Source of the DNA: Pseudomonadota bacterium
GTDB lineage: Bacteria > Pseudomonadota > Alphaproteobacteria > Dongiales > Dongiaceae
Reading direction: 5' to 3'
Assembly (NCBI GenBank): GCA_016183985.1
Contig: JACPDN010000011.1
Coordinates: forward strand, 248,001 to 312,000
Length of the DNA: 64,000 nt
Below are positions 1 to 64,000 of the stretch, in pieces. The notes under the pieces were generated by a model that saw nothing but the letters and a program-made list of their open reading frames with translations, made no database searches and had not been told where the DNA came from. The translations under genes were made by a program, and so were the position numbers. How positions within the stretch are numbered: the first letter of the stretch is position 1; each line of letters begins with the position of its first letter.

Positions 1-441
1 CACCGTGAACGGGGCCAGTTCCTGGCGACCCAGCGCAAGAAAGACGCGCTTGGCATCTTGCTGCAAGACCGCAACGGCGCCATCCCAATCGTCCACTTCT
101 ATCCACCGATCGCCCGATTGCGGCACCCAAGCAGGACGCGCGAAACGGAGCAGCTTGACGCCCGCCTGTACAGCTGCTTCAGCCGCGTTCCAGCCCATGC
201 GGCGTGCGAAAGGGTGTGTTGCATCGATGATCGCAGCGATACCATTGGCACGGAGGTAATCGGCGAGGCCCAATGGGCCGCCGAAGCCGCCGATGCGGAC
301 CTCACCAGGGGGCAATTTGGGATTGGCGACACGGCCGGCCAGAGACGAGATCACGTGGCAATCGGGACGTGCAGCCAGAGCCGTGGCCAGGGCCATGCCC
401 TCACCTGTACCGCCCAGAATGAGTATCTTCCGCTCGCTCAT
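1..441 (-). CDS. cobK: Precorrin-6A reductase CobK/CbiJ, N-terminal 147 codons (cut by window edge)
   Basis: This gene encodes the NAD(P)H-dependent reductase that reduces the macrocycle of precorrin-6A (or cobalt-precorrin-6A) in cobalamin synthesis. The frame is open from an ATG at 441 to base 1 with no stop, so the C-terminus lies outside the window. The N-terminus reads SERKILILGGTGEGMALA, the glycine-rich nucleotide-binding start of the family. DATHPFA follows near residue 80 and VFLALGRQEL near residue 135, both hallmark CobK motifs. A good ribosome binding site (GGAGAGGCGC) abuts the ATG. It is the last visible gene of a minus-strand run behind the META lipoprotein (52-base gap) and the CydDC-like exporter. 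No other cobalamin gene is visible, so its pathway partners would lie to the left. Identification is confident; the full length is unknown. Confidence 0.88.
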   Translation of the reverse strand, partial: MSERKILILGGTGEGMALATALAARPDCHVISSLAGRVANPKLPPGEVRIGGFGGPLGLADYLRANGIAAIIDATHPFARRMGWNAAEAAVQAGVKLLRFARPAWVPQSGDRWIEVDDWDGAVAVLQQDAKRVFLALGRQELAPFTV

Positions 442-493
442 GCGCCTCTCCGCCGGCGGACCATGCCGATCGTAGAAGCCGATGGCAAGAACT

Positions 494-910
494 TCAGGGC
501 TTGGCGTGGAAGATGATCGATTTGTTGCTCTCGGTCCGCAGCTCCAGCTTGTCACCGGCCCGCGCAAGGCCGGTCACCTCCCTGAGCAGATCGAGATAGG
601 TGTGTTCCTGGGCCATCAGCGCATCTGGCGCGCAAAACATCTGCGTGGAGAGCGCCTGCTCGAAGGTCAGCGCATCGCCATTACGCTTGTAGCCGGCACC
701 ATAAGCATTGCAACCCGCTTTACCGCCCGAGCGCCCGTCGGGGTCGAATTTCAAGGTGACCTCGCTATCGGCCAGAGCCGGCCCGCCGCCAATACTGTCT
801 GCGACCCAGGTGACGCCGACAATCTGCGTTTCGGCCTGCGGGTCATTGGCACAGGCAGCCAGCAGCAGCATGGCCGACACGGAGGTCATGGACAGGGCGC
901 GGATCGGCAT
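494..910 (-). CDS. META/HslJ-domain lipoprotein
   Basis: This is a small exported lipoprotein of 138 residues. The start at 910 is chosen because GAAGGAGATCGAC lies directly upstream. The earlier in-frame ATG at 925 forms part of that ribosome binding site, so it is unlikely to be the start. The signal peptide ends in a lipobox (LLLAACAND), predicting a lipid-anchored envelope protein. The rest fits the META/HslJ fold: VGVTWVADSIGG near the start, a GKAGCNAYGAGY motif in the middle (typically GCNxYxGxY) and TQMFCAP near residue 98. In E. coli the related HslJ is linked to novobiocin resistance, but the molecular role is unclear. It sits 16 bases downstream of the CydDC-like exporter and is probably co-transcribed with it. 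Confidence 0.8.
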   Translation of the reverse strand: MPIRALSMTSVSAMLLLAACANDPQAETQIVGVTWVADSIGGGPALADSEVTLKFDPDGRSGGKAGCNAYGAGYKRNGDALTFEQALSTQMFCAPDALMAQEHTYLDLLREVTGLARAGDKLELRTESNKSIIFHAKP

Positions 911-926
911 GTCGATCTCCTTCATA

Positions 927-3900
927 TCATTGCGCGGCAGGCGCTTTGGCGGCGGCGAGCTGGCGGGAAACCAGTCTGGCATAAAGACCGCCACGTGCCA
1001 TCAGTTCCCCCGGTGTGCCAATTTCAGCGACACGACCGGAATCCAGCACCACGATAAGATCGGCATGGCGCACGGTCGACAGACGATGGGCGATGACGAT
1101 CGTCGTTCGCGATTCCTGCAGGAGATCGAGGGCCCGGCGCACCGCCTGTTCATTGGCGGCATCGAGATGCGATGTCGCTTCGTCGAGGATCAGGATCGGT
1201 GCATTCTTCAGGAAAGCGCGGGCAATGGCGACGCGCTGGCGCTGGCCGCCCGACAGACTGGTGCCACGCTCACCAACCGATGCCTCCAGCCCTTCAGGTA
1301 AAGCCGCGACGAGGTCGGCGAGCGAGGCGTGCTCGATCGCAGCCGCGAGTTCGGCCTCGCTTGCTTGCGGACGGGCGATCAGCACATTGCTGCGCAAGCT
1401 GTCATTGAAGAGATAGGTATCCTGGGCGACCAGGGCCATTTCCGCCCTGAGATCGTCGAGCTTGTAATCGCGCAGATCCGCGCCGTTGAGACGGATTGCG
1501 CCGCGGTCCGGATCCCAGAAGCGCATGAGCAATTGCGCAGTCGTGGTCTTGCCGGCACCGGAGGTGCCGACGAGAGCCACCGTCTTGCCAGCCGGGATCG
1601 TGACACGGACGTCATTCAAGGCGGCACGTGCCTGGCCGGGATAGGTGAAAGCGACATGCTCGAGCACCAGTCCAGTTTCGGCAGACCGTCGTCCCTGCGG
1701 CACGCCCGGGCCATCCGTTACGGGTACCGGCTCGTTCATCAACGCATAGATGCGGCGCGTGGCTCCCAAAGTGTCCGCCAGTTGCCGGCCGATCTGCGCG
1801 ATTTCTGAGACGGGAAGGAAAGCCGCCATGGCAAGGAGCGAGAAAAGTGGCAGCGCAGCCGCATCCACCCGACCCTGCTGTGCCAGCCATCCGCCCACCA
1901 CAACGGTCGCCAGGCCGCCAAGCCCGGTCAGGACCTCGAGCAGCGATTGCTGGAAAGTGAGGTCTTTGAAAAAGGGCAGACGTAGGCGGATATGCCGGTC
2001 GGAAAGGCGATCGAGCTGCCGGCCCCGGATTTCCTCTTGCTGGAAGGCGACGATTTCGCCCAAGCCCTGCACACTATCGATGGCAAAAGCGCCGAGCTCA
2101 CCGGCCGCCTCCCGTGCGTCAGAAGCAAGGCGGTCGGAACGGTGCCGCCCGAAGAACGGCGCCAATGCAACAGCGGCCAGGAACGGGATGAGCGCCAGCG
2201 CGAGCCAGGGATTGGCCTCGGCCAGCACGATCAGCACTGCCGCCGGCACCAGCACCGCCACGAAAGCTGGCGCCACGGTATGGGCGAAGAAGTATTCGAT
2301 GAGCTCGATATCGTTGGTGACCAGCGCCATCAAATCGCCGGTCCTGCGACGCACGAGGTAAGCTGGGGCAAGCGCGTCGAGCTTGCGGAAGATGTCGAGG
2401 CGCATCTTGGCGAGCAAGCGGAACGCCATGTCATGGGCGATCCAGGATTCCAGCCAATGCAACGCCCCCGATAGCGGCGCCAGAACGGCAAGCCCCCGAA
2501 GATAAGGCGTGTAATCCGTGCCGTTCTTCAGTCCTGCCACGGCAAGTGCTGAAAGAACGCCGATGCCGATGAAGGCAAGAACGCGCAGCACGCCGAAGAT
2601 GAAAGTGACGGCAAGACGCCCCTTCCACGGCATGATGACGCGCATCAAATTGGCGATCACCTGATACCAGGTGAGGCCTTCCGCCTTCAGGATTCCTTCG
2701 GTCACCTGCTTGACCGGCTCACCCGCGGCCATGGTTTCGACACTTTGAACGGGTGCCAGGTCGATATCGAGCGGCTCGGCTGCTTCCTGCACCTGCTCGG
2801 CCATCAGGCGTGCATAGATGCCGCCACGACGCAGCAAGCTGCCATGATCTCCCTCCTCCGCCACCCGGCCTTTGTCGAGGACCAGGATGCGATCGCAGCC
2901 GATGACGCTGGAAAGGCGGTGGGCAAGGACGAGTGTGGTGCGGCCTTGCATCAGGCGATCGAGGGAGGCCTGGATGGCCGCTTCATTCTCGGCATCAACG
3001 GCGGAGAGCGCCTCATCGAGGATGAGGATCGGCGCGTCACGCAGCAAGGCGCGGGCAATGGCGACACGCTGGCGCTGGCCGCCAGAGAGTTTGATGCCCT
3101 TCTCACCGATGAGCGCATCGTAACCCTGAGGCAGTGATTGGATGAAGTCGTGGATATTGGCGGCCTTGGCGGCCGTCTCGATCTCTGCCTGACTTGCCTC
3201 CGCCTTGCCCATGCGCAGATTGTCGGCAATTGTGCCATGGAACAGGAAGGTATCCTGGTTGACCACCGCGATCATGCCGCGAATGTCGGCAAGGCTGAGG
3301 TCGCGCAAGTTATGGCCACCGAGCCGAATGCTGCCCGTTTCAGGATCGTAGAAGCGCAGTAGCAAACGCACGATCGAGGATTTGCCACCGCCCGAGGTAC
3401 CGACGAGGCCGATGCGCTCGCCAGGACGCACGGTGAAACTGAGCCCCTCATGCACGATGCGGCTCGTGCCAGGATAGCGGAAGGCAACGTTCTCGAAGCT
3501 GAGTTCGGGCATTAGCTTGGCCGCCGCTACCACATTGGAATCCACCACATCCGGCCGATCGTCCAGGATCTTGTAAATACCTTGGGCCGCCGACATGCCG
3601 ACCATGCCCTGGTGCAGAACCGAACGCAGATCGCGCATCGGCCGGTAGATCTCGACACCGAGCATCAGAATCACCAGCAATGCGGTCAGCGACAAGCCGC
3701 CGCCTTCGACACGGTAGGCACCGAGCGCCAAAGCGGCGGCGGCACCGCAGGCAATGGCGCTGTCGGTGATGCCGCGTGAAAGAACATTGGTGGCGAGCAC
3801 CCACATGGTGCGGCGAAAGAGCGTGTCGGCCTCAAGCTCCAGCTTGTCGGCTCGCGCCTTGCTTTGACCGAACGCCTTTAAGGTGGCGAGGCCCTGAATG

Positions 3901-4502
3901 GAATCGAGGAACTCAGCGGCAAAGGATTCGTAAGAGACCTGCCGCGCTGCTGAACGGCGCACATCAAATCGATGCCACAGGCCTGGCGCAAAGAGCGCGA
4001 TCAGGCCGAAGCTCAACATGACAACAGCGACCGGCAGATCAATGAAGGCAATGACGGCGAAAATCAGGATCGGCGTCAGCAGGGCAATGAGGAATTGCGG
4101 CAGGAACTGGCCGAAATAGGTCTCAAGCTGTTCGACACCGTCGATGAGCGAAAGTGTCAGGGCGCCGGAGCGCTTCTGCAGAACGCGACCGGGGCCAAGT
4201 GCCGCAATTCGGTCGTAAAGCGTGCGCCGTAGCCGCTTCTGCACCGCACCGGCCGTTTCATGCGCCACCATGATGCGCCAATAGTCGAAGATGCCGCGCA
4301 GGATCATGACGACAGCGATACCAAGGATTGGATAGGTGAGCGCCACCAGATCGCTGCCGGCAAAGATCGCGCCGATCAGCCAGCCGAGCAGCGCCAGCCG
4401 GGCGACGCCGAAGCCAACGGCGAGGAGTCCAAGGACCGTTGCCCAGGCGATGCGCCCCCGCACCCCTTCCGTGAAAACCCAAAGTCTTTTTTCGATATGC
4501 AT
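927..4502 (-). CDS. Fused CydDC-type ABC exporter (two TMD-NBD units in one chain)
   Basis: This 1191-residue membrane protein has two complete ABC exporter units in tandem. In unit 1, a transmembrane domain (residues 1-320) precedes Walker A GTSGGGKSS near residue 370 and signature LSGGQRQRVAIARA near 470. In unit 2, a transmembrane domain (about 620-900) precedes Walker A GTSGAGKTT near 977 and signature LSGGQRQRVAIARA near 1080. Both Walker B/D-loop motifs (ILILDEALS, ILILDEATS) are intact. The first half has the CydD-like stretch VEQLETYFGQFLPQ. CydD and CydC are normally separate genes exporting thiols (cysteine, glutathione) needed for cytochrome bd assembly; here they would be one chain. 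No cydA or cydB lies nearby. The start at 4502 follows GGGGTTGGAT and drops an unlikely 34-residue extension. It is divergent from a LysR regulator. The exact substrate is not determinable from sequence. Confidence 0.8.
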   Translation of the reverse strand: MHIEKRLWVFTEGVRGRIAWATVLGLLAVGFGVARLALLGWLIGAIFAGSDLVALTYPILGIAVVMILRGIFDYWRIMVAHETAGAVQKRLRRTLYDRIAALGPGRVLQKRSGALTLSLIDGVEQLETYFGQFLPQFLIALLTPILIFAVIAFIDLPVAVVMLSFGLIALFAPGLWHRFDVRRSAARQVSYESFAAEFLDSIQGLATLKAFGQSKARADKLELEADTLFRRTMWVLATNVLSRGITDSAIACGAAAALALGAYRVEGGGLSLTALLVILMLGVEIYRPMRDLRSVLHQGMVGMSAAQGIYKILDDRPDVVDSNVVAAAKLMPELSFENVAFRYPGTSRIVHEGLSFTVRPGERIGLVGTSGGGKSSIVRLLLRFYDPETGSIRLGGHNLRDLSLADIRGMIAVVNQDTFLFHGTIADNLRMGKAEASQAEIETAAKAANIHDFIQSLPQGYDALIGEKGIKLSGGQRQRVAIARALLRDAPILILDEALSAVDAENEAAIQASLDRLMQGRTTLVLAHRLSSVIGCDRILVLDKGRVAEEGDHGSLLRRGGIYARLMAEQVQEAAEPLDIDLAPVQSVETMAAGEPVKQVTEGILKAEGLTWYQVIANLMRVIMPWKGRLAVTFIFGVLRVLAFIGIGVLSALAVAGLKNGTDYTPYLRGLAVLAPLSGALHWLESWIAHDMAFRLLAKMRLDIFRKLDALAPAYLVRRRTGDLMALVTNDIELIEYFFAHTVAPAFVAVLVPAAVLIVLAEANPWLALALIPFLAAVALAPFFGRHRSDRLASDAREAAGELGAFAIDSVQGLGEIVAFQQEEIRGRQLDRLSDRHIRLRLPFFKDLTFQQSLLEVLTGLGGLATVVVGGWLAQQGRVDAAALPLFSLLAMAAFLPVSEIAQIGRQLADTLGATRRIYALMNEPVPVTDGPGVPQGRRSAETGLVLEHVAFTYPGQARAALNDVRVTIPAGKTVALVGTSGAGKTTTAQLLMRFWDPDRGAIRLNGADLRDYKLDDLRAEMALVAQDTYLFNDSLRSNVLIARPQASEAELAAAIEHASLADLVAALPEGLEASVGERGTSLSGGQRQRVAIARAFLKNAPILILDEATSHLDAANEQAVRRALDLLQESRTTIVIAHRLSTVRHADLIVVLDSGRVAEIGTPGELMARGGLYARLVSRQLAAAKAPAAQ

Positions 4503-4536
4503 ATCCAACCCCGTGCTTGCTGAGCGCCAGGATATG

Positions 4537-4595
4537 CTGAACAATGACGTTCGCCATTCGACATTTTGGATCACCGTTCGTACATTTTTGTTCAG
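4537..4595. promoter_or_regulatory. Inverted repeat in the CydDC-like/LysR divergent intergenic region
   Basis: CTGAACAA at 4537-4544 and its exact reverse complement TTGTTCAG at 4588-4595 flank a 43-base spacer in the 101-base gap between divergent genes. Two CGTTCG copies lie inside. LysR regulators often bind dyads in such gaps to control themselves and the divergent gene. Arms of 8 bases could arise by chance, so this is only a candidate operator. Confidence 0.3.
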
Positions 4596-4603
4596 GACTA
4601 GCA

Positions 4604-5497
4604 ATGATCGAGGATTGGAACGATCTCAAAGTCTTCCTGACCCTGGCGGAGGAAGGACAGCTGACCGCCGCCGCCAAGAAGCTGCATGTGAGCCATCCCA
4701 CCATTGCCCGGCGCGTCAAGGCATTGGAGGAATCGGTGCGCGCGCGGCTCTTTGACCGCCTGCCTGACCGCTTCGTGTTGACGCCGGCTGGTGAACACCT
4801 GCTGGCCGATACCAGGCGGATGCAGGAGGCAGCGGAGGCCATCGAGCGGCGCAGCGCCGGATTGACGGACCTTGCCAAAGGCGTCGTGCGCATTTCTGCC
4901 GGCGAAGCGATGACGGGGTTTATCGCCGCCCATCTGCCGCGCCTGCGCGAGAATCTGCAATGCATCGAGTTCGAACTGTCGGCGAGCCATACGCTCGCCA
5001 ATCTCTCGCGTCGCGAAGCCGACTTGCTGATCCGCGAACAGGTGCCGGATCTTGCCAGCATCGTCGCGCGCAAGCTCGGCCATGCGGCCTATGCGATCTA
5101 TGCCAGCATCGGCACAAAATTGCATGATCTGACCACCGACAATTTGCGCCGGCAGACCTGGATCGGCTTCGATGACGACCATGTCTATATGCCGGGACAG
5201 GCCTGGACGCGGCAGATGCTTGAGGGCGGACGGCCACGCATCCGCGTCAATGACTGGCTGGTGATGCGCGATGCGGTGATCGCCGGTGCTGGCTTGGCGG
5301 TTCTTCCCTGCTACCTCGCCGATCACGAGGCGGGGCTGCACCGTTTGGGTGGCTTGCTCCCCGATGTCGGGGCCGATCAGTGGTTGCTGGTGCATAAGGA
5401 TCTCCGCACCCTGCCCCGTATCCGTGCTGTCATGGATCAGTTGGCGGCCCTTTTTCAAGAGCAACGGGGCGCACTCGCGGGCGCCGCCCAATCTTAG
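4604..5497 (+). CDS. LysR family transcriptional regulator
   Basis: This 297-residue protein has the usual length and layout of LysR regulators. The N-terminal winged helix-turn-helix spans residues 1-65 (FLTLAEEGQLTAAAKKLHVSH, then ARRVKALEESVRARLFDR), and a periplasmic-binding-like effector domain follows. The ATG at 4604 is chosen over an in-frame ATG at 4544 because the family begins a few residues before the first helix and AGGACTAGCA lies just upstream. It is transcribed away from the fused CydDC-like exporter, so regulation of that exporter is the simplest hypothesis. The effector cannot be read from the sequence. Confidence 0.88.
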   Translation: MIEDWNDLKVFLTLAEEGQLTAAAKKLHVSHPTIARRVKALEESVRARLFDRLPDRFVLTPAGEHLLADTRRMQEAAEAIERRSAGLTDLAKGVVRISAGEAMTGFIAAHLPRLRENLQCIEFELSASHTLANLSRREADLLIREQVPDLASIVARKLGHAAYAIYASIGTKLHDLTTDNLRRQTWIGFDDDHVYMPGQAWTRQMLEGGRPRIRVNDWLVMRDAVIAGAGLAVLPCYLADHEAGLHRLGGLLPDVGADQWLLVHKDLRTLPRIRAVMDQLAALFQEQRGALAGAAQS

Positions 5498-5589
5498 AAC
5501 ACGCATTTTCCCCGAATAAGAAAGGCCCGGAACAAAGCCGGTTTATCCCCTGTTAGGGCAGCATCCAAATCCGATCGGCGGAGGCAAAG

Positions 5590-5973
5590 ATGCAGTCAGG
5601 GGTAGAGAACCGGCAGGAAACGTTAAAGAAAAGCGAGACGGGCAGCCTTATTTCCGCCGACAAGGTGCGCGGCACCGACATTTACAACCGGCGCGGCGAT
5701 AATCTTGGCGAGGTCGAGAGCGTCATGATCGATAAGCGCTCGGGCAAGGTCGCCTATGCGGTCGTGGCCTTTGGCGGTTTCCTGGGTATCGGCACTGAGC
5801 GCAGAGCCCTGCCCTGGAATGCCCTCACCTATGACGTCGACCTTGGCGGCTACCTGGTCGAGGCCGACGACGATCTGCTGCGCGATACACCCGTCTACAC
5901 CGAGAGCCAGAGCGATATGGAATGGGGCAGCAGGCTGCATGGCCATTCTGGCGTGCCGCCCTATTGGCAGTGA
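5590..5973 (+). CDS. PRC-barrel domain protein
   Basis: This 127-residue soluble protein contains a PRC-barrel domain over roughly residues 20-105. Visible features are the opening SADKVRGTDIYNRRGDNLGEV, the central GKVAYAVVAFGGFLGIG strand pair, and RALPWNALTYD. There is no signal peptide. PRC barrels occur in photosynthetic reaction-centre H subunits, RimM and many small stress-associated proteins; this stand-alone form matches the last group, which has no assigned biochemical role. The start follows GGAGGCAAAG. It is followed by two very small genes on the same strand, one NepR-like, so a stress-related setting is possible but inferred. Confidence 0.82.
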   Translation: MQSGVENRQETLKKSETGSLISADKVRGTDIYNRRGDNLGEVESVMIDKRSGKVAYAVVAFGGFLGIGTERRALPWNALTYDVDLGGYLVEADDDLLRDTPVYTESQSDMEWGSRLHGHSGVPPYWQ

Positions 5974-6078
5974 AACCGCTGGCAATAGGCCGACCGCTGG
6001 GTGGCGCCGGCGAACGGTAGTGCGGCCAAAGAAAAGCTATGAGGGATGAAAGAAACCAATCGGGACAAGAGGGCGATC

Positions 6079-6165
6079 ATGATGCAAACGATCGGCTACT
6101 ACTTGGCAAGTGCAGCAGCCTCCGCCTATGCGCTGTTTCTGCTTGGCACACATTGGGCGGTTTAG
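6079..6165 (+). CDS. Possible 28-residue single-pass membrane peptide
   Basis: This short frame (ATGATGCAA... to TAG) encodes MMQTIGYYLASAAASAYALF and eight more residues, almost entirely a single hydrophobic helix. GAGGGCGATC precedes the start. It lies between the PRC-barrel gene and the NepR-like gene (10-base gap to the latter), both on the same strand. A competing 44-codon frame starting at 6039 overlaps it but reads as polar, composition-poor sequence. Small size makes this a weak call; conservation in relatives would decide it. Confidence 0.3.
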   Translation: MMQTIGYYLASAAASAYALFLLGTHWAV

Positions 6166-6175
6166 AGCGCAACGC

Positions 6176-6346
6176 ATGATTTATCGCATCAACGTCAACA
6201 ATCCGGAGAGAGCGGAAGGCGAGCGCTGGTTTGCGCGCCAGATCGAGGGGCAGTTCGCCAATCTTGAAAATGCCCCCCTCCCGGCAGAATGGCGGGAGCT
6301 GCTAACGAAGCTCAGCGGCGACGCTTCAAAACGCCCTTCGTCGTAA
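6176..6346 (+). CDS. NepR-like small protein (possible anti-sigma factor of the general stress response)
   Basis: This frame encodes 56 residues starting [20 protein letters not shown]. The second half, [17 protein letters not shown] followed by RELLTKL, resembles the NepR core: an amphipathic helix, a central P-x-P turn and a final LLxKL helix. In alphaproteobacteria NepR binds the stress sigma factor EcfG and releases it when phosphorylated PhyR competes. NepR proteins are typically about 50-70 residues. No ecfG, phyR or histidine kinase gene is adjacent, so this would be an orphan paralogue. The ATG at 6176 is preferred to an earlier in-frame ATG because the extra residues are unlike the family. 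The 3' end overlaps the convergent ygiQ-like gene by 35 bases. The match is by eye and short, hence moderate confidence. Confidence 0.5.
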
Positions 6347-8336
6347 ACGTCTGCATGCCGTGCTTGCGGCCATGCCGCTTGCCCTCGCCCCCACTGAGCC
6401 CCGTGCCTGCCGGTTGCCAGTTCGGCACCAACTGGTGTTTGCCGGGGCCTATGAGATCGGCGCGGCCCATGCCTTTCAACGCATCGCGCAGCAATGGCCA
6501 GTTCTCCGCATCATGATAGCGCAGAAAAGCCTTGTGCAGGCGACGCTGCTTCAGCCCTTTTACCGTCTCAACCGGCTCGGACGAGCCATGGCGGATCGGT
6601 CTCAATGGGTTGAAGCCCGAATGATACATGGCCGTAGAGAGCGCCATCGGCGACGGCAGGAAAGTCTGCACCTGGTCGGCACGGTATTTATTGCGCTTCA
6701 GCCAAAGCGCCAGATTCATCATGTCCTCATCCGTCGTACCCGGATGTGCGGCGATGAAATACGGAATGAGGAAGTACTCCTTCTTCGCTTCCTTAGCCGC
6801 CTTGTCGAACAGCTCCTTGAATTTGTCGTAAGCGCCGATGCCCGGCTTCATCATTTTTGAGAGCGGGCCTTCCTCGGTATGCTCCGGGGCGATCTTCAGA
6901 TAGCCGCCGACATGGTGGGCGACCAGTTCCTTGATATAGGCGGGGCTTTTGACGGCAAGATCGTAACGCACGCCGGAGGCCACCATTATCTTTTTGATGC
7001 CCGGGATCTCGCGGCTCTTGCGATAAAGGCCAATGAGCGATTCATGGCTGGTATTGAGGTTCGGGCAGACATCCGGAAAGACACAGGAAGGCTTGCGGCA
7101 CAATTCCTCGGTGCGCTTATCCTTGCAGGCCATGCGGTACATATTGGCGGTGGGACCACCAATGTCGGAGATGATACCGGTGAACCCCTTGGTCTTGTCG
7201 CGGATCTGCTCAATTTCCTTGAGAATCGATCCTTCCGAACGATTTTGAATAATGCGCCCTTCGTGCTCGGTGATGGAGCAGAACGAGCAACCGCCGAAGC
7301 AGCCGCGCATGATCGTCACGGAAAAGCGGATCATGTCCCATGCCGCGATTTTCGCATCTCCGTATGAGGGGTGCGGCGCGCGGGCATAGGGTAGTTCGAA
7401 AACGCCATCCATTTCCGGCGTCTCAAGGGGAATGGGTGGCGGCGTCACCCAGAGTTCACGATTGCCATGGCGCTGCACCAGGGCGCGCGCATTGCCGGGA
7501 TTGCTTTCCCGGTGCAGCACACGGGAAGCGCGGGCATAGGCTTCGGGATCTTTCTCGACTTGCTCGAAGGAAGGCATGCGAACGACAACATTGCCGTCAA
7601 GTCGGCGGGCGCCTTCCGCAGCATCGTCGAGATCGTTGGCAGGTGCCTCGCTCCAACCGTCCAGCACCCTGTCCTTCATCAGCGCAATGCCGCGGATATT
7701 TGCCATGTCGGCGATCTTTTCGCCCTTGGCAAGGCGATGTGTGACTTCGACCACGGCGCGCTCGGCATTGCCATAGAGCAGGATGTCGCCCTTGGCGTCC
7801 ACCAGGACCGAGCGTCGCACTTTGTCCGACCAGTAATCGTAATGCGCAATACGCCGCAGCGAGCTTTCGATGCCGCCGAGAACGATCGGCACATCCTTAT
7901 AGGCCTCGCGACAACGATGCGCGTAGACGACAACGGCCCGGTCCGGGCGCTTGCCACCTTCGTCATTGGGCGTGTAGCTGTCGTTGTGGCGCAACCGGCG
8001 ATCTGCCGTATAGCGGTTCACCATGGAATCCATGTTGCCGCCGGTGATGCCAAAATAGAGGTTGGGCCTGCCCAGTGCCCTGAAGGGTTCAGCCGACTGC
8101 CAATCCGGTTGCGCGATGATGCCGACGCGGAAGCCTTGCGCTTCCAGCAAGCGCCCGATCACCGCCATGCCGAAGCTTGGGTGATCGATGTAGGCATCGC
8201 CGGTTACTAGGATGACGTCGCAGGAATCCCAGCCAAGCTCGTCCATCTCTGCCCGAGACATCGGCAGAAAAGGCGCCGTGCCGAAACGCTGCGCCCAGTA
8301 TTTGCGGTGCGAGAAGAGTTGCTTCGCGACTTCCAT
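6312..8336 (-). CDS. YgiQ family radical SAM protein (UPF0313)
   Basis: This 674-residue protein is a radical S-adenosylmethionine enzyme of the YgiQ family. The N-terminal part has the near-invariant blocks [18 protein letters not shown] and [20 protein letters not shown], with VGIIAQPDW just after. The radical SAM cluster motif is CFGGCSFC (CxxxCxxC) in [19 protein letters not shown], near residue 350. The C-terminus is rich in Lys/Arg and ends [10 protein letters not shown]. The reaction of YgiQ proteins is not established. The start at 8336 matches the family's usual beginning shortly before the APFLPMSR block; the upstream in-frame extension is Cys/Arg-rich and unlike the family. It is monocistronic and convergent with the small genes at 6079-6346. 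Confidence 0.92.
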
Positions 8337-8499
8337 GATCGACCCAGAAACATGCGGCGAGCGGCGCGATCTATTTGGGGAACACCCCTCGCACCGGCAT
8401 AACCGCTTCATTCATAAAGAAAAAATCGTCCGCATCCAATTGCCGCGACACCAACTGGCCGGCGGCAATGCGCAGATGTCGGCACTTAACATTTAAACC

Positions 8500-8531
8500 T
8501 TTGCAAGGTCAATGGTTTGCAAGGTCAATGG
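8500..8531. repeat. Two perfect tandem copies of a 16-base unit
   Basis: TTTGCAAGGTCAATGG occurs twice head to tail (8500-8515, 8516-8531), followed by four more matching bases. It lies in the gap between the YgiQ gene start and the terminator of the secreted-protein gene. It may be simple slippage or a paired protein-binding site. Confidence 0.85.
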
Positions 8532-8552
8532 TTTGAGCGGCGGGGCCAAAGA

Positions 8553-8581
8553 AACGCCCCGCCGGGTCGCGGCGAGGCGTT
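8553..8581 (-). terminator. Intrinsic terminator of the secreted-protein gene
   Basis: On the minus strand AACGCCTCGCC and GGCGGGGCGTT form an 11-base-pair stem (one G-U pair) around a short loop, followed by TTCTTT. It lies 28 bases after the stop of the gene at 8610-8930. Confidence 0.7.
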
Positions 8582-8609
8582 GGAATTCCCTCCCATCGCT
8601 AGACCATGG

Positions 8610-8930
8610 CTAAGGGGTCACACTCTCAGAATTGTCCGTAGGGGAAGCGGGTTCGCCCACATCGCCGTCGGGTACCCCTTGCTGCTGTTGATCAGGCGCA
8701 GTCCCGTCCTGTTGTCCTACCGGAGACGGCTGACTGTCAGCGCCCGTCGTGCCCGGCCCCGATTGTGTATTGAGATCTTCTGGGGACTGCGGGCAGCCAG
8801 GTGTTGCTGCACTGCTGCAGTTCGGTCCGCTTGGCGTGATCTGATCGTCACTGTTGGATTGTTGCGCAAAGGCCACCCCGGCACTGAGGGCCAGCAAGGT
8901 CGTGGTGGTCAAGATCAGTTTTTGCATCAT
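8610..8930 (-). CDS. Secreted low-complexity Gln/Pro/Ser-rich protein, unrecognised
   Basis: This frame encodes 106 residues. The start at 8930 follows AGGAGATAGCAGA; a second ATG comes immediately after. A clear Sec signal peptide (KLILTTTTLLALSAGVAFA-QQ) predicts export with cleavage after residue 23. The mature part is low complexity, rich in Gln, Pro, Ser, Gly and Asp, acidic, and contains two Cys (PNCSSAATPGC) nine residues apart that could form a disulfide. No known domain is recognisable. It has its own terminator at 8553-8581. It could be an envelope-associated spacer protein, but no function is assigned. Confidence 0.65.
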   Translation of the reverse strand: MMQKLILTTTTLLALSAGVAFAQQSNSDDQITPSGPNCSSAATPGCPQSPEDLNTQSGPGTTGADSQPSPVGQQDGTAPDQQQQGVPDGDVGEPASPTDNSESVTP

Positions 8931-9054
8931 TCTGCTATCTCCTCTCTTACGGCAGTATCCAAAGAGAAGGCCTTGGCCAAAATGATGTTCCTCCGAATGC
9001 AGCATCTACCTGGCCCGTTCCGGATTCACGGTAATACCGCCCGCCTATATTCGC

Positions 9055-10026
9055 TCAAATCGCCAGGAGCGCAGAGTTCGTAGGCGGGCTGACCGGCAAG
9101 CCGGCCAACTGATTGCGGCGCCATTGCGCCGGAGTTACACCCATGTGTTGCTTGAAAACGCGCTGAAATGCCGCCTCCGATTGGTAGCCAGCGAGGCCAG
9201 CTGCCATGGCGGTGGAAACGCCAGGCTTCCTCAACTCGTTGGCCGCCAAAGTCATTCGAACATCCATGAGCAGTTCCGCGGCGGAACGACCAAGACTCTC
9301 CTGGAAATGCCGAGCAAAAGTCGCGCGCGACATACGACAGATGTTGGCAAGCTCTGGCAATGTCCAGGAATGCGCCGGCCGATTGAAGATGGCGGTGAGC
9401 GCCGGCGCCAAGCGCTGATGTTTAGCGAGCGTCAACAGTCCGGGCGGCCCTACCACCACTTCACCGGCGCATCGTAGTGAAACGGTGAAGAGTGCTGCGG
9501 AGAGAGCGTTCAGCAAGGCACGGCCACCGAGACTTTCAGCGGCGACTTCGCGACGCATCAACTCTATCAGCGTCGACATCTGTGCGCCGTGCGCGCCATT
9601 GTCGATGTCATCACGGCGAATGACGATACGGGGTGGCAAATAGTTGCGTAGCAGCTGGATATGCGACACCGACAGGAGGAACCGCCCGCACAGCATATCC
9701 AGGCGTTCACCGGGGCCGCTGTTCTCATGGATCAGTACATTGACGCCGGCACGACGGCGAACCGGAGCCACTACGCCCCCGCTGCCGTCATGAAGTAGAT
9801 GCGCGCGACCATCCGGTAGGATCAGCACGTCACCGGCTTTGAGATGCTGAGGCGGACCTGCGGCCGGATCCTCGAGCGTCAATCCGCCCTCGGTAATGAC
9901 ATGATATTGGATCTCCCCAGCCGCGGCTGCAGCGTGGTCGACCCGCCAGGGGGCGCCAAAAGTGCATCGGATATCCAGCTGTCCCTGCACGGAGACAAGA
10001 TCGAGAAGCCTACTCAGCCAGTCCAT
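9055..10026 (-). CDS. AraC family transcriptional regulator with N-terminal cupin domain
   Basis: This 323-residue regulator has an N-terminal cupin-type effector domain (residues 1-170; HLKAGDVLILPDGRAHLL is the barrel strand pair). The C-terminal AraC double helix-turn-helix spans about 220-305, with LPELANICRMSRATFARHF in the first HTH and GYQSEAAFQRVFKQHMG then TPAQWRR in the second. The start at 10026 follows GGAGGGAAA and replaces an in-frame upstream start at 10068. It is divergent from the AhpD-like gene at 10144, a common arrangement in proteobacteria, so control of that gene is the likely job. The inducer is unknown. Confidence 0.9.
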   Translation of the reverse strand: MDWLSRLLDLVSVQGQLDIRCTFGAPWRVDHAAAAAGEIQYHVITEGGLTLEDPAAGPPQHLKAGDVLILPDGRAHLLHDGSGGVVAPVRRRAGVNVLIHENSGPGERLDMLCGRFLLSVSHIQLLRNYLPPRIVIRRDDIDNGAHGAQMSTLIELMRREVAAESLGGRALLNALSAALFTVSLRCAGEVVVGPPGLLTLAKHQRLAPALTAIFNRPAHSWTLPELANICRMSRATFARHFQESLGRSAAELLMDVRMTLAANELRKPGVSTAMAAGLAGYQSEAAFQRVFKQHMGVTPAQWRRNQLAGLPVSPPTNSALLAI

Positions 10027-10143
10027 TTTCCCTCCGTATGAGACGAACAAGCATGAAATTGATATCATTCATCATTAAAAAACTCAAATGTGGTTCCCAA
10101 TTTGGAGGTACTACCAGCGCCAACCCCAACAAAGGAGCCATCT

Positions 10144-10680
10144 ATGTCCCGTATCAATACGCCCGCGGCCGAAGCTGCAACCGGCGCCACCGCCGAACTC
10201 TTTGGCCAGATCAAGAAGGCTGCCGGCCGCGTCCCCAACGCCTATGCCGCGATCGGCGCCCTGGAGCCCAATGTTCTGAAGGCGATGCTGCAGGCCGATG
10301 GCGCGCTGTCGGCGGGCACGCTTAGCAAACAGGATCGCGAAACCATCAAGATCGTGGTCAGCCAAACGGGCGGCTGCGACTATTGCGTCGCGGCCCATAG
10401 CCAGATCGGCAAGATGGTCGGCCTGCAGCCGGAGACGCTAAGACAGATCCGAACCGGCGAACCGACGGGTGAGACGAAGCGTGACGCGCTGATCCACTTC
10501 GTGCGCAAACTGGTCCGTACCAGCGGCACAATTGCGGAAGCGGAGTTCGACGCCATCCGAGCAGCCGGTTACACGGAATCGCAGCTGGTTGAGATTTCGC
10601 TCGCCATCGCGGTGATCGTATTCACCAACGTCTTCAATCGCATCAACGACACCACGATCGACTTTCCTGCCGTCGCCTAG
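10144..10680 (+). CDS. AhpD/carboxymuconolactone decarboxylase family protein
   Basis: This 178-residue all-helical protein of the alkylhydroperoxidase D-like family keeps the redox signature C78-D-Y-C81-x3-H85, the CxxC...H arrangement used by AhpD for peroxide reduction. The context VVSQTGGCDYCVAAH and the C-terminal VEISLAIAVIVFTNVFNR are family-typical. Such proteins reduce organic peroxides or act as thiol-disulfide partners; the electron donor here is unknown. The ATG at 10144 follows AAAGGAGCCATCT. The divergent AraC regulator shares the 117-base upstream region, which contains an A/T-rich stretch around 10045-10085 suited to promoters. A hairpin at 10712 follows the gene. Confidence 0.85.
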   Translation: MSRINTPAAEAATGATAELFGQIKKAAGRVPNAYAAIGALEPNVLKAMLQADGALSAGTLSKQDRETIKIVVSQTGGCDYCVAAHSQIGKMVGLQPETLRQIRTGEPTGETKRDALIHFVRKLVRTSGTIAEAEFDAIRAAGYTESQLVEISLAIAVIVFTNVFNRINDTTIDFPAVA

Positions 10681-10711
10681 ACAGCAGCCGGAAACCACAA
10701 CGCAAACGGGG

Positions 10712-10747
10712 TTGAGGCGATTTCGCAATACGCGCAAATCGCCTCAA
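10712..10747. terminator. Long perfect inverted repeat downstream of the AhpD-like gene
   Basis: TTGAGGCGATTT and AAATCGCCTCAA form a perfect 12-base-pair stem with a 12-base loop, extended outward by GGGG/CCCC after a 2-base bulge. There is no clear T-run, so it may be a weak or Rho-assisted terminator or an mRNA 3' end stabiliser. Confidence 0.5.
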
Positions 10748-10865
10748 ATCCCCGGCAAGCACATCATCGGAGAAGATCTCGTGAAAGCCGTCAGGAATTA
10801 ATACATTGTTCATCGACCGCTTTTAGAAGACCGCCATTCTTATATTCATCCCGGGGCTGTCTTCC

Positions 10866-13007
10866 ATGAAAGAGATTCCAAATCGGCCAGCGCTTTCGAC
10901 GGGCAATGTCGCGCGTCAGAGTCTTGCCTCACGCCTGCCATTGTCACTTAAAATCCTGTTGCCAATCGTGTTCGCTGTGGCGCTGGGCTATGCGACATCA
11001 ACTTGGGTGTCATCGGAGCGCAGCGGCACCATCGTCAACGACCTCGCCATGTCGGAGGGTCAACAGATGGCCCAGGCACGCGCGGCCGAAATGCAGGCGA
11101 TGTTCAACGCGAAATACCAGATCGCCTTCAGCCTGCGCGACGCCTATCTCGGCATGCGCGGCGAGAACGCACTCAACCGTCAGGCTTTCACGGCAGCACT
11201 CCGCGCTGCTCTCAAGGCAAACCCCGACCTCGTAGGCGTTTGGGCCGGGTTCCAGCCCAATGCCTTCGACGGCAACGACCAAGCCAGCATCGGCAGCGAG
11301 GGCGCCGATGAAACCGGCCGCTACGTGCCCTATGCCTATCCGGATAGCGGCCAGATCAAGCTCGACCCGATGAAGTCGCTCGACAAGCAGGATGCGAGCG
11401 GTGACTTCTACCAGATCCCGTTCAAGACGGGTGAGGATACGGTGCTTGAACCCTATATCTACGCGCTCGCCGGCAAGGACACCTTGCTCGTCAGCCTAGC
11501 CACGCCAGTAAAGGTGGACGGCAAAGTCGTCGGTGTCATCGGTGTCGACATGTCACTGGAGCAGATGAACCAGAACCTTCTCAAAGTGCGCCCCTACGGC
11601 ACCGGTTCGATCGGTGTTATTTCCAGCGGCGGCTTGATGGCGGCTTCGATCGACGCCAAGAATCTCGGCAAGCAATTCGCGACCTTGAGCCCGAGCTTCA
11701 AGGACGCCCTGCCCCGCGCCCAGGCCGGTGAGAGCTTCGCCATTACCGATTGGTCGAATGCGCTGCAGACCGATGTCACGCGCGTTTTCGTTCCCTTGAA
11801 GATCGGTCAGGTTGAGAAGCCATGGGCGGTGATGCTGAACTTGCCCGACGACAAGATCATGGCCCCAGTGCGCGAGGTCATGTTCGTCAACGCGATCATC
11901 GCAGCAGTCGTCGTCGTGCTGCTGGCCATCGTCATCATGATGCTGGTACGCTTCGTTGCCGCGCGCCCGGTGAAGGCGCTGACCCAGGCGGTCGACGCAC
12001 TTGCCCACGGCAACACCTCGGTCACGGTGCCAATGACCGATCGCGGCGACGAAATGGGCGTCATGGCAAAGGCGGTCGAGTTCTTCCGCCAGAAGCTGAT
12101 AGAGGTCGAAGATCTACGTCTCGCACAAGCCCAGGCGGAAAAGAATGCCGCCGAGGAGCGCCGCCATACGATGCTGCAGTTGGCCGACGGTTTCGAAGCC
12201 AGCGTGAAAGGTATCGTTCAGACGGTCTCGAGCGCCGCCACTCAGCTTGAGTCGAACGCGCAATCGATGTCCGCCGTGGCTGAGGAGAGTTCACGCCAAG
12301 CCAATGTTGTTGCCAACGCGGCGACCGAGGCCTCGCAGAACGTCACCACGGTGGCCGCAGCCTCGGAAGAGCTCTCCAGCTCGATCAACGAGATCAGCCG
12401 GCAGGTCGCTGAGAGCAGCGGCATCACCCGCGTCGCGGTCGACGAGGTAGCCAAGACCGGTCAGACGGTCGAAAGCCTCGCGGTGGCTGCCGAAAAGATC
12501 GGTGGCATCGTGCAGCTGATCAACGACATCGCCAGCCAGACCAATCTGCTGGCCTTGAATGCCACGATCGAAGCTGCCCGTGCTGGCGATGCCGGCAAGG
12601 GATTCGCGGTGGTGGCGTCGGAAGTGAAGAACCTGGCAACCCAGACTTCGAAGGCGACCGAGGAAATCTCCGGCCAGATTTCGGGGATGCAGGATGTGAC
12701 ACGGGCTGCCGCCGCTGCCATGTCGCAGATCCGCGGCACCATCAATCGTATCGACGAAATCTCGTCGGGCATCGCCGCGGCGGTCGAGGAGCAGTCGGCC
12801 GCCACTCAGGAAATCTCGAACAACGCACAACAGGCCGCCCGTGGCACCGATGAGGTCAATCGGAACATCACCGGCGTCAGCCGCGCCTCGGAAGATGCTG
12901 GCTCCGCCTCATCTCAGGTGTTGAGTGCCGCCGGCGACCTCTCGCGCCAGTCGCACGCCCTTGCCAACGAAGTCGACAACTTCATCGCCAAGGTCCGCGC
13001 TGGATAA
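10866..13007 (+). CDS. Methyl-accepting chemotaxis protein with double-Cache-type sensor
   Basis: This 713-residue chemoreceptor has a transmembrane helix at about residues 27-47 and a large periplasmic Cache-type sensor to about 335 ([12 protein letters not shown], then [14 protein letters not shown] and [13 protein letters not shown]). A second helix follows at about 338-362, then a HAMP linker ([14 protein letters not shown]) and a cytoplasmic signalling coiled coil. The hairpin tip [20 protein letters not shown] that binds CheA/CheW lies near residue 550. It senses a small periplasmic ligand and signals to the flagellar CheA pathway, implying a motile organism. No che genes are close. The ribosome binding site is weak. 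A strong terminator at 13028 ends the unit, which appears monocistronic. Confidence 0.95.
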
Positions 13008-13027
13008 GCAACCCCGTCGGCCAAACG

Positions 13028-13066
13028 AAAGCCCGCATGCGACAGCAGCCGCCTGCGGGCTTTTTC
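13028..13066 (+). terminator. Intrinsic terminator of the chemoreceptor gene
   Basis: AAAGCCCGCA (13028-13037) pairs with TGCGGGCTTT (13054-13063), followed by a T-rich tract, 20 bases after the chemoreceptor stop. Confidence 0.88.
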
Positions 13067-13092
13067 TTTACGCAAATTGGCCGCTACCGAAT

Positions 13093-13126
13093 CCAACACC
13101 TGGAGTGTCCCAACACCTGGCGTGTC
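13093..13126. repeat. Two tandem copies of a 17-base unit
   Basis: CCAACACCTGGAGTGTC and CCAACACCTGGCGTGTC lie head to tail with one mismatch in the gap before the hemerythrin gene. Each contains ACACCTGG-x-GTGT, an imperfect dyad (ACAC...GTGT) that could bind a dimeric regulator. Confidence 0.75.
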
Positions 13127-13301
13127 ACGGAGTCCGAAAATATCATTCGGCTTGAATGGTAGGACGACGGGCCTGAATCTCGGCGGCACATCCTGCCCTC
13201 CGCATTGCGGCGTCGCAATTTTGGAGAGCTTTCAATTGAGACGAGAGTTAGTGCAATATGCGCTTGGAAGTAGCATCCACTTTAGAGTGAGCGTGTAAGT
13301 C

Positions 13302-13907
13302 ATGTACTCACTGCTGCCATCAATGCAAACTGGCATTTCTCACATCGATTCCGAGCACCAGGATCTGGTTGCGGCGATCAACCGGATCGAGGCAGCAGCA
13401 CTATCTCAAGATGCGCCAGCGGTTCTAGCCTGCCTAGACGCCTTCCGGACGGAACTTACGGGGCATTTTTTGAATGAGGAACGATACCTGCGCATGATGC
13501 AGTACCCGGCATGCGATAGCCATTCGCACCATCATGCGGAAGTGGTCGCGTCAATTGATCAACTGCGACGCGGCGTATCTGCGGGTGGCGTCGATCTGGC
13601 GAATGTTGCCCCCGAATGCTTTACCGATCTGCTTGGGGCCGTCGTGACGATGGATATGCGTTTCCTGAATTGGCTCGAAGACCAGCGCCTAAAGGGGCCG
13701 ACTTCGGGCGGCGGGCAGGCTCTGACGCGCCGCCCCACGCTTAAGCGCGCCAGACGCCGCAGCCTCGCCGCTTTTAAGCCGCGTTTTTTACGTGCTTTGC
13801 CCACGAGCGAAATGAGCCGGCAAGGCCGACTCCGACACGAAGCTAAGATTTTGATTTCTTTGCGGGAAATGGCGCACCCGGAAGGACTCGAACCTCCAAC
13901 CTTCTGA
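13302..13907 (+). CDS. Hemerythrin-domain protein with anomalous C-terminal readthrough into tRNA-Arg
   Basis: Residues 1-131 form a bacteriohemerythrin-type four-helix domain that would bind O2 at a di-iron centre. Visible ligands are H19 (DSEH), H55 and E59 (HFLNEE), H74 and H78 (HSHHH), and D118. The sixth position expected to be His (five before the Asp) is A113, so the ligand set is incomplete. After W124 the chain continues about 70 residues of basic, low-quality sequence and ends MAHPEGLEPPTF, the translation of the tRNA-Arg gene read on the wrong strand. Hemerythrins of this type end near residue 135, and a TAA in the +1 frame sits at 13690-13692, so a frameshift or lost stop is likely. 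The ribosome binding site is weak. The core call is good; the C-terminus is doubtful. Confidence 0.7.
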   Translation: MYSLLPSMQTGISHIDSEHQDLVAAINRIEAAALSQDAPAVLACLDAFRTELTGHFLNEERYLRMMQYPACDSHSHHHAEVVASIDQLRRGVSAGGVDLANVAPECFTDLLGAVVTMDMRFLNWLEDQRLKGPTSGGGQALTRRPTLKRARRRSLAAFKPRFLRALPTSEMSRQGRLRHEAKILISLREMAHPEGLEPPTF

Positions 13908-13946
13908 TTCGTAGTCAGATGCTCTATCCAATTGAGCTACGGGTGC
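13870..13946 (-). tRNA. tRNA-Arg (anticodon ACG)
   Basis: Read on the minus strand, 77 bases form a full cloverleaf. The acceptor stem is GCACCCG/CGGGTGC, the D arm holds AGCTCAATTGGATAGAGC, the anticodon loop is CTACGAA (ACG, wobble A expected to be edited to inosine), and the T arm carries GGTTCGAGTCC. The 3' CCA is encoded. The hemerythrin reading frame overlaps its 3' half on the opposite strand. Confidence 0.97.
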
Positions 13947-14386
13947 GTCTTGTTCAAAGGTGGGTGGCGGCGAATTTTATTGCTGCCAGCCGAGTTGGAT
14001 GTCTCGGCCCCCGAACGGTGGCGGAAACTAGCCAAAGCCGATCACCATTGCAAGTTATTTGGCGCGGGTTTTTCAAGGATCGACGGAGCCAGGTTATAGT
14101 CTTGTTTTAAATTGGAAAACTGGCTGCAGCGAAACTGCTCCGGGGTGTCATCGATGCGTTATCCACAGCCTGCAGGCGCGAATCTGTTGCGGCTGCGACG
14201 CCCGGTCCCTGTGGCCCTCAGGCCACCCTGTGGCGGCAATGGCACGACCTAGTGGGCCGAACCCGACTTGGGCTGTTGATTCTTGTCCTGAAAGCTGCGA
14301 AGAACTGTTTTTGGGTAATGGGTTGAGTGAAGCTGAGGGGGTTTGGGACTTTGCTTTCGCTCGCAGTTTTTCGGGGTTCGGCAAGC
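13947..14386. other. Intergenic region before the lipoprotein gene, with a consensus DnaA box
   Basis: No convincing gene is seen in these 440 bases. The region holds the upstream sequences of tRNA-Arg (minus strand) and of the lipoprotein gene (plus strand). A perfect consensus DnaA box, TTATCCACA, lies at 14159-14167; no second box, A/T-rich unwinding element or replication gene accompanies it. Frames through the region are Cys/Arg/Trp-rich and look non-coding. Confidence 0.55.
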
Positions 14387-15442
14387 ATGAAGAAACATGT
14401 CTGGCTCGCGGCCGTGGCCGCCGCACCGCTTGTGTTGGGCGGTTGCGAATTCTTCAACAACGCCCTGGCACCGTCGGTTTCCGGCGCGCCAATCGGGGCG
14501 GACGTGCACGCGGCCTCTGTGCCGACAGGTCAGCCGACCGGCACGCTGGTGGGCACCCGGGTCATAGAGATCCGCAGTGACCTTAGCCGCCTGCAGCAGG
14601 CGGTGCAGCAGCAGACCCTGAAGCATCAGGAGCTGCGGTCCAGTGCCGAGCGCAACGCGGCCGGCTATCAGACGACGGTAGGCGCCATCAACGGCAAGCT
14701 GCAGATGGGCACCACGCCGGGCAATCCGATGGTAACTTCGGCTTGGCAGCAGGCCCAGAATCAGCTCGATCAGATCGGCTCCGATCTCGACCAGATGAAT
14801 CGGCTGCAGAACGACGTTGCCAACAACGCCGCCTTCTCCAGCTACCTGCTCGATTCGATCCGCGCCTCATACACCGTTTCGGGTGCGGTCGACGAAGATC
14901 ACCGTCAACTGCGGGCTCTCGAGGATCAGACCAACCAGACGACAGTCTCGATCGACCGCCTGCTCAACCAGCTGTCGGAAGACGTTTCACGCCAGACCAA
15001 CTTCCTGGCCAATGAGCGTTCGAATCTGACCACACTGGCTGCCGGTGTGAATAACGGCCAAGTCTACGGCACCACGCTCGCCGCACGGTCCTATGCCCCG
15101 CCAGCGCAGCCTGCGCTGCCGCCGATGGCCGGCATGACGACGGGCCGCCCGCTGGTTGTCATCCGCTTCGACCGTGCCAATGTGAACTACGAGCAGGCGC
15201 TCTATCAGGCGACCTCCAAGGCGCTGGAATTGCGTCCCAACGCGGCCTTTGACGTTGTCGGCGTTGCACCGGCCGTCGGTCAGCCCGCCCAGGTCGCCCT
15301 TAACAGCGACATCGCCCGCACCAATGCCAATAAGGTGTCGCGTTCGCTGCTCAATATGGGCCTGCCGCCCGATCGCGTCGGCATCGCCCAGGTGACTGAT
15401 CCCAATGCGCAGGTCAACGAGGTCCACGTTTACGTGCGCTGA
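14387..15442 (+). CDS. Coiled-coil lipoprotein with OmpA-like C-terminal domain
   Basis: This frame encodes 351 residues. The start at 14387 gives a short signal peptide with lipobox VLGGC (Cys at residue 20), so the mature protein is lipid-anchored. Residues about 60-230 are Gln/Asn/Leu-rich and predicted to be long helices or coiled coil. After a Pro-rich linker (YAPPAQPALPPMAG), the last 95 residues look like an OmpA/Pal-type peptidoglycan-associated fold: VVIRFDRANVNYEQAL, then ARTNANKVSRSLLNMGLPPDRVG, which parallels the usual NxxLSxxRAxxVxxxLxxxGV pattern. The usual GHTD loop is absent, so peptidoglycan binding is uncertain. It probably bridges membrane and cell wall or forms part of an envelope complex. 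A strong terminator follows at 15479. Confidence 0.65.
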   Translation: MKKHVWLAAVAAAPLVLGGCEFFNNALAPSVSGAPIGADVHAASVPTGQPTGTLVGTRVIEIRSDLSRLQQAVQQQTLKHQELRSSAERNAAGYQTTVGAINGKLQMGTTPGNPMVTSAWQQAQNQLDQIGSDLDQMNRLQNDVANNAAFSSYLLDSIRASYTVSGAVDEDHRQLRALEDQTNQTTVSIDRLLNQLSEDVSRQTNFLANERSNLTTLAAGVNNGQVYGTTLAARSYAPPAQPALPPMAGMTTGRPLVVIRFDRANVNYEQALYQATSKALELRPNAAFDVVGVAPAVGQPAQVALNSDIARTNANKVSRSLLNMGLPPDRVGIAQVTDPNAQVNEVHVYVR

Positions 15443-15478
15443 TAAGCCTTTAGTCCTCTGCACATAACCACGAACCGG

Positions 15479-15510
15479 AAACCGGCGCCCAAATCTTGGG
15501 CGCCGGTTTT
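15479..15510 (+). terminator. Intrinsic terminator of the OmpA-like lipoprotein gene
   Basis: AAACCGGCGCCCAA pairs perfectly with TTGGGCGCCGGTTT around a 3-base loop, ending in TTTT. It lies 36 bases after the stop codon. Confidence 0.9.
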
Positions 15511-15578
15511 CATTTGGGCCTCGATCCAAGGGAAGATTAGGCGCGTAATGAGACGGATGCCGTTCCGGGGAGGTTCCC

Positions 15579-15998
15579 ATGCGCCTGGCCGCAGCCCTCA
15601 GCCTTTTCCTGTTCCTGCTGGCACCATTCGCCCAGGCGGAGAGCAGCGCGGCTGACCACGCCCAGTTCCAGGAAATCATCACACGCCAGATATTGGCCTT
15701 CGAGGCAAATGACGGCGTCACCGCATTCGGCTTCGCCTCTCCCGATCTGCAGGCCAAGTTCGGGACGCCGGCCATTTTCATGGAGATGGTGAGGAGCGGC
15801 TACGCGCCAGTCTATCAGCCGCGCTCGGTCGAGTTTCGCGCCGTCGTCGAGCGTGATACCGGCCCCGAGCAGCAGGTTTTCATCATCGGCCCCGATGGCA
15901 GGAGCTATATCGCCCACTATATGATGGAGCGGCAGCCGGATGGATCCTGGCGCATCAGCGGCTGCTATCTCGAACCGGCCCAGGACGAAAGCGTGTGA
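15579..15998 (+). CDS. DUF4864 exported protein
   Basis: This 139-residue protein has a Sec signal peptide (LSLFLFLLAPFAQA-ES). The mature part matches the DUF4864 family: ITRQILAFEANDG, TAFGFASPDLQAKFG, MVRSGYAPVYQPRSVEF and a final GSWRISGCYL. The fold is expected to be NTF2-like/cystatin-like with no known activity. Its stop is followed immediately by the ATG of the DUF3750 gene (no gap), so the two are co-translated and probably act in the same envelope process. Confidence 0.8.
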   Translation: MRLAAALSLFLFLLAPFAQAESSAADHAQFQEIITRQILAFEANDGVTAFGFASPDLQAKFGTPAIFMEMVRSGYAPVYQPRSVEFRAVVERDTGPEQQVFIIGPDGRSYIAHYMMERQPDGSWRISGCYLEPAQDESV

Positions 15999-16760
15999 AT
16001 GCGCGTGCTGTTCTGGATTTTACTTGCCCTCTTCCTCGTCCCGCTTGCCGTCAGCATTGGCCGCGGGATCGCCTATGATGGTTCGTGGCGCGATGCGCCG
16101 CGGCATGCCTCTGGCCTGGCGCCGGATCCAGCCAAGACGCCGGAAGCCATCGTGCAGATCTATTCGGCGCGGGCCTTCAACTGGCGCGGCTATGTGGCAA
16201 CCCACCCATGGATTACCGTGAAGCATCAGGGCGCCCAGAGCTATACCCGGTACGAGGTTGTCGGCTGGGGCGGCGGACAGGCGCTAAAAGTGAACTACGC
16301 CTTGCCGGACGGTTATTGGTTCGGCGCCGAGCCGCATGTGATGGCCGAGTATCGCGGCCCTGGAACGGAGCAGTTGATCGATCGTATCGAAGCGGCCGTC
16401 GCCAGCTACCCCTTCAAGGATCAATATCGCAGCTGGCCGGGGCCAAACAGCAATACGTTCCTGGCGCATGTCGCACGCGAGGTGCCGGAGCTGCGACTCG
16501 ACATTCCAGCCAATGCGATCGGCAAGGATTATCGCGCCTGGGATGCGCCGGTCGGCCTTTCCCCCAGCGGTACCGGCGTGCAGGCATCGCTACTCGGCGT
16601 CGCCGGCCTGACCCTCGGCCTGGAGGAAGGAATCGAGGTCAATGTGCTCGGCCTCAATCTTGGCGTCGACTTTCTGCGCCCGGCCTTGCGTGTGCCGGGT
16701 CTCGGCCGCATCGGCTTTCCCGAGGAAGTCGAACGCCAGCCGGAACTGGCCGCCGACTAA
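15999..16760 (+). CDS. DUF3750 protein
   Basis: This 253-residue protein begins with a membrane anchor or uncleaved signal (VLFWILLALFLVPLAVSIG). The DUF3750 region follows: VQIYSARAFNWRGYVATHPW, then VGWGGGQALKVNYALPDGYW, and PGPNSNTFLAHVAREVPEL. The last block, with Asn and His in a TF-AH context, is the most conserved part of the family and recalls NlpC-like or acyl-transfer folds, but no reaction is established. The gene starts directly after the DUF4864 stop. It ends 4 bases into the convergent YjbR gene. Confidence 0.82.
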   Translation: MRVLFWILLALFLVPLAVSIGRGIAYDGSWRDAPRHASGLAPDPAKTPEAIVQIYSARAFNWRGYVATHPWITVKHQGAQSYTRYEVVGWGGGQALKVNYALPDGYWFGAEPHVMAEYRGPGTEQLIDRIEAAVASYPFKDQYRSWPGPNSNTFLAHVAREVPELRLDIPANAIGKDYRAWDAPVGLSPSGTGVQASLLGVAGLTLGLEEGIEVNVLGLNLGVDFLRPALRVPGLGRIGFPEEVERQPELAAD

Positions 16761-17116
16761 AGTTCCAGCCCGAGCTCGGCCTTGATAGCCTTCGTGAGCT
16801 TCTTCGCCACCAGCCGGTACGCCGTTTCGATATAGGCCTTGAGATCCCTGTCGCTCAGCGCCTTTGGTTTCTCCACCTGCACCCATTTGGCGCGGGCCAG
16901 ATATGGTGCCGGGATGATGCCCTTCTGCTGACGTAGCAGGTCATAGGACATGTCGCTGCATTTGAAGCTGAACTTGACGCCATCGCCCGGCCCCCAATTA
17001 TTGGCGACGGCGAAGATCTTCCCGCCGATTTTCCAGACCGAGGCACCGCCCCATTGCACGACATTGGTCGTCTTGGGCAACGCGCGGCAGAACTTGTCGA
17101 ATTCGTCGCGCGTCAT
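16757..17116 (-). CDS. MmcQ/YjbR family protein
   Basis: This 119-residue protein matches the MmcQ/YjbR family (CyaY-like fold, DNA-binding suggested by structure). It has LPKTTNVVQWGGASVWKIGGK, then FAVANNWG, FKCSDMSYDLLRQQKG and PAPYLARAKWVQVE with a basic C-terminus. Function in the cell is not defined. It starts 11 bases after the kup stop and is likely a second cistron of the kup transcript. It converges on the DUF3750 gene with a 4-base overlap. Confidence 0.85.
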   Translation of the reverse strand: MTRDEFDKFCRALPKTTNVVQWGGASVWKIGGKIFAVANNWGPGDGVKFSFKCSDMSYDLLRQQKGIIPAPYLARAKWVQVEKPKALSDRDLKAYIETAYRLVAKKLTKAIKAELGLEL

Positions 17117-17127
17117 GAGGCCCTGCC

Positions 17128-19053
17128 CTAGATCTCGGTCCTGGCACCAAGCTCGATGATGCGGCCCACCGGAATGCGGAAGTAATCGGAGGCCGAGATT
17201 TCCGTATCGGACAGCAGGATGAACAGCCAGCGGCGCCAGCCCGACATCGCCGATTTTGCGCGCGGCACGATACGCTCGCGACCGATGAAATAGGAGACGC
17301 TCTCGGGATCCAGATCCAGGCCGTGCTTGGCTGCGATGCGCATGGCCGCCGGCAGATTCGGCTCGTCGGCAAAGCCATAGCGCACGATGATGCGCCAGAA
17401 TCCGCGACCGAGCTCTTTCACCTGAACACGCTCGGCATCCGGCACGAACGGCCGCGCCTCGGTAATGAGCGTCGTCATCACGACCCGCTCATGCAGGATG
17501 CGATTGTGGCGCATGTTGTGAAGGAGCGCGAACGGCACGCGGTCGATCTGTGCGGTGAGGAACAGCCCCGTACCCGGCACGCGGCTGAGATGCCGCTCCG
17601 ACAGTGCCCCCAGGAATTCTTCCTCGGTCAGCGAACCGGCGCCATGACGCTTGGCGAGCAAACCACGGCCATCCATCCAGGTCGACAGAATGAAGATGAT
17701 GATGGCGCCGATAAGCAGCGGGAACCAGCCGCCATCGAGCACCTTGAGCATGCTGGCGCTAAGCAATGAAGCTTCAACAAGCAGAATGAATCCGCAAATA
17801 AGGATCGACCGGGCTGGGCTCCATTTCCAAAGCGCCCTAAACACAAAGAAGGCGATAATCGTGTCAATGATCATGGTGCCGGTCACGGCAATACCGTAGG
17901 CGTTCGCGAGGCCGCTCGACGATTTGAAGCCGATGACCAGCAGCAATACGCAGATCATCAGCAGCCAGTTGATCTGCGGCACATAGATTTGGCCCTGGTG
18001 ACGGGCTGAAGTGTGGGTGATAAGCAGGCGCGGACAGACACCCATGCGCATCGCCTGCCAGGAAAGCGAGAACGCGCCAGAGATAACCGCCTGAGAAGCA
18101 ATGATGGTGGCCGCGGTCGCGAGGCCGATTAACGGATACAAGAACCAGTCCGGCGCCATCAGATAGAATGGATTGATTACTGCATCAGGTCGCACCAACA
18201 CCAGTGCGCCCTGGCCAAAATAATTCAGCATCAGGCAGGGCAATACGAAAAAGAACCAGGAAACCTGAATCGGCTTGCGACCAAAATGCCCCAGATCGGC
18301 GTAAAGCGCTTCGGCACCGGTTACCGCCAGCAGGACCGCACCCATGACCGGAAAGGCAATGCCAATGTTATGGAAGAGAAAGGAGAGAGCATAGTGCGGC
18401 GATACGGCGAGCAGAATCTGCGGATGCTGGAGAATCTGGGTGAGACCCAGAACACCAAGTGTGGTGAACCAGACCATCACGATAGGACCAAACAGCGCGC
18501 CAACGGCACCAGTGCCGCGGCTTTGCACGGCAAAGAGCCCGATGACAATGGCGATAGTAATAGGAACGACCCATTGGGCCATTTCGGGCCGCGCAACTTC
18601 GATGCCTTCCACGGCGGACAGGATTGAAATTGCCGGCGTGATCATGCCGTCGCCATAGAACAGAGCGGCGCCGACGATACCAAGTGCTAAGAACTTCTCA
18701 CGCCGGCCCGGCTTCGAGGCAGATCGAATTGCCAAGCCAATGAGAGCCAACAGACCGCCTTGGCCTTGGTTATCGGCACGCAGAATCAGCAATGCATATT
18801 TGAAACTGACGACGATCATCACCATCCAGAAGATCAGCGAGAGGATGCCGAAGACATGGGCGGGGTTGGCGGTAACCTCGCCGGCACCATGGAAAGCCTC
18901 CCGGAATGTGTAGATCGGACTGGTACCGATGTCGCCGAAGACGACGCCAAGCGCGCCGATGGCCAGTGGGGCCAAAGCGCCATGCGGTGTGTGATCGGTG
19001 CTCGGAGCCGTTGCCGGACCCTGGCTATCTGGTATCTGCGCTGATGTGGTCAC
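17128..19053 (-). CDS. kup: Kup potassium uptake transporter
   Basis: This 641-residue secondary K+ uptake protein (probably K+/H+ symport) of the KUP/HAK/KT family has about 12 transmembrane helices in the first 450 residues and a cytoplasmic C-terminal tail. The diagnostic motif GVVFGDIGTSPIYTFREAF lies near residue 40, followed by NQGQGGLLAL and FYGDGMITPAISILSAVEGI. The chosen start is a GTG at 19053; no strong ribosome binding site precedes it, so the start is the least certain part. Kup systems serve K+ uptake at low pH or hyperosmotic stress. A YjbR gene follows at 11 bases. Confidence 0.95.
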   Translation of the reverse strand: MTTSAQIPDSQGPATAPSTDHTPHGALAPLAIGALGVVFGDIGTSPIYTFREAFHGAGEVTANPAHVFGILSLIFWMVMIVVSFKYALLILRADNQGQGGLLALIGLAIRSASKPGRREKFLALGIVGAALFYGDGMITPAISILSAVEGIEVARPEMAQWVVPITIAIVIGLFAVQSRGTGAVGALFGPIVMVWFTTLGVLGLTQILQHPQILLAVSPHYALSFLFHNIGIAFPVMGAVLLAVTGAEALYADLGHFGRKPIQVSWFFFVLPCLMLNYFGQGALVLVRPDAVINPFYLMAPDWFLYPLIGLATAATIIASQAVISGAFSLSWQAMRMGVCPRLLITHTSARHQGQIYVPQINWLLMICVLLLVIGFKSSSGLANAYGIAVTGTMIIDTIIAFFVFRALWKWSPARSILICGFILLVEASLLSASMLKVLDGGWFPLLIGAIIIFILSTWMDGRGLLAKRHGAGSLTEEEFLGALSERHLSRVPGTGLFLTAQIDRVPFALLHNMRHNRILHERVVMTTLITEARPFVPDAERVQVKELGRGFWRIIVRYGFADEPNLPAAMRIAAKHGLDLDPESVSYFIGRERIVPRAKSAMSGWRRWLFILLSDTEISASDYFRIPVGRIIELGARTEI

Positions 19054-19418
19054 TTGGTATCGGTGGCACCTTGCGTCCGGTCGCCGGCTCTTGAGCCATC
19101 CCTACCGACATCCCCTCTTCGGGGCAGCCGGCGCGGACACAAAATGGATATCCATCCCTTGCTGAACTGGGCCTGTCCTGCCCGTGAAAGCGGCGCATCC
19201 TGTCATCGGGCTGCCCCTCGCGCAATAGGGTTTTTGCACTGCAATATTACCTCTTGACTCTGAGACCGACTCCGCCGTAGAGGCCCCCGGCCAATCGGGA
19301 ATCGCCGCCCCGTATTGTCGCCTCCCCGTATTGCTGCACTGGGCGGCTTCGGCTAATGCTCTGAACGATGTGCTGGCCGATACGTTCCGGCGCGCGAGAA
19401 GCCCAGGGGAAACACGCC
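19054..19418. other. Divergent intergenic region between kup and the xanthine phosphoribosyltransferase gene
   Basis: No gene is supported in these 365 bases. It must hold promoters in both directions. A TTGACT at 19254 could be a -35 element for the plus-strand gene, but no good -10 follows. A small CCCC-TCTTC-GGGG hairpin is near 19110. No riboswitch is recognised. Confidence 0.4.
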
Positions 19419-19898
19419 ATGTCTGATCCACAAAAAACCTTTCCGGTTTCCTGGGAAGAGTTGCATCGCAATGCCAAGGCACTCGCCTGGCGTCTCATCG
19501 AGCAGGGGCCGTTCAACGGTATCGTGGCCGTGACGCGTGGCGGTCTGGTGCCGGCTGCCATCATCGCTCGTGAGCTTGATGTGCGCCTGATCGATACGGT
19601 CTGCATGCAGAGCTATTCGGACGATCACGCGCAAGGCCAGATCAAGGTGCTCAAAGAGGTACCGGGCAATGGCGAAGGCTGGCTCATCATCGACGACCTC
19701 GTCGACACCGGTCGCACCGCCCGCGTCGTGCGCGAGATGCTGCCCAAAGCACATTTCGCGACGATCTATGCCAAACCCTCTGGCCGGCCGTTGGTCGACA
19801 CCTTCGTCACCGAAGTCTCGCAGGACACCTGGATCTATTTCCCCTGGGACATCGAACTGCAATTTGCGCAGCCGATCGCCAAGCAAAAGCGCGGCTAA
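19419..19898 (+). CDS. gpt: Xanthine phosphoribosyltransferase
   Basis: This 159-residue purine salvage enzyme transfers phosphoribose from PRPP to xanthine (and guanine). The PRPP-binding motif [13 protein letters not shown] lies near residues 88-100, and [19 protein letters not shown] precedes it. The ending [12 protein letters not shown] is characteristic of the Gpt/XPRT branch. Length agrees with E. coli Gpt (152). The ATG at 19419 follows GGGGAAACACGCC; a 17-codon longer in-frame start is less likely. It converges on panC with a 4-base overlap. Confidence 0.92.
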
Positions 19899-20743
19899 AG
19901 AACCGGCCAGTTATCGATCAGGCGCGTGCGGCCGATATGGGCCGCCGCGAACAGGCGGCTGCCATTCTGCGCCCGATCGATCGGCGTCAGCGTTTCCTCG
20001 TCGCATAAGGCGATGTAGTCGACGCGCGCGAAACCGCCTTGCAGCAGTTTGGCCGTGGCGGCGGCCAGAATCGGTGCCGCATCAATTCCGGACGCCAATT
20101 GCGCCGTCGCCTCCGCCAACACCAGCGGCAGCAACGCCGCTTGCGCGCGCTCGACCGGCGACAGATAACGATTGCGCGATGACATGGCGAGGCCATCCGC
20201 TTCGCGCACGGTCGGCACACCGACAATTTCGACCGGCACGTCGAGATCGCGCACCAGGCGCCGAATCACCTGCAATTGCTGGAAATCCTTCTCGCCGAAG
20301 TAAGCACGGTCGGGCAGGCTCTGCAGCAGCAGCTTGGAAACAATGGTGGCGACACCGCCGAAATGGCCCGGCCGCGCTACACCGTCGAGATGCGTGGTGA
20401 TGCCCCCGACAGTTACCGATGTAGTGAAGCCAGCCGGATACATTTCCGCCACGTCCGGCGCAAACAGCAGATCACAGCCGATGTCGCTGAGTTTCGTGGC
20501 GTCGCTGGCTTCGTCGCGAGGATACGCGGACAGGTCCTCATTCGGTCCGAACTGGGTCGGGTTGACGAAAAGCGTCGCAATCGCATGGCTGTTCTCGGCC
20601 TTGGCCCGGCGCACCAGGGTCAAATGCCCCTCATGCAAGGCACCCATGGTGGGCACCAGGCCGATCTTGCCGCCGGTGCGACGGATATCAGCGATACGGG
20701 CGCGCAAATCGGCGACGCGGCGAACAATAGGCAACATGGTCAT
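19895..20743 (-). CDS. panC: Pantothenate synthetase PanC
   Basis: This 282-residue enzyme ligates pantoate and beta-alanine with ATP to give pantothenate, the precursor of coenzyme A. Class I synthetase-like nucleotide-binding motifs are visible: [14 protein letters not shown] (HxGH) near residue 32, [22 protein letters not shown], and the KMSKS-equivalent MSSRNRYL. It is the second gene of a panB-panC operon, 20 bases after the panB stop, on the minus strand. Its 3' end overlaps the convergent gpt gene by 4 bases. Confidence 0.96.
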
Positions 20744-20763
20744 GGGTGATATTTAGGGTCGGA

Positions 20764-21615
20764 TCAGCCGTGCTTCTTGATGGCGCCGAAGATGTTCTCG
20801 GGGCCGGGGAAGGAACGCGCACGCACTTCCTGTGCGTAGCGTTCCGCGGCCTCTTCGATCTCGTTGCCGAGTTCGGCATAGCGCTTAACGAAGCGCGGCT
20901 TGAAGGCGCTGAAGAGGCCGAGGATATCCTCGGCGACAAGCACCTGGCCATCGCAAGCGGCCGAGGCACCGATGCCGATGACCGGCACGGAGACGCGCGA
21001 AGTGACCACCTGCGCGATCTGCTCCATGACACCTTCGAGCACGACAGAGAAGGCGCCGGCTTCGGCAACAGCCACCGCGTCGGCAACGATCGTAGCCGCT
21101 TCCTGATCGCCGCGACCGCGTGCGCGGAAGCCGCCCAGCGTATTGACCGATTGCGGCGTCAGACCGACATGGCCCATGACCGGAACGCCGCGCTTGGCGA
21201 GGAAAGCGACCGTATCGGCCATCTCACGCCCACCTTCGAGCTTCACGGCCTGGCAGCCGGTCTCCTTCATGATGCGTGCTGCCGAGCGGAAGGCCTGTTC
21301 CGGGCTTTCCTGGTAGCTGCCGAATGGCATATCGACGACGACCATCGACGTCTTCGAACCACGCACAACGGCGGCGCCATGCTGGATCATCATCTCCAGC
21401 GTCACCGGCAAGGTCGTATCGAAGCCGTAGAGAACCATGCCGAGCGAATCGCCCACCATCAGCAGATCGACATGGGAGTCGAGGCGCTGCGCCATCGGCA
21501 TCGTATAGGCGGTGAGGCAGACGAGCGGCTCTTTGCCTTTGCGGGCGGCGAATTCCGGCACCGACAGGCGCTTCAGGACGGCACCTTCGTTGTTGCCGCT
21601 GGCATGGACGCTCAT
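20764..21615 (-). CDS. panB: 3-methyl-2-oxobutanoate hydroxymethyltransferase PanB
   Basis: This 283-residue enzyme transfers a hydroxymethyl group from methylene-tetrahydrofolate to alpha-ketoisovalerate, giving ketopantoate for coenzyme A synthesis. Family motifs are [44 protein letters not shown], the catalytic-Glu strand VVLEGV, and [17 protein letters not shown]. The start follows GAGGGAGGCGGAA. It lies upstream of panC on the same strand. Confidence 0.96.
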
Positions 21616-22007
21616 TTCCGCCTCCCTCGTGCCAGGCGACGTTAGGGCCTGTCGGCCCGTCGCCAGTTCGCATTACGCTGTTTTAGGCGCGACATTCTGT
21701 CCGATACTGCTGCACCGCACAACCGCTATCGGGACATAGGTCAGACGCTTCAGGCGTATGGAACGCTATGCACCGCATGACAGAGCTGCAACGGCCCGCT
21801 GGGTGTGCTAGATAATTGCCCCATAACCGCATGAAATAAATGGAAATTCAGCCTACGAATGCGGTGACCCGAAGCGATTTAGAAATGCGGTGCTTCCGAT
21901 TCTCAAGGAGAACGGCTACATCCTTATCTGCACTGCATTCAAGCCAAGGCGCGGAAGCGCGCCCAGCCAGCGGCCAATTTGCCAGGACCGGTTGCCCTCG
22001 AGCCTCG
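21616..22007. other. Divergent intergenic region between panB and the PadR-like gene
   Basis: I see no supported gene in these 392 bases; the upstream extension of the PadR-like frame is Ser/Arg-rich and unlike a real N-terminus. The region should contain the panBC promoter. TAGATAAT near 21810 resembles a -10 box pointing to the PadR-like gene, without a clear -35 partner. Confidence 0.4.
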
Positions 22008-22559
22008 ATGTACAAAGACAACAGCCTCATCCCCTCTGAAGCGATCCGCCTCGCCGCCCTTGGTCTGTTATGGCAAGGCGAGCGGAGCTATGCCGATCTA
22101 GCGCGGGAAATCCGCCATTTCGTCGGCCGCATTGCCGGGCCGTCGCTGGAGTTGCTGGGCCCGTCGCTGGAGCTTTTCAAGATCGAAGGCATCATTGAGG
22201 CGATCGACCCTAAACAGCCGGCGGATTCGCAGGTGATGCGCCTGACCCCTGAAGGTCATGCCGAGCTGCGCCGTCTGATGACGACGCGGTTGCGCGGACC
22301 GATGGGCGAGGTCAACAAGCTGATCGTTGCCTTCAAAATGCATTTCTTCGGCTGCCTGACACCTGAGGATCAGCGCCAACAGCTCGATCTCATGATTGAG
22401 GCTTGCGACAAGGAATTGGGGCGCCTGGGAGATCTGCGCGCCTACCAGCCAGTCGCTGCCGGCAATGGCCATCTTCCTTCCTGGCTCGACCTGGAAATCG
22501 ACGAAATCGGCGCCCGTCGTGCCTGGTTCGAAGGCTTGAAGGCTGGAATCGGTCGCTAG
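22008..22559 (+). CDS. PadR-like winged-helix regulator
   Basis: This 183-residue cytoplasmic protein has an N-terminal winged-helix (AIRLAALGLLWQGERSYADLAREIRHF, read in two parts, then FKIEGIIEAID and the wing MRLTPEGHAEL). The C-terminal helical part (NKLIVAFKMHFFGCLTPEDQ, then LMIEACDKELGRL) resembles the dimerisation region of PadR regulators. The target and effector are unknown. The ATG at 22008 is taken as start because the product then begins just before the first helix. An imperfect 21-base internal repeat encodes GPSLELL/GPSLELF at residues 44-57. It lies upstream of gluQ with a 74-base gap. Confidence 0.6.
   Translation: MYKDNSLIPSEAIRLAALGLLWQGERSYADLAREIRHFVGRIAGPSLELLGPSLELFKIEGIIEAIDPKQPADSQVMRLTPEGHAELRRLMTTRLRGPMGEVNKLIVAFKMHFFGCLTPEDQRQQLDLMIEACDKELGRLGDLRAYQPVAAGNGHLPSWLDLEIDEIGARRAWFEGLKAGIGR
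22137..22178 (+). repeat. Imperfect 21-base tandem repeat inside the PadR-like gene
   Basis: Two adjacent in-frame 21-base units share CCGTCGCTGGAG and encode GPSLELL then GPSLELF between the first helices and the wing of the regulator. This may be native sequence rather than a recent duplication. Confidence 0.6.
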
Positions 22560-22633
22560 ATCCACCATTTTCTCGATTTTTTGGGATAAAAACGCGCCTG
22601 GAAGGTTGCACCAGGCAACCTCGCTCCTTACCT

Positions 22634-23491
22634 ATGGCCTTTATGCCGCCATTCGTTACTCGTTTCGCACCTAGCCCCACCGGATATCTCCATATCGGCC
22701 ACGCTTTTTCAGCGCTGGACGGGTGGATCAGGGCTCGAGCGCTGGGGGGAAGGTTCTTGTTGCGTATCGAGGATATCGACCAGACGCGCTGCCGCCCGGA
22801 GTTCGAGGCGGCGTTGCTTCAGGATCTCTCCTGGCTCGGCCTCGATTGGGATGGCGCCGTGCGCCGGCAATCCGACCATTTTGCTGACTATCAGGCGGCC
22901 CTCGATCGGCTTCAAGTCCTCGGTGTCATCTACCCTTGTTTCTGCAGCCGTAAGGACATCGCTGCGGCGGCGAGCGCTCCCCACGGCCCCGATGGTCCGC
23001 TCTATCCGGGAACCTGTCGCGCCCTTGCCCCAGCGCTCGCCGCTGAAAAACAGGCGGCAGGCCTGCCCTTCGTTCTGCGGATCAATATTGCCAAGGCGCA
23101 GGCTCTAACCGGCGACCTCTCTTTTGTTGACGAACGCGCGGGCAGCCAGATCGCCCGGCCCGAAATGCTGGGCGATGTCGTTCTGGCCCGCCGCGATACG
23201 CCCTGCTCCTATCATCTCTGTGTCACGGTCGACGATGCGCTCCAGGGCGTCACGCTGATCACGCGCGCCGAAGATCTGTTGCCTTCGACCCATATTCACC
23301 GGCTGCTTCAAGCCCTGCTCCAGCTGCCGGTGCCGGCCTACGCGCATCATCGCTTGCTCGCCGATGAAACCGGGCAGCGTCTTGCCAAGCGAACCGGAGC
23401 GCCCAGCCTGCGGTCCTTGCGTGCCGCCGGCCGCTCCGCCGCCCAGGTGCGCGCCATGGCCGGCCATCCCGACGCGATACATCACTCTTAG
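22634..23491 (+). CDS. gluQ: Glutamyl-Q tRNA(Asp) synthetase
   Basis: This 285-residue paralogue of glutamyl-tRNA synthetase lacks the anticodon-binding domain. It attaches glutamate to queuosine at position 34 of tRNA(Asp). It has FAPSPTGYLHIGHAFSAL (HIGH motif), LLRIEDIDQTRCRPEF, a zinc-site pattern with CFC and YPGTC, and a KMSKS equivalent in GQRLAKRTGAPSLRSLR. Length is as expected for GluQ-RS (about 290-300). The ATG at 22634 fits; a second one three codons later is possible. It is followed by a TerC gene 26 bases downstream. Confidence 0.92.
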   Translation: MAFMPPFVTRFAPSPTGYLHIGHAFSALDGWIRARALGGRFLLRIEDIDQTRCRPEFEAALLQDLSWLGLDWDGAVRRQSDHFADYQAALDRLQVLGVIYPCFCSRKDIAAAASAPHGPDGPLYPGTCRALAPALAAEKQAAGLPFVLRINIAKAQALTGDLSFVDERAGSQIARPEMLGDVVLARRDTPCSYHLCVTVDDALQGVTLITRAEDLLPSTHIHRLLQALLQLPVPAYAHHRLLADETGQRLAKRTGAPSLRSLRAAGRSAAQVRAMAGHPDAIHHS

Positions 23492-23517
23492 TTCCACTCC
23501 AGCAAAGCAGTAAGTGA

Positions 23518-24216
23518 ATGATCGACACGCAATACCTCATTAGCCTGCTGACCGGCCCAGAAATGATCGCCTTCGGCCAGGTCATCCTCATCGACCTCGT
23601 ACTTGCCGGCGATAATGCCATCGTCGTCGGCATGGCTGCAGCGGGCCTGCCGTCCCACCAACGTACCAAGGTGATCCTGATCGGTATCGCCGCGGCAACG
23701 ATCATGCGTATCTGCTTTGCGCTGGGCACCAGCTATCTGCTGTCGATCATCGGCCTGACGCTGGCCGGTGGCATTCTGCTGCTGTGGGTCTGCTGGAAGT
23801 TCTGGCGCGAACTTGAGCAGCAGCGTCGCGAGAACCGCAAGGCGAAGCTCCGCGCTGGCGAAAAGATGAGTGCTGCGGAAAAGGCCGATCTGGAAGAAGG
23901 CGAAGGCGCTCTGCCCGGCTCCTCCCCAGCCAAGACGATGCGTCAGGCGATCGTCCAGATTGTCATCGCCGACGTCTCGATGTCGCTCGACAACGTGCTG
24001 GCCGTTGCCGGTGCCGCGCAGGACCACTACAAGGTGATGGTATTCGGCCTCATCCTCTCAGTTGCCTTGATGGGCCTTGCCGCTTCAATCATCGCCAAGC
24101 TGCTGAAACGCTTCCACTGGATCGCCTATATCGGCCTTGCGGTGATCTTCTATGTGGCCGCTAAAATGATCTGGAACGGCTGGGCCGAAGTGGCACCAAT
24201 GGTGAATGGCGCTTAA
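23518..24216 (+). CDS. TerC/YjbE family integral membrane protein
   Basis: This 232-residue protein has about seven transmembrane helices. It carries two copies of the TerC acidic motif, DLVLAGDNAIVVGMAA near residue 26 and DVSMSLDNVLAVAGAA near 155, in oppositely placed membrane halves. A charged cytoplasmic loop (residues about 98-140) separates them. TerC/YjbE-type proteins are linked to metal ion homeostasis, with manganese export shown for some, and to tellurite resistance by name. No yybP-ykoY riboswitch is evident upstream. A strong terminator follows. Confidence 0.88.
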   Translation: MIDTQYLISLLTGPEMIAFGQVILIDLVLAGDNAIVVGMAAAGLPSHQRTKVILIGIAAATIMRICFALGTSYLLSIIGLTLAGGILLLWVCWKFWRELEQQRRENRKAKLRAGEKMSAAEKADLEEGEGALPGSSPAKTMRQAIVQIVIADVSMSLDNVLAVAGAAQDHYKVMVFGLILSVALMGLAASIIAKLLKRFHWIAYIGLAVIFYVAAKMIWNGWAEVAPMVNGA

Positions 24217-24242
24217 AGGCGATCGACCATCCAGCAATGCTC

Positions 24243-24268
24243 GATGCCCGGCCACTTGGCCGGGCATC
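24243..24268 (+). terminator. Intrinsic terminator between terC and the Nudix operon
   Basis: GATGCCCGGCC pairs perfectly with GGCCGGGCATC around a 4-base loop, followed by TGTATTTTT on the plus strand. It ends terC and may also stop the convergent Nudix operon. Confidence 0.88.
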
Positions 24269-24291
24269 TGTATTTTTGGGCGTCGCGTTTA

Positions 24292-25143
24292 TCAGGGTTT
24301 TTGCGCCAACCCCATGGCGAGACGCGTGTAATCCTCACGCTCCGGCGTCAGATAGCCGTGACGTATCAGGAAATCGATAATGACGAGGCCAACGTTGAAC
24401 TTGAAATCGTTGGTCTCCGCCAGGAGACGCTCCACCTCGGGCAGCGGCAAGAGCCGGAAGTCCGCGATTTCGCCATCATGGTTCTTCGGCACAAAATCGG
24501 CCGGCAGTTCCAGATCGTAGGTGAAGAGCGTATCGTCGCGCAGGCAGCCATCGAGTTCCATGCGATAGCTCAAGGCGCCGCAAGGCCGCGCACGGCGCGC
24601 CAGTTCCTTGGGGATCGACGCTTCTTCCGCCGCTTCCTTGATGAGGTTGTCGAAGGGTTTCACGCCGGATGGCAGGCCACCAGCGACAAGATGATCGAGC
24701 TTGCCCGGTTCGATCGGGCGATTGGCCGCGCGTCGTCCAACCCACAGCCAGATCTCGCCATCGCGGCGGACATAGCCATTCAAATGCACGCCATAGGCTT
24801 TCACGCCAAAGAGCGGGACGCCGGCACGTTCCAGATCGAACAGCGGTTCGCTGCCATATTGCGCGGCGATGGTAAAAAGTTCGTCGCGCCAGCCGCAGAT
24901 AAAACCCTCTTGCCGCAGCTCGCGCATCACGGAATCGATCGCCGCCGAACGATAATCGAAGCTGTCGAGATGCCCAGCGACGCGAACCTCGGTGCTTCCA
25001 ACCCGAAAGACGCTGGGGAAGCGGCGTAGCTCCTGCGCGAGATCCCGACGCATATGGCCGATCTGCATGTCGCCCACCGAGAACGGCAAGTAGCGGGAGA
25101 GATCATGACGATGGCACGCCTCAATACGCTCAATCAGGCTCAT
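24292..25143 (-). CDS. DUF4743/Nudix hydrolase, second tandem copy
   Basis: This 283-residue protein has an N-terminal DUF4743 region (residues 1-120, with GVPLFGVKAYGVHLNGYVRR) followed by a Nudix fold, as in the plant and fungal proteins annotated as thiamine pyrophosphokinase-related. The Nudix box region is GGLPSGVKPFDNLIKEAAEE and then ASI. The metal-binding EE pair is present, but the usual upstream Glu, Arg and Gly are V, K and S, so it is degenerate. It paralogues the gene just upstream, which has a more regular box. Its ATG overlaps the upstream stop (ATGA), meaning coupled translation. The substrate is unknown; diphosphate hydrolysis is inferred. Confidence 0.82.
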   Translation of the reverse strand: MSLIERIEACHRHDLSRYLPFSVGDMQIGHMRRDLAQELRRFPSVFRVGSTEVRVAGHLDSFDYRSAAIDSVMRELRQEGFICGWRDELFTIAAQYGSEPLFDLERAGVPLFGVKAYGVHLNGYVRRDGEIWLWVGRRAANRPIEPGKLDHLVAGGLPSGVKPFDNLIKEAAEEASIPKELARRARPCGALSYRMELDGCLRDDTLFTYDLELPADFVPKNHDGEIADFRLLPLPEVERLLAETNDFKFNVGLVIIDFLIRHGYLTPEREDYTRLAMGLAQKP

Positions 25144-26015
25144 GCCGCCGCTCCACGCGCGAAAGGAATCGGCCGCCGCAGACCCGCGATAAGCGGCAGG
25201 TAGTCGCGCTCCTCGGGGCCAACAAAACCATGCCTCACCAGGAAATCGATAAGGACCAAGGCGATGTCGTACATAAATTCGTCCGCGGAACGCAGCCGGT
25301 GAATCAGTTCGGAAACCGGGATCAGCTCAAAGCCCGCGACCTCGCCATCCTGATTCTGCGGGCGAAAGCTCTCAGGCAGTTCCAGATCGTAATTGAACTG
25401 CTGGCCAGCGCGCAGGCCCTCCGCGGCCTCGATCAGCAGCGTCACGATGCTGACGGGCAGAGCCTGCGCAGCAATGTCAGTGGGTATCCCCGCCTCCTCC
25501 CGGCATTCCTTGAGAAGGTTTTCGCCAGGCGTCAGGCCGAGCGGTTGCCCCCCGCCCACCACAAGATCCAACATGTTGGGATCGACCGATTTGGTCGGTG
25601 ACCGACGCGCCACCCAGACCTTCATTTCCCAGCCGCGGCCGACAAACCCGTTGAGATTGACGCCGTAGGCGATAACACCGAAGAGCGGCGCCGCGGCACG
25701 TTCCATCACCAGAAGCGGCGTCTCGCCGAAGGATTGGTTGACCGGATAAAGCTCATTGCGCCAGCCGGGCACGCGTCCTGCTGCACGAAGATCGGCGAGC
25801 ACGCCAGCCATGGCAGCACTACGCTGCTCCGAATCGGCAAGGCCGGGTTGCATTTCCAGGTCTTTGCCAACCAGCCGGAAAACATCGGAACGGCCAGCAA
25901 GTTCTGCCGCCAATGCCGGCTTTACCCAGCCGACATGATGACCGGCCACGACGAAGCGCCGATAGTGCGTGAGGTCGGGATTTGAATAGCGGCGATATTG
26001 ACGCAGGAGACTCAT
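25140..26015 (-). CDS. DUF4743/Nudix hydrolase, first tandem copy
   Basis: This 291-residue protein is a paralogue of the following gene. It has the same DUF4743 N-terminus (AAAPLFGVIAYGVNLNGFVG) and a Nudix box GGGQPLGLTPGENLLKECRE plus EAGI, retaining the REUxEExGU half with Lys for Arg. An in-frame extension to 26189 is rejected because it would enter argE in a wrong frame with basic, non-protein-like composition. The gene starts 7 bases after the argE stop and overlaps the next gene by 4 bases. It is therefore part of the apaG-folE-argE-Nudix-Nudix transcript. Confidence 0.85.
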   Translation of the reverse strand: MSLLRQYRRYSNPDLTHYRRFVVAGHHVGWVKPALAAELAGRSDVFRLVGKDLEMQPGLADSEQRSAAMAGVLADLRAAGRVPGWRNELYPVNQSFGETPLLVMERAAAPLFGVIAYGVNLNGFVGRGWEMKVWVARRSPTKSVDPNMLDLVVGGGQPLGLTPGENLLKECREEAGIPTDIAAQALPVSIVTLLIEAAEGLRAGQQFNYDLELPESFRPQNQDGEVAGFELIPVSELIHRLRSADEFMYDIALVLIDFLVRHGFVGPEERDYLPLIAGLRRPIPFARGAAA

Positions 26016-26022
26016 GACGGCG

Positions 26023-27180
26023 TCAATTCGCCCGCGCCCAATCGACCAACCGACGCAGGAATGCGTCGCCTGCCGCCAGTTGTTCCTTGTCGATGAATTC
26101 GTCCGGCTGGTGCGCCTGCGCGATATGGCCCGGCCCACAAACAATCGCCGACATGCCGGCCTGCTGGAACTGCCCTGCTTCAGTGGCATAGGGCAGGCTT
26201 ACGGTATCATTGGCGCCGGTCAAATGCTTCAAAAGCGCTTCGGCGGCTGATTCATGCTCTTCGACCAGCGGCGGCGCCGAAACACGTGGCGTGATCACGA
26301 TGTCCGCCACCGGCTGCGTCCTACGCAACTCGGCCAGGCGCTTCTCGATGAAAGCGTTGAGTGGCACTAGGATCTGATCCGGGTGCCCGCCTGGAATGGC
26401 GCGGAAATCCCACAAAAAGCGGCATTCGCGGGCAATGATGTTGACGGCCGTACCACCGTCGATATGGCCGATGTTGAACGAGCAATGCGGCGGATCAAAA
26501 GAGCGGTCGAACGGTCCGTTCTGCTGGATACCACGATAGATCCGCGCCATCTCGGCCATCACTTCGGCGGCAAGCAAGATTGCGTTGAGGCCGCGTTCCG
26601 GCTGACTGGAATGACCGTCCTTGCCAGTCACATGGGTTTCGAAGGAATAGACGCCCTTGTGACGCACACCAAGCTTCATACCGGTCGGCTCGCCGATGAT
26701 AGCGATTCGGGGCTGCGGCAAATTCTCGCCAATCGCCTTTAAGAGATGCGGCGCGCCGAGACAGCCCAATTCCTCATCGTAGGAGAAGGCGAAATGAAGC
26801 GGCGTCTTCAATGGTTTTGCCGCCATCTCCGGCACCAGCGCGAGGCAGAGGGCGATGAAGCCCTTCATGTCGCTGGTGCCGCGGCCGATGAAACGTTGTT
26901 CCGTCTCGATGAGCTTGAATGGATCGCTGGTCCAAGGCTGACCTTCGACCGGCACGACATCGGTGTGTCCTGAGAGAACGATACCGCCGTCTCGTTTCGG
27001 CCCGATTGTCGCCCAGAGATTGGCCTTAGGCTGGCCGTCCGGCGCCGGTACGACATCAACCGTCACACCATGCTGTTTCAGATAGTCGCCGATCCAATGG
27101 ATGAGCGAGAGATTCGAGCGGGCAGAAACCGTGTCAAAGGCGATAAGCCGCTCGAGAATGCCGACAAAGCTGCCGTTCAT
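26023..27180 (-). CDS. argE: Acetylornithine deacetylase ArgE (M20 family)
   Basis: This 385-residue zinc hydrolase of the M20 family most resembles ArgE, which removes the acetyl group from N-acetylornithine in arginine synthesis. Metal and catalytic motifs are SGHTDVVPVEGQPW, GRGTSDMKGFIAL, YDEELGCLGA (catalytic Glu pair), IGEPTGMKLGVRHKG and the final GHIAQAHQPDEFI. The start at 27180 follows GGTGATGGC; the 33-residue upstream extension overlaps folE and is dropped. It lies 13 bases behind folE. A related M20 specificity (for example another N-acyl amino acid) cannot be excluded. Confidence 0.88.
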   Translation of the reverse strand: MNGSFVGILERLIAFDTVSARSNLSLIHWIGDYLKQHGVTVDVVPAPDGQPKANLWATIGPKRDGGIVLSGHTDVVPVEGQPWTSDPFKLIETEQRFIGRGTSDMKGFIALCLALVPEMAAKPLKTPLHFAFSYDEELGCLGAPHLLKAIGENLPQPRIAIIGEPTGMKLGVRHKGVYSFETHVTGKDGHSSQPERGLNAILLAAEVMAEMARIYRGIQQNGPFDRSFDPPHCSFNIGHIDGGTAVNIIARECRFLWDFRAIPGGHPDQILVPLNAFIEKRLAELRRTQPVADIVITPRVSAPPLVEEHESAAEALLKHLTGANDTVSLPYATEAGQFQQAGMSAIVCGPGHIAQAHQPDEFIDKEQLAAGDAFLRRLVDWARAN

Positions 27181-27193
27181 GCCATCACCGAAA

Positions 27194-27832
27194 TCAGGAG
27201 CTTGAGCCGATCGTGGCCGGCGGCAGGCCAATGAAGGCCAGGAACTCCCGCCTGGTCGAAGGATCGTTGCGGAAGGCACCCAGCATGCGGCTGGTCACCA
27301 TTGATGTGCCGGCCTTGTGCACACCGCGCGTGGTCATACATTGATGACTGGCATCGATCACCACGGCGACGCCGCGCGGCTGCAGTTCCTCGTTCAACGT
27401 GTTGGCGATCTGCGCCGTGAGCTTTTCTTGAATCTGCAATCGCTTGGCATAACATTCGAGCAGGCGCGCCAGCTTCGAGATGCCGACGACACGCTTCCTC
27501 GGCAAATAGGCGATATGGGCGCGGCCGATGATCGGCGCCATGTGATGCTCGCAATGGCTCTCGAAACGGATATCCTTGAGAACGATCATTTCGTCATAGC
27601 CATCGGTTTCCGAGAAGGTACGCGACAGGATCTCGGTCGGGTTCTGCTCATAGCCGCGGAAAAATTCGCGGTAGGATTTGGTAACGCGACGCGGCGTGTC
27701 GAGCAGGCCCTCGCGGGCCGGATCATCGCCCGCCCAGCGGATGAGGGTGCGCACCGCTTCCTCGGCCTCGGCCTGGCTCGGCATGCTGGTTGTCTTTTTC
27801 GATTTGGTCGGGGCCTTGGGCACGGCCATCAT
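27194..27832 (-). CDS. folE: GTP cyclohydrolase I
   Basis: This 212-residue enzyme converts GTP to dihydroneopterin triphosphate for folate (and queuosine) synthesis. Zinc ligands are seen in SHCEHHMAP (C94, H97) and HQCMTTRG (second Cys). [22 protein letters not shown] is the tunnel-fold helix, and TSRMLGAFR is near the end. A short Lys/Thr-rich N-terminal tail precedes the core. Two consecutive ATGs can start it. It is between apaG (36 bases upstream) and argE (13 bases downstream). Confidence 0.96.
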
Positions 27833-27868
27833 CCTTTCAAAGGATCGCGTTCAAAGGGTGCGAAAGAA

Positions 27869-28261
27869 TCAGTTGAGGCGCTTGGGCTGATAAGGACTGT
27901 CGAGTGAGAAGGCCGGGATGTCGATGTCGAACATCTCGCCAGTCTCGCTTTCCATCTCATAGGTGCCGACCATGATGCCGGACGGCGTCTTCAGCGGCGT
28001 GCCGCTGGTGTATTCGTAGGCTTCACCCGGATGCAGGATCGGCTGTTCGCCGACAACGCCGGCACCACGTACTTCCTGCACACGGCCGAGGGAATCGGTG
28101 ATGCGCCAATAGCGGTTGCGCAATTGGACGGTCAAATCGCCGCGATTCTCGATGCGGACGTGATACTTCCAGACGAAATGTGCCTCGTCCGGCGAGGATT
28201 GGTCGTCGAGATAGGTCGGCTCAACGCTGACCAAGATGCGGCGGGTGGTTTGTTGGTACAT
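27869..28261 (-). CDS. apaG: ApaG domain protein
   Basis: This 130-residue protein is a single fibronectin-III-like ApaG domain. It shows ILVSVEPTYLDDQSSPDE, HVRIENRGDLTVQLRNRYW, and the conserved GVVGEQPILHPGEAYEYTSG with TPSGIMVGTYEM. ApaG is linked to Mg2+/Co2+ phenotypes in enterobacteria; its biochemical role is unsettled. The start at 28261 is preceded by AAGGCTCG, and the upstream in-frame extension is not family-like. It is the first gene of the apaG-folE-argE run. Confidence 0.93.
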   Translation of the reverse strand: MYQQTTRRILVSVEPTYLDDQSSPDEAHFVWKYHVRIENRGDLTVQLRNRYWRITDSLGRVQEVRGAGVVGEQPILHPGEAYEYTSGTPLKTPSGIMVGTYEMESETGEMFDIDIPAFSLDSPYQPKRLN

Positions 28262-28420
28262 AAAACGAGCCTTGATGGCGCCGCTATCGCGGCTTGCCGG
28301 CAGTTTAGATCGGATGCAGCGATGAATCCAACTGCCCCAAGACCCTGAAATATCTAGGCTTATGCGGAAGCGCCGGCAGAACAGAAACGGTCGCCACCAG
28401 GCCAAAACGAGCGAAAGAAA

Positions 28421-28448
28421 AACGGCGCCGGGTTGCCCCGGCGCCGTT
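28421..28448 (-). terminator. Intrinsic terminator of the OmpA-family lipoprotein gene
   Basis: On the minus strand AACGGCGCCGGG pairs with CCCGGCGCCGTT (12 base pairs, 4-base loop) and is followed by TTTTCTTT, 25 bases after the stop. Confidence 0.92.
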
Positions 28449-28473
28449 CCGCTAGACCGCGGTTTGGTCGCGA

Positions 28474-29310
28474 TTACTGAACGATGATCTCGGCGCGGCG
28501 GTTAGCCTGCTCCTTGACACCGTCAGCGGTCGGGACCGCGTTCTCCGACTCACCCTTCCAGGCGGTCGTGATGGCTTCCGCCGGGACGCCCGAGGCGATC
28601 AGTGCTTCACGCACTGCGTCGGCACGACGCTCGGAGAGCTTCTCGTTGTAGGCATCCGAGCCCGAACGGTCGGTGTGACCGGTGACCGAGATCGCCGTCG
28701 ACTTGTTGGCCGAGAAGTCGGCAACAACCTGGTTCACGACGGCCTGAGCCGCGTCATTGATGTTCGACTTGTCGAAATCGAACAACACCAGATAGACGTT
28801 CGGCGCCGGGGCCGGAGCTTCGGCCGGAGCCGGAGCTGCTTCGAGTTCAGCCAAAGCCGCGAGGAGTTCGTCCTTGCAGGCGCTGATGTGGTCGTATTGG
28901 AAGTTCTCTTCCTGCTGCTCGAGCCAGCAATCGAAGCGGGCCTGAGCGCGGGCAGCGAGCTCCGCCTTGTTGTCGCGAGCACCGCCGTCAAGGGCTGCCA
29001 GGAGGCGGCCACGGACGTCAGTGATTTCGCCGAGCGAATCAGCCGGCAGGTCACGATTGGCCGGATCTTCCGGCTGAACAACTTCGCCATCAGCAGCGGC
29101 AAGGCCACGGCGGGCGTAGTAGCCGGCATCACGCCAATCGAACATCTCGTCGGCCTCGAACACGGCCAGATCACGATATTCCTTGGTCAGAGCCTGGGTG
29201 AACGGCGTGCCGCCGCTCGCTTCAGTCGTACGGATGCGGTCGAGATCGGTCGAGCAGGCTGCCAGAAATCCAACTGCCCCCAAAACCGCCAGAAGTCGCA
29301 ATGCTTTCAT
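28474..29310 (-). CDS. OmpA-family lipoprotein
   Basis: This 278-residue protein has a signal peptide and lipobox FLAAC (Cys19). A helical, acidic middle section is followed by an Ala/Pro hinge (residues about 165-180) and then a classic OmpA/Pal peptidoglycan-binding domain. Key motifs are VLFDFDKSNINDAAQ, TGHTDRSGSDAYNEKLSERR (with the Asp and Arg that bind diaminopimelate) and EQANRRAEIIV. It would tether the outer membrane to the cell wall. It is not the canonical pal gene, as no tol genes adjoin it. The start at 29310 is fixed by GAGGAGACAAAA. It has its own terminator, suggesting a monocistronic and probably abundant product. Confidence 0.88.
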   Translation of the reverse strand: MKALRLLAVLGAVGFLAACSTDLDRIRTTEASGGTPFTQALTKEYRDLAVFEADEMFDWRDAGYYARRGLAAADGEVVQPEDPANRDLPADSLGEITDVRGRLLAALDGGARDNKAELAARAQARFDCWLEQQEENFQYDHISACKDELLAALAELEAAPAPAEAPAPAPNVYLVLFDFDKSNINDAAQAVVNQVVADFSANKSTAISVTGHTDRSGSDAYNEKLSERRADAVREALIASGVPAEAITTAWKGESENAVPTADGVKEQANRRAEIIVQ

Positions 29311-29616
29311 TTTTGTCTCCTCGCTCTTGTTCAGCGCCGTCCCCAGGTTCCGATGCGTCGCCCAGACGCTTCGCAACATCCCCGACTTCGGCTTATGCCT
29401 TAAAACTCGGCTGAGTTCGAAAACCGGTCATAACTTGATGAAATCCCCCGGCGAAGCCAGCCGAGAGCTGACATCCTCGGCACTATAGGTAAACGTCCTA
29501 GCGATGTCAAAAGCCCGAACATCAGTTTTGGTTCCCGAAAAGCCTCAATTTTTCTTGATTCTGTGCCTACTTCCGAGGCACCGGGTGGGCAGCTTTTGCC
29601 GCCTCGCCAGCAGCCT
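29311..29616. other. Intergenic region upstream of the OmpA lipoprotein gene
   Basis: These 306 bases should hold the promoter and 5' leader of the minus-strand OmpA lipoprotein gene and the 3' region of the ABC importer operon. I see no gene, and no convincing terminator or operator. Confidence 0.4.
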
Positions 29617-30249
29617 TTAGAGCGTGATGACCGTGCCACCGGCGGCCTCGGCATCGGCCGGGTCGTGGCTGACCAGCAGCACGGGAAGGTTGCGCACTGC
29701 TGCCCGATCGAGAATCAACGCACGGAATCGCTCCCGCAGCGCAATATCGAGCTTGGCAAAAGGCTCATCGAGCAAAAGGGCCAGAGGTTCGGCCAACAGC
29801 GTGCGCATGAGTGCAACACGCGCCCTTTCGCCGCCAGAGAGACTGAGCGGGTTACGTCCGCCAAGACCGGGAAGTTCGGCCTCAGCCAAGCCGGCTTCAA
29901 TGCGCCGGTCCCTTTCGCGCCGCGAGAGACCTGCCGGCAGGGCGAAACTCAGATTCTCGGCGACGGAAAGGTGCGGAAACAGCAGATCATCCTGGAACAA
30001 TATTCCTAAATGACGCTCTTGAACCGGCCGGCGCGTGATATCGATATCGCCAAGCCATACTGCACCCTCCGACCTGAAGGCCGGCGGCAAGGCACCAATC
30101 AGGAAACTGAGGAGGGTCGACTTGCCGCTTCCCGAAGGCCCCATCAGCACAACCGGCCGGCCGGCCTCGATTCGGCAGTCGACCGGCCCCAACAGCCGCT
30201 CGTCATCCTTGAAGAGCGAGACACCACGCAAAATGAGGGGGCCAGTCAT
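29617..30249 (-). CDS. ynjD: ABC importer ATPase, YnjD type
   Basis: This 210-residue ATPase has Walker A GPSGSGKST near residue 38, Q-loop FQDDLLFPHLS, signature LSGGERARVALMR, Walker B LALLLDEPFAKLD and the switch His in LLVSHD. The start at 30249 is chosen over 30261 because GGAGGCGCGG lies just upstream and the ATGA overlaps the permease stop. It powers the two-domain permease encoded just before it. The short length and gene order match E. coli YnjD. The operon's substrate is unproven; a thiamine-like or other small organic solute has been proposed for relatives. Confidence 0.87.
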   Translation of the reverse strand: MTGPLILRGVSLFKDDERLLGPVDCRIEAGRPVVLMGPSGSGKSTLLSFLIGALPPAFRSEGAVWLGDIDITRRPVQERHLGILFQDDLLFPHLSVAENLSFALPAGLSRRERDRRIEAGLAEAELPGLGGRNPLSLSGGERARVALMRTLLAEPLALLLDEPFAKLDIALRERFRALILDRAAVRNLPVLLVSHDPADAEAAGGTVITL

Positions 30250-31952
30250 CCGCGCCTCCATCGGCGCGGTCGTGCCAAACGCAGCGCCAGGAGGAAGAAG
30301 GCACCCACCAGCAAAGTCTGGATCAGGCCGAAAACGCCCATGACGCGCCGATCTCCACCTGAACTGAGTGCAACGGCCTCAGTCGCCAAGGTCGATATGC
30401 GTCCTTCGCCCCCTTGCATGGTCGGCAAGTAAAGCGAAAGCGAGACACTGCAGCCGACGGCCGCCGCCCAAGAGAGCGGTGCCCGCAGCATCGGCAGCTT
30501 GATACGCCGGAACACCTGCCAAGCAGTTTGGCCCAGCGACAAGCCGACCATCCCGTAGCGTGAATCAAAGGCGCGCCAAGGCTCCTTCAATGTCAGGAAG
30601 ACATATGGGAAGACGAACAAGAGATGCATCCACAGAACGGCAACCCATGTGCCGTTCAACCCGATCAACAGCAGCAGCACTTGAAGCCCCAAAAGGAAGC
30701 AGATTTCAGGGACAAGAAGCGGCAGATAGAGCCATCGTTCGCCCGCGCGAATAACGTCGGTGCGCAGCACGCGCTCGTGCTCCAGGCAAGCGACGGCAAG
30801 CAGAAGTGCGACAAACGTTGCACAGAGCGCCAACAGAAGACTTGTCAGCAGCGGTGCGTAGAGGCTCCCAAGGCTGTGGCGCCATGTGGCCAGATCAAAG
30901 ATTTCCGGTAGCAAAGCCGGATAGCGCCAAGTATTCGCGAAGGACCAAAGCAACAGCGCCCCGACAGCGAGCGCGACCAGAACAACGGCCATGCCGACAA
31001 TCGCTGCAAGCACTCCTCGCCCATAGTACGCAAGCCATGGCGCCATATGGCGGATGCCATTGCTCAACCAAGGACGCAGCAGCGCTGCAACGCCCCGCTC
31101 ACACAACCACCAGATCAGAATGGCACCACCAACCAGGCCGAATTGCAGCAACGCGGCGGCGGCGGCGGTGAAACGCTGGCCGAGGTCCGGTTCATTGAAC
31201 CATTTCAGAACAAGAACCGGCAAAGTCGGCGGCGTCGTCGGCCCCAAGATCAGCGACATGTCCACGACGGACAGGCTGTAGGCCAGCACTGCAAGAATCG
31301 GAAAGCGGACCAATGGATAAAGCCGTGGCAGCACAAGCTTCGCCCAGGCCATACCATCGGCATAGCCCAACGCGCGGGCAGCCAGCAGATGCCGTTCGGG
31401 GCGAACTTGGTGCAGGCCCATCAGAATGGCGAAGAATAGAAACGGCACCTCCTTGAGAAAAAGAACTAGAGCGAGAGCAATCCCTGACTCTGCCGGGAAG
31501 AATTGCCAATCAGGCGGCAGTGGCCACGCAGCGAAGAGCGCCTGCAATCCCCGCATCATCCATCCCGATGGGGCGATGACAAAGGCCAATCCCAAGGCAA
31601 GGGCCGCATGCGGTACCGCCAGGATGGCGAGCGCGAGGCGCTGCGCCCAGCCGGAGGGCGCAGCTCCAGTAGGGTTCAGTTTGATCGCCAGGGCGAATGC
31701 CGTGATGACGGCTGCCAATGTGCCTGACGTTCCGGCAAAGACCGTCTTTGCGCAGGATGAGAGGACGCGTTCATCTGCCAGCAGAATCCGGAAAGGCTCC
31801 AACGACAATGCCTGGCCGCCGAGAGCCGGTAGGTAGCCAAAGCCCACGGCCAGCAGAAAGATGAGGCCAAGAACAATCGAGCCTGCCAACAGCGTGATGG
31901 CAAGAACCGGCGCCAGGCTGCCGGCAAAGATATCTGTCCGTCGCCGTATCAC
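30246..31952 (-). CDS. ynjC: ABC importer permease, YnjC type (two fused permease domains)
   Basis: This 568-residue inner-membrane protein has about twelve helices, made of two BPD_transp_1 permease domains in one chain. The first covers residues 1-275, with ALGYADGMAWAKLVLPRLYP as its ATPase-coupling EAA-type loop. The second covers 300-560, with YGMVGLSLGQTAWQVFRRIK as its EAA loop. The fused layout is that of YnjC and the iron/thiamine-type importers. It lies between the binding protein gene (6-base gap) and the ATPase gene (4-base overlap). Confidence 0.88.
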   Translation of the reverse strand: MIRRRTDIFAGSLAPVLAITLLAGSIVLGLIFLLAVGFGYLPALGGQALSLEPFRILLADERVLSSCAKTVFAGTSGTLAAVITAFALAIKLNPTGAAPSGWAQRLALAILAVPHAALALGLAFVIAPSGWMMRGLQALFAAWPLPPDWQFFPAESGIALALVLFLKEVPFLFFAILMGLHQVRPERHLLAARALGYADGMAWAKLVLPRLYPLVRFPILAVLAYSLSVVDMSLILGPTTPPTLPVLVLKWFNEPDLGQRFTAAAAALLQFGLVGGAILIWWLCERGVAALLRPWLSNGIRHMAPWLAYYGRGVLAAIVGMAVVLVALAVGALLLWSFANTWRYPALLPEIFDLATWRHSLGSLYAPLLTSLLLALCATFVALLLAVACLEHERVLRTDVIRAGERWLYLPLLVPEICFLLGLQVLLLLIGLNGTWVAVLWMHLLFVFPYVFLTLKEPWRAFDSRYGMVGLSLGQTAWQVFRRIKLPMLRAPLSWAAAVGCSVSLSLYLPTMQGGEGRISTLATEAVALSSGGDRRVMGVFGLIQTLLVGAFFLLALRLARPRRWRRG

Positions 31953-31958
31953 GCGCGC

Positions 31959-33191
31959 TCAGTGGCCATAAAACTGCGTCCACCTGGCTTCGATCGCGAC
32001 CATCCAACTGGGATGCGGCTCAAGCAGGATCGGTCCCAGTCCCTGTGGCGACAAAGTGGCTATGCCGCGCGGTAGCTCGGCAAAAGCGGCCTGTGAATCC
32101 TGTGGCAACAGCGCCATTTCCAGCACAGTCGGGTCGCCCCAGACATTCGGGTCCTCTTTGCGCAATTGCGCTTCAGGCGACAGCAGGAAATCAGCCACCA
32201 CCACAGCGCCGGCCTTGGCCTTGGCATTGAAGGGAACGGCAACGAAATGCGTGTTGCCAATCATGCCCCCATCGAAGACGAAACTGCGCACGGTTTCCGG
32301 CAGCAGGCCCTGGGCGATGGCGGAGGATGCGTCCCCTGGGTTGAAGGCCATCGAGATGTCGACCTCACCGTCATTGAGCAATTGGCGCAAGGCCGTGCTC
32401 GAGGCGGGATAGCTCTTGCCGCTGCGCCACAGATGCGGCGTGAGTGCCGCAAGATAGTCCCAAAGCGGCGCGGTCGCGGAATCAAATTGCGCCGTCACCA
32501 GCGGCCGATCGAACGGCTTTCGATCGGCGCTCAGAGAGAGCAGGAATTGCTTCAGGACCGTGGAGCCAACGAAATCCGGCGGCGCTGGAAAGGTGAAGCG
32601 GCCCGGACTGGCCCTGACAAAATCCAACAATGCCGCTGGCGTCCGCGGCGGTTGGCTCAAGCGTGCGCTGTCATGGAAAAAGACCAACTGTGCCATGCCC
32701 CAGGGCGATTCATACCCGTCGGTCGGGATGGTGAAGTCGGAAAGGACCGTCGGTTTTGTCTTGGGGTCGACGAATTTCATATTGGGAAGCAGCGGAATGA
32801 TCGGCCCGAACAGCAGATCCTGCTTCTTCATCGCCGCGAAATTCTCGCCATTGATCCAGATGAGGTCAATGCCGCCCTCGTCCACCTGGCCGGCAATCTT
32901 ACCAGCCAGCACGCGCGAGACGGCCTCGGCCGTGTCGCTTAATTTCACGTGGTGCAGGGTAAGGCCGAACCTGGTCGAGACCTCCTCCGCCACCCAGGAA
33001 ATGTAATCGTTGATCCGCTGGTCGCCGCCCCACGCATTGAAATAGACGACCTGGCCGCGCGCCGCGGCGGCGGCGGCTTCATAGTCCTTGGGCGGCGCAT
33101 CCGCACGGGCGGGCTTGCCAAGGAAAGTGGCACCCAATCCCAGCATCAGCCCTGCGCCGACCGCCTCACGCCGTGTCCATTGCCGCGCCAT
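31959..33191 (-). CDS. ynjB: ABC importer substrate-binding protein, YnjB type
   Basis: This 410-residue periplasmic binding protein starts TRREAVGAGLMLGLGATFLG, a twin-arginine-like signal ending AR-ADA, so export by Tat is possible. The mature protein has the features of the YnjB family: YFNAWGGDQRINDYISWVAE, the ligand-domain part GIDLIWINGENFAAMK and ESPWGMAQLVFFHDSARL. It delivers the ligand to the permease and ATPase encoded next. No regulator or biosynthetic genes adjoin the operon to reveal the ligand. Confidence 0.87.
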   Translation of the reverse strand: MARQWTRREAVGAGLMLGLGATFLGKPARADAPPKDYEAAAAAARGQVVYFNAWGGDQRINDYISWVAEEVSTRFGLTLHHVKLSDTAEAVSRVLAGKIAGQVDEGGIDLIWINGENFAAMKKQDLLFGPIIPLLPNMKFVDPKTKPTVLSDFTIPTDGYESPWGMAQLVFFHDSARLSQPPRTPAALLDFVRASPGRFTFPAPPDFVGSTVLKQFLLSLSADRKPFDRPLVTAQFDSATAPLWDYLAALTPHLWRSGKSYPASSTALRQLLNDGEVDISMAFNPGDASSAIAQGLLPETVRSFVFDGGMIGNTHFVAVPFNAKAKAGAVVVADFLLSPEAQLRKEDPNVWGDPTVLEMALLPQDSQAAFAELPRGIATLSPQGLGPILLEPHPSWMVAIEARWTQFYGH

Positions 33192-33317
33192 CTGCCACCA
33201 CCGCTTGTTGTCCCACCATATTTATACGGCTTCACCCGGGAAATGTTGCAGCTTTCGCCGCCTTGAACCTGGCCCCGTGATCCCCTATAAATCGGGCCGA
33301 GCAGGCCGATGGCCCAT

Positions 33318-33391
33318 GCGGGTGTAGCTCAATGGTAGAGCAGAAGCTTCCCAAGCTTACGACGGGGGTTCGATTCCCCTCACCCGCTCCA
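33318..33391 (+). tRNA. tRNA-Gly (anticodon CCC)
   Basis: These 74 bases form a cloverleaf. The acceptor stem is GCGGGTG/CACCCGC, the D arm is TAGCTCAATGGTAGAGC, the anticodon loop is TTCCCAA (CCC), and the T arm is GGGGGTTCGATTCCCCT. The terminal CCA is encoded. It is on the opposite strand to the ynjBCD operon and upstream of the amidase gene. Confidence 0.97.
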
Positions 33392-33528
33392 ATTTCCCCT
33401 TATTCTCCCCGATTGATCGCTTTTGGCCGGCTATCTGCCGCATTCTGGGCCTGTTTCGGCGTGCCGGACGCGGTATATGAAGGCGCTGGCTGGGGCATCA
33501 ATTGGGCATCAGGGGAGAGATTGCGATC

Positions 33529-35535
33529 ATGGGGGTACCATTTCATTTGATCGAGGCCGGCATCGCCGAGATCAGGGCGGCACTTGAATCTGGGGCCGTG
33601 ACCAGCGTCGGGCTGGTTGCCGCCTATCTCAACCGCATCGCCTGCTATGACCGCCAGGGAATCAGGCTCAACGCCGTACCGATCTTCAATCCGCAAATGT
33701 TCGAAGATGCCCTGGCGTCCGATCTAAGGCGAGCACAGGGGCGGACCATTGGACCTCTCGACGGTATCCCCTACACCGCCAAGGACAGCTACAAGGCGAA
33801 GGGGCTTGCGGTTGCGGCCGGGTCGCCAGCCTTCGAGCGCCTTATCGCCAATGAGGACGCCTTCACCATCGAGCAGCTGCGCGCCGCCGGCGCCGTTCTC
33901 ATCGGCCTCACCAACATGCCGCCGATGGCCAATGGCGGCATGGAACGCGGTGTCTATGGCCGTGCCGAGAGTCCGTATAACGGCGACTATCTGACGGCCT
34001 GCTTTTTTTCAGGCTCCTCGAACGGCTCCGGCACGGCAACGGCCGCGAGCTTTGCCGCCTTCGGCCTCGGCGAGGAGACCTGGTCGTCGGGCCGGGCACC
34101 TGCCTCGCTCAATGGGCTCGTGGCCTATACCCCGTCACGGGGTGTCATTTCCATGCGCGGCAACTGGCCGCTTATTCCGACGATGGATGTGGTGGTGCCG
34201 CATACCAGAACCGTCGCCGACATGTTCGAAGTGCTCGACATCATCGTTGCCGATGATCCCACCCCCCGCGGCAACTTCTGGCGCATGCAGAGCTGGGTCA
34301 ACCTGCCGCTGGCGACCGCGCATCGCCCGGCGACATACCGGTCACTTGCCGACCCGACCGCACTGAAGGGTCGACGCTTCGGCATCCCGCGCATGTATAT
34401 CAACGGCAAGGCCGATCTTCCGGAACCGATCGCAACGCGGCAAAGCGTGATCGCGCTTTGGGAAAAAGCGAGGCGAGATCTCGAGGCACTGGGCGCCGAA
34501 ATCGTCGAAGTCGACTTCCCCGCAGTCTCGAACTATGAGCGCGATGGCATTGACGGCAAGGCCATGGCCGCGCGCGGCATGATTCCGAAGACCTATTTCC
34601 AGGATGAGTTTTGGGACGTCAGCATCTTCGCCTGGAACGATTTCCTGGAAGCCAACGCCGATCCACAGCTCCACCGTCTCGCCGATGTCGATGGCGCAAA
34701 AATCTTTCCGTTGCCGGCCGGCGCATTGCCAGGTCGCTTGGCTGAGCGCAATTTCGATTCTGACCTTGCGGAGTATCCACGCCGCGCCAAGGCAGGCGTT
34801 TTGCCGCTCGAGAAAATCGCCACGCTGCCCGACGGATTGCGGGGGCTGGAACAGGCCCGCAAGATCGATCTTGAGGAATGGCTTGATGCCGAAGGGCTCG
34901 ACGGCGTCGTCTTTCCGGCCGTTGCCGACGTGGCGCCGGCCGATGCCGATGTCAATCAGACATCCTACGACATTGCCTGGCGTAACGGCACCTGGGTCGC
35001 CAATGGCAATCTCGTGATCCGCCACCTCGGCATTCCGACGGTGACTGTGCCGATGGGCATCATGGAAGATACTGGCATGCCGGTCGGTCTCACCTTTGCC
35101 GGCAAGGCTTATAGCGACACAAGTTTGCTGAGCTTTGCCTATGCTTTCGAGCAATCGGGCAAGCGTCGCTCCGCACCGCCGCGGACGCCGGCCCTACCCA
35201 CAGATACGGTCGCGATCGAGCCGCAAAAGCGCGCGGCCAGCAGCCCGAAATTGTCGCTCAAAGCGAGCCTTATCGGCGGCACAACGGAACAAGCGGAAAT
35301 TCTGGTCGAAGGCGAAACGGATGCGGCTGATCTTCAGTTGTTCATCGACGGGCGTGCGGTGGTGCCGACGCGCGCGGGCAGCAGCTTTACCTGCCGACTC
35401 CCGGTGTCGCCGGAGAAATACCGCGTCATCCACAGCGAGTGGCGAAAGCCCTATGGCTCGGTCGTCATCGCACTCGCCGGTGGCAAAAGCCAGCTGCCGG
35501 TCGCCCGCTATTGCGTCGCTGGAGGTATTGAATAG
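33529..35535 (+). CDS. Amidase-signature family hydrolase with extra C-terminal domain
   Basis: This 668-residue protein of the amidase signature superfamily uses a Lys-cisSer-Ser triad. The predicted residues are K85 (YTAKDSY), S163 (SGSSNGSG) and S187 (EETWSSGRAPA). The triad is intact, but the usual GGS around the nucleophile is WSS and the first loop is SGSSNGSG instead of GGSSGGS, so substrate binding may differ. IGLTNMPPMANGGMERGVYG aligns with the conserved GKTNMxEFA region. About 120 residues past the usual end (from about 545) form an extra Ser/Thr/Lys-rich and then beta-rich domain of unknown type. There is no signal peptide. The ATG at 33529 is preferred to an upstream TTG. The substrate (amide, carbamate or peptide amide) is unknown. 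Confidence 0.85.
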   Translation: MGVPFHLIEAGIAEIRAALESGAVTSVGLVAAYLNRIACYDRQGIRLNAVPIFNPQMFEDALASDLRRAQGRTIGPLDGIPYTAKDSYKAKGLAVAAGSPAFERLIANEDAFTIEQLRAAGAVLIGLTNMPPMANGGMERGVYGRAESPYNGDYLTACFFSGSSNGSGTATAASFAAFGLGEETWSSGRAPASLNGLVAYTPSRGVISMRGNWPLIPTMDVVVPHTRTVADMFEVLDIIVADDPTPRGNFWRMQSWVNLPLATAHRPATYRSLADPTALKGRRFGIPRMYINGKADLPEPIATRQSVIALWEKARRDLEALGAEIVEVDFPAVSNYERDGIDGKAMAARGMIPKTYFQDEFWDVSIFAWNDFLEANADPQLHRLADVDGAKIFPLPAGALPGRLAERNFDSDLAEYPRRAKAGVLPLEKIATLPDGLRGLEQARKIDLEEWLDAEGLDGVVFPAVADVAPADADVNQTSYDIAWRNGTWVANGNLVIRHLGIPTVTVPMGIMEDTGMPVGLTFAGKAYSDTSLLSFAYAFEQSGKRRSAPPRTPALPTDTVAIEPQKRAASSPKLSLKASLIGGTTEQAEILVEGETDAADLQLFIDGRAVVPTRAGSSFTCRLPVSPEKYRVIHSEWRKPYGSVVIALAGGKSQLPVARYCVAGGIE

Positions 35536-35611
35536 CGGCCCCGATATTGCGCTGCCAGATCGACCGTATTAGGGTCGCAGCAGATAAACACTTGCCAAAT
35601 GAAGGGTTGCG

Positions 35612-36511
35612 ATGACGAACCGGGTGATGTTGCTTGACGGCGGTATGGGCCGCGAATTGAAGCGCATGGGCGCGCCATTCCAGCAGCCGGAATGGTCGGC
35701 ACTCGCTCTGCTGGAAGGTCCGGACTTCGTCCGCCGGGCACACGCCGCTTTCATCGATGCCGGCGCCGAAGTCATTACCACCAACTCATACGCTGTCGTC
35801 CCTTTTCACATCGGCGACGCGCGCTTTGCGGCGCGTGGGCAGGAACTGGCGGACCTTGCTGGGCGTCTCGCGCGTCAGGCTGCGACTGAATCGGGCAAGA
35901 AAGTGCGGGTTGCGGGATCGCTTCCGCCCCTTTTCGGCTCGTACCGTCCCGACCTCTTCAAGCCAGCAGAAGCACAGGCCGTTCTGAAACCGCTTATTGC
36001 CGGGCTGAAACCGCATGTCGATTTGTGGCTGGCTGAAACGCAATCAGCACTTGGCGAGGCACGCGAAGTGGCGATTGCACTGAAAGGCGACAGCAAGCCG
36101 CTCTGGCTCTCGTTCACCTTGCATGATGAGCATCCCGACCCCACCAACCCGAAGCTGCGTTCTGGCGAAAGCGTCGCCGAGGCGGCCAAACTCGCGCACG
36201 AACTGGGAGTAGCGACGCTGCTCTTCAATTGCAGCCAGCCCGAAGTCATGGGGAACGCCATTGACGTCGCGCGTGCCGAACTGAAACGTCTCGGCGCCGA
36301 TATTCAGGTCGGCTGCTACGCCAATGCCTTCCCGCCGCAGACCGAGGACGCCGAGGCCAACGGCAATCTTCACGATATTCGCGCCGATCTGGATCCCAAG
36401 GGTTATCTCGCCTTCGCGCGCGATTGGCAGAAGCGCGGTGCCGGCATCATTGGCGGCTGCTGCGGCATCGGTCCGGAGCATATCGCGGCGCTGAAATCCG
36501 CTTTGCAATAG
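35612..36511 (+). CDS. Homocysteine S-methyltransferase family protein
   Basis: This 299-residue TIM-barrel protein has zinc thiolate motifs LLFNCSQPEVM and GAGIIGGCCGIGPEHI, which together give the three Cys of the homocysteine methyltransferase site. The N-terminus LLDGGMGRELKRMG and ITTNSYAVVPFHIG are family-typical. Such proteins methylate homocysteine or selenohomocysteine using S-methylmethionine, betaine or similar donors; which one cannot be told. GAAGGGTTGCG precedes the ATG. A truncated ATPase gene begins 15 bases after its stop. Confidence 0.9.
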   Translation: MTNRVMLLDGGMGRELKRMGAPFQQPEWSALALLEGPDFVRRAHAAFIDAGAEVITTNSYAVVPFHIGDARFAARGQELADLAGRLARQAATESGKKVRVAGSLPPLFGSYRPDLFKPAEAQAVLKPLIAGLKPHVDLWLAETQSALGEAREVAIALKGDSKPLWLSFTLHDEHPDPTNPKLRSGESVAEAAKLAHELGVATLLFNCSQPEVMGNAIDVARAELKRLGADIQVGCYANAFPPQTEDAEANGNLHDIRADLDPKGYLAFARDWQKRGAGIIGGCCGIGPEHIAALKSALQ

Positions 36512-36526
36512 GGCCGAGGCCGCGAC

Positions 36527-37267
36527 GTGATCATGCTGCAGCGATCGGGCCCACACATCATGGTCCGCGATGCCGACGGTCGTCGCACCGCACTCGACGA
36601 AGATATCTTGAAATCGGAAACAGCCTTGGCTGTCGTCCGCGATGCCGGCCGCTATCCCGCAATCGACAAGGTGCGGCGCGAATTTCTGGGCTGGCGCCTC
36701 TATCACGACTTCCGCACGGATGAAGCGTCATCGTTGCGCCAACCTTGCTTTGCCATCACAACACCGACCCTGAGCGCCGATGGTCACGATCTTGCTGCAG
36801 TATTGGCGACCGTGGCAACTATTCGGGAGGATACGGTCGATCTCGATGCCGCCATCGAAGATGCCTTTCCCGGCGCGCAGTTGAATGCGCGGGTCGAGAA
36901 CGGGCGCTGCTCCTTCGATTTCACCTTCCCCGATATGCCGCGACCGTTTGCAGGACATGAGCTTTCCGACGGCACACTCAAATATCTCTGCCTACTCGGT
37001 GCCTTGATGGGCTATCGCCTACCGCCGCTCATCGCACTCAATGAGCCGGAGGCGAGCTTGCACCCGTCGCTGCTGCCACCTTTGGCACGGCTCATTGCCA
37101 AGGCTGCGGAGAAGTCCCGGCTATGGATCGTGACGCATTCCGAAAGCTTCGCCACAGCCCTCTTCGATGAAGCCGGCAAGAAAGCGCGGCGCGTCGTCAA
37201 GCGCAACGGCGCAACGGAGATCGAAGGATTGAAGCTGACCGGTGAGTTCAGCGACGACGAGGATTGA
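36527..37267 (+). pseudogene. 5'-truncated AAA/SMC-type ATPase (Walker A region missing)
   Basis: These 246 residues match the C-terminal two thirds of predicted ATPases of the RecF/AAA_21-like (COG4637-type) group. They have the signature-like HELSDGTLKYLCLLGAL, a Walker B-like LIALNEPEASLHPSLLPPL and the switch WIVTHSESF. Full-length members are about 370 residues and begin with a Walker A GxxGxGKS loop. That part is absent, and the homocysteine methyltransferase gene occupies the upstream DNA, so it cannot be recovered in another frame. The Walker B Asp is Asn here, which may be normal in this group. The remaining frame is intact and could still be expressed from GTG at 36527 or ATG at 36533, but ATP binding should be lost. 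Deletion remnant is the preferred reading. Confidence 0.55.
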
Positions 37268-38860
37268 TCACTCGTCGTCGCGATAGGGGATGGTCCATTC
37301 CTCGCCACGGGCAGTGGTCACATATTCCGGCCAGCGATATTGGTGTGGCACCTTGAAATCCTTCGGCAGGAGTGGCGCCATCCATTCGCTGCCGCCGACA
37401 CCACCACCTGTCCGTTCGACGAATTCGTCCTTGGCTGCCTTCAACAGTTCAGGCTTGGTGAAGAGGTCGAGCAAAGTGGCGCCGATGGTCTTGCCGGCAC
37501 ATTGCACCATCGGGTCGATGGTCACCGGAATACCGCCCAGGGCATTCGCGACCCAATCCGGATAGGTGTAACCCTTCGGCGCCGAGAGCATCGGCCGGGC
37601 GATAATCAGGCGCACGGTCGGGCAGTGCCATGTGTAGTCTGGATAATCGTCGGAGGTCAGGTATTTCTGCCATTCCGGCATCTGCTTGCGCATCAACCGT
37701 TCGCATTCCTTTGGCGCGATCAAACTCTCCGTCGCCGGCAGGAAGGGCTTTGCCATCGGCTCAAGGCCTAGATTACGCTGCATTTCCTGTGCAACAGCGA
37801 TCGCTTCCTTGCCCCATTGCGGCGCACCGACCAGCGCCAGATTGTCATAGGTCGCTTGCGACATGACATGATTGGCGAGGCCCGGCCGGCTCTTCGCGAC
37901 CCAGGTCTTCTTCCACTTGCAGAAGGTGGCCTTGGCGGCCGCTTCGGCATTGTTGTCCATCACATTGCTGATGATGTCAGCCTGTTCGATCGAATCCGTG
38001 CGCAGCATGTAGTCGATTTGCGCAATCTGCGGCGTGAGATTGTCGGCCGTCGCCTGGCCTGCGCAGAGGATCGCCTCGTTGAAGCTCCAGAGACCAGTGA
38101 AGGGCAGCATGGAGCGCCGCAGGCTCTCATTCAGTGTAAAGAAATGAATCAGGGCGTCACTGGCGCCGGGGGCACGGGCGGCCAGATGATTCTGCGGAAT
38201 CGGCGAATACTTATCCGATGCGATCCAGTCCTGCGGATTGTCGCAGGTGAAGGTATAGATGTAGTTGTAGCCGACTCCGCAATGCGTGTCCCAGATCGTC
38301 GTGTTGCACATGGGCAGCATATAGGCGGGATGAAACGACACCGCCGCGTCCAGGTCGTCGTAATAACCCTTGGCTGCATGAATGGGCTTGGAAGCCCGCA
38401 CCTTTTCCGCCGGCTCGCCGAAAACCTTGAGCGTGCCTTTGATGCCGAATTTCTCCATCGCGGCCTTGGTAGCGAGCGCACCGGCAAAGGCACCCATGCC
38501 CAGGGCGGAATGTGGATCGGTATGGCCAGGGGCGTATTTGGAGAGACCCTTGCGCGGCTCCTGCTTTGTGCTCGCCGCCTGGCAATTGCCCGGCACGGCA
38601 TCATATTCGACGTAAGTGGCGATGGTGGGGCCGGTGCCGTTCTTCCACGTCGCCATGAAAGCGGTCGGCATGCCGCCCGAGCCGGCTTCGACCTCGAAAC
38701 CAAGTTCGCCCAATTTGGCGACATACCAGGCGGAGGATTTGTATTCGCGGAAGGCAGGTTCGGCGAAGTGCCAGATGATCTGGTGCCAGTCCGACAGTTC
38801 CTTGGCGTGGCTTGCCACCCAATCGAGGACGAATTGCTTCTGGCTAGCCGCGCCGCTCAT
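37268..38860 (-). CDS. M20 family amidohydrolase (AbgB-like)
   Basis: This 530-residue metal-dependent amidohydrolase is of the M20 peptidase/aminoacylase family. It has IIWHFAEPAFREYKSS at the N-terminus, YVEYDAVPGNCQ, the region YAPGHTDPHSALGMGAFAGA holding the metal-binding His and Asp, and FGEPAEKVRASKPIHAAKGYYD with the catalytic Glu. It resembles the AbgB-type subunit (p-aminobenzoyl-glutamate hydrolase) more than ArgE. There is no signal peptide. The ATG at 38860 follows GGGGATCATC; the longer frame upstream is rejected. It lies at the end of a minus-strand run of hydrolase genes and converges on the truncated ATPase with no gap. Confidence 0.85.
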   Translation of the reverse strand: MSGAASQKQFVLDWVASHAKELSDWHQIIWHFAEPAFREYKSSAWYVAKLGELGFEVEAGSGGMPTAFMATWKNGTGPTIATYVEYDAVPGNCQAASTKQEPRKGLSKYAPGHTDPHSALGMGAFAGALATKAAMEKFGIKGTLKVFGEPAEKVRASKPIHAAKGYYDDLDAAVSFHPAYMLPMCNTTIWDTHCGVGYNYIYTFTCDNPQDWIASDKYSPIPQNHLAARAPGASDALIHFFTLNESLRRSMLPFTGLWSFNEAILCAGQATADNLTPQIAQIDYMLRTDSIEQADIISNVMDNNAEAAAKATFCKWKKTWVAKSRPGLANHVMSQATYDNLALVGAPQWGKEAIAVAQEMQRNLGLEPMAKPFLPATESLIAPKECERLMRKQMPEWQKYLTSDDYPDYTWHCPTVRLIIARPMLSAPKGYTYPDWVANALGGIPVTIDPMVQCAGKTIGATLLDLFTKPELLKAAKDEFVERTGGGVGGSEWMAPLLPKDFKVPHQYRWPEYVTTARGEEWTIPYRDDE

Positions 38861-38943
38861 GATGATCCCCTGCCCGATTCCCAAAATTGGCCCGGATGCT
38901 AGCGCAGGGCGGCACACAGGGCCATCACCCATTGGATCAATTT

Positions 38944-39702
38944 CTATTTTGGCGGAAAGAAGGTTTGCGAGAACGCGAGAACACGGTTCAAGTTCTTCAG
39001 AGCGCCGGCTGGGTTTTTATCCGCGCGCAGGGTCGAGGCGCCATGAATACCGTATCTCCCGGGTTGATAATGCACTTTTTGAGTGGAAGCCACCGCGTCA
39101 AAGATGCTCGCTACATCGCGCTCTTCACCGGCACCTTCCGTCATGTAGACCGGCACGGTGACTTTTCCGGCGGCATTGTGAACCGCTTGGCGGTCACCGA
39201 GATATTCTCCTGGCGAGAAAGAAAGAACGCCCTGGACTTCGTCTGGATGGTTTGCCGCCAGCAAGAAAACAAGCGCAGCGGAGTAGCTGGAGCCCATCAC
39301 GATGATCGGTGCGCCGCCGGCCTGCTGCTTCGCCCAGGCGACTGCCGCTTCGAGATCAGCCATGGCTGACTCATATGATCCCGACGCGCCCAACGCTTCG
39401 ACCGTCTTGTTAGCGCCATAGAGATTGCCACCGGACCGCTGATCGATCGCCAGCACGGAATAGCCCGCTTGAACAAAGATCGGCGCCAGAGGCTCGTATT
39501 CTCGATGGCTCGAGCTGGCCTGATGAAACGCGAGAATCCACGGCGCGCCTGCTTTGGCTCGCCATGCCGCGCCATAGACCGCCACACCATCCGCAGTGAC
39601 GAGGCTAATTTGTTCCTCGGCCCGCGCATGGAAGGAACCCGATGCCAAAACGCCCAACATGGCGAGCGCGGCGCATAGCGATTTCCGCAGCAATCGTAGC
39701 AT
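38944..39702 (-). CDS. Exported alpha/beta hydrolase
   Basis: This 252-residue protein has a signal peptide (LCAALAMLGVLASGSFHARA-EE), so it acts in the periplasm or outside. The alpha/beta fold is shown by WILAFHQASSSHREYEPLAP (oxyanion and first strand), YSVLAIDQRSGG, the nucleophile elbow IIVMGSSYSAAL (GxSxSxA, Ser) and the acid/His region VTVPVYMTEGAGEE and YGIHGAS. It fits a dienelactone hydrolase/serine esterase group; the substrate is unknown. A perfect ribosome binding site (GGAGGTAAGA) precedes it. It starts 20 bases after the oxygenase-like gene, in the M3-peptidase run. Confidence 0.85.
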   Translation of the reverse strand: MLRLLRKSLCAALAMLGVLASGSFHARAEEQISLVTADGVAVYGAAWRAKAGAPWILAFHQASSSHREYEPLAPIFVQAGYSVLAIDQRSGGNLYGANKTVEALGASGSYESAMADLEAAVAWAKQQAGGAPIIVMGSSYSAALVFLLAANHPDEVQGVLSFSPGEYLGDRQAVHNAAGKVTVPVYMTEGAGEERDVASIFDAVASTQKVHYQPGRYGIHGASTLRADKNPAGALKNLNRVLAFSQTFFPPK

Positions 39703-39722
39703 TCTTACCTCCGCGTCTTGGC

Positions 39723-40463
39723 CTATTTCTTATAGAGATAGGTCGCCAATAACACCCAGCGCCGCGCGCTGGCCTCTTTCCCGGGTTTTGCCTGCAGCGG
39801 CGTGGTGTAATGCCAGAACGGCAAACGATAGATGGTCAGAAATCCCAACCCATGCACCGGCACCATCTCGGTGAAATGTCCCGCCTTGGCGTAGACGAGA
39901 TATTGATGGTCGACCGCCTTGGAGGCGAGCGACAAATGCAAATCGAGATAGCCCTGCGCCGCGCGCTTGTTCTCCGGGTGATGATCGTTGTGCGGGCCGG
40001 CGTAATCGCCAGGCCCATAACACAGCACCTGCTGGCCGCTGCGGCGATCGAGCTTGCGCCCGACGATCACCTCGGCAAAGGCTGCCGTACTTTCCGACTT
40101 CAGGAGATCGACAACGCCCAGTTCCTGCGCGCGCAGGTAAGCGGCATCGCGTTTGCGCTCCAGATAGGCGGTGCGAACACGGACAGTCTTGGGGAGCCAT
40201 TCCTCGTAATCGTGGTCCATCTCCCAGATCGTTTCCGGCGGGATGGGATCGCTCATCGGCGATAGCAAAGGGAGGAGCTCCGCCTCCAGCACGCGACGCA
40301 GCGCTTCGGCCTTGCTCTTTGAAATAAGTCCATCGCTTGCGAGAAATCGCCGCCTGGGATCAGCCAGTGCAGCGCAAATGTCCGACCGGCCGCCCAAAAC
40401 GCGGCGGCCGGCCGGTGTCAGCAGATCCTCGAACTCGCGCGGGACCGAGGCCCCTTTGTTCAC
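39723..40463 (-). CDS. Putative 2-oxoglutarate/Fe(II)-dependent oxygenase-like protein
   Basis: This frame encodes 246 residues. I do not recognise the family by name, but residues 148-246 have the pattern of a double-stranded beta-helix Fe(II) oxygenase. CYGPGDYAGPHNDHHPEN gives the H158-x-D160 pair, LPFWHYTTPL gives a distal His (H218), and R234/R235 about 16 residues later could bind 2-oxoglutarate. The last strand is WVLLATYLYKK. The N-terminal 140 residues are helical and charged, without known motifs or signal. It starts with GTG overlapping the stop of the M3 peptidase (GTGA), implying coupled translation. Protein or small-molecule hydroxylation is an inference only. Confidence 0.6.
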   Translation of the reverse strand: MNKGASVPREFEDLLTPAGRRVLGGRSDICAALADPRRRFLASDGLISKSKAEALRRVLEAELLPLLSPMSDPIPPETIWEMDHDYEEWLPKTVRVRTAYLERKRDAAYLRAQELGVVDLLKSESTAAFAEVIVGRKLDRRSGQQVLCYGPGDYAGPHNDHHPENKRAAQGYLDLHLSLASKAVDHQYLVYAKAGHFTEMVPVHGLGFLTIYRLPFWHYTTPLQAKPGKEASARRWVLLATYLYKK

Positions 40464-42262
40464 ATCGCCTCCAACTCGTCGATGAAGCCGGAGACGACGC
40501 CGAGGCCCTTGGACCAGAAGGCGGGATCGGCCGCGTCGAGACCGAATGGCGCCAATAACTCCTTGTGCCGCTTGGTGCCGCCCGCCTTCAGCATGTCGAG
40601 ATACTTCTCGGCAAAGCCGGTACTGGCGTTGCGGTAGACCGCGTAGAGCGAATTCACGAGGCAGTCTCCGAATGCGTAGGCATAAACATAGAACGGCACA
40701 TGAATGAAATGCGGGATATAGGACCAGTAGACCCCATATTCGCTATCCTTCGGCAGTTTCACCCCGGCACCCAACGCTTCGCGCTGTGTTTCTAGCCAGA
40801 TTTCCGCGATGCGTTCCGGAATCACTTCGCCGGCGCGGCGCTCATCATGCAGCACGGTCTCGAAATTGTGCATGGCGATCTGGCGGACGACCGTGTTGAG
40901 CATATCCTCGACCTTGCCGGCGAGCAGGATGCGGCGCTTCGCCGGATCGCTCTCGCGCTTCAGCAAAGACTGGAAGGTCAGCATCTCGCCGAAGACCGAG
41001 GCCGTTTCGGCCAAGGTCAGCGGCGTATCTGCCAGCAATGCGCCCTGCGGTCCTGCCAGAACCTGATGCACGCCATGCCCCAGCTCATGCGCCAGCGTCA
41101 TAACATCGCGCGTCCGGCCGTGATAGTTGAGCAGCAGATAGGGATGCGCCGACGGCACGGTTGGATGCGCAAATGCCCCCGGATCTTTGCCTGGGCGCGA
41201 CGGCGCATCGATCCAGTTCTTGTCGAAGAACTGCTTACCCACCGCAGCCAGCTCCGGCGAGAACTCATGATAGGCATCGAGCACGCTCTTGGTGGCTTCC
41301 CCCCAAGGAATGAGCCGGTCGTCGTCACGCGGTAGCGGCGCATTGCGGTCCCAGAAATCGAGCGCGTCGACGCCCATCCACTTGGCCTTGAGCTTGTAAT
41401 AGCGGTGGCTGAGTTGCGGATAGCCCTGCTTTACGGCCTTGACCAAGGCGTCGACGACTTCATCTTCAACCTGATTGGCAAGGTTGCGCGAGGAGACAGG
41501 GCGCTTGAACTGACGCCACTTGTCCTCGATCTCCTTATCCTTGGCCAAGGTGTTGGTGACGAGCGCGAAAATGCGCTGATTATCTTTAAGGCCCTTGGAA
41601 AGCCCCATCGCCGCTGCTTTCCGCTTGGCGCCGTCGCGATCGGTGAGCAGGTTCAGGACTTCATTACTGGTGAGCTTCTGGCCTTCCACGTCGAAACGCA
41701 GATCGGCCATCGTCTCGTCGAACATGCGATTCCAGGCCTGACGGCCGGAAATCGACTTTTCATGCAGCAGCCGTTCTGCTTCATCGGATAGCTGATGCGG
41801 TCGGAAGGCGCGGACCGCGTCGAGCCAAGGCGCATAGCGCTGCAATGGCCCGTGTGTGAGCTGCTTTGCCAGAACGGCATCGTCGATCTTGTTAAGTTCC
41901 AGTGTGAAGAACAGCGTCTCGACTGAGATATTGTTGAGCCGCTCGGAAATGTTCTGCTGGAAGCGGGCCAGTTCCGGATCGGCCATGTTGCCAGCGTAGG
42001 CCAGCTGCGCGTAGGAACCGACGCGTCCCGCCAGATCCTGCATCTTCTCGAAATCGAGCAGCCCCGCCAAAAGCTCTGCACCGCTCAGCCCTGCAAGCTT
42101 GCCTTCGAAGCGTCGCTTGAACTCGCCGGAAAGAGCTGCCAGGGACTGCAAATCCCGTTCGATCGCCGGGTCCGTGGGCGTGGTATAAAGATCGGCAAGG
42201 TTCCAGTTCGGCAGGGTGCCGAGTTCAGCTTTTTCAACGGACTTCGCAGGTGCAGCAGTCAT
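40460..42262 (-). CDS. pepF: M3 family oligoendopeptidase (PepF type)
   Basis: This 600-residue cytoplasmic zinc peptidase has the site MTLAHELGHGVHQVLA (HExxH near residue 385) with the third-ligand Glu in TPLTLAETASVFGEML. The N-terminal part (LPNWNLADLYTTPTDPAIERD) is a typical PepF/M3 opening. Such enzymes degrade oligopeptides of about 7-20 residues. The ATG at 42262 is taken; a GTG three codons earlier is possible. It leads a minus-strand run with the oxygenase-like, alpha/beta hydrolase and M20 genes, and is divergent from the acyl-CoA synthetase. Confidence 0.92.
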   Translation of the reverse strand: MTAAPAKSVEKAELGTLPNWNLADLYTTPTDPAIERDLQSLAALSGEFKRRFEGKLAGLSGAELLAGLLDFEKMQDLAGRVGSYAQLAYAGNMADPELARFQQNISERLNNISVETLFFTLELNKIDDAVLAKQLTHGPLQRYAPWLDAVRAFRPHQLSDEAERLLHEKSISGRQAWNRMFDETMADLRFDVEGQKLTSNEVLNLLTDRDGAKRKAAAMGLSKGLKDNQRIFALVTNTLAKDKEIEDKWRQFKRPVSSRNLANQVEDEVVDALVKAVKQGYPQLSHRYYKLKAKWMGVDALDFWDRNAPLPRDDDRLIPWGEATKSVLDAYHEFSPELAAVGKQFFDKNWIDAPSRPGKDPGAFAHPTVPSAHPYLLLNYHGRTRDVMTLAHELGHGVHQVLAGPQGALLADTPLTLAETASVFGEMLTFQSLLKRESDPAKRRILLAGKVEDMLNTVVRQIAMHNFETVLHDERRAGEVIPERIAEIWLETQREALGAGVKLPKDSEYGVYWSYIPHFIHVPFYVYAYAFGDCLVNSLYAVYRNASTGFAEKYLDMLKAGGTKRHKELLAPFGLDAADPAFWSKGLGVVSGFIDELEAM

Positions 42263-42380
42263 AATTGTCACGCTCTTGAACTTGATTGCGCCATGGTCAC
42301 CTTATATGGGGATTCAAACGGGTGCGCCAAGCACCTATCCGTTCTGTCGCCAGTCGGTCATTTGGGGAGCGCCTCAGCGC

Positions 42381-44171
42381 ATGGATTACGACCGCATCTC
42401 GAGTCTGCCGTGCCTGTTTTTTGACCAGGCCGAGAGCCTCGGCAAAAAGCCGTTCACCTACCAGAAACGCGATGGAACGTGGCTGTCCGCCAATTGGGCG
42501 GAGACAGCGGTTCTGGTCAAAAGACTCGCCGCCGGACTTATTGCGCAAGGCGTTGGTCCCGGCGACCGCGTCGCCCTCGTGGCCGAAAACCGCCCGGAAT
42601 GGCTGATCGCGGATCTTGCCATCATGACGGCCGGCGCCATCACGGTCCCGGCCTTCTCGACCAATACCAGCGAGGATCACCGGCACATCCTCACCCATAG
42701 CGGTGCCAAGGGCGTCATTTATTCAGGCGGCACCATCGCCGCGCGCCTTCTGCCAGCGGCCTTCCAGGCGCCTGAGCTCAAATTCATTGTCGCCGTCGAC
42801 GCCCAGGAAAAAATGGCTCAGATGCCCTTCCGCCAGCTCAGCTGGCAGGATGCCATGGCGACCGATGTGAATGAGGATGAGCTGCGGCAGCGCCTTGACG
42901 GCCAGAAGCGCAGCGATACCTGCTGCATCATCTACACCTCCGGCACCGGTGGGACGCCTAAGGGCGTGATGCTGAGTCACGGCTCGATCCTCTGCAACAT
43001 CAAGGGGGCCTATCGCCTGTTGCTGGATGTGGGCCTCGGCAACGATCGGTTCCTGTCCTTCCTGCCGCTTTCGCATTCCTATGAGCATACGGCCGGCCAG
43101 TTCCTGCCGATCTCGATCGGCGCAGAGATCTGGTATGCCGAGAATATCGAGCGCCTGGTCGACAATATGGCCGAGGCACGGCCGACCATCATGACCGCCG
43201 TCCCGCGGCTATATGAAGCCGTGCATGCCAAGATCCTGCGCGGCCTCGTCAAGGCACCGCCTTTCCGGCAAAGACTCTTCTGGCTGGCCCATCGCCTGGG
43301 GCGCAAGGCTTACGAACAGCCACGCTCGCTCACTTTCGTCGAAGCGCTGCTCAACAAGCTCTGCGATGTGCTGGTCCGCAAGAAAGTGGGGCAACGCTTC
43401 GGTGGGCACCTCAAGGCCTTTGTCTCAGGTGGCGCAGCACTCAACTACGAGATCGGCGTGTTCTTTCTCTCTCTCGGCGTCCGTTTGCTGCAGGGCTATG
43501 GCCAGACCGAAGCCTCGCCCGTCATCAGCGCCAACATGCCGAGCAAGATCAAGATTGACACCGTGGGGCCGATTTTCGATGGGCTCGAAGCCCGCATCGC
43601 CGAAGATGGCGAGATCTTGGTCAGGGGTGAGGCCGTGATGAACGGCTATTGGCGTGACCCGGATTCCACCGCCAAGGCCGTGGTCGACGGCTGGCTCCAT
43701 ACCGGCGATATCGGCGAGTTCGATCATGACGGCTATCTGAAGATCACCGACCGCAAGAAGGACATCATCGTCCTCTCCGGCGGCGACAATGTCTCACCCG
43801 CGCGCGTCGAAGGCTTCCTGGTGCTGCAGCCGGAAATCGCCCAGGCGATGGTTCACGGCGACAAGCACCCGCATGTCGTGGCGCTCATCGTGCCGGATGA
43901 AGAGTTTGTACGCGACTGGGCGATCAAGAACGGCGGCAATGCCGATCTCAGTGGTCTTGCCGACGACCCCGCCTTTCACAAGGCACTCGGTCCAGTCATC
44001 GACCGCGTCAATGCAAGCCTCTCACCCATCGAAAAGATCCGGCGCTTTGCCTTGCTGCCGGAAGGCTTCACCATCGACAATGGCTTGCTCACCCCCAGCC
44101 TGAAGATCAAGCGGCACAAAATCCGCGAAAGATGGGGGCAGCATATCGCAAAGCTGTACGAACGGGGCTAG
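42381..44171 (+). CDS. Long-chain acyl-CoA synthetase (AMP-forming)
   Basis: This 596-residue ANL superfamily ligase activates a fatty (or other) carboxylic acid with ATP and coenzyme A. Core motifs are IIYTSGTGGTPKGVMLSHG (phosphate loop, near residue 180), QGYGQTEASPVIS, GWLHTGDIGEFDHDGYLKI and TDRKKDIIVLSGGDNVSP; the C-terminal catalytic Lys region is LTPSLKIKRH. It resembles FadD15-type bacterial enzymes. The ATG at 42381 follows GGGGAGCGCC at a usable distance; earlier in-frame starts add atypical sequence overlapping the pepF promoter. It converges with the PaaK-like gene (4-base overlap). Confidence 0.92.
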   Translation: MDYDRISSLPCLFFDQAESLGKKPFTYQKRDGTWLSANWAETAVLVKRLAAGLIAQGVGPGDRVALVAENRPEWLIADLAIMTAGAITVPAFSTNTSEDHRHILTHSGAKGVIYSGGTIAARLLPAAFQAPELKFIVAVDAQEKMAQMPFRQLSWQDAMATDVNEDELRQRLDGQKRSDTCCIIYTSGTGGTPKGVMLSHGSILCNIKGAYRLLLDVGLGNDRFLSFLPLSHSYEHTAGQFLPISIGAEIWYAENIERLVDNMAEARPTIMTAVPRLYEAVHAKILRGLVKAPPFRQRLFWLAHRLGRKAYEQPRSLTFVEALLNKLCDVLVRKKVGQRFGGHLKAFVSGGAALNYEIGVFFLSLGVRLLQGYGQTEASPVISANMPSKIKIDTVGPIFDGLEARIAEDGEILVRGEAVMNGYWRDPDSTAKAVVDGWLHTGDIGEFDHDGYLKITDRKKDIIVLSGGDNVSPARVEGFLVLQPEIAQAMVHGDKHPHVVALIVPDEEFVRDWAIKNGGNADLSGLADDPAFHKALGPVIDRVNASLSPIEKIRRFALLPEGFTIDNGLLTPSLKIKRHKIRERWGQHIAKLYERG

Positions 44172-45622
44172 CGGCTATAGCGATGCTTCACACCAACCGG
44201 GAAGTAGTCCGAGTGGCCCTGAGGGTAGAGCGTCACGATCGGTCGCTGCAGGTCGGCCGGCACGTAATTGGCAAACTCGCTGTTGAGCTGGCGCAAGACT
44301 CTAAGCACCGACCCCGCAGCCGCATCGGCGATCGCCTCTGAACTTGCAACACCCTGAGCGAGTTCGACAGCCAGCGCAAAGGCTGGCTTGCCCGCGAGGC
44401 CTTCCCGCACCTCCATCACGAACTTCCCCGTCACGGACCCACGCACATCGGGCTGTTCGAGCCCAAGGCTCACGGTCTCCGGGAAGATATTCGCGCCAAA
44501 ATAAGAGATCGTGAAATTGGCCCGGCCGAACACCCAGACGAAAGGCTGGCGGCGATGCGCGGTGACGATGCTCTGGTCGAAGCCAGCGGTGAGCCGTGCC
44601 ATCATATCGGCGTAAGACATGATCCCGCCGCGATCGGCGATGTGATAGCGGATGAGCGGCACGCCATTGTCGCCGCTGAAGGCCAGCGTTCCATCGACGA
44701 TCTCGAAATACCGGTTGGTGGGATCGTATTGGCAAAGCGTCGGCAGGCGCGTATCGCCAAAAATCTCATGCGCCAATTCCGGGCGCTTGGAAAGGAAACG
44801 GCGGATCGCGACCGAGAGAGGTGTCTCCTGGGCAAGTACACCGGCATCGGCGGTGCCATAGAGAGAGGCGGCAAAATGGAGGATGTCCTCGACGCCGGCG
44901 CGCTCCGCCATCAATTCGCGCCAGGTCTCGCTGAAGACTTCACCGGCCAGGACCAGGCGTGGCTTGAATCGCCCCCAATCCAGCCCCTTGGCGCGGCCGG
45001 CATCGATCACTTCCTTGAGGAAAGGCGGATAGCCGAGCAGGACCGTCTGGTCAAAATCCGGCGCCAATTTCTCGACGATGCGGATGATTTCGTCCGGCTT
45101 GTTGCCGGGTGTCGCGATCATCACCTTGTAGCCCTTTTCGGCAACCGCGCGCAGGCAGAAGGTGGTGAACATGCCGCCGACCCAGGTGCCCATGGCGAAA
45201 CAGACGACTGCCAGGGTCCGTTTTTCATGCGCATGGAACATATCGCGGAAGACCTGCTCGAAGCGGACCGCGATCGGATATTCATCCGCTGTCGCGCGCG
45301 GCCAGAATGTCGGTTCACCGGTGGAGCCCGACGAGACCGCATAGAAGTCGCATCGCCCCCGGTCCCCGCCCATGACCACCTGATCCTGCGAGAAGCGGCG
45401 GATATAATTGGTCTTGTCGAGCAGCGGCAGACGGACGAAGTCAGCAGGGCTGGCAATGCTGGCGGGATCGATCCCGCGCTCGCGCAGCATCTCGCCATAG
45501 GCCGGCACTCCCGCCGCCACGCGGCCGAAAAACTGCCGGATCTCGCCGAAACCGTCCCCGCTTTCACCGGGCTGCAGCAGATCGTCAAGCGAGGTCTTCA
45601 GAAAGCGGTCACGTGATTCCAT
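44168..45622 (-). CDS. Phenylacetate-CoA ligase-like (PaaK family) protein
   Basis: This 484-residue protein of the PaaK-type adenylate-forming family has the phosphate-loop motif YAVSSGSTGEPTFWPR near residue 105. It also has MFTTFCLRAVAEKGYKV, LYGTADAGVLAQETPLS and VWVFGRANFTISYFGANIFP, the last being the ADP-site/hinge analogue of PaaK (usually GRxDDMxxxxGxNxFP). The lack of the usual DDM suggests a diverged or different substrate. It is longer than PaaK (about 430). It presumably activates an aromatic or other carboxylic acid. The start at 45622 drops a His/Arg-rich upstream extension. A DUF1345 gene lies 32 bases upstream on the same strand. Confidence 0.75.
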   Translation of the reverse strand: MESRDRFLKTSLDDLLQPGESGDGFGEIRQFFGRVAAGVPAYGEMLRERGIDPASIASPADFVRLPLLDKTNYIRRFSQDQVVMGGDRGRCDFYAVSSGSTGEPTFWPRATADEYPIAVRFEQVFRDMFHAHEKRTLAVVCFAMGTWVGGMFTTFCLRAVAEKGYKVMIATPGNKPDEIIRIVEKLAPDFDQTVLLGYPPFLKEVIDAGRAKGLDWGRFKPRLVLAGEVFSETWRELMAERAGVEDILHFAASLYGTADAGVLAQETPLSVAIRRFLSKRPELAHEIFGDTRLPTLCQYDPTNRYFEIVDGTLAFSGDNGVPLIRYHIADRGGIMSYADMMARLTAGFDQSIVTAHRRQPFVWVFGRANFTISYFGANIFPETVSLGLEQPDVRGSVTGKFVMEVREGLAGKPAFALAVELAQGVASSEAIADAAAGSVLRVLRQLNSEFANYVPADLQRPIVTLYPQGHSDYFPVGVKHRYSR

Positions 45623-45654
45623 CGCGGTTGAACCTTTATTGAGATGGGACTGGC

Positions 45655-46332
45655 CTAAATAAGACTGGCGGCGATGCTGACGCTGAGCGCCACGATCACC
45701 GTATTGAGGAAGAAGCTGACGATGCCATGCGCCGTCACCAGATGGCGCATCTGGCGCTTGCTGATGGTGACGTCCGAGACCTGGCAGGTCATGGCGATGA
45801 CTGCAGCGAAATAGATGAAATCCCAATAATCCGGCGCCTGCTCGCCGGGAAAATCGAGCCCACCCACCGCCTTTCCATTTGCGTCCACATTGTAGAACTC
45901 ATGGGCATAATGGATCGAGAACAGCATATGAATGAGAAACCATGACAGCACGATGGTGACGGCGCCGGTCGCGAAGTGAAGTGTACCCAAGCCGGCACCC
46001 ACATCTTGCGCCAGCACGAGCACCCGGACGGCAGCCAGCAAGCTGACACCGCCAGCGAGCAAAGAGAGCAGGACGATCTCGCCCAGGCTGATGTCCAGCT
46101 CCTTGGCCCGGTGCGCGATCTGCGCCGGCGTCGAGCGGAAGACCATCAGGCAGGACAGAAGAAGATAGACGAGGATGCCGATATCCCAGGCAAAGGCGAG
46201 CGGCAGCACATTGTCCAGCCCTGCGCGGGAGAGAATCGGATAAGCGAGCGCAAAGGCGAAAGCGCCGGCCAGCAGGCGTTGCCGCCCTTTGACATGCGAT
46301 CCCCAACTGCGCCGCCGCGGCCTTGCACTCAT
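45655..46332 (-). CDS. DUF1345 integral membrane protein
   Basis: This 225-residue inner-membrane protein has a basic N-terminus and about six helices. It matches DUF1345: RPRRRSWGSHVKGRQRLLAG, WDIGILVYLLLSCLMVF, then HYAHEFYNVDANGKAVGGLD, and the diagnostic PDYWDFIYFAAVIAMTCQVS followed by DVTISKRQMRHLVTAHG. Function is unknown. The ATG at 46332 is chosen because the upstream extension is Gln/Lys-rich and non-conserved. It lies upstream of the PaaK-like gene (32-base gap) and divergent from the indolepyruvate oxidoreductase gene. Confidence 0.88.
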   Translation of the reverse strand: MSARPRRRSWGSHVKGRQRLLAGAFAFALAYPILSRAGLDNVLPLAFAWDIGILVYLLLSCLMVFRSTPAQIAHRAKELDISLGEIVLLSLLAGGVSLLAAVRVLVLAQDVGAGLGTLHFATGAVTIVLSWFLIHMLFSIHYAHEFYNVDANGKAVGGLDFPGEQAPDYWDFIYFAAVIAMTCQVSDVTISKRQMRHLVTAHGIVSFFLNTVIVALSVSIAASLI

Positions 46333-46506
46333 GCCCGATCCATCCCCACTTTTTCTTCCCCGTTTTTCGCCGCGCTGCAGCAACAATTCTGATGCGTCAA
46401 TGCCCCGGCCACGCGCAATTTCACGCTAGCACGAGGTGGGCGCACGACAAAATCGGTCTTACTGCGTTGGCCTACCCCAAGTCTCTGGACAAGCTCACTG
46501 AATCAG

Positions 46507-49500
46507 ATGAACGTTGATCCAAAGGAACCGCCAGTCCGGAGTAGACTTCCCGTGACCAAGCTCGCCGCCGTTTCGCTTAACGACAAGTATGAGATCGACA
46601 CCGGACGCGTCTACCTGACGGGGCTTCAGGCGCTGGTGCGCCTGCCCATGATGCAGCGCCGACGCGATGAACGAGCAGGTCTCAACACGGCCTGCTATGT
46701 CACCGGCTATCGCGGCTCGCCTCTGGGCGGCATCGACCTGGCCCTCACCCAGGCACAAACTTTTCTCGACCGACACAACATCAAGTTTCAACCGGGCGTG
46801 AACGAAGACCTCGCTGCGACCGCCATCTGGGGCAGCCAGCAGACCGATCTTTTCGGCGACAGCAAATACCAGGGCGTCTTTGCCATGTGGTATGCCAAAG
46901 GCCCCGGTGTCGACCGCAGCGGCGACGTCCTGCGCCATGGCAACCTTGCGGGCTCGGCCAAGCATGGCGGTGTCCTGCTGCTGGCTGGCGACGATCATAC
47001 TTGCAAATCCTCCACCACGGCCCATCAGAGCGAATACGCCTTCATGGATGCGGGCATCCCCGTCCTCAATCCGTCCGGCGTGCAGGAAATCCTCGATTAC
47101 GGCCTGCACGGCTGGGCGATGTCGCGCTATTCCGGTTGCTGGGTGGCGATGAAGGTTGTAGCGGACACGGCCGAAAGCTCCGGCTCCGTCTCGCTCGACC
47201 CGGAGCGCTTCCACGTCAATATCCCGACCGATTTCGACATGCCGGAAGGCGGGCTCAATATCCGCCTCCCCGCCTCTCCCTTCGCGACCGCCCAGGCGCT
47301 CGAACAGGAGATGCGGCTTCATAAATACAAGCTCTATGCTGCTCTGGCCTATGCCCGCGCCAACAAGCTCAATCAGGCGGTGATCGACGGACCAAAGCGC
47401 CGCTTCGGCATCGTCACCTGCGGCAAATCCTATCTCGACGTGCGCCAGGCCCTCGAAGACCTCGGCATCGACGATGACTATGCGCGCGAGATCGGCCTTT
47501 CCCTCTATAAGGTCGGCATGACCTGGCCGCTTGAACGCGACGGCATCCGCCAATTCGCGGAAGGTCTGGAAGAAATCCTCGTCGTCGAGGAGAAGCGCGC
47601 CCTTATCGAGAACCAGCTCAAGGAACAGCTCTATAACTGGAACGAGAATGTCCGTCCGCGCGTGATCGGCAAGTTCGATGAAAGCCGTGAATGGATTCTT
47701 CCATCCGCCGACGAGTTGACACCGGCCCGCATCGCCCGCGTCATCGCCAAGAGAATCGAGCGCTACCTCACCAGCCCGCGCATCCAGGAGCGCCTCAGAT
47801 TCCTCGACGCCAAGGAAGCAGCGCTCAAGAATTTCAATCCGCCGATCAAACGCATCGCCTATTTTTGCGCCGGCTGCCCGCATAACAGTTCGACCAAAGT
47901 GCCGGAGGGCAGCACCGCGCTCGCCGGCATCGGCTGCCATTTCATGGCGCAATGGATGGACCGCAACACTTCGACCTTCACCCATATGGGCGGCGAAGGT
48001 GTCACCTGGGTCGGCCGTGCGCCCTTTTCCACGACCGAGCATGTCTTCCAGAACATGGGCGACGGCACCTATTACCATTCTGGCCTGCTGGCGATCCGTG
48101 CCGCGATCGCCGCCAAGGTCAATATCACGTTCAAGATCTTGTTCAACGATGCGGTGGCCATGACGGGCGGCCAGCCGATGGACGGCCCCCTGAGCGTCGC
48201 CATGGTGGCGCAGCAGGTCGCGGCCGAAGGCGTCGGCCATGTCGCCATCCTCAGCGACGAACCGGAGAAGTATGGCAGCGACAACCAGTTCCCATCCGGC
48301 ACGACCGTCGATCACCGCAATCGCCTGGATGAAATTCAGCGCGACCTCCGGGAGATGAAGGGCGTCACCGTTCTCATCTTCGATCAGACTTGCGCTGCCG
48401 AAAAGCGCCGGCGCCGCAAACGCAAGTTGATGGTGGATCCGCCAAAGCGTGCCTTCATCAACGAGCGGGTCTGCGAAGGCTGCGGCGATTGCGGCAAAGT
48501 CTCGAATTGCGTTGCGGTCGCTCCAGCGGAAACGGCTTTCGGCCGCAAACGACAGATCGACCAATCGAGTTGCAACAAGGATTTCTCCTGCGTCGAGGGC
48601 TTTTGCCCCAGCTTCGTGACGGTTCACGGCGGCCGCCTACGCCAACCGCACCCGAAGAAGCTCGACGTCACCAATTTCCCCGAACCCGCGCTGCCGCATC
48701 TCGACCGGCCATATAACATCGTCGTCACCGGTGTCGGTGGTACCGGCATCGTCACGATCGGCGCCCTGCTCGGCATGGCAGCGCATCTCGAGGGCAAAGG
48801 CTGCTCGGTCATGGACATGGCGGGGCTTGCCCAGAAGGGCGGCGCCGTCTTCAGTCATGTGCGGCTGTCAGCCAGGCCTGGCGACATCTTCGCGACACGC
48901 ATCGCTGCCGGCAATGCCGACCTGCTGCTGGGCTGCGATATCGTCGTCTCAGGCTCTTTCGACGCGCTGGCTAAACTCGATATCGGCCGCAGCAAGGCCA
49001 TCATCAACACGCATGAGATCGCGACCGGTGATTTTGCCCGCAATCCGGATTGGGAATTCCCAGCTGGAGACCTCAAACAGATTCTGACCAAGGCCGTAGG
49101 CAATGGCGCGATCGAGTTCATCGATGCAACGCGAATCGCCACGGCCCTCATGGGCGATTCCATCGCGACGAACCTCTTCATGTTGGGCTTCGCCTATCAA
49201 CGCGGCCTCATTCCGGTCGGCGCCACGGCAATAGACCAGGCCATCAAGCTCAACAACGTCGCCATCGAAGCCAACCGGCAGGCCTTCGCCTGGGGCCGGC
49301 AGGCGGCCCTCGACATGGCAGGTGTCGAGCGTGCCATCGCGCCTGCGCATGCCGAAGCGCCTTTGCCCGATACGCTGGCGGATCTTGTGGCACATCGGCG
49401 GCGCCACCTCACCAATTACCAGAATGTGGCTCTCGCGGATCGCTACCAGGCTTTGGTTGATCGCGTCCGGGCGGCCGAGCACCAGGTGCTGCCGGGCAGC

Positions 49501-50046
49501 GACGATCTCGCGAAGGCCGTCGCCTGGAACTACGCCAAGCTGCTTGCTTACAAGGACGAATATGAAGTAGCACGGCTCTATACCGATGGCCGCTTCGCCG
49601 CCGACATCGCCGACCGTTTCGAAGGCGACTTCAAGCTGCGTTTCCACTTGGCACCACCACTCATCGCCAAGCGCGATCCAGTTACCGGCCATCTGAAGAA
49701 GCAGGAATTCGGCCCCGGCATGCTATGGGCTTTCCGCCTGTTGGCGCCATTCAAGAACCTGCGTGGCACGGCCTTCGATATCTTCGGGCGCAGCGAGGAA
49801 CGGCGCGCGGAACGGCAGATGATCACCGATTATGAAGAACTGATCGGCGCATTGCTGCCCAAACTTTCGGGTGCGAACCTCAGCACAGCTGCGGCGTTGG
49901 CATCGCTTCCCGAACAGATTCGCGGCTTCGGCCATGTGAAGGAAGCGGCCATCGCCCGTGCGGCATCACAGCGCGCAGCTCTGCTGGCAAAGTTCAATTC
50001 GCCCCAGCCGACTGGTTCTTCGTCACAGCCGCGTGCGGCGGAGTGA
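46507..50046 (+). CDS. Indolepyruvate:ferredoxin oxidoreductase, fused single chain
   Basis: This 1179-residue 2-oxoacid:ferredoxin oxidoreductase joins the IorA-like and IorB-like parts. It decarboxylates aryl pyruvates (from Trp, Phe, Tyr transamination) or branched oxoacids to acyl-CoA with reduction of ferredoxin. The N-terminal domain has YVTGYRGSPLGGIDLAL. The thiamine diphosphate site lies at about residues 519-560 (MGDGTYYHSGLLA, NDAVAMTGGQP). Clustered Cys at about 656-700 (CEGCGDCGKVSNC, then CNKDFSCVEGFCP) bind Fe-S clusters. The gamma-type domain begins near 738 (VTGVGGTGIVTIGALLG, AGLAQKGGAVFSHVR). The start is uncertain: ATG 46507 is weakly supported, and a GTG at 46552 with GGAGTA upstream is an alternative. 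It may supply arylacetyl-CoA linked to the nearby CoA ligases. Confidence 0.9.
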   Translation: MNVDPKEPPVRSRLPVTKLAAVSLNDKYEIDTGRVYLTGLQALVRLPMMQRRRDERAGLNTACYVTGYRGSPLGGIDLALTQAQTFLDRHNIKFQPGVNEDLAATAIWGSQQTDLFGDSKYQGVFAMWYAKGPGVDRSGDVLRHGNLAGSAKHGGVLLLAGDDHTCKSSTTAHQSEYAFMDAGIPVLNPSGVQEILDYGLHGWAMSRYSGCWVAMKVVADTAESSGSVSLDPERFHVNIPTDFDMPEGGLNIRLPASPFATAQALEQEMRLHKYKLYAALAYARANKLNQAVIDGPKRRFGIVTCGKSYLDVRQALEDLGIDDDYAREIGLSLYKVGMTWPLERDGIRQFAEGLEEILVVEEKRALIENQLKEQLYNWNENVRPRVIGKFDESREWILPSADELTPARIARVIAKRIERYLTSPRIQERLRFLDAKEAALKNFNPPIKRIAYFCAGCPHNSSTKVPEGSTALAGIGCHFMAQWMDRNTSTFTHMGGEGVTWVGRAPFSTTEHVFQNMGDGTYYHSGLLAIRAAIAAKVNITFKILFNDAVAMTGGQPMDGPLSVAMVAQQVAAEGVGHVAILSDEPEKYGSDNQFPSGTTVDHRNRLDEIQRDLREMKGVTVLIFDQTCAAEKRRRRKRKLMVDPPKRAFINERVCEGCGDCGKVSNCVAVAPAETAFGRKRQIDQSSCNKDFSCVEGFCPSFVTVHGGRLRQPHPKKLDVTNFPEPALPHLDRPYNIVVTGVGGTGIVTIGALLGMAAHLEGKGCSVMDMAGLAQKGGAVFSHVRLSARPGDIFATRIAAGNADLLLGCDIVVSGSFDALAKLDIGRSKAIINTHEIATGDFARNPDWEFPAGDLKQILTKAVGNGAIEFIDATRIATALMGDSIATNLFMLGFAYQRGLIPVGATAIDQAIKLNNVAIEANRQAFAWGRQAALDMAGVERAIAPAHAEAPLPDTLADLVAHRRRHLTNYQNVALADRYQALVDRVRAAEHQVLPGSDDLAKAVAWNYAKLLAYKDEYEVARLYTDGRFAADIADRFEGDFKLRFHLAPPLIAKRDPVTGHLKKQEFGPGMLWAFRLLAPFKNLRGTAFDIFGRSEERRAERQMITDYEELIGALLPKLSGANLSTAAALASLPEQIRGFGHVKEAAIARAASQRAALLAKFNSPQPTGSSSQPRAAE

Positions 50047-50055
50047 TTTGAGTTC

Positions 50056-50499
50056 TTAGTGGCGTGGCCCCAGGGCGCGCCATCCCTCGGCCCATTGCTT
50101 GCGCTGTTCCGGCGTCAGCTCGGCCGCGATCTCGGCGAGCCCGACCTGGGCATGGTGCAGCAATTTTCCGGCCGATTGCTCGAGTTCGGCCAATGCCGCA
50201 TCAAGCGCCGCCGGATCAAAAGGCTCCGCCGCCAGCGCATCGGCCACATGAAGGCGTAGTTCCCGCATCTTCTCTTTTTCGTCGCGGAACTCCGGACCGT
50301 GCGCCTTTAGCTTGTCACGGATGACCGACTTCAGCTCTGGCGGCACCGTCGCCATGACCATGCCGCCTTTGCCTTCAGGACCGCCCATGGGCCCGTGCAT
50401 GCGGCCGGCAACCATGCCCGCCAGCAGAAAGAGATTGAGGCAGACTGAGATGATCAATCCCGCGGCCAACCACTTTGACTTTGTGCCCGGAATGGTCAT
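50056..50499 (-). CDS. Periplasmic heavy-metal-sensor protein, CnrX/Spy-like
   Basis: This 147-residue protein has an N-terminal membrane anchor (WLAAGLIISVCLNLFLLAGM) and a periplasmic helical domain of the CpxP/Spy/CnrX (Metal_resist) group. The C-terminal LTPEQRKQW is typical. Potential metal ligands are Met and His rich: M34-H35 and M38 after the anchor, M47/M49, H67, H84, and H115-H116. In Cupriavidus, CnrX (148 residues) senses Ni/Co in the periplasm and controls release of the sigma factor CnrH through CnrY. Here the gene is last in a sigma/anti-sigma/sensor operon, its ATG sharing a base with the stop of the anti-sigma gene (TGATG). The metal specificity is not readable. Confidence 0.75.
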   Translation of the reverse strand: MTIPGTKSKWLAAGLIISVCLNLFLLAGMVAGRMHGPMGGPEGKGGMVMATVPPELKSVIRDKLKAHGPEFRDEKEKMRELRLHVADALAAEPFDPAALDAALAELEQSAGKLLHHAQVGLAEIAAELTPEQRKQWAEGWRALGPRH

Positions 50500-50783
50500 C
50501 AGAATTCCCCGACGTCATTGGCGGCGTAGAGCACCGACGCCACATCCAGATCCTGCCCGTCGCTGAGGTTTGCATTCCCCCAGCCCATGGCAAACCCCAT
50601 CAGCAGCGACAGGATCGCCGCACTTGCCGCCATGCGCGCCGGTGACAGAAATGCAGTCAGCCAGAAGCGGCCGCGAGCAGCCGGCGCATCAATAAGCTCT
50701 ACCAGATGCGCCGGTGCGGCCTCGATCGTCAAAGCTCGCCCCAGCAGGGCTTCAAACTCGTCATCCCGCATGTGTTTCGTCAT
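50499..50783 (-). CDS. Short membrane anti-sigma factor, CnrY-like
   Basis: This 94-residue protein has a cytoplasmic N-terminal helix region (DDEFEALLGRALTIEAAPAH), one transmembrane segment at about residues 45-68 (ARMAASAAILSLLMGFAMGW) and a short periplasmic tail. Size and topology match CnrY (95 residues), the membrane anti-sigma factor that holds CnrH and is controlled by CnrX. It overlaps the sigma gene by ATGA and the sensor gene by one base, so all three are translationally coupled. A strong AAGGAACGGAAAA precedes the start. The role is inferred from context and topology, not from sequence similarity. Confidence 0.65.
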   Translation of the reverse strand: MTKHMRDDEFEALLGRALTIEAAPAHLVELIDAPAARGRFWLTAFLSPARMAASAAILSLLMGFAMGWGNANLSDGQDLDVASVLYAANDVGEF

Positions 50784-51355
50784 TTTTCCGTTCCTTCCAG
50801 CCTGGCGCGGATATCTTTCTTTGCGCGCACCAGCAGCGATTCATACGCTTTGACCGAAATCTCCATCGTCGCCGCAGCCTCGGCATTGCTGAGGCCCAGC
50901 GTGTAGCAGAGGGCCATCGCCTCCCGTTGCCGTTCCGGCAGAGCCGCCATGGCGTTACGCACCAGCGCTTCCTGTTCCGCCGCCATCATCTGCGACTCCA
51001 CGCCGGGAGCGGGATCGGCAAGCGGCAGGTCCGGGTCCAATTGCTCGGCGCGCGGCTTTCGGCGCGCATCGATACATAGATTCATCGTCACCCGGTAAAG
51101 CCAGGTGGAGAACTTCGCCTCACCCGGCTGCCAGCTGGCGGCCTTCCGCCAGGCCCGCGTAAAAGCTTCCTGCGCCGCATCTTCGGCATCTGCCCGCGAG
51201 CCCGTCACACGCAGTGCCAAGGAGAAGACGCGATTGAGGTGCCGTTCGCGCAGCTTTGCGAATGCCGACCGGTCGCCATCCGCGACGCCCCGCAACAAGC
51301 GATCGTCATCGTCTGATTGCGGGCCATCGTCATTGGCCGGCTGCCCGTTTCCCAT
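50780..51355 (-). CDS. ECF-type RNA polymerase sigma factor
   Basis: With the ATG at 51355 this is a 191-residue ECF sigma factor (the same size as CnrH). Region 2 is VFSLALRVTGSRADAEDAAQEA and FTRAWRKAASW, then FSTWLYRVTMNLCIDARRK. Region 4 is ALPERQREAMALCYTLGLSN and AEAAATMEISVKAYESLLVRAKK. The start is uncertain: the ATG has no ribosome binding site, whereas a TTG at 51382 has GGGAG five bases upstream. Starts further up (51460, 51472) are less likely. Being first in an operon with a CnrY-like anti-sigma and a CnrX-like sensor, it should respond to a periplasmic metal or envelope signal and activate its own operon. Confidence 0.9.
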   Translation of the reverse strand: MGNGQPANDDGPQSDDDDRLLRGVADGDRSAFAKLRERHLNRVFSLALRVTGSRADAEDAAQEAFTRAWRKAASWQPGEAKFSTWLYRVTMNLCIDARRKPRAEQLDPDLPLADPAPGVESQMMAAEQEALVRNAMAALPERQREAMALCYTLGLSNAEAAATMEISVKAYESLLVRAKKDIRARLEGTEK

Positions 51356-51395
51356 TTGGCGATCGCGCGTGGGTGATATCAAGACAACTCCCGCC

Positions 51396-51436
51396 GTTCC
51401 GGCCCTGGTCCCGGTACTTATCCGGGGTCCAGGGCC
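51396..51436 (-). promoter_or_regulatory. Strong hairpin followed by an ECF-like GGAAC box upstream of the sigma gene
   Basis: On the minus strand GGCCCTGG...CCAGGGCC with an inner CCCGG/CCGGG stem form a 13-base-pair hairpin with loop ATAAGTA. GGAAC, the common ECF -35 core, follows at once. A start site 30-35 bases on would lie just before the ATG at 51355, consistent with autoregulation. The hairpin has no T-run, so it is a poor terminator for the preceding EF-hand gene. Confidence 0.3.
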
Positions 51437-51495
51437 GTGTTCGGTGGCAATTATGGCCATGCCATCGCGCATCTTGCCAGTCTCTTGGTCCGTCC

Positions 51496-52125
51496 TTACG
51501 GCTGAACCGGCGGCTCGTCGTCATTTATGTGGCGCTTGCGCGGCTGCGGCACCTCATCCTTCGCGATCTTGCCGTCCTTGTTCTTGTCGAAGCGCGTGAA
51601 CATCTTTTCACCCTGCGCCGACCATTCCGCGACCGAGATCTTGCCGTCCTTGTCGGTATCGAGGCGAGCCATCCGGTCTTTGCCATCAGGCATGCCGCGG
51701 TCATGTGCCTTGCGCAGCGCCGCCATTTCCTCCGTCGTCACGGCGCCGTCCTTGTTGGCATCCGCATCGGCGAAATTCATATGGCCCTTGCCCGGCCATT
51801 CTGCCTCGCTGAGCTTACCGTCACCATCCTTGTCGAAGCGCTTGATCATCTTGGCGGCCATGTCGCCCTTCTGCGCCTCAAACTTGGCGCGCTGGGCCTC
51901 GTGGAATGCCTTCAATTCGTCCGCGCTGGCAAAGCCGTCGCCATTGGCATCGATGGCCTTGAAACGGGCGGCACCCTGGGCATCGAACTCCGTGCGGTCG
52001 ATGGCGCCGTCCTTGTTGGTATCGGCATCCTGCCACAGGCCGAAATCGGCAAAAGCCGGTGCCGCAGCACCCAGCATCAGGCCGACGACACCGCCCAACA
52101 GTATGAGACGATTGGAATTTTTCAT
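51496..52125 (-). CDS. Exported six-EF-hand calcium-binding-type protein
   Basis: This 209-residue protein has a Sec signal peptide (LILLGGVVGLMLGAAAPAFA-DF). Six EF-hand-type loops follow: DADTNKDGAIDRTEF, DANGDGFASADEL, DKDGDGKLSEAEW, DADANKDGAVTTEEM, DTDKDGKISVAEW and DKNKDGKIAKDEV, each with the D-x-D/N-x-D-G pattern. It should bind divalent cations (Ca2+ or others) in the periplasm. The tail is Lys/Arg then acidic. GGAG eight bases upstream of the ATG is the ribosome binding site and lies inside a long hairpin (52129-52177). It is 140 bases ahead of the sigma-factor operon, which suggests a functional link. Confidence 0.88.
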   Translation of the reverse strand: MKNSNRLILLGGVVGLMLGAAAPAFADFGLWQDADTNKDGAIDRTEFDAQGAARFKAIDANGDGFASADELKAFHEAQRAKFEAQKGDMAAKMIKRFDKDGDGKLSEAEWPGKGHMNFADADANKDGAVTTEEMAALRKAHDRGMPDGKDRMARLDTDKDGKISVAEWSAQGEKMFTRFDKNKDGKIAKDEVPQPRKRHINDDEPPVQP

Positions 52126-52128
52126 TAC

Positions 52129-52177
52129 TGTAACTCCGTCATGTCGGGCTGCCTTGCAGCCCCTTCATGACGTTACA
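52129..52177 (-). promoter_or_regulatory. Ribosome-binding-site-containing hairpin in the EF-hand mRNA leader
   Basis: On the minus strand three stacked helices form one long stem-loop: TGTAAC with GTTACA, GTCATG with CATGAC, and GGGCTGC with GCAGCCC around an AAG loop. Together they give 19 base pairs in 49 bases. The gene's GGAG ribosome binding site falls at a 3-base bulge (GGA) and the first stem base, and the ATG is 3 bases beyond the stem. The structure can therefore block initiation. It could alternatively be a DNA dyad operator (TGTAAC...GTTACA). No T-run follows, so it is not a standard terminator. Confidence 0.55.
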
Positions 52178-52229
52178 CGGCACCGGGTGGCAGACCCTGC
52201 GCAAGATCCACTGACAAGGATCGAGGGGG

Positions 52230-52595
52230 TTACATTTCCCCGGACGTCAGGGTTCCATCCCCGTCGGCATCCAAGCGCGAGAAGAGATCGTTGCCGCTCT
52301 CCATGTATTCGTCGAGGCCGATCGACCCATTGCCGTCGGTATCGGCACCTTCAAACAAAGGCGAGCCGCCATGCGCCATGGCCTCGGCCATCTCTTGCGA
52401 CGACAAAGCGAGGTCGCCATTGGTGTCGGCCTGGTTGAAGAAGCTCATCCGCGCCGCATCGAAATCGATCGCCGACATCCCGCTTTCGGCACCGATCACA
52501 CCAGGCATGAAGGAATCGTCCTGCGCCAATGCAGCGCCTGACAACATCAGGAGGCCCGAAGCGAGCCCGACACAGCGCCACGCCATCTTAGGCAT
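52230..52595 (-). CDS. Exported EF-hand protein
   Basis: This 121-residue protein has a signal peptide ([19 protein letters not shown]). Three EF-hand-like loops follow: [26 protein letters not shown] and [13 protein letters not shown], the last at the very C-terminus. The first loop has Leu in place of the usual Gly, so it is degenerate. The start at 52595 overlaps the accA 3' end by 8 bases, making accA and this gene probably co-transcribed; a second ATG at 52586 is possible. It resembles the larger EF-hand protein 104 bases downstream and may be a shorter relative. Confidence 0.82.
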
Positions 52596-53547
52596 TCAAG
52601 CCCTGCCGGCCCATATCGAGGAACTTCTGGCGCCGCTCGGCACGCACATCGGGGCCAGACTGGTTGTCGTATTTCACCAGCGCCGCTTCGATGGCATCAC
52701 CCAGGCGCGTCGCCGTTTCACCACGCGCGCGATGTGCGCCACCGAGTGGCTCGGCCACGATCTCGTCGATGATGCCGAGTTGCTTCAAATCATCGGAAGT
52801 GAGCTTCAGTGCCTCGGCCGCATCCTTCGCCTGCTCGGCGCTGCGCCACAGGATCGAGGCACAGCCTTCCGGCGAAATCACCGAATAGACCGAGTGTTCC
52901 AGCATGATGATGTGATTGGCGGCGGCAAGCGCGATGGCACCACCCGAACCACCCTCGCCGATGATCGCGGAAACCAGTGGCACCTTGATCTTGAGGCAGG
53001 TTTCGATCGAGCGCGCGATGGCTTCTGCCTGGCCGCGCGCTTCCGCCTCGACGCCGGGATAGGCACCGGGCGTATCGACCAGCGTCACCACCGGCAGTTC
53101 GAAACGCTCGGCGAGTTCCATCAGGCGGATCGCCTTGCGGTAGCCTTCCGGCTTCGCCATGCCGAAATTGTGGCGGACACGGCTCTGCGTGTCGTTGCCC
53201 TTCTCGTGCCCGATGATCACCACCGGGCGACCACGGAAGCGGCCAAGGCCACCCTGGATCGCGCGGTCATCGGCAAAGGCACGGTCGCCCGCCAGCGGCA
53301 CGAAATCGGTCACCAAAGCCGCAACGTAATCGCGAAAATGGGGCCGCTCCGGATGGCGGGCAACCAGCGTCTTCTGCCAGGGTGTCAGCTTTGCATAGGT
53401 CTGCTTGAGCAGCTTCTCAGTCTTGCTCTGCAGTTTGGCGACCTCCTCGGCGATGTTGATGTCACCGCCGGTGGCCACATGCTTCAATTCGGCAATCTTG
53501 CCGTCCAGTTCGGCAATAGGCTTCTCGAATTCGAGGTAGGTCGCCAT
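52588..53547 (-). CDS. accA: Acetyl-CoA carboxylase carboxyltransferase subunit alpha
   Basis: This 319-residue carboxyltransferase alpha subunit works with AccD to move the carboxyl group from biotin to acetyl-CoA, the first step of fatty acid synthesis. Family blocks are [15 protein letters not shown] at the start, [62 protein letters not shown] and [11 protein letters not shown]. Length matches the family. AAGGAGAATATTGCGAGA precedes the ATG. It lies 31 bases after the malyl-CoA lyase gene and is followed by the EF-hand genes. Confidence 0.97.
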
Positions 53548-53578
53548 TCTCGCAATATTCTCCTTGCGGCGCGAATGG

Positions 53579-54559
53579 TTATTTCGCGCCGGAAATCTGT
53601 CGTGCCTTCGCCAGTAGCACCTCAGCTTGCCGGATTGAAGCCAAATCGATCAGGCGGCCATCCAGCGACACGGCGCCTTTACCCTCTTTTTGGGCCTGGG
53701 CCATGGCTTCCATGATGCGTTCGGCCTTCTTGACCTCGGCCTCGGCCGGGCTGAAGAGCTCGTTGGCGAGGGCTACCTGGGAGGGGTGAATTGCCCATTT
53801 TCCTTCGCATCCCAAGACGTTAGCTCGCCCCCCGGCGGCCTTGTAACCATCGGAATCGCCGAAATCGCCGAACGGGCCGTCAACAGGGCGCAGGCCATTG
53901 GCGCGGGCAGCCACCACCATCCGGGCAATAGCGTAGTGCCACATATCGCCCCAATGGACATCGCGGCTGCCGCCCGAATCCTTGTCGGTGAGCACCGAAT
54001 AGGCCGGATTGGCACCGCCGATATTGGTGGTCTTGGCCTTGGTCGAGGCAGCGTAATCGGCAACGCCGAAATGCAGGCTTTCATTGCGCTTCGAGGCGGC
54101 CGAGATGGCATGCACGTTCTGCATACCCAGTGCCGTTTCGATGATCATTTCGAAGCCGATGCGCTTCTTGCGGCCGACGGCCGCTTCGCACTGAGTCACC
54201 AGCATGTCGACGGCGTAGACGTCTTCCGGTGTACCGACCTTCGGGATCATGATGAGATCCAGGCGCTCGCCGCCCTGCTCGATCACGTCGACGACGTCGC
54301 GGTACATGTAATGGGTATCGAGGCCGTTGATGCGCACCGACATCTGCTTGGTGCCCCAATCGATGTCGTGGAGGGCCTGGATGATGTTCTTACGGGCCTG
54401 GGCCTTGTCGTCGGGCGCCACGGCATCCTCGAGATCGAGGAAGATGACATCGGCAGCGGATTTGGCCGCCTTCTCAAAAAGTTGCGGCTGTGAGCCGGGA
54501 ACAGCGAGTTCGCTGCGATTGAGACGTGCGGGGGCCTGTTCAACGATCTTGAAGCTCAT
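53579..54559 (-). CDS. mcl1: L-malyl-CoA/beta-methylmalyl-CoA lyase (HpcH/HpaI-CitE family)
   Basis: This 326-residue protein closely follows Rhodobacter Mcl1 (about 318 residues) in blocks such as [87 protein letters not shown] and [15 protein letters not shown]. It cleaves L-malyl-CoA to acetyl-CoA and glyoxylate, and beta-methylmalyl-CoA to propionyl-CoA and glyoxylate. It serves the ethylmalonyl-CoA pathway, serine cycle or related C2 assimilation. The metal-binding Glu and Asp are in [12 protein letters not shown] and FLDLEDAV. It precedes accA by 31 bases. Whether the rest of an ethylmalonyl-CoA pathway exists cannot be seen here. Confidence 0.9.
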
Positions 54560-54677
54560 GATTTCACTTCCCTGCCCAGATGGTTGCGAGAGTTATTGGC
54601 CCGAGGTCCGGGCTACTGTCAATCCTCGCCTGTGCGCTGCACAATACCTGTACCGGGAGCGGCATCCTTTGGCCAAT

Positions 54678-55622
54678 TTACTTTTTGCCAATCTGTTTTT
54701 TGCCAGGGGTTTCACGCCTGCGGGATGTGGATTTGGCAAGCGGATGGTGTGCCTCCACCAGCGACTTCAACCGGTCCTGCTGGACGTGGGTGTAGATCTG
54801 CGTCGTCGAGATATCGGCGTGCCCCAGCATCTTCTGCAGCGACCTCAGATCGGCGCCATGGTCGAGGAGATGGGTTGCAAAGGCATGGCGCAGTACATGG
54901 GGTGAGATGCGCGCCGGATCGATCCCGGCCTTGAGAGCGATCTCTTTCAGCAACTGCCCGAAACGCTGCCGCGTGAGGTGCCCCTCTTTGCCCCTTGAAG
55001 GGAACAAAAAGGGCGAATTGGGCAGGCCCTTCATGAAGCCCGCACGCTGGGCGAGATACGCGTTGAGCGCCGAGCGCGCCGGACCGTTGAGCGGCACCAA
55101 CCGCTCCTTGCCGCCCTTGCCCTTCACGGTGAGGAAGGGCTGATCGCGCATCACCACGGCGACCGGCAGGCGCACAAGCTCGCTCACGCGCAGGCCTGTC
55201 GCATAGAGCAGTTCGATCATGGCGAGGAGCCGTGCCCCTTCCGCCCCATCCAGTCCGTTGCAGACCGTGATGAGTGTCGTCATCTCCTCTTCAGAGAGCA
55301 GTTTTGGCAAGGGCCGCCCGAGCTTGGGCGCATCGAGTGCCGCCGTCGGATCGTCATTGCGCCGGCCATCCTCGACCAGGAAACGATAGAATTGCTTTAG
55401 TGCCGAGAGGCGCCGTGCCTGCGTGCGGGGGCTGAGATCATTGTCGGCGAGAAAGCCGAGATATTTGCGCAGATCGGCCGAACTCGCATCGGCCAACCCA
55501 CGCTTCAGAAATGCACTGAGATCCTCGAGATCGCGCCGGTAGGCCGCCAGCGTGTTGGTGGCGGCATTGCGCTCGGCCGCCAGCATTTCGAAGAAGGCGC
55601 CAAGGGCCGGGTCGGCGCTCAC
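54678..55622 (-). CDS. xerD: Tyrosine recombinase XerD
   Basis: This 314-residue site-specific recombinase resolves chromosome dimers with XerC at dif. The N-terminal SAM-like core-binding domain spans residues 1-90 and the catalytic domain follows. Catalytic residues are visible: Arg in LLYATGLRVSELV, Lys in VKGKGGKERLVPL, HVLRHAFATHLLDHGADL (HxxR), the second His in KMLGHADIS, and the nucleophile Tyr in TTQIYTHV. The start is a GTG overlapping the stop of the upstream hypothetical gene (GTGA). A Lys/Arg-rich tail follows the Tyr. No dif-like site was identified nearby, and nothing suggests an integrase role. Confidence 0.92.
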   Translation of the reverse strand: MSADPALGAFFEMLAAERNAATNTLAAYRRDLEDLSAFLKRGLADASSADLRKYLGFLADNDLSPRTQARRLSALKQFYRFLVEDGRRNDDPTAALDAPKLGRPLPKLLSEEEMTTLITVCNGLDGAEGARLLAMIELLYATGLRVSELVRLPVAVVMRDQPFLTVKGKGGKERLVPLNGPARSALNAYLAQRAGFMKGLPNSPFLFPSRGKEGHLTRQRFGQLLKEIALKAGIDPARISPHVLRHAFATHLLDHGADLRSLQKMLGHADISTTQIYTHVQQDRLKSLVEAHHPLAKSTSRRRETPGKKQIGKK

Positions 55623-57493
55623 AGCCCGGCGAGGACGGCGATTTCGCGGGCAATGCGGCGCGAATCCGCCTCCAGTCCCAGATCGATCAAGCTGCGCAAG
55701 GCGCTGCCCAGTATTGCCGGATCGGCCGCGATCGCCTTGTCTCCACCGATGCCGATCAACGCCAGTGTGATCGCCTCGCCTTTGCGCTTGCCGGACGCAG
55801 CCGCCACGAGCTCTGCTGCCGCCGAACCCGGCGCGATGATGGGGGCGGCTTGGAAACCGCCCACGACACCGCTTGTCACCGGCTGGTTGAGGCCCGCCAT
55901 CAGCGTGTAAAGGAGGTCGACCCGTGGATTGGCGGTGCCGCTGGCTTTTGCCCAGGCACCCACCGGATCGCCGCTGCCCGGCAGTCCAGCGATCCGGCCG
56001 AGGAGATCGAGCCCTTCTTTCTCACCTGGCCGGCTGAATGCCGCTGGATTGGCGGCAACCGTATTGAGCCAGTAACCACCTTTATCGCTTTGACCGGTTA
56101 CAAAGAGCAGGCGCGCCGCTTCGGGTGCGAAGAAGGACATCTCCCGCGACGGAGCGATGTCGCGCGCCAGCGGCCCGTAAAGCAGGGCCTGGACGAGATA
56201 GTCGCCACGCTGCCGTGCTTTCTTGAGCGCCGCGCCGATTGCCCGCGCCTTTTGCGCCGGCGCGCCACCACGAAAGGCGGCCTGATAGAGCTGTGCGCGC
56301 AATTCGACGCTGTCGGTCATGCCGATCGCGGTTGCCGGATCGGCAATGCCCGACGGCATCTGCATGTAGAGGTCGCTCAGTTCCAGCGGCGGAATGAGGC
56401 CGAACTTCAAGGCCTGCTCCGCCGCCGCAACCCGCTCCGGCAAGGGTCGGGTGGCATCGCGGGCGATCATGACGCTGCCACCGGCCCCGACCGGCATCAC
56501 CGGCTGCGTGCCGGTTGCGGCGGGTGCCTGCATCCCGACAGTCTTCATCAGCGCGACATTGAGCGGATCGGGTGCCGCGATATTTTTGGGCACGCGCTTG
56601 GTCTCACCATTGGCGAGGGCCGCCAGATTGATGAAATCCTTGGTCGCTTGGTCGGGATCATTCCGTTCGCGCAAGAGATCGAGGCCGAGCGAGGCCGGAT
56701 CATTCTGCTTGCGCATGATCTGGCAGAAAATGACGGCGCGGCGGAAGAACAGGCTCGGCGGTTCATTGCGCGCCATGATTCCGTCGACCTGCTGGCAAGC
56801 ACCGCTCGCGTCGTTGGCAAGCAGCGCTTTCTCGACGGCTTCCTGGGGGTCCATCGGCCCGCTCATCGGCGTCGCCTGGCCAAGCCCCATGGCGGCGTCG
56901 TTGAAACCCATCTGATGCAGCTTGTCGGCACGTACCGGTACTAGCGGATCGACGGAGCCGGCGGCCCCCGCACTGGGTGCATTGGTCAGCAGCAAGCGCC
57001 GCTGCAGTTCGCTCAAGGCCGGCACGCTGACCGGCGCCGGCAATTTCGGCAGCAGGCCCATCAAGCGCGAAACCTCGGAGCCTTGCCAGAGGTCGCTACC
57101 GAGATCGCCTGGCTGTGCATCGGCAGCGGGCATCGTTGCCGGCGCCGGCATGGGCGAAGTGGCCGCAGGAGCCGGCAATGGCGCACCGGGTTCGGCTGGT
57201 GGAACTCCAACTGGTGCCGGAAGTGGTGTGTTCGGCTGTGGCACCGGCTGAGCCGGCGGCAGGGGAGATGACTCGATCCCACCACCGCCAGATGGCGGAA
57301 TCGTTGCCGGGGGAGGCGTCGTGGGCACGCCGAGAGGAGTCGGGTCGCCCGAAAGCGCCCAGACGTCCGAAATGATGGATATCTGTGGCAAAGTGACCGC
57401 CAGGGCGGTCAGCAGCGCGTAGGCCGTGGATCGCCGCGAGCCGGCCTTCGGCCCAGGCCCGTTGCCCAGCCTATTGCAGGGAGAGCCGGTCAT
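55619..57493 (-). CDS. Large exported or membrane-anchored Pro-rich hypothetical protein
   Basis: This 624-residue protein is not recognised. It has one N-terminal hydrophobic segment (TAYALLTALAVTLPQISIIS, near residue 25), then about 100 residues of Pro/Ala/Gly-rich linker, then a long Ala/Leu-rich helical region with two Cys (GACQQVDG, VIFCQIM) reminiscent of repeat-type helical scaffolds. The ATG at 57493 is preferred because the upstream frame is simply the 47-residue gene read out of phase, and the two overlap by 23 bases. Its stop overlaps the xerD GTG. An envelope location is inferred from the anchor and linker. Its position upstream of xerD and divergent from aroKB gives no clear functional hint. 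Confidence 0.7.
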   Translation of the reverse strand: MTGSPCNRLGNGPGPKAGSRRSTAYALLTALAVTLPQISIISDVWALSGDPTPLGVPTTPPPATIPPSGGGGIESSPLPPAQPVPQPNTPLPAPVGVPPAEPGAPLPAPAATSPMPAPATMPAADAQPGDLGSDLWQGSEVSRLMGLLPKLPAPVSVPALSELQRRLLLTNAPSAGAAGSVDPLVPVRADKLHQMGFNDAAMGLGQATPMSGPMDPQEAVEKALLANDASGACQQVDGIMARNEPPSLFFRRAVIFCQIMRKQNDPASLGLDLLRERNDPDQATKDFINLAALANGETKRVPKNIAAPDPLNVALMKTVGMQAPAATGTQPVMPVGAGGSVMIARDATRPLPERVAAAEQALKFGLIPPLELSDLYMQMPSGIADPATAIGMTDSVELRAQLYQAAFRGGAPAQKARAIGAALKKARQRGDYLVQALLYGPLARDIAPSREMSFFAPEAARLLFVTGQSDKGGYWLNTVAANPAAFSRPGEKEGLDLLGRIAGLPGSGDPVGAWAKASGTANPRVDLLYTLMAGLNQPVTSGVVGGFQAAPIIAPGSAAAELVAAASGKRKGEAITLALIGIGGDKAIAADPAILGSALRSLIDLGLEADSRRIAREIAVLAGL

Positions 57494-57614
57494 TCGGGAT
57501 CTGCAATTCGACCTGCTGGGTCGGCGCCGGCAGCTTGTAGGTGCCGAGGAAGATGACACCGCCGACGAGGATCACGACGACAATACCGAGGAGGCTGAGA
57601 AGTGGCTTGCTCAT
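57471..57614 (-). CDS. 47-residue single-pass membrane protein overlapping the large hypothetical gene
   Basis: This short frame encodes SKPLLSLLGIVVVILVGGV followed by IFLGTYKLPAPTQQVELQIP and NDRLSLQ after the initial Met. One transmembrane helix (residues 5-24) is followed by a short, probably periplasmic tail with a PAPTQQVELQIPNDR motif. It ends 23 bases inside the large hypothetical gene at 57493, whose ATG lies in another frame within the last codons, implying translational coupling. The ribosome binding site is weak. Protein-like composition and the overlap make it convincing despite its size. The pair probably works together in the envelope. Confidence 0.65.
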   Translation of the reverse strand: MSKPLLSLLGIVVVILVGGVIFLGTYKLPAPTQQVELQIPNDRLSLQ

Positions 57615-57834
57615 GTCTGGAAAATCAACTGCTTAACCATGACCCGTCACACTACGGCCCGGCATTTCAGCGGAGAGCGGTCGGGAATGACCTCACCATG
57701 CCATAGCGCCGGATTCGAATGCTAGTTCAAATACTAACCGTGATTTTGCCCGAAATGGCATCAACTCGGCGTGACACCGCAATACATCGACCCCGGCCTT
57801 GACGGCCACCTTAAGTGCCTGATACGCACGAGAA

Positions 57835-58503
57835 ATGGTCGAAACACCCCAAGATAACGCCGTTCACGGCGGCCCCTCCTCCGGTACTGGTGCTGGCCGC
57901 GCCGGTACGCGCGACGCGTCCGATCACGCCCTTGATCGCGCTTTCGGGCAGAACGTCCTCGCCCAGATCAACCGGCCGATCGTGCTGGTGGGCCTGATGG
58001 GCGCCGGCAAGAGCTGCATCGGCAAGCGCCTTGCCAGTCATCTCGGCCTGCCCTTCGTCGATGCCGACCGCGAGATCGAGGCGGCGGCCGGTTGCTCCAT
58101 CCCCGACATCTTCACCATGCATGGCGAGAAGGCCTTCCGCGACGGCGAGCGCCGGGTGATCCAACGCCTGCTCGGCAACCCGGTCCATATCCTGGCAACG
58201 GGCGGCGGCGCCTTTGTCGATCCCAGCACGCGCGCACTCGTCAAGGAACGTGCGCTCTCCATCTGGATCCGCGCCGATCTCGATCTGCTGCTGAAGCGCG
58301 TTTCGCGCCGCAACGATCGGCCGCTGCTGCAGAATGTCGATCCGCGCGCCAAGCTGGCCGAACTGATCGACCTGCGCCATCCCTTCTATGAGCAGGCGGA
58401 TATCATCGTCGACAGCGCCGATGGTCCGCCGGAAGTGACGCTCGGCCGGGTCATGGAAGCGCTGCACGATCATTATGCCAAGGCCAAAGGCGACGGATCA
58501 TGA
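57835..58503 (+). CDS. aroK: Shikimate kinase AroK
   Basis: This 222-residue protein phosphorylates shikimate at the 3-hydroxyl in aromatic amino acid synthesis. Walker A is LVGLMGAGKSCIGKRLA near residue 52. FVDADREIEAAAG holds the shikimate-binding Asp, FRDGERRVI the binding Arg, and ATGGGAF the Gly-rich binding loop. NDRPLLQ is the lid region. About 45 residues of polar N-terminal extension precede the core, longer than E. coli AroK (173); an internal start cannot be excluded. It overlaps aroB by ATGA, giving an aroKB operon. Confidence 0.94.
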   Translation: MVETPQDNAVHGGPSSGTGAGRAGTRDASDHALDRAFGQNVLAQINRPIVLVGLMGAGKSCIGKRLASHLGLPFVDADREIEAAAGCSIPDIFTMHGEKAFRDGERRVIQRLLGNPVHILATGGGAFVDPSTRALVKERALSIWIRADLDLLLKRVSRRNDRPLLQNVDPRAKLAELIDLRHPFYEQADIIVDSADGPPEVTLGRVMEALHDHYAKAKGDGS

Positions 58504-59645
58504 CGGCCGCCGTCTCTCGGGCACAGGACCGATCGCAGCCGGAGAAGGTGCGGGTCGAACTGGGTGAGCGCAGCTACGACATCCTGATCGGGCGCGGCCT
58601 CATTGCGGCCGCCGGCACATATATTCCGCCGCTGCTCGCCAAGAAGCACGTCGTCATCATCACCGACGCCAATGTGGCCAAGCTTCATCTTGAAGCGTTG
58701 GAGCGCGCACTTGGCAATGCCGGCGTCAAAGTCGACAGCATCATCATGCCGGCCGGCGAAGCGACGAAGTGCTTTGCCGAGGTCGAGCGCCTGACCGGCT
58801 TGCTGCTCGACATGAAAATCGAGCGCGGCACCACGCTTATCGCGCTTGGCGGCGGCGTCATCGGCGATCTCACCGGCTTCGTGGCGGCGATTACGCTTCG
58901 CGGCATCGATTTCATCCAAGTGCCGACCACCCTCCTCGCCCAGGTCGATTCCTCGGTCGGCGGTAAGACCGGCATCAACACGCCCCATGGCAAGAATCTC
59001 GTGGGCGCCTTCTACCAGCCGCGTCTGGTCCTCGCTGACACGGCGACACTCGATACCCTGCCACGCCGCGAATTGCTGGCCGGTTATGCCGAAGTCGCCA
59101 AATACGGGCTCATCGACGAACCCGATTTCTTTACCTGGTTGGAGGCCAACGGCGTCGATGTCGTCGAAGGTGACGAAGCCGCACGCCGCCATGCGATCGC
59201 CGTCTCCTGCCGCGCCAAGGCGCGCATCGTGGGCGCCGACGAACGGGAAAGCGGCGCGCGGGCGCTCCTCAATCTCGGCCACACTTTTGGCCACGCGCTG
59301 GAAGCCGAATGCGGCTTCTCGGACGAGCTTCTCCATGGCGAGGGCGTTGCCATCGGCATGATGATGGCGTTCGATCTTTCCGTGACTTTGGGCCTGTGCC
59401 CGGCAGAGGATGCGGCGCGGGTGCAGCGGCATCTTGCCAGCGTCGGCCTGCCGACGGCGCCAGGCGCCGTCCAGGGCCGTTTCTGGTCGGCGGATCGACT
59501 GGTCGAGCATATGGGGCGTGACAAGAAGGTGAAGGATGGCCGCATCGGCTTCGTGCTGGCGCGCGGCATCGGCAAGTCCTTCCATCCGGCGCATGTCGAT
59601 CTGGCGGAAGTCATGGCGATGCTGGAGACGGCCATCGCCGCGTAA
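58500..59645 (+). CDS. aroB: 3-dehydroquinate synthase AroB
   Basis: This 381-residue NAD- and metal-dependent enzyme converts DAHP to 3-dehydroquinate, the second step of the shikimate pathway. Motifs are ALGGGVIGDLTGFVAA, PTTLLAQVDSSVGGKTGIN, GYAEVAKYGLI, LNLGHTFGHALE (metal His) and GEGVAIGMMMAF. The ATG overlaps the aroK stop. A CorB-like gene follows after 60 bases. Confidence 0.97.
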   Translation: MTAAVSRAQDRSQPEKVRVELGERSYDILIGRGLIAAAGTYIPPLLAKKHVVIITDANVAKLHLEALERALGNAGVKVDSIIMPAGEATKCFAEVERLTGLLLDMKIERGTTLIALGGGVIGDLTGFVAAITLRGIDFIQVPTTLLAQVDSSVGGKTGINTPHGKNLVGAFYQPRLVLADTATLDTLPRRELLAGYAEVAKYGLIDEPDFFTWLEANGVDVVEGDEAARRHAIAVSCRAKARIVGADERESGARALLNLGHTFGHALEAECGFSDELLHGEGVAIGMMMAFDLSVTLGLCPAEDAARVQRHLASVGLPTAPGAVQGRFWSADRLVEHMGRDKKVKDGRIGFVLARGIGKSFHPAHVDLAEVMAMLETAIAA

Positions 59646-59705
59646 AATCCGGCACAGCCGTTCTTTTCAATGGGCCGGCCATTCTCAGACGATTGGGTGA
59701 CGAAG

Positions 59706-61031
59706 ATGGATTTGGTCCTGCTGAATCTCGGCGTCCTGGTCCTGCTGATATTTTGTTCGGCCTTCTTTTCCGGCTCGGAAACAGCCATTACCGCCGCCTC
59801 GAAGGCGCGGATACTGAACCTTGCCAATCAGGGCTTCAAGCGCGCGATCGTCGTCAAGCAATTGCATGGTCGCATGGAGCACGTGATCGGTACGATCCTG
59901 CTCGGCAATGCCTGCGTCAACAGCTTCATCGCCATCATCTCGGCGCATGTCTTTGTCACCTTCTTCGGTGCCGCTGGTTCGGTCTATGCCGGCATCGTGG
60001 CGACCGTCATCATCTTCGTCCTTGGCGAAGTTCTGCCCAAGACCTTCACCATCAACCACCCAGACCGCTCGGCCCTCACCCTGGCGCCGCTCGTGCTGTT
60101 CCTTGTCCGCGCCACAAGCCCGATCACGCATCTCACGCAAATAATCTGCAGCGGCCTGCTGCGCCTGTTCGGCGTCAAAGTGGTGAACGAGCTGGGCGCT
60201 GAGGAGCGCATCGAGGAATTGCGCGGCGCCATCGCGATGCATGCCGGTGCCGATGAGGAAATCCGCGAAGCCGGCCAGATGCTGCACTCGATCCTCGATC
60301 TTGAGGATGTACCTGTTTCGGACATCATGGTGCATCGACGCAACATGACCATGATCGATGCCGACCAGCCGATCGAGCAATTGGTCGCCGACGTCCTGCA
60401 AAGCCCGCATACCCGCCTGCCACTCTATCGTGGCGAGGCCGACAACATCATCGGCGTGCTACATGCCAAAGCCCTGCTGCGTGCGGTCCAGGCCAATCAG
60501 TGGAAGCTGGACGGGCTCGATATCGTCAGCCTTGCCTCGGCGCCCTGGTTCATTCCCGACCAGACCAATCTGCTGGCCCAGCTTGAAGCGTTCCGTCAGC
60601 GGCGCGAGCATTTCGCCCTCGTTGTCGACGAATACGGCGCCCTTATGGGTATCGTCACGCTGGAGGATATCCTCGAGGAAATCGTCGGCGATATCTCGGA
60701 CGAGCATGACGTGACGGTGGCCGGCGTGAGCCCACAGGCCGATGGCAGTCTGGAGATGGACGGCACGGTCACGATTCGCGACCTCAACCGCGAATATGGC
60801 TGGCGCTTGCCGGATGACGAAGCATCGACCGTCGCGGGCCTGGTCCTGCACGAAGCGCAGCAAATCCCCTCGGCCGGCCAAGCTTTCGCCTTCCATGGCT
60901 TTCGCTTTGAGATTCTGGAGCGGCAGCGCAACCAATTGACCCGCATCAAGGTAACACCACCGACCGATGCCTTGCCGATCAAGGCGTCGCCGCCAAGCGG
61001 AAAACGCGCAGGAGTGCAGCTGAATGGCTGA
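59706..61031 (+). CDS. CorB/CorC-HlyC family membrane protein (DUF21 and CBS domains)
   Basis: This 441-residue protein has an N-terminal DUF21 membrane domain of about four helices (residues 1-180; FFSGSETAITAASKARI and NPxN-like region LLGNACVNSFIAI). A CBS-domain pair follows at about 195-330 (VSDIMVHRRNMTMID, VDEYGALMGIVTLEDILEEI) and a CorC_HlyC C-terminal domain (DGTVTIRDLNREYGWRLP). Family members are Mg2+/Co2+ efflux or Mg2+-regulating transporters of the CNNM/CorB type. The start at 59706 follows GGGTGACGAAG; 59670 is an alternative. It overlaps the DUF2889 gene by 8 bases. Confidence 0.88.
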   Translation: MDLVLLNLGVLVLLIFCSAFFSGSETAITAASKARILNLANQGFKRAIVVKQLHGRMEHVIGTILLGNACVNSFIAIISAHVFVTFFGAAGSVYAGIVATVIIFVLGEVLPKTFTINHPDRSALTLAPLVLFLVRATSPITHLTQIICSGLLRLFGVKVVNELGAEERIEELRGAIAMHAGADEEIREAGQMLHSILDLEDVPVSDIMVHRRNMTMIDADQPIEQLVADVLQSPHTRLPLYRGEADNIIGVLHAKALLRAVQANQWKLDGLDIVSLASAPWFIPDQTNLLAQLEAFRQRREHFALVVDEYGALMGIVTLEDILEEIVGDISDEHDVTVAGVSPQADGSLEMDGTVTIRDLNREYGWRLPDDEASTVAGLVLHEAQQIPSAGQAFAFHGFRFEILERQRNQLTRIKVTPPTDALPIKASPPSGKRAGVQLNG

Positions 61032-61644
61032 GCCGTTGAAGAATTTGCCGCAACCTGCGCCGCGCGAGCCGCTCCATACACGGCGCTATGATTTCCGCGG
61101 CTTCCGGCGAACGGATGGACTTTTCGACATCGAAGGCCGCATGGTTGATACGAAGGATTATGCCTTCCCCAATGAATGGCGCGGCACGGTCGAGCCCGGC
61201 GATCCCGTCCACGACATGATCATCCGCCTGACCCTCGACGATCATTTCACCGTGCAGGACATTGCCGTGGTAACCGCCGCCTCGCCCTTCGCGATTTGCG
61301 CCGACATCACCCCGGCCTTCGACGCCCTGAAGGGCACCACCGTGGCCAAGGGCTGGTCGCACACCTTGCGCAGTCAATTCAGCGGCGCCCATGGCTGCAC
61401 ACATCACGTCGAAATGCTCCGTGCCATGGGCACGGTCGCCTTCCAGACGATCTATGGTTATCGCGAAAAGGCCAAGCGCGATGCCGGCGTCACCAAGAGT
61501 GACGGCCCGCCAGCCGATGCGACCCCAGGTCGGCGGCCCGGTTTCATCGATACCTGCCACGCGCTTGCCAGCGATGGCGAGGTCGTGCGCACCCACTGGC
61601 CGCAATTCTATCAACCGGTGGCGCACGGCCGGAAGCCGGCTTAG
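61024..61644 (+). CDS. DUF2889 protein
   Basis: This 206-residue soluble protein matches DUF2889. It has PLHTRRYDFRGFRRTDGLFD and IEGRMVDTKDYAF at the start, VHDMIIRLTLDDHFTVQDI, and SGAHGCTHHVEMLRAMGTVA with Cys and paired His suggestive of a metal site. The acidic/His residues recall a hydrolase or metal-binding role, but none is established. It overlaps the CorB-like gene by 8 bases and shares its transcript. Confidence 0.85.
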   Translation: MAEPLKNLPQPAPREPLHTRRYDFRGFRRTDGLFDIEGRMVDTKDYAFPNEWRGTVEPGDPVHDMIIRLTLDDHFTVQDIAVVTAASPFAICADITPAFDALKGTTVAKGWSHTLRSQFSGAHGCTHHVEMLRAMGTVAFQTIYGYREKAKRDAGVTKSDGPPADATPGRRPGFIDTCHALASDGEVVRTHWPQFYQPVAHGRKPA

Positions 61645-61789
61645 GACAGCGGCCATCAATTCTCGGGCCACGTTCTGGGGGAACCGCCCGGCAAGAGGCG
61701 GCGTTGAGCAGGGCAGCGCAAAGGAACGGAGAAACTGCAAGGTGATCGGCGTTTCACGCCTATGGCGGGGGCAAACGGCATCCATCCCA

Positions 61790-62626
61790 ATGGCGACCGC
61801 AACGGCGCGTCCCAATTGGCGGCCCACCCCCTTTATCGGCCTGTGCATGGCCCTGCATGTCGCTGGTGTTGCCGCGGTAGCTGTCGAGCCGAGTAGCTGG
61901 CTCTGGACGCTGACAGGTTTTGCAGGAATTCATGCCGTGATCGCCGGCTTGGTGCTTCTTCCGCGCAACAAGCTGCTTGGCGCCAATATCACGCGGCTGC
62001 CATTGGCCGCCGTCAGGCGTGGGGAAATCGCCCTGACCTTCGACGATGGCCCCGATCCGGCGGTGACGCCGCGTGTTCTCGACCTGCTCGATACCGTCGG
62101 CGCCAGGGCAACCTTCTTCTGTGTCGCCGAGAAGGCCCGACGATATCCCGATCTGGTGCGGGAGATTCACCGCCGCAATCACCAGGTCGAAAATCACAGC
62201 GACGCGCACAGCCTGGGCTTCGCCTTCTTCGGCTATTGGCGCATGGCACGCGATATCGATGCGGCGCAAGCCAGTCTCACGCGCCTCACCGGCCATGCAC
62301 CGCGCTTCTTTCGCGCGCCGGCCGGCATGCGCAATCCGCTGCTCGACCCGATCCTGCAAATGCGTGGCCTCCGCCACGTCGCCTGGACCCGGCGCGGCTT
62401 CGACACCGCCGAAGCGGATCCGGAAGCCGTGCTGTCGCGTCTCGCGGCAAGTCTGGATAGCGGCAACATCCTGTTGCTGCATGACGGCGGTTCGGCACCG
62501 ATGGACGACGAGACGCCGGTAGTGCTGGCGGTTCTGCCGGCGCTACTCGCCAGAACGAAAGAGCGTGGCTTGCGATCGGTGACCCTCGACGGTGCCTTTG
62601 CCGAGGGCGACAGCCACCAGAAATAG
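61790..62626 (+). CDS. Polysaccharide deacetylase (NodB homology domain)
   Basis: This 278-residue protein has two N-terminal hydrophobic segments (FIGLCMALHVAGVAAVAV and LTGFAGIHAVIAGLVLLP) that anchor it in the membrane. A NodB-type carbohydrate esterase 4 domain follows. Catalytic motifs are IALTFDDGPDPAVTPR (motif 1, Asp-Asp), ENHSDAHSLGF (motif 2, the HSxxH region appears as HSDAH), FFRAPAGMRNP (motif 3, usually FRPPxG) and ILLLHDGG (motif 5, His). It removes acetyl groups from an N-acetylated polysaccharide. Either ATG 61790 or GTG 61742 (with GGAG about 11 bases upstream) may be the start. The convergent hairpin at 62630 separates it from the flotillin gene. Confidence 0.88.
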   Translation: MATATARPNWRPTPFIGLCMALHVAGVAAVAVEPSSWLWTLTGFAGIHAVIAGLVLLPRNKLLGANITRLPLAAVRRGEIALTFDDGPDPAVTPRVLDLLDTVGARATFFCVAEKARRYPDLVREIHRRNHQVENHSDAHSLGFAFFGYWRMARDIDAAQASLTRLTGHAPRFFRAPAGMRNPLLDPILQMRGLRHVAWTRRGFDTAEADPEAVLSRLAASLDSGNILLLHDGGSAPMDDETPVVLAVLPALLARTKERGLRSVTLDGAFAEGDSHQK

Positions 62627-62629
62627 AAA

Positions 62630-62653
62630 CGGGCCGGCTTTGCGGCCGGCCCG
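62630..62653 (-). terminator. Intrinsic terminator between the deacetylase and flotillin genes
   Basis: CGGGCCGGC and GCCGGCCCG form a perfect 9-base-pair stem with a 6-base loop. On the minus strand it is followed by TTTCTATTTC, so it mainly ends the flotillin gene, 23 bases after its stop. Confidence 0.82.
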
Positions 62654-62676
62654 ATCCTATCACTCTCCGTGATCGC

Positions 62677-64000
62677 TTATTCGGCAGCCGAAGCGGAGGC
62701 CCCGTTGCCCGCCTTGGGCACCGGCTGAGCGCCGACCAGCAGGCGGTTCACCAAATCGCTGCCCTCGGTGAAGCCCGCTTCCTTCAGCAATTGGTCGACG
62801 ACCGGTGCGTTAGCGCGGTAGGCGAGCAGTTGGCTCATCAGATTGTCGATACGCCCGCCGCCATTGCCGCTGTCACCGGCGATGCCGCCGCCCGGCAGTC
62901 CACCGCCCATGTCGACGATGCGGACGTCGCTGATCTTCTCCAGCGGCCGCACGGCCTCGGCAATCGCTACCGGGATGATGCGCAGGCGCTCGCGCATGAC
63001 CTCGAGTTCCACCATCGCCGCCGAGAGTGCGTTGCGGGCCTCGTTGATCGCGCGCTGGCCTTCGGCTTCGACCGCATAGGTCTTGGCCTGCGCCTCGGCG
63101 CGGATCATAGCCGCATCCGAATCTGCCTTGGCCGAAGTGCGCACGGCTTCGGCGCGGTCGTCTGCAGCATTGCGCTCTGCTTCGGCTTGCACCGTGACCT
63201 TGGTCGCCTCCTGTTCGGCCGCCTGGCGGGCGGCGAGCACGGCGATCTGGCGTTCGCGTTCGGCGATGGCGACCTGCTGCGCCGTCGTCACCGATTCCTC
63301 CGCCGCGATGGCCAGCGCACGGGCCTTTTCGGCTTCGGCACGAGCATCCGATTCAGCGCGGCTGCGATCGGCAACCGCGATGGCGCGTTCCTGGTCAGCG
63401 AGCTCGATGTCGCGCTTCTTGCCAATGGCCAAGGTCTCCGCCGTACGATCGGCCTCGATCTTGCGTTGCTGAATGGCAAGCTCGGCCGCGATGCGGGCCT
63501 GTTCCTGGGCCTGTTTCGCTTCCGCCTCGCGCAGGGCCACCGCCTGCTGCGTGGTGATGCGCGCTTCCGCCTCGGCACGCTGCGCCTCGGCTTCCTTCAA
63601 CGCGGCGGCCGCACGCGTTTCGGCCGTCTTGTTGACGATGTCACGCTCCTGCGACAGCTCGGCCTCCTTCTTCTGCCGGTCGATGTCGAGAGTCTTCTGG
63701 CGCGCATCGAGATCCTGCTGTGCAATGGCAACTTCCGCCGCTCGCACAGTGAGGTTCCGCTCCTGGCGTTTGGCTTCCGTGATCTTGGTCAAGGCCGCCA
63801 GACCTTCGGCGTCGAACGCGTTGTTCGGGTTGAAATACTTGGTGTCGGTCTGGTCGAGCTTGGTGAGCGAAGCACTTTCGAGCTCGAGGCCGTTGAGCTC
63901 AAGATCGCTCGCCACCGTTTCCTGCACGCGACGGACGAAATCGGCGCGCTTTTCCTGCAGGTCCGCCAGTGCCATCGTGGCGGCCACCGAACGCAAGGCG
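62677..64000 (-). CDS. Flotillin family protein (YqiK-like), N-terminus beyond window
   Basis: The visible 441 codons are the C-terminal part of a flotillin; the frame stays open to base 64000, so the transmembrane and most of the SPFH domain lie outside. The segment starts ALRSVAATMALADLQEKRADF, the end of the SPFH domain. A very long Ala/Glu/Gln-rich coiled coil with repeated AEA, QEQARIAAE and RTAETLA patterns follows (to about visible residue 330). The C-terminal Gly-rich DMGGGLPGGGIAGDSGNGGG and a small helical end (LMSQLLAYRANAPVVDQLLK) follow that. Flotillins scaffold membrane microdomains. A terminator at 62630 closes the gene. Confidence 0.9.
   Translation of the reverse strand, partial: ALRSVAATMALADLQEKRADFVRRVQETVASDLELNGLELESASLTKLDQTDTKYFNPNNAFDAEGLAALTKITEAKRQERNLTVRAAEVAIAQQDLDARQKTLDIDRQKKEAELSQERDIVNKTAETRAAAALKEAEAQRAEAEARITTQQAVALREAEAKQAQEQARIAAELAIQQRKIEADRTAETLAIGKKRDIELADQERAIAVADRSRAESDARAEAEKARALAIAAEESVTTAQQVAIAERERQIAVLAARQAAEQEATKVTVQAEAERNAADDRAEAVRTSAKADSDAAMIRAEAQAKTYAVEAEGQRAINEARNALSAAMVELEVMRERLRIIPVAIAEAVRPLEKISDVRIVDMGGGLPGGGIAGDSGNGGGRIDNLMSQLLAYRANAPVVDQLLKEAGFTEGSDLVNRLLVGAQPVPKAGNGASASAAE

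Follow-up and report, generated by a model that had tools for sequence, protein, structure and literature searches.

The helix-D histidine of hemerythrins belongs to the iron that is held by three histidines. In the classical site, three histidines are found on one iron and two on the other, and the motif of canonical bacteriohemerythrins is H-HxxxE-HxxxH-HxxxxD, according to the excerpt at hand of PMC9388753. Departures from this ligand set have been described: 58 of 327 bacterial hemerythrin sequences have altered ligands, helix D being affected most rarely, with 6 alterations as against 45 in helix C (PMC2556348), and ligand variation is mentioned for alphaproteobacteria, among others, in a part of PMC4919030. 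For mycobacterial hemerythrin-like proteins, which have another ligand set, the available portion of PMC8913304 describes action on peroxide and NO. Natural C-terminal extensions occur in other hemerythrins, e.g. in Campylobacter HerB (PMC4257069, in excerpt), and frames that overlap tRNA genes are known to give rise to spurious protein sequences, as stated in extracts of PMC9710616 and PMC3534567.

The locus described here lies in a window of 64,000 nucleotides, by which we mean the whole stretch of Dongia DNA that was analysed. A frame of 201 codons (13302-13907, plus strand; C-terminal end REMAHPEGLEPPTF, TGA at 13905-13907 in the list of open reading frames) runs into a tRNA-Arg(ACG) gene on the opposite strand, and its TGA falls inside this gene (13870-13946, minus strand, 3' end toward the hemerythrin gene), which was detected by both Rfam (RF00005, 71.1 bits) and ARAGORN. 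The first ~130 residues constitute a hemerythrin core (13302-13691, plus strand) and are followed by a tail of ~70 codons (residues 131-201 and the TGA, 13692-13907, plus strand). An earlier, sequence-only reading had described this layout, with a core that ends near residue 131, about 70 more codons and a stop within the opposite-strand tRNA, and the coordinates of the frame and the tRNA agree with it.

The core scored above the cut-off for the Hemerythrin/HHE domain in Pfam (PF01814, residues 10-113, E 1.3e-10, 42.2 bits against a cut-off of 25.3) and for TIGR02481 in NCBIfam (62.4 bits against 51.75), and AlphaFold predicted a four-helix bundle (helices 13-34, 38-65, 71-93 and 99-130) with block-wise pLDDT values of 88-98 as far as residue 130. 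By profile and by predicted fold it is a member of the Hemerythrin/HHE domain family. Its best match in the PDB, both by sequence and by predicted fold, is DcrH-Hr (2avk, 2awc); the Foldseek comparison of the predicted core with this protein gave an E value of 9.5e-4 and a TM-score to the target of 0.83. The two proteins have the four-helix fold in common, and six of the seven iron ligands occur in both, in identical order. However, the helix-D histidine is absent from the window protein, in which Ala113 (codon at 13638-13640, plus strand) aligns with a histidine of DcrH-Hr, as had already been noticed from the sequence. The core also reached only 56.4 bits with NF033749, the bacteriohemerythrin profile, whose cut-off is 84, and the motif of the canonical O2-binding bacteriohemerythrins is incomplete at this one position.

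The missing histidine had been taken for a defect of this protein, but it is missing from all four close relatives found as well. In the alignment of the five clade members, position 113 is occupied by A, N, T, A and V, and all five sequences keep H19, H55, E59, H74, H78 and D118. Cys106, Asn123 and Trp124 are also invariant in these five members. A larger set of hemerythrin domains was collected with a profile of the five clade members (E up to 1e-5) over the loci fetched for this analysis. The removal of near-identical sequences left 60 rows, and six chemoreceptor coiled-coil rows and four duplicates were then discarded, which resulted in 50 alphaproteobacterial domains. Residue 113 is His in 28 of these domains and otherwise D (11), I (3), A, V or E (2 each), N or T (1 each); H19 and H74 are present in 49 domains, and H55, E59, H78 and D118 in all 50. 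Because most loci were drawn with His-less queries, the proportion of domains without the helix-D His (22 of 50) is biased by the query and does not represent a census. These 22 domains form two groups, of 18 and 4. On a tree with many weak forks, for which the bootstrap was not settled, they need two changes, as against a mean of 16.6 after shuffling, with none of 500 shuffles as low. Support for the five-member clade is 98/97, and none of its end branches is shorter than that of the window row. The missing helix-D His is, to judge from these alignments, a trait of the lineage.

Ligand changes as such are common to this clade and to the altered-ligand hemerythrins in the literature. However, helix D was the least altered in the published surveys, whereas it is the varying site here. 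The present sample adds that variation among the ligand sites is nearly confined to helix D and that it marks groups. Our literature search, which included Dongia together with hemerythrin, found no description of this His-less clade, although this does not prove that none exists. An engineered variant of DcrH that lacks the helix-D His was considered as an analogy and dropped; the paper found deals, in the part available, with a change of Ile119 to His (PMC3947700). A second Dongia hemerythrin group, the group of four with I or V at position 113 (loci L011, L020, L098 and L101 in the genomes G006, G000, G003 and G004), carries a His at residue 117, immediately ahead of the bridging Asp. This residue is perhaps a shifted ligand.

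Clade membership was defined as an E value below 1e-60 with the alignment A1. With this threshold, the clade was found in four of the seven genomes of the window's genus and in none of the ten other genomes of the family. Among the matches listed, with up to ten candidates scored per genome, the 385 genomes of the class contained at least one more clade genome (G102), which is also the only one among the four genomes of its order, and the 398 genomes of the phylum draw contained at least the window's genome and, among the matches listed at a limit of 1e-18, only this one. A search of wider genome contigs with the single protein yielded no relative; the alignment-based search yielded three, all of which are loci that had already been found. 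Among plasmids there was one weak match (30% identity, Azonexus), and the phage sequences and viral contigs searched contained no relative. The mobile-element reading discussed below thus rests on position and not on a carrier.

A long C-terminus in relatives, which the sequence-only reading would have accepted as a sign of a native tail, is absent from all four relatives found: the proteins of the congeners (41-44% identical) are 136, 133 and 133 residues long, the G102 protein is 133 residues long, and they end 7-12 residues past the position of W124. GC content by codon position is 0.68/0.40/0.58 in the core and 0.60/0.61/0.64 in the tail. With a codon score built on the codon usage of 34 genes of the window, the in-frame signal is about zero or below from 13692-13722 on, and the tail scored -0.113, which is below the first percentile (-0.086) of 230 in-frame blocks. 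The core, however, is low as well, at 0.153, near the 5th percentile. AlphaFold gave the tail pLDDT values of 34-52 by block and below 50 for nearly all of residues 135-201, i.e. it is predicted to be disordered. Since the alignment used consists of four rows, none of which extends over the tail, confidence is lowered there by the alignment itself, and the pLDDT values alone are thus weak evidence. A Pfam search of the tail, which is basic in its first half, gave no match. A stop-free run of 67 codons is expected with a probability of 0.135 at this base composition and is thus not beyond chance.

The last 36 codons (residues 166-201) read the tRNA-Arg and its 3' flank. They match, in frame, the tRNA-Arg flank on contig C19 of the congener G002 and a truncated copy on its contig C40, and the DNA matches of this genome to the tail region begin at 13797 and 13800. 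The sole clade member of G002 is located on contig C42, apart from both flank copies. In G002, the gene thus exists without the tail, and the end of the tail without the gene. Due to the shorter lengths of the relatives, the fading coding signal, the predicted disorder and the G002 flank without the gene, the tail reads as accidental, and the extended C-terminus most probably results by accident from the position of the gene. Spurious tRNA translations of the AntiFam type show the same overlap of a frame with a tRNA gene, but differ in that the window frame is fused in frame to a real gene. A transcript of the frame could possibly be antisense to the tRNA-Arg. Reading the tail as accidental removes a false oddity, a protein that ends in antisense-tRNA sequence, which annotation could propagate.

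The gene is contained in a low-GC segment between the end of the chemoreceptor gene and the tRNA flank (13077-13796, no strand assigned; GC 0.568 versus 0.614), for which blastn gave no match in the 11 congener loci compared. The chemoreceptor (MCP) gene (10866-13007, plus strand; Pfam MCPsignal and HAMP) is the left landmark of the hotspot, and the 3' flank of the tRNA-Arg (13797-13869, minus strand) is the part that recurs at the two places of G002. Within the window's genome, there is no second match to the tRNA-Arg above 78% identity. On the 5' side of the tRNA-Arg, an OmpA-like gene and Kup are common to the genomes G000, G002, G004, G005 and G006; the 3' side varies among the same genomes. 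In G006 (C2, 281205-297566; L053 and L054), ~16 kb extend from the tRNA-Arg(ACG) to a 45-nt copy that repeats its 3' end exactly and has a tyrosine integrase beside it (L054, 4498-5853, minus strand). This copy is ~140 bp away from a chemoreceptor gene that is 93% identical to the one preceding the window hemerythrin. The ~16 kb of G006 are an integrated island at the tRNA-Arg that borders the gene of the window. The duplicated tRNA 3' end of an intact integrative element, as present in G006, was not found in the window, where no exact copy of at least 12 nt of the last 45 nt of the tRNA-Arg occurs elsewhere and no integrase was detected at the hemerythrin gene.

Two further observations concern the surroundings of this tRNA. 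On contig C40 of G002 (L052), a shortened copy of the tRNA-Arg, followed by the same 3' flank, lies at ~9550-9680 and a tyrosine recombinase (Pfam) at 2899-3927, and the stretch has genes that by eye resemble partition and replication genes. Directly after the tRNA-Arg of the window there is a minus-strand hairpin (13814-13832), and this hairpin recurs on C19 of G002, where both partners of one base pair are changed. It is possibly the terminator of the tRNA-Arg; the flank 13797-13869 folds no better than shuffled sequences (z -0.92).

We assign a probability of about 0.7 to the following account of the locus as a whole. A real hemerythrin gene of ~130-136 codons would lie in a short low-GC accessory segment of a Dongia genome, at a hotspot of integration next to the tRNA-Arg(ACG), and would have lost its native stop by a point change, a small indel or a junction with other DNA. 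The frame would then run on through non-coding DNA and the antisense of the tRNA 3' flank into the tRNA itself. Its core comes from a subclade with a non-ligand residue in place of the helix-D His, and the coordination place opened in the predicted four-His site would favour redox chemistry or sensing (of peroxide, NO or O2) over reversible O2 carriage. In this account, the lengths, the ligand pattern, the context and the fading coding signal are observed, and the history of insertion, the binding of iron and the function are deduced. The overlong frame and lost native end proposed by the sequence-only reading fit the lengths of the relatives, the base and codon statistics and, with the caveat of alignment depth, the structure prediction; a point change, a frameshift and a base-calling error would all fit the sequence alike as the cause. 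An error of sequencing or assembly, with a normal stop masked by a single wrong base or indel close to where the core ends, is nevertheless unlikely in our view. It could point to a TAA in the +1 frame (13690-13692, plus strand), at which the protein would stop 5 residues past W124, as compared to the 7-12 residues of the relatives. This TAA exists as had been stated, but the claim that it sits exactly at the family's end loses its force: the chance of some out-of-frame stop within 14 codons is 0.59 and three other +1-frame stops (13645, 13666 and 13723) are found within 80 bases, and its place is thus not special. A GC hairpin just past 13705 was tried as a terminator and rejected, as it folds no better than shuffled sequences (z 0.62). 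The same holds for the sequence downstream of the stop codon in three relatives (z 0.58, 2.15 and 0.71), and no promoter or terminator consensus was found within 13000-14350.

The missing His and the missing stop could also indicate that selection has been relaxed on an accessory gene which is stranded and is decaying into a pseudogene. The third-position GC of the core (0.58 versus a mean of 0.735), its low codon score (0.153, near the 5th percentile) and the lost stop would be in line with decay, but the His is absent from relatives with intact stops as well, the other six ligands are kept, and no member of the clade has a shorter end branch than the window sequence, all of which makes decay quite improbable. 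Even less credible is a native long form with a functional tail, with or without an antisense effect on the tRNA-Arg: its 70-codon open frame and the extensions described for other hemerythrins (PMC4257069, in excerpt) have to be set against a tail that occurs in none of the four relatives, has no Pfam match, shows non-coding statistics and ends on tRNA sequence. We thus prefer the account of a real gene with a lost stop. The oddity of the C-terminus as first described appears ordinary, and the group of His-less hemerythrins near tRNA genes is mildly interesting.

For the core of this real gene, a di-iron site with four His and two carboxylates is predicted, in which each iron would have two His and the bridges would be Glu and Asp. 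The ligand count of such a site is the same as in RIC/YtfE, which also has an N-terminal ScdA domain. The accessible part of PMC9268430 describes RIC/YtfE as having two His on each iron and a pair of bridging carboxylates, and as reacting with NO; its bridges are two Glu, whereas those of the window protein would be Glu and Asp. No RIC-type sequence was detected in the window protein outside its hemerythrin domain, PF01814 being the only Pfam match at E up to 1. By analogy, we infer that the predicted site may have a redox or sensing role. Provided that the protein still binds iron, this would illustrate how an O2-carrier site could drift toward redox chemistry while the fold is kept. What looked like a broken ligand thereby becomes testable, as a naturally occurring clade of hemerythrins that do without precisely one of the iron ligands.

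The five clade members are located at five different tRNAs, each on the 3' side and all within 4 kb (Arg 0.18 kb, Ser 1.26 kb, Leu 1.28 kb, Lys 1.48 kb and Pro 3.88 kb). The combined P value for these distances is 7.5e-5, calculated post hoc on five loci and with 45 tRNAs assumed for G102. Flanks of 1.5 kb contained a tRNA in three of the five clade loci and in two of 45 distinct other hemerythrin loci, a few of which end at contig ends (one-sided Fisher P 0.005, likewise post hoc). As a tentative and rather doubtful extension, alphaproteobacteria might possess a broad class of hemerythrins, maintained by selection, that have given up only the helix-D His (for A, N, T, V, I, D or E) and keep the six other ligands nearly invariant; the four-His di-iron centre of this class would be tuned for peroxide, NO or redox sensing, and one branch would travel as cargo through tRNA-gene hotspots.

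A signalling-type neighbour gene common to all clade loci was not found. Individual loci have such neighbours, i.e. two PAS_5 genes near the hemerythrin of G002 (L026, 4835-5578 and 6392-6931), a response regulator near that of G102 (L103, ~6783-7220) and the chemoreceptor in the window. In G001, a gene of the AbiU2 type (HEPN) with low third-position GC is found between the tRNA-Leu and the hemerythrin (L028, 6122-6733).

Follow-up and report, generated by a model that had tools for sequence, protein, structure and literature searches.

On the minus strand of the analysed window (the whole 64-kb stretch of DNA), an EF-hand protein gene is followed downstream by an ECF sigma factor gene, a short open reading frame in the anti-sigma position and a gene for a Metal_resist protein (Table 1). 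A smaller EF-hand gene precedes it on the same strand. Directly behind accA, these two EF-hand genes form a tandem, the first of them overlapping the end of accA; such a tandem is also seen at the loci of congeners. Two NCBIfam models, lanmodulin and XopAW, match the larger EF-hand protein with scores well below their cut-offs, which probably reflect general EF-hand similarity. The subject of this analysis is the leader between the two EF-hand genes, which contains a hairpin. A second palindrome, GGCCCTGG...CCAGGGCC, is found at 51400-51437 on the same strand, where it separates the EF-hand gene from the conserved region of the sigma gene and probably falls within the first codons of the latter. 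Its stem is kept in relatives with changed sequence (GGTCCTGATCTGCGGATCAGGACC, GGCCCTGGTCCACGGACCAGGGCC).

Table 1. Positions of genes, promoter elements and leader features in the window
Feature	Position	Strand	Remarks
Metal_resist (PF13801) protein gene	50056-50499	-	3.5e-24
Short ORF, anti-sigma position	50499-50783	-	Without family match; role by position only
ECF sigma factor gene	50780-51472	-	Pfam Sigma70_r2 and r4_2; NCBIfam PRK05602 above cut-off, sigma70-ECF superfamily
EF-hand protein gene	51496-52125	-	209 aa; Pfam EF-hand_5, 1.4e-30; N-terminus signal-peptide-like
GTTACA, proposed outer 3' arm	52129-52134	-	Unsupported as paired element; not conserved
Shine-Dalgarno GGAG	52134-52137	-	Flush with P1 base; invariant in congeners; 8 nt to ATG
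Helix P1, 3' arm CATGACG	52137-52143	-	Sequence, covariation, RNAalifold
Helix P2, 3' arm GCAGCCC	52146-52152	-	Sequence, covariation, RNAalifold
Helix P2, 5' arm GGGCTGC	52156-52162	-	Partner 52146-52152; both sides changed at 2 pairs in congeners
Helix P1, 5' arm CGTCATG	52166-52172	-	Partner 52137-52143; both sides changed at 3 of 7 pairs among congeners
Putative transcription start	52169-52171	-	By cabp analogy; uncertain, about 52171 to 52165
-10-like element CGTGTA	52174-52179	-	CGTGTAA invariant in six congeners; CGTTAG in neighbouring genus, identical spacing
-35-like element CGCAGGGT, ECF-type promoter	52194-52201	-	Invariant in six congeners including the window
Small EF-hand gene upstream of leader	52230-52595	-	Same strand; end 57 nt before the 5' foot of the hairpin

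The promoter of the EF-hand gene

The hairpin is preceded by a conserved promoter-like sequence with the layout CGCAGGGT, 14 nt, CGTGTA (52201-52174). Among congeners, the spacing between the two elements is fixed and the sequence of the spacer is variable. Counterparts exist outside the genus: in a neighbouring genus of the family, CGCAGGGTTT and CGTTAG precede the EF-hand gene, the -35 block being CGCAGGGW, and CGACGGAA and CGTT are the equivalent blocks in further alphaproteobacteria. In 299 genomes of Caulobacteraceae, CGCGACGGA-N15-CGTTCA has about 60 matches, as opposed to a single match of the reversed control, and among the loci read it mostly precedes EF-hand genes. A promoter of this kind has been mapped in Caulobacter vibrioides (-35 GGAAA, 13 nt, -10 CGTTCA) in front of cabp, an EF-hand gene adjoining the ECF sigma gene sigV (PMC13171946). 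Judged by its sequence, the window promoter is of the same type as both, and it has the marks of the cabp-sigV arrangement: its -35 and -10 blocks keep a fixed distance from each other and precede an EF-hand gene that has an ECF sigma gene next to it.

Individual spellings have a narrower distribution. The exact form of the neighbouring genus, GCAGGGTTT-N12-CGTTA, gave 7 matches in 385 genomes of the class, none of them clearly before an EF-hand gene; since the reversed control gave about 7, this spelling is not widespread. A loose version of the promoter, scanned in the order, did not rise far above background, and most of the distant EF-hand relatives inspected on genome contigs lack a promoter of the window type.

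Structure and conservation of the leader hairpin

The earlier note had described a single 19-bp stem-loop made of three inverted repeats at 52129-52177. All three repeats are present. The minus strand reads, in order, TGTAAC (52177-52172), GTCATG (52171-52166), AAG, GGGCTGC (52162-52156), AAG, GCAGCCC (52152-52146), GA, CATGAC (52143-52138), GGA, GTTACA (52134-52129), GTA and the ATG at 52125. In the minimum-free-energy fold of this RNA, GTCATG/CATGAC and GGGCTGC/GCAGCCC form, whereas TGTAAC/GTTACA is absent. What stands is an inner stem of 13-14 bp (52172-52137), consisting of two helices, P1 and P2. The outer pairing fails in comparison as well: it is broken in four relatives (G006, G003, G001 and G005), and the counterparts of GTTACA in relatives read GTAGCG, GTTACC, GATACT, GGTCGC and GTACGT. 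Moreover, TGTAAC overlaps the conserved -10 element of the ECF-type promoter. We therefore rejected a single 19-bp stem, the outer 6 bp of which are not conserved and overlap the -10 box. The proposed placement of GGAG at the only bulge cannot be kept either, as it needs the outer stem, and the AAG/GA internal loop also separates the two inner helices. P1/P2 pairing takes only the first base of GGAG. One predicted fold (52137-52109) joins GGAGTT, at the Shine-Dalgarno, to AATTCC in codons 3-5, a pairing that is weaker or absent in relatives. A leaderless micro-ORF starting from ATGAAGGGG was also considered and rejected, being absent in G001 and G005.

The stability of the hairpin is by itself unremarkable in this GC-rich window. 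On the two strands of the 64 kb, about 46 segments of equal length (34 nt) have folds of equal or greater stability, and the z-score is -1.9 for a 121-nt context. For the leader alone it is -4.6, and none of 200 shuffles matched its stability. What marks the inner stem as non-random is comparison with relatives rather than stability. Orthologous leaders were obtained from five other species of the genus, giving six congeners with the window, and five congeners were aligned with MAFFT by sequence only, without reference to structure. In this alignment, the inner structure of 14 pairs keeps 95.7% of pair cells, compared with 87.9% in shuffles, and five pairs are changed on both sides. The covariation score of 0.443 was reached by none of 500 shuffles, the structure slid by 1-3 columns is only 29-58% paired, and unconstrained RNAalifold yields the same 14 pairs. 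The compensatory changes in homologous leaders that the earlier note had proposed to look for were thus found for the inner stem.

The neighbouring genus has the same two-helix layout in another sequence, for example TTTGAC-GGTCG-TTTT-CGACC-GTCAAA. When it is added in an alignment fitted manually to the structure, and thereby biased in its favour, up to five standard pair types per position occur in P1 and three in P2, and all 40 P2 cells are paired. Leaders were also scanned mechanically for a two-part hairpin whose start lies 2-5 nt after the -10, with dinucleotide shuffles as the control. Such a hairpin, of differing sequence, occurs in 10 of the 11 leaders of the family, where 1.1 were expected. 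The excess is modest, and suggestive only, beyond the family: 4 of 11 leaders in other lineages (0.8 expected) and 7 of 27 in Caulobacteraceae (4.4 expected). Family leaders differ in the number of nucleotides between stem and ATG (7-17), while the start of the stem stays tied to the promoter, at a fixed position relative to the -10. The loops vary too (AAG, AAGG, GAGG, CGTC, TTTT, CATT, CTAT).

That the hairpin is a chance palindrome of a GC-rich genome, as the 46 or so equally stable folds might suggest, is scarcely credible in view of its occurrence in 10 of 11 family leaders and of the compensatory changes, and is contradicted by the covariation among the five congeners. A dispersed palindromic repeat (REP-like) or mobile palindrome was rejected because there is one copy per genome. 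As DNA, the window hairpin has one match in its genome. A covariance model finds one strong match, at the EF-hand leader, in each of the five genomes used to build it and, across 17 genomes of the order, no further convincing match. It does not reach the sixth congener, G005, whose leader has diverged too far.

The earlier note had also offered a DNA dyad operator, which would serve a dimeric repressor overlapping the start site. The inverted repeat does sit at the initiation region, and close congeners retain CGTCATG/CATGACG. However, in other relatives both arms change in step, with pairing preserved, to unrelated CGTTGTG/CGCAACG, TTTGAC/GTCAAA or CTGG/CCAG, so that no half-site is kept. Together with the two helices, offset by an internal loop, and the single copy in the genome, this makes an operator very improbable.

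The presumed transcript start and the possible role of the stem

The start of the cabp transcript has been placed by 5' RACE 40 nt upstream of the ATG (PMC13171946). The analogy drawn here rests on three orthologous Caulobacter leaders, C. vibrioides itself being absent from the sampled genomes; with 42-44 nt between CGTTCA and ATG in these leaders, the start would be at nucleotides 3-5 after the -10. A start downstream of the stem had been named in the earlier note as evidence against it; by the cabp analogy, the start would instead lie at the stem foot, with an uncertainty of several nucleotides. By canonical ECF spacing, transcription begins at nucleotides 6-9 after the -10. Such a start would fall inside the 5' arm, leaving mainly P2 and a short 5' tail, and this conflict between the cabp analogy and general ECF spacing is the main weakness of our interpretation. 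A pairing profile, folded from the promoter spacer onward with no start presumed, gives a pairing probability of 0.15 at nucleotide 1 after the -10 and 0.7-0.99 at nucleotides 2-6; the end of the -10 box is under-paired and the helix sets in 2-4 nt after it. Since P1 pairs that covary between genera occupy nucleotides 5-8, the start should lie at or before about nucleotide 5, if the constraint is on RNA. By analogy, then, the stem apparently begins where the message does.

The structure and conservation of the inner stem are established, and its function is what we infer. In our evenly balanced judgement, it is the 5'-terminal stem-loop of an ECF-controlled EF-hand/sigma/metal-resistance operon, stabilising the mRNA and insulating the ribosome site. 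The EF-hand leader would be transcribed from the ECF-type promoter (52201-52174), which the ECF sigma factor of the next downstream gene probably recognises, and the RNA would begin at or very near the foot of the P1/P2 stem-loop, with the Shine-Dalgarno directly 3' of the stem. On one hand, the stem-loop would take away the single-stranded 5' end that RppH and RNase E need; on the other hand, it would keep the ribosome site free of pairing with the leader. The putative outcome is an ECF-induced mRNA that is both stable and translatable. Both enzymes require single-stranded 5' ends, and in E. coli, 5'-terminal stem-loops block them and stabilise mRNA (PMC3997798). A paired shape held at a constant position at the presumed transcript start, with other features variable, fits such a protective structure, one that would also hold the leader in a defined fold. 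As a counterpoint, three Caulobacter leaders with the same promoter (L185, L186 and L206) have no comparable hairpin, so the hairpin is not essential to the circuit.

The chief rival is translational control: a stem covering or adjoining the ribosome site would keep translation low, and a protein, a small RNA, temperature or co-transcriptional timing would open it. In the window, GGAG is flush with P1, and GGAGTT also pairs with codons 3-5 in one fold of the leader. The Shine-Dalgarno lies within the stem base in G005 (CTCC/GGAG), G012 (TCTTTC/GAAAGG) and several Caulobacteraceae (TCTCCT/AGGAGA), which suggests translational control in place of protection. However, most leaders of the window's family have it outside the stem, P1/P2 is predicted to be too stable to melt at physiological temperature, and the unconserved loops present no recognisable site for a protein or small RNA. 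We regard this explanation as somewhat unlikely overall, though it may hold for those lineages where the Shine-Dalgarno is enclosed. The Caulobacteraceae leaders L161-L201 carry a conserved ATCTCCTGACAGGG right after the -10, complementary (CTCC) to the Shine-Dalgarno of the EF-hand genes, so that it may sit enclosed in a stem there as well. A broader proposal, which we consider rather doubtful, is a second, post-transcriptional layer: a leader hairpin of free sequence would accompany ECF/EF-hand (calcium-related) operons across several alphaproteobacterial families, enclosing the Shine-Dalgarno in some lineages, and a factor that depends on calcium or envelope stress might open it.

The hairpin might also belong to RNA that reads through from accA and the small EF-hand genes upstream, serving in its processing or guarding its 3' end, or it might insulate transcription between the two units. 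The upstream gene, on the same strand, does end just 57 nt before the hairpin, and read-through RNA would carry the full stem. Yet terminator features were not found, and in different genera the start of the helix follows the -10 box, which leaves this explanation improbable. The hairpin had been noted to be no typical terminator for want of a T-run on its 3' side, and this is borne out: an intrinsic terminator or attenuator, defined by a GC stem with a T-run, was rejected, and no terminator-like site was found.

The idea of a functional RNA structure next to the ribosome binding site gains support from the compensatory changes, whereas its more specific forms, a switch, thermosensor or cation-responsive element, do not. 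A point in favour of a riboswitch or thermosensor is the position upstream of a calcium-binding protein gene, and EGTA does induce the related Caulobacter cabp, but it does so at transcription, by SigV (PMC13171946), and the sigma factor accounts for the known inducer effect. The element is only about 35 nt long, with unconserved loops and no conserved unpaired core of the ligand-binding type. P1/P2 is predicted to stay formed up to 55-65 C and sequesters no more of GGAG than its first base. An Rfam search of the window returned only two tRNAs above threshold, the best match in the hairpin region reaching 18.4 bits of the 45 required, on the other strand. Taken together, these observations make such a sensor highly improbable.

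Relation to known systems

Overall, the analysis tells a real covarying RNA element apart from a look-alike extension made by the promoter box. It also ties a conserved leader structure to an EF-hand/ECF sigma circuit that is widespread but has been little studied. Should this structure set mRNA lifetime or translation, transcription-only models of this calcium-related stress circuit would be incomplete. No Rfam family and no paper describing the leader hairpin were found, in a literature search that was thin on subscription journals.

RNA thermometers of the FourU and ROSE types have a stem near the Shine-Dalgarno or including it. The window hairpin is likewise close to the Shine-Dalgarno, and in some relatives includes it; unlike them, it has no weak U-rich anti-Shine-Dalgarno pairing, its stem is very stable, and it has no Rfam match. 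With cabp-sigV of Caulobacter vibrioides, the locus has in common a secreted EF-hand protein beside an ECF sigma factor, the promoter type and a short leader (about 40 nt in cabp). It differs in that the three Caulobacter leaders examined have no hairpin and sigV there has its own intragenic promoter; by term search, the paper mentions neither a hairpin nor an untranslated region (PMC13171946). With the 5'-terminal stabilising stem-loops of E. coli papA and model constructs (PMC3997798), the window leader would share a 5' end that is structured and leaves few or no nucleotides unpaired, with the ribosome site behind it. It differs from them in that its gene is ECF-controlled and its stem abuts the Shine-Dalgarno. 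The leader hairpin is a new instance of a kind of element that is already known.
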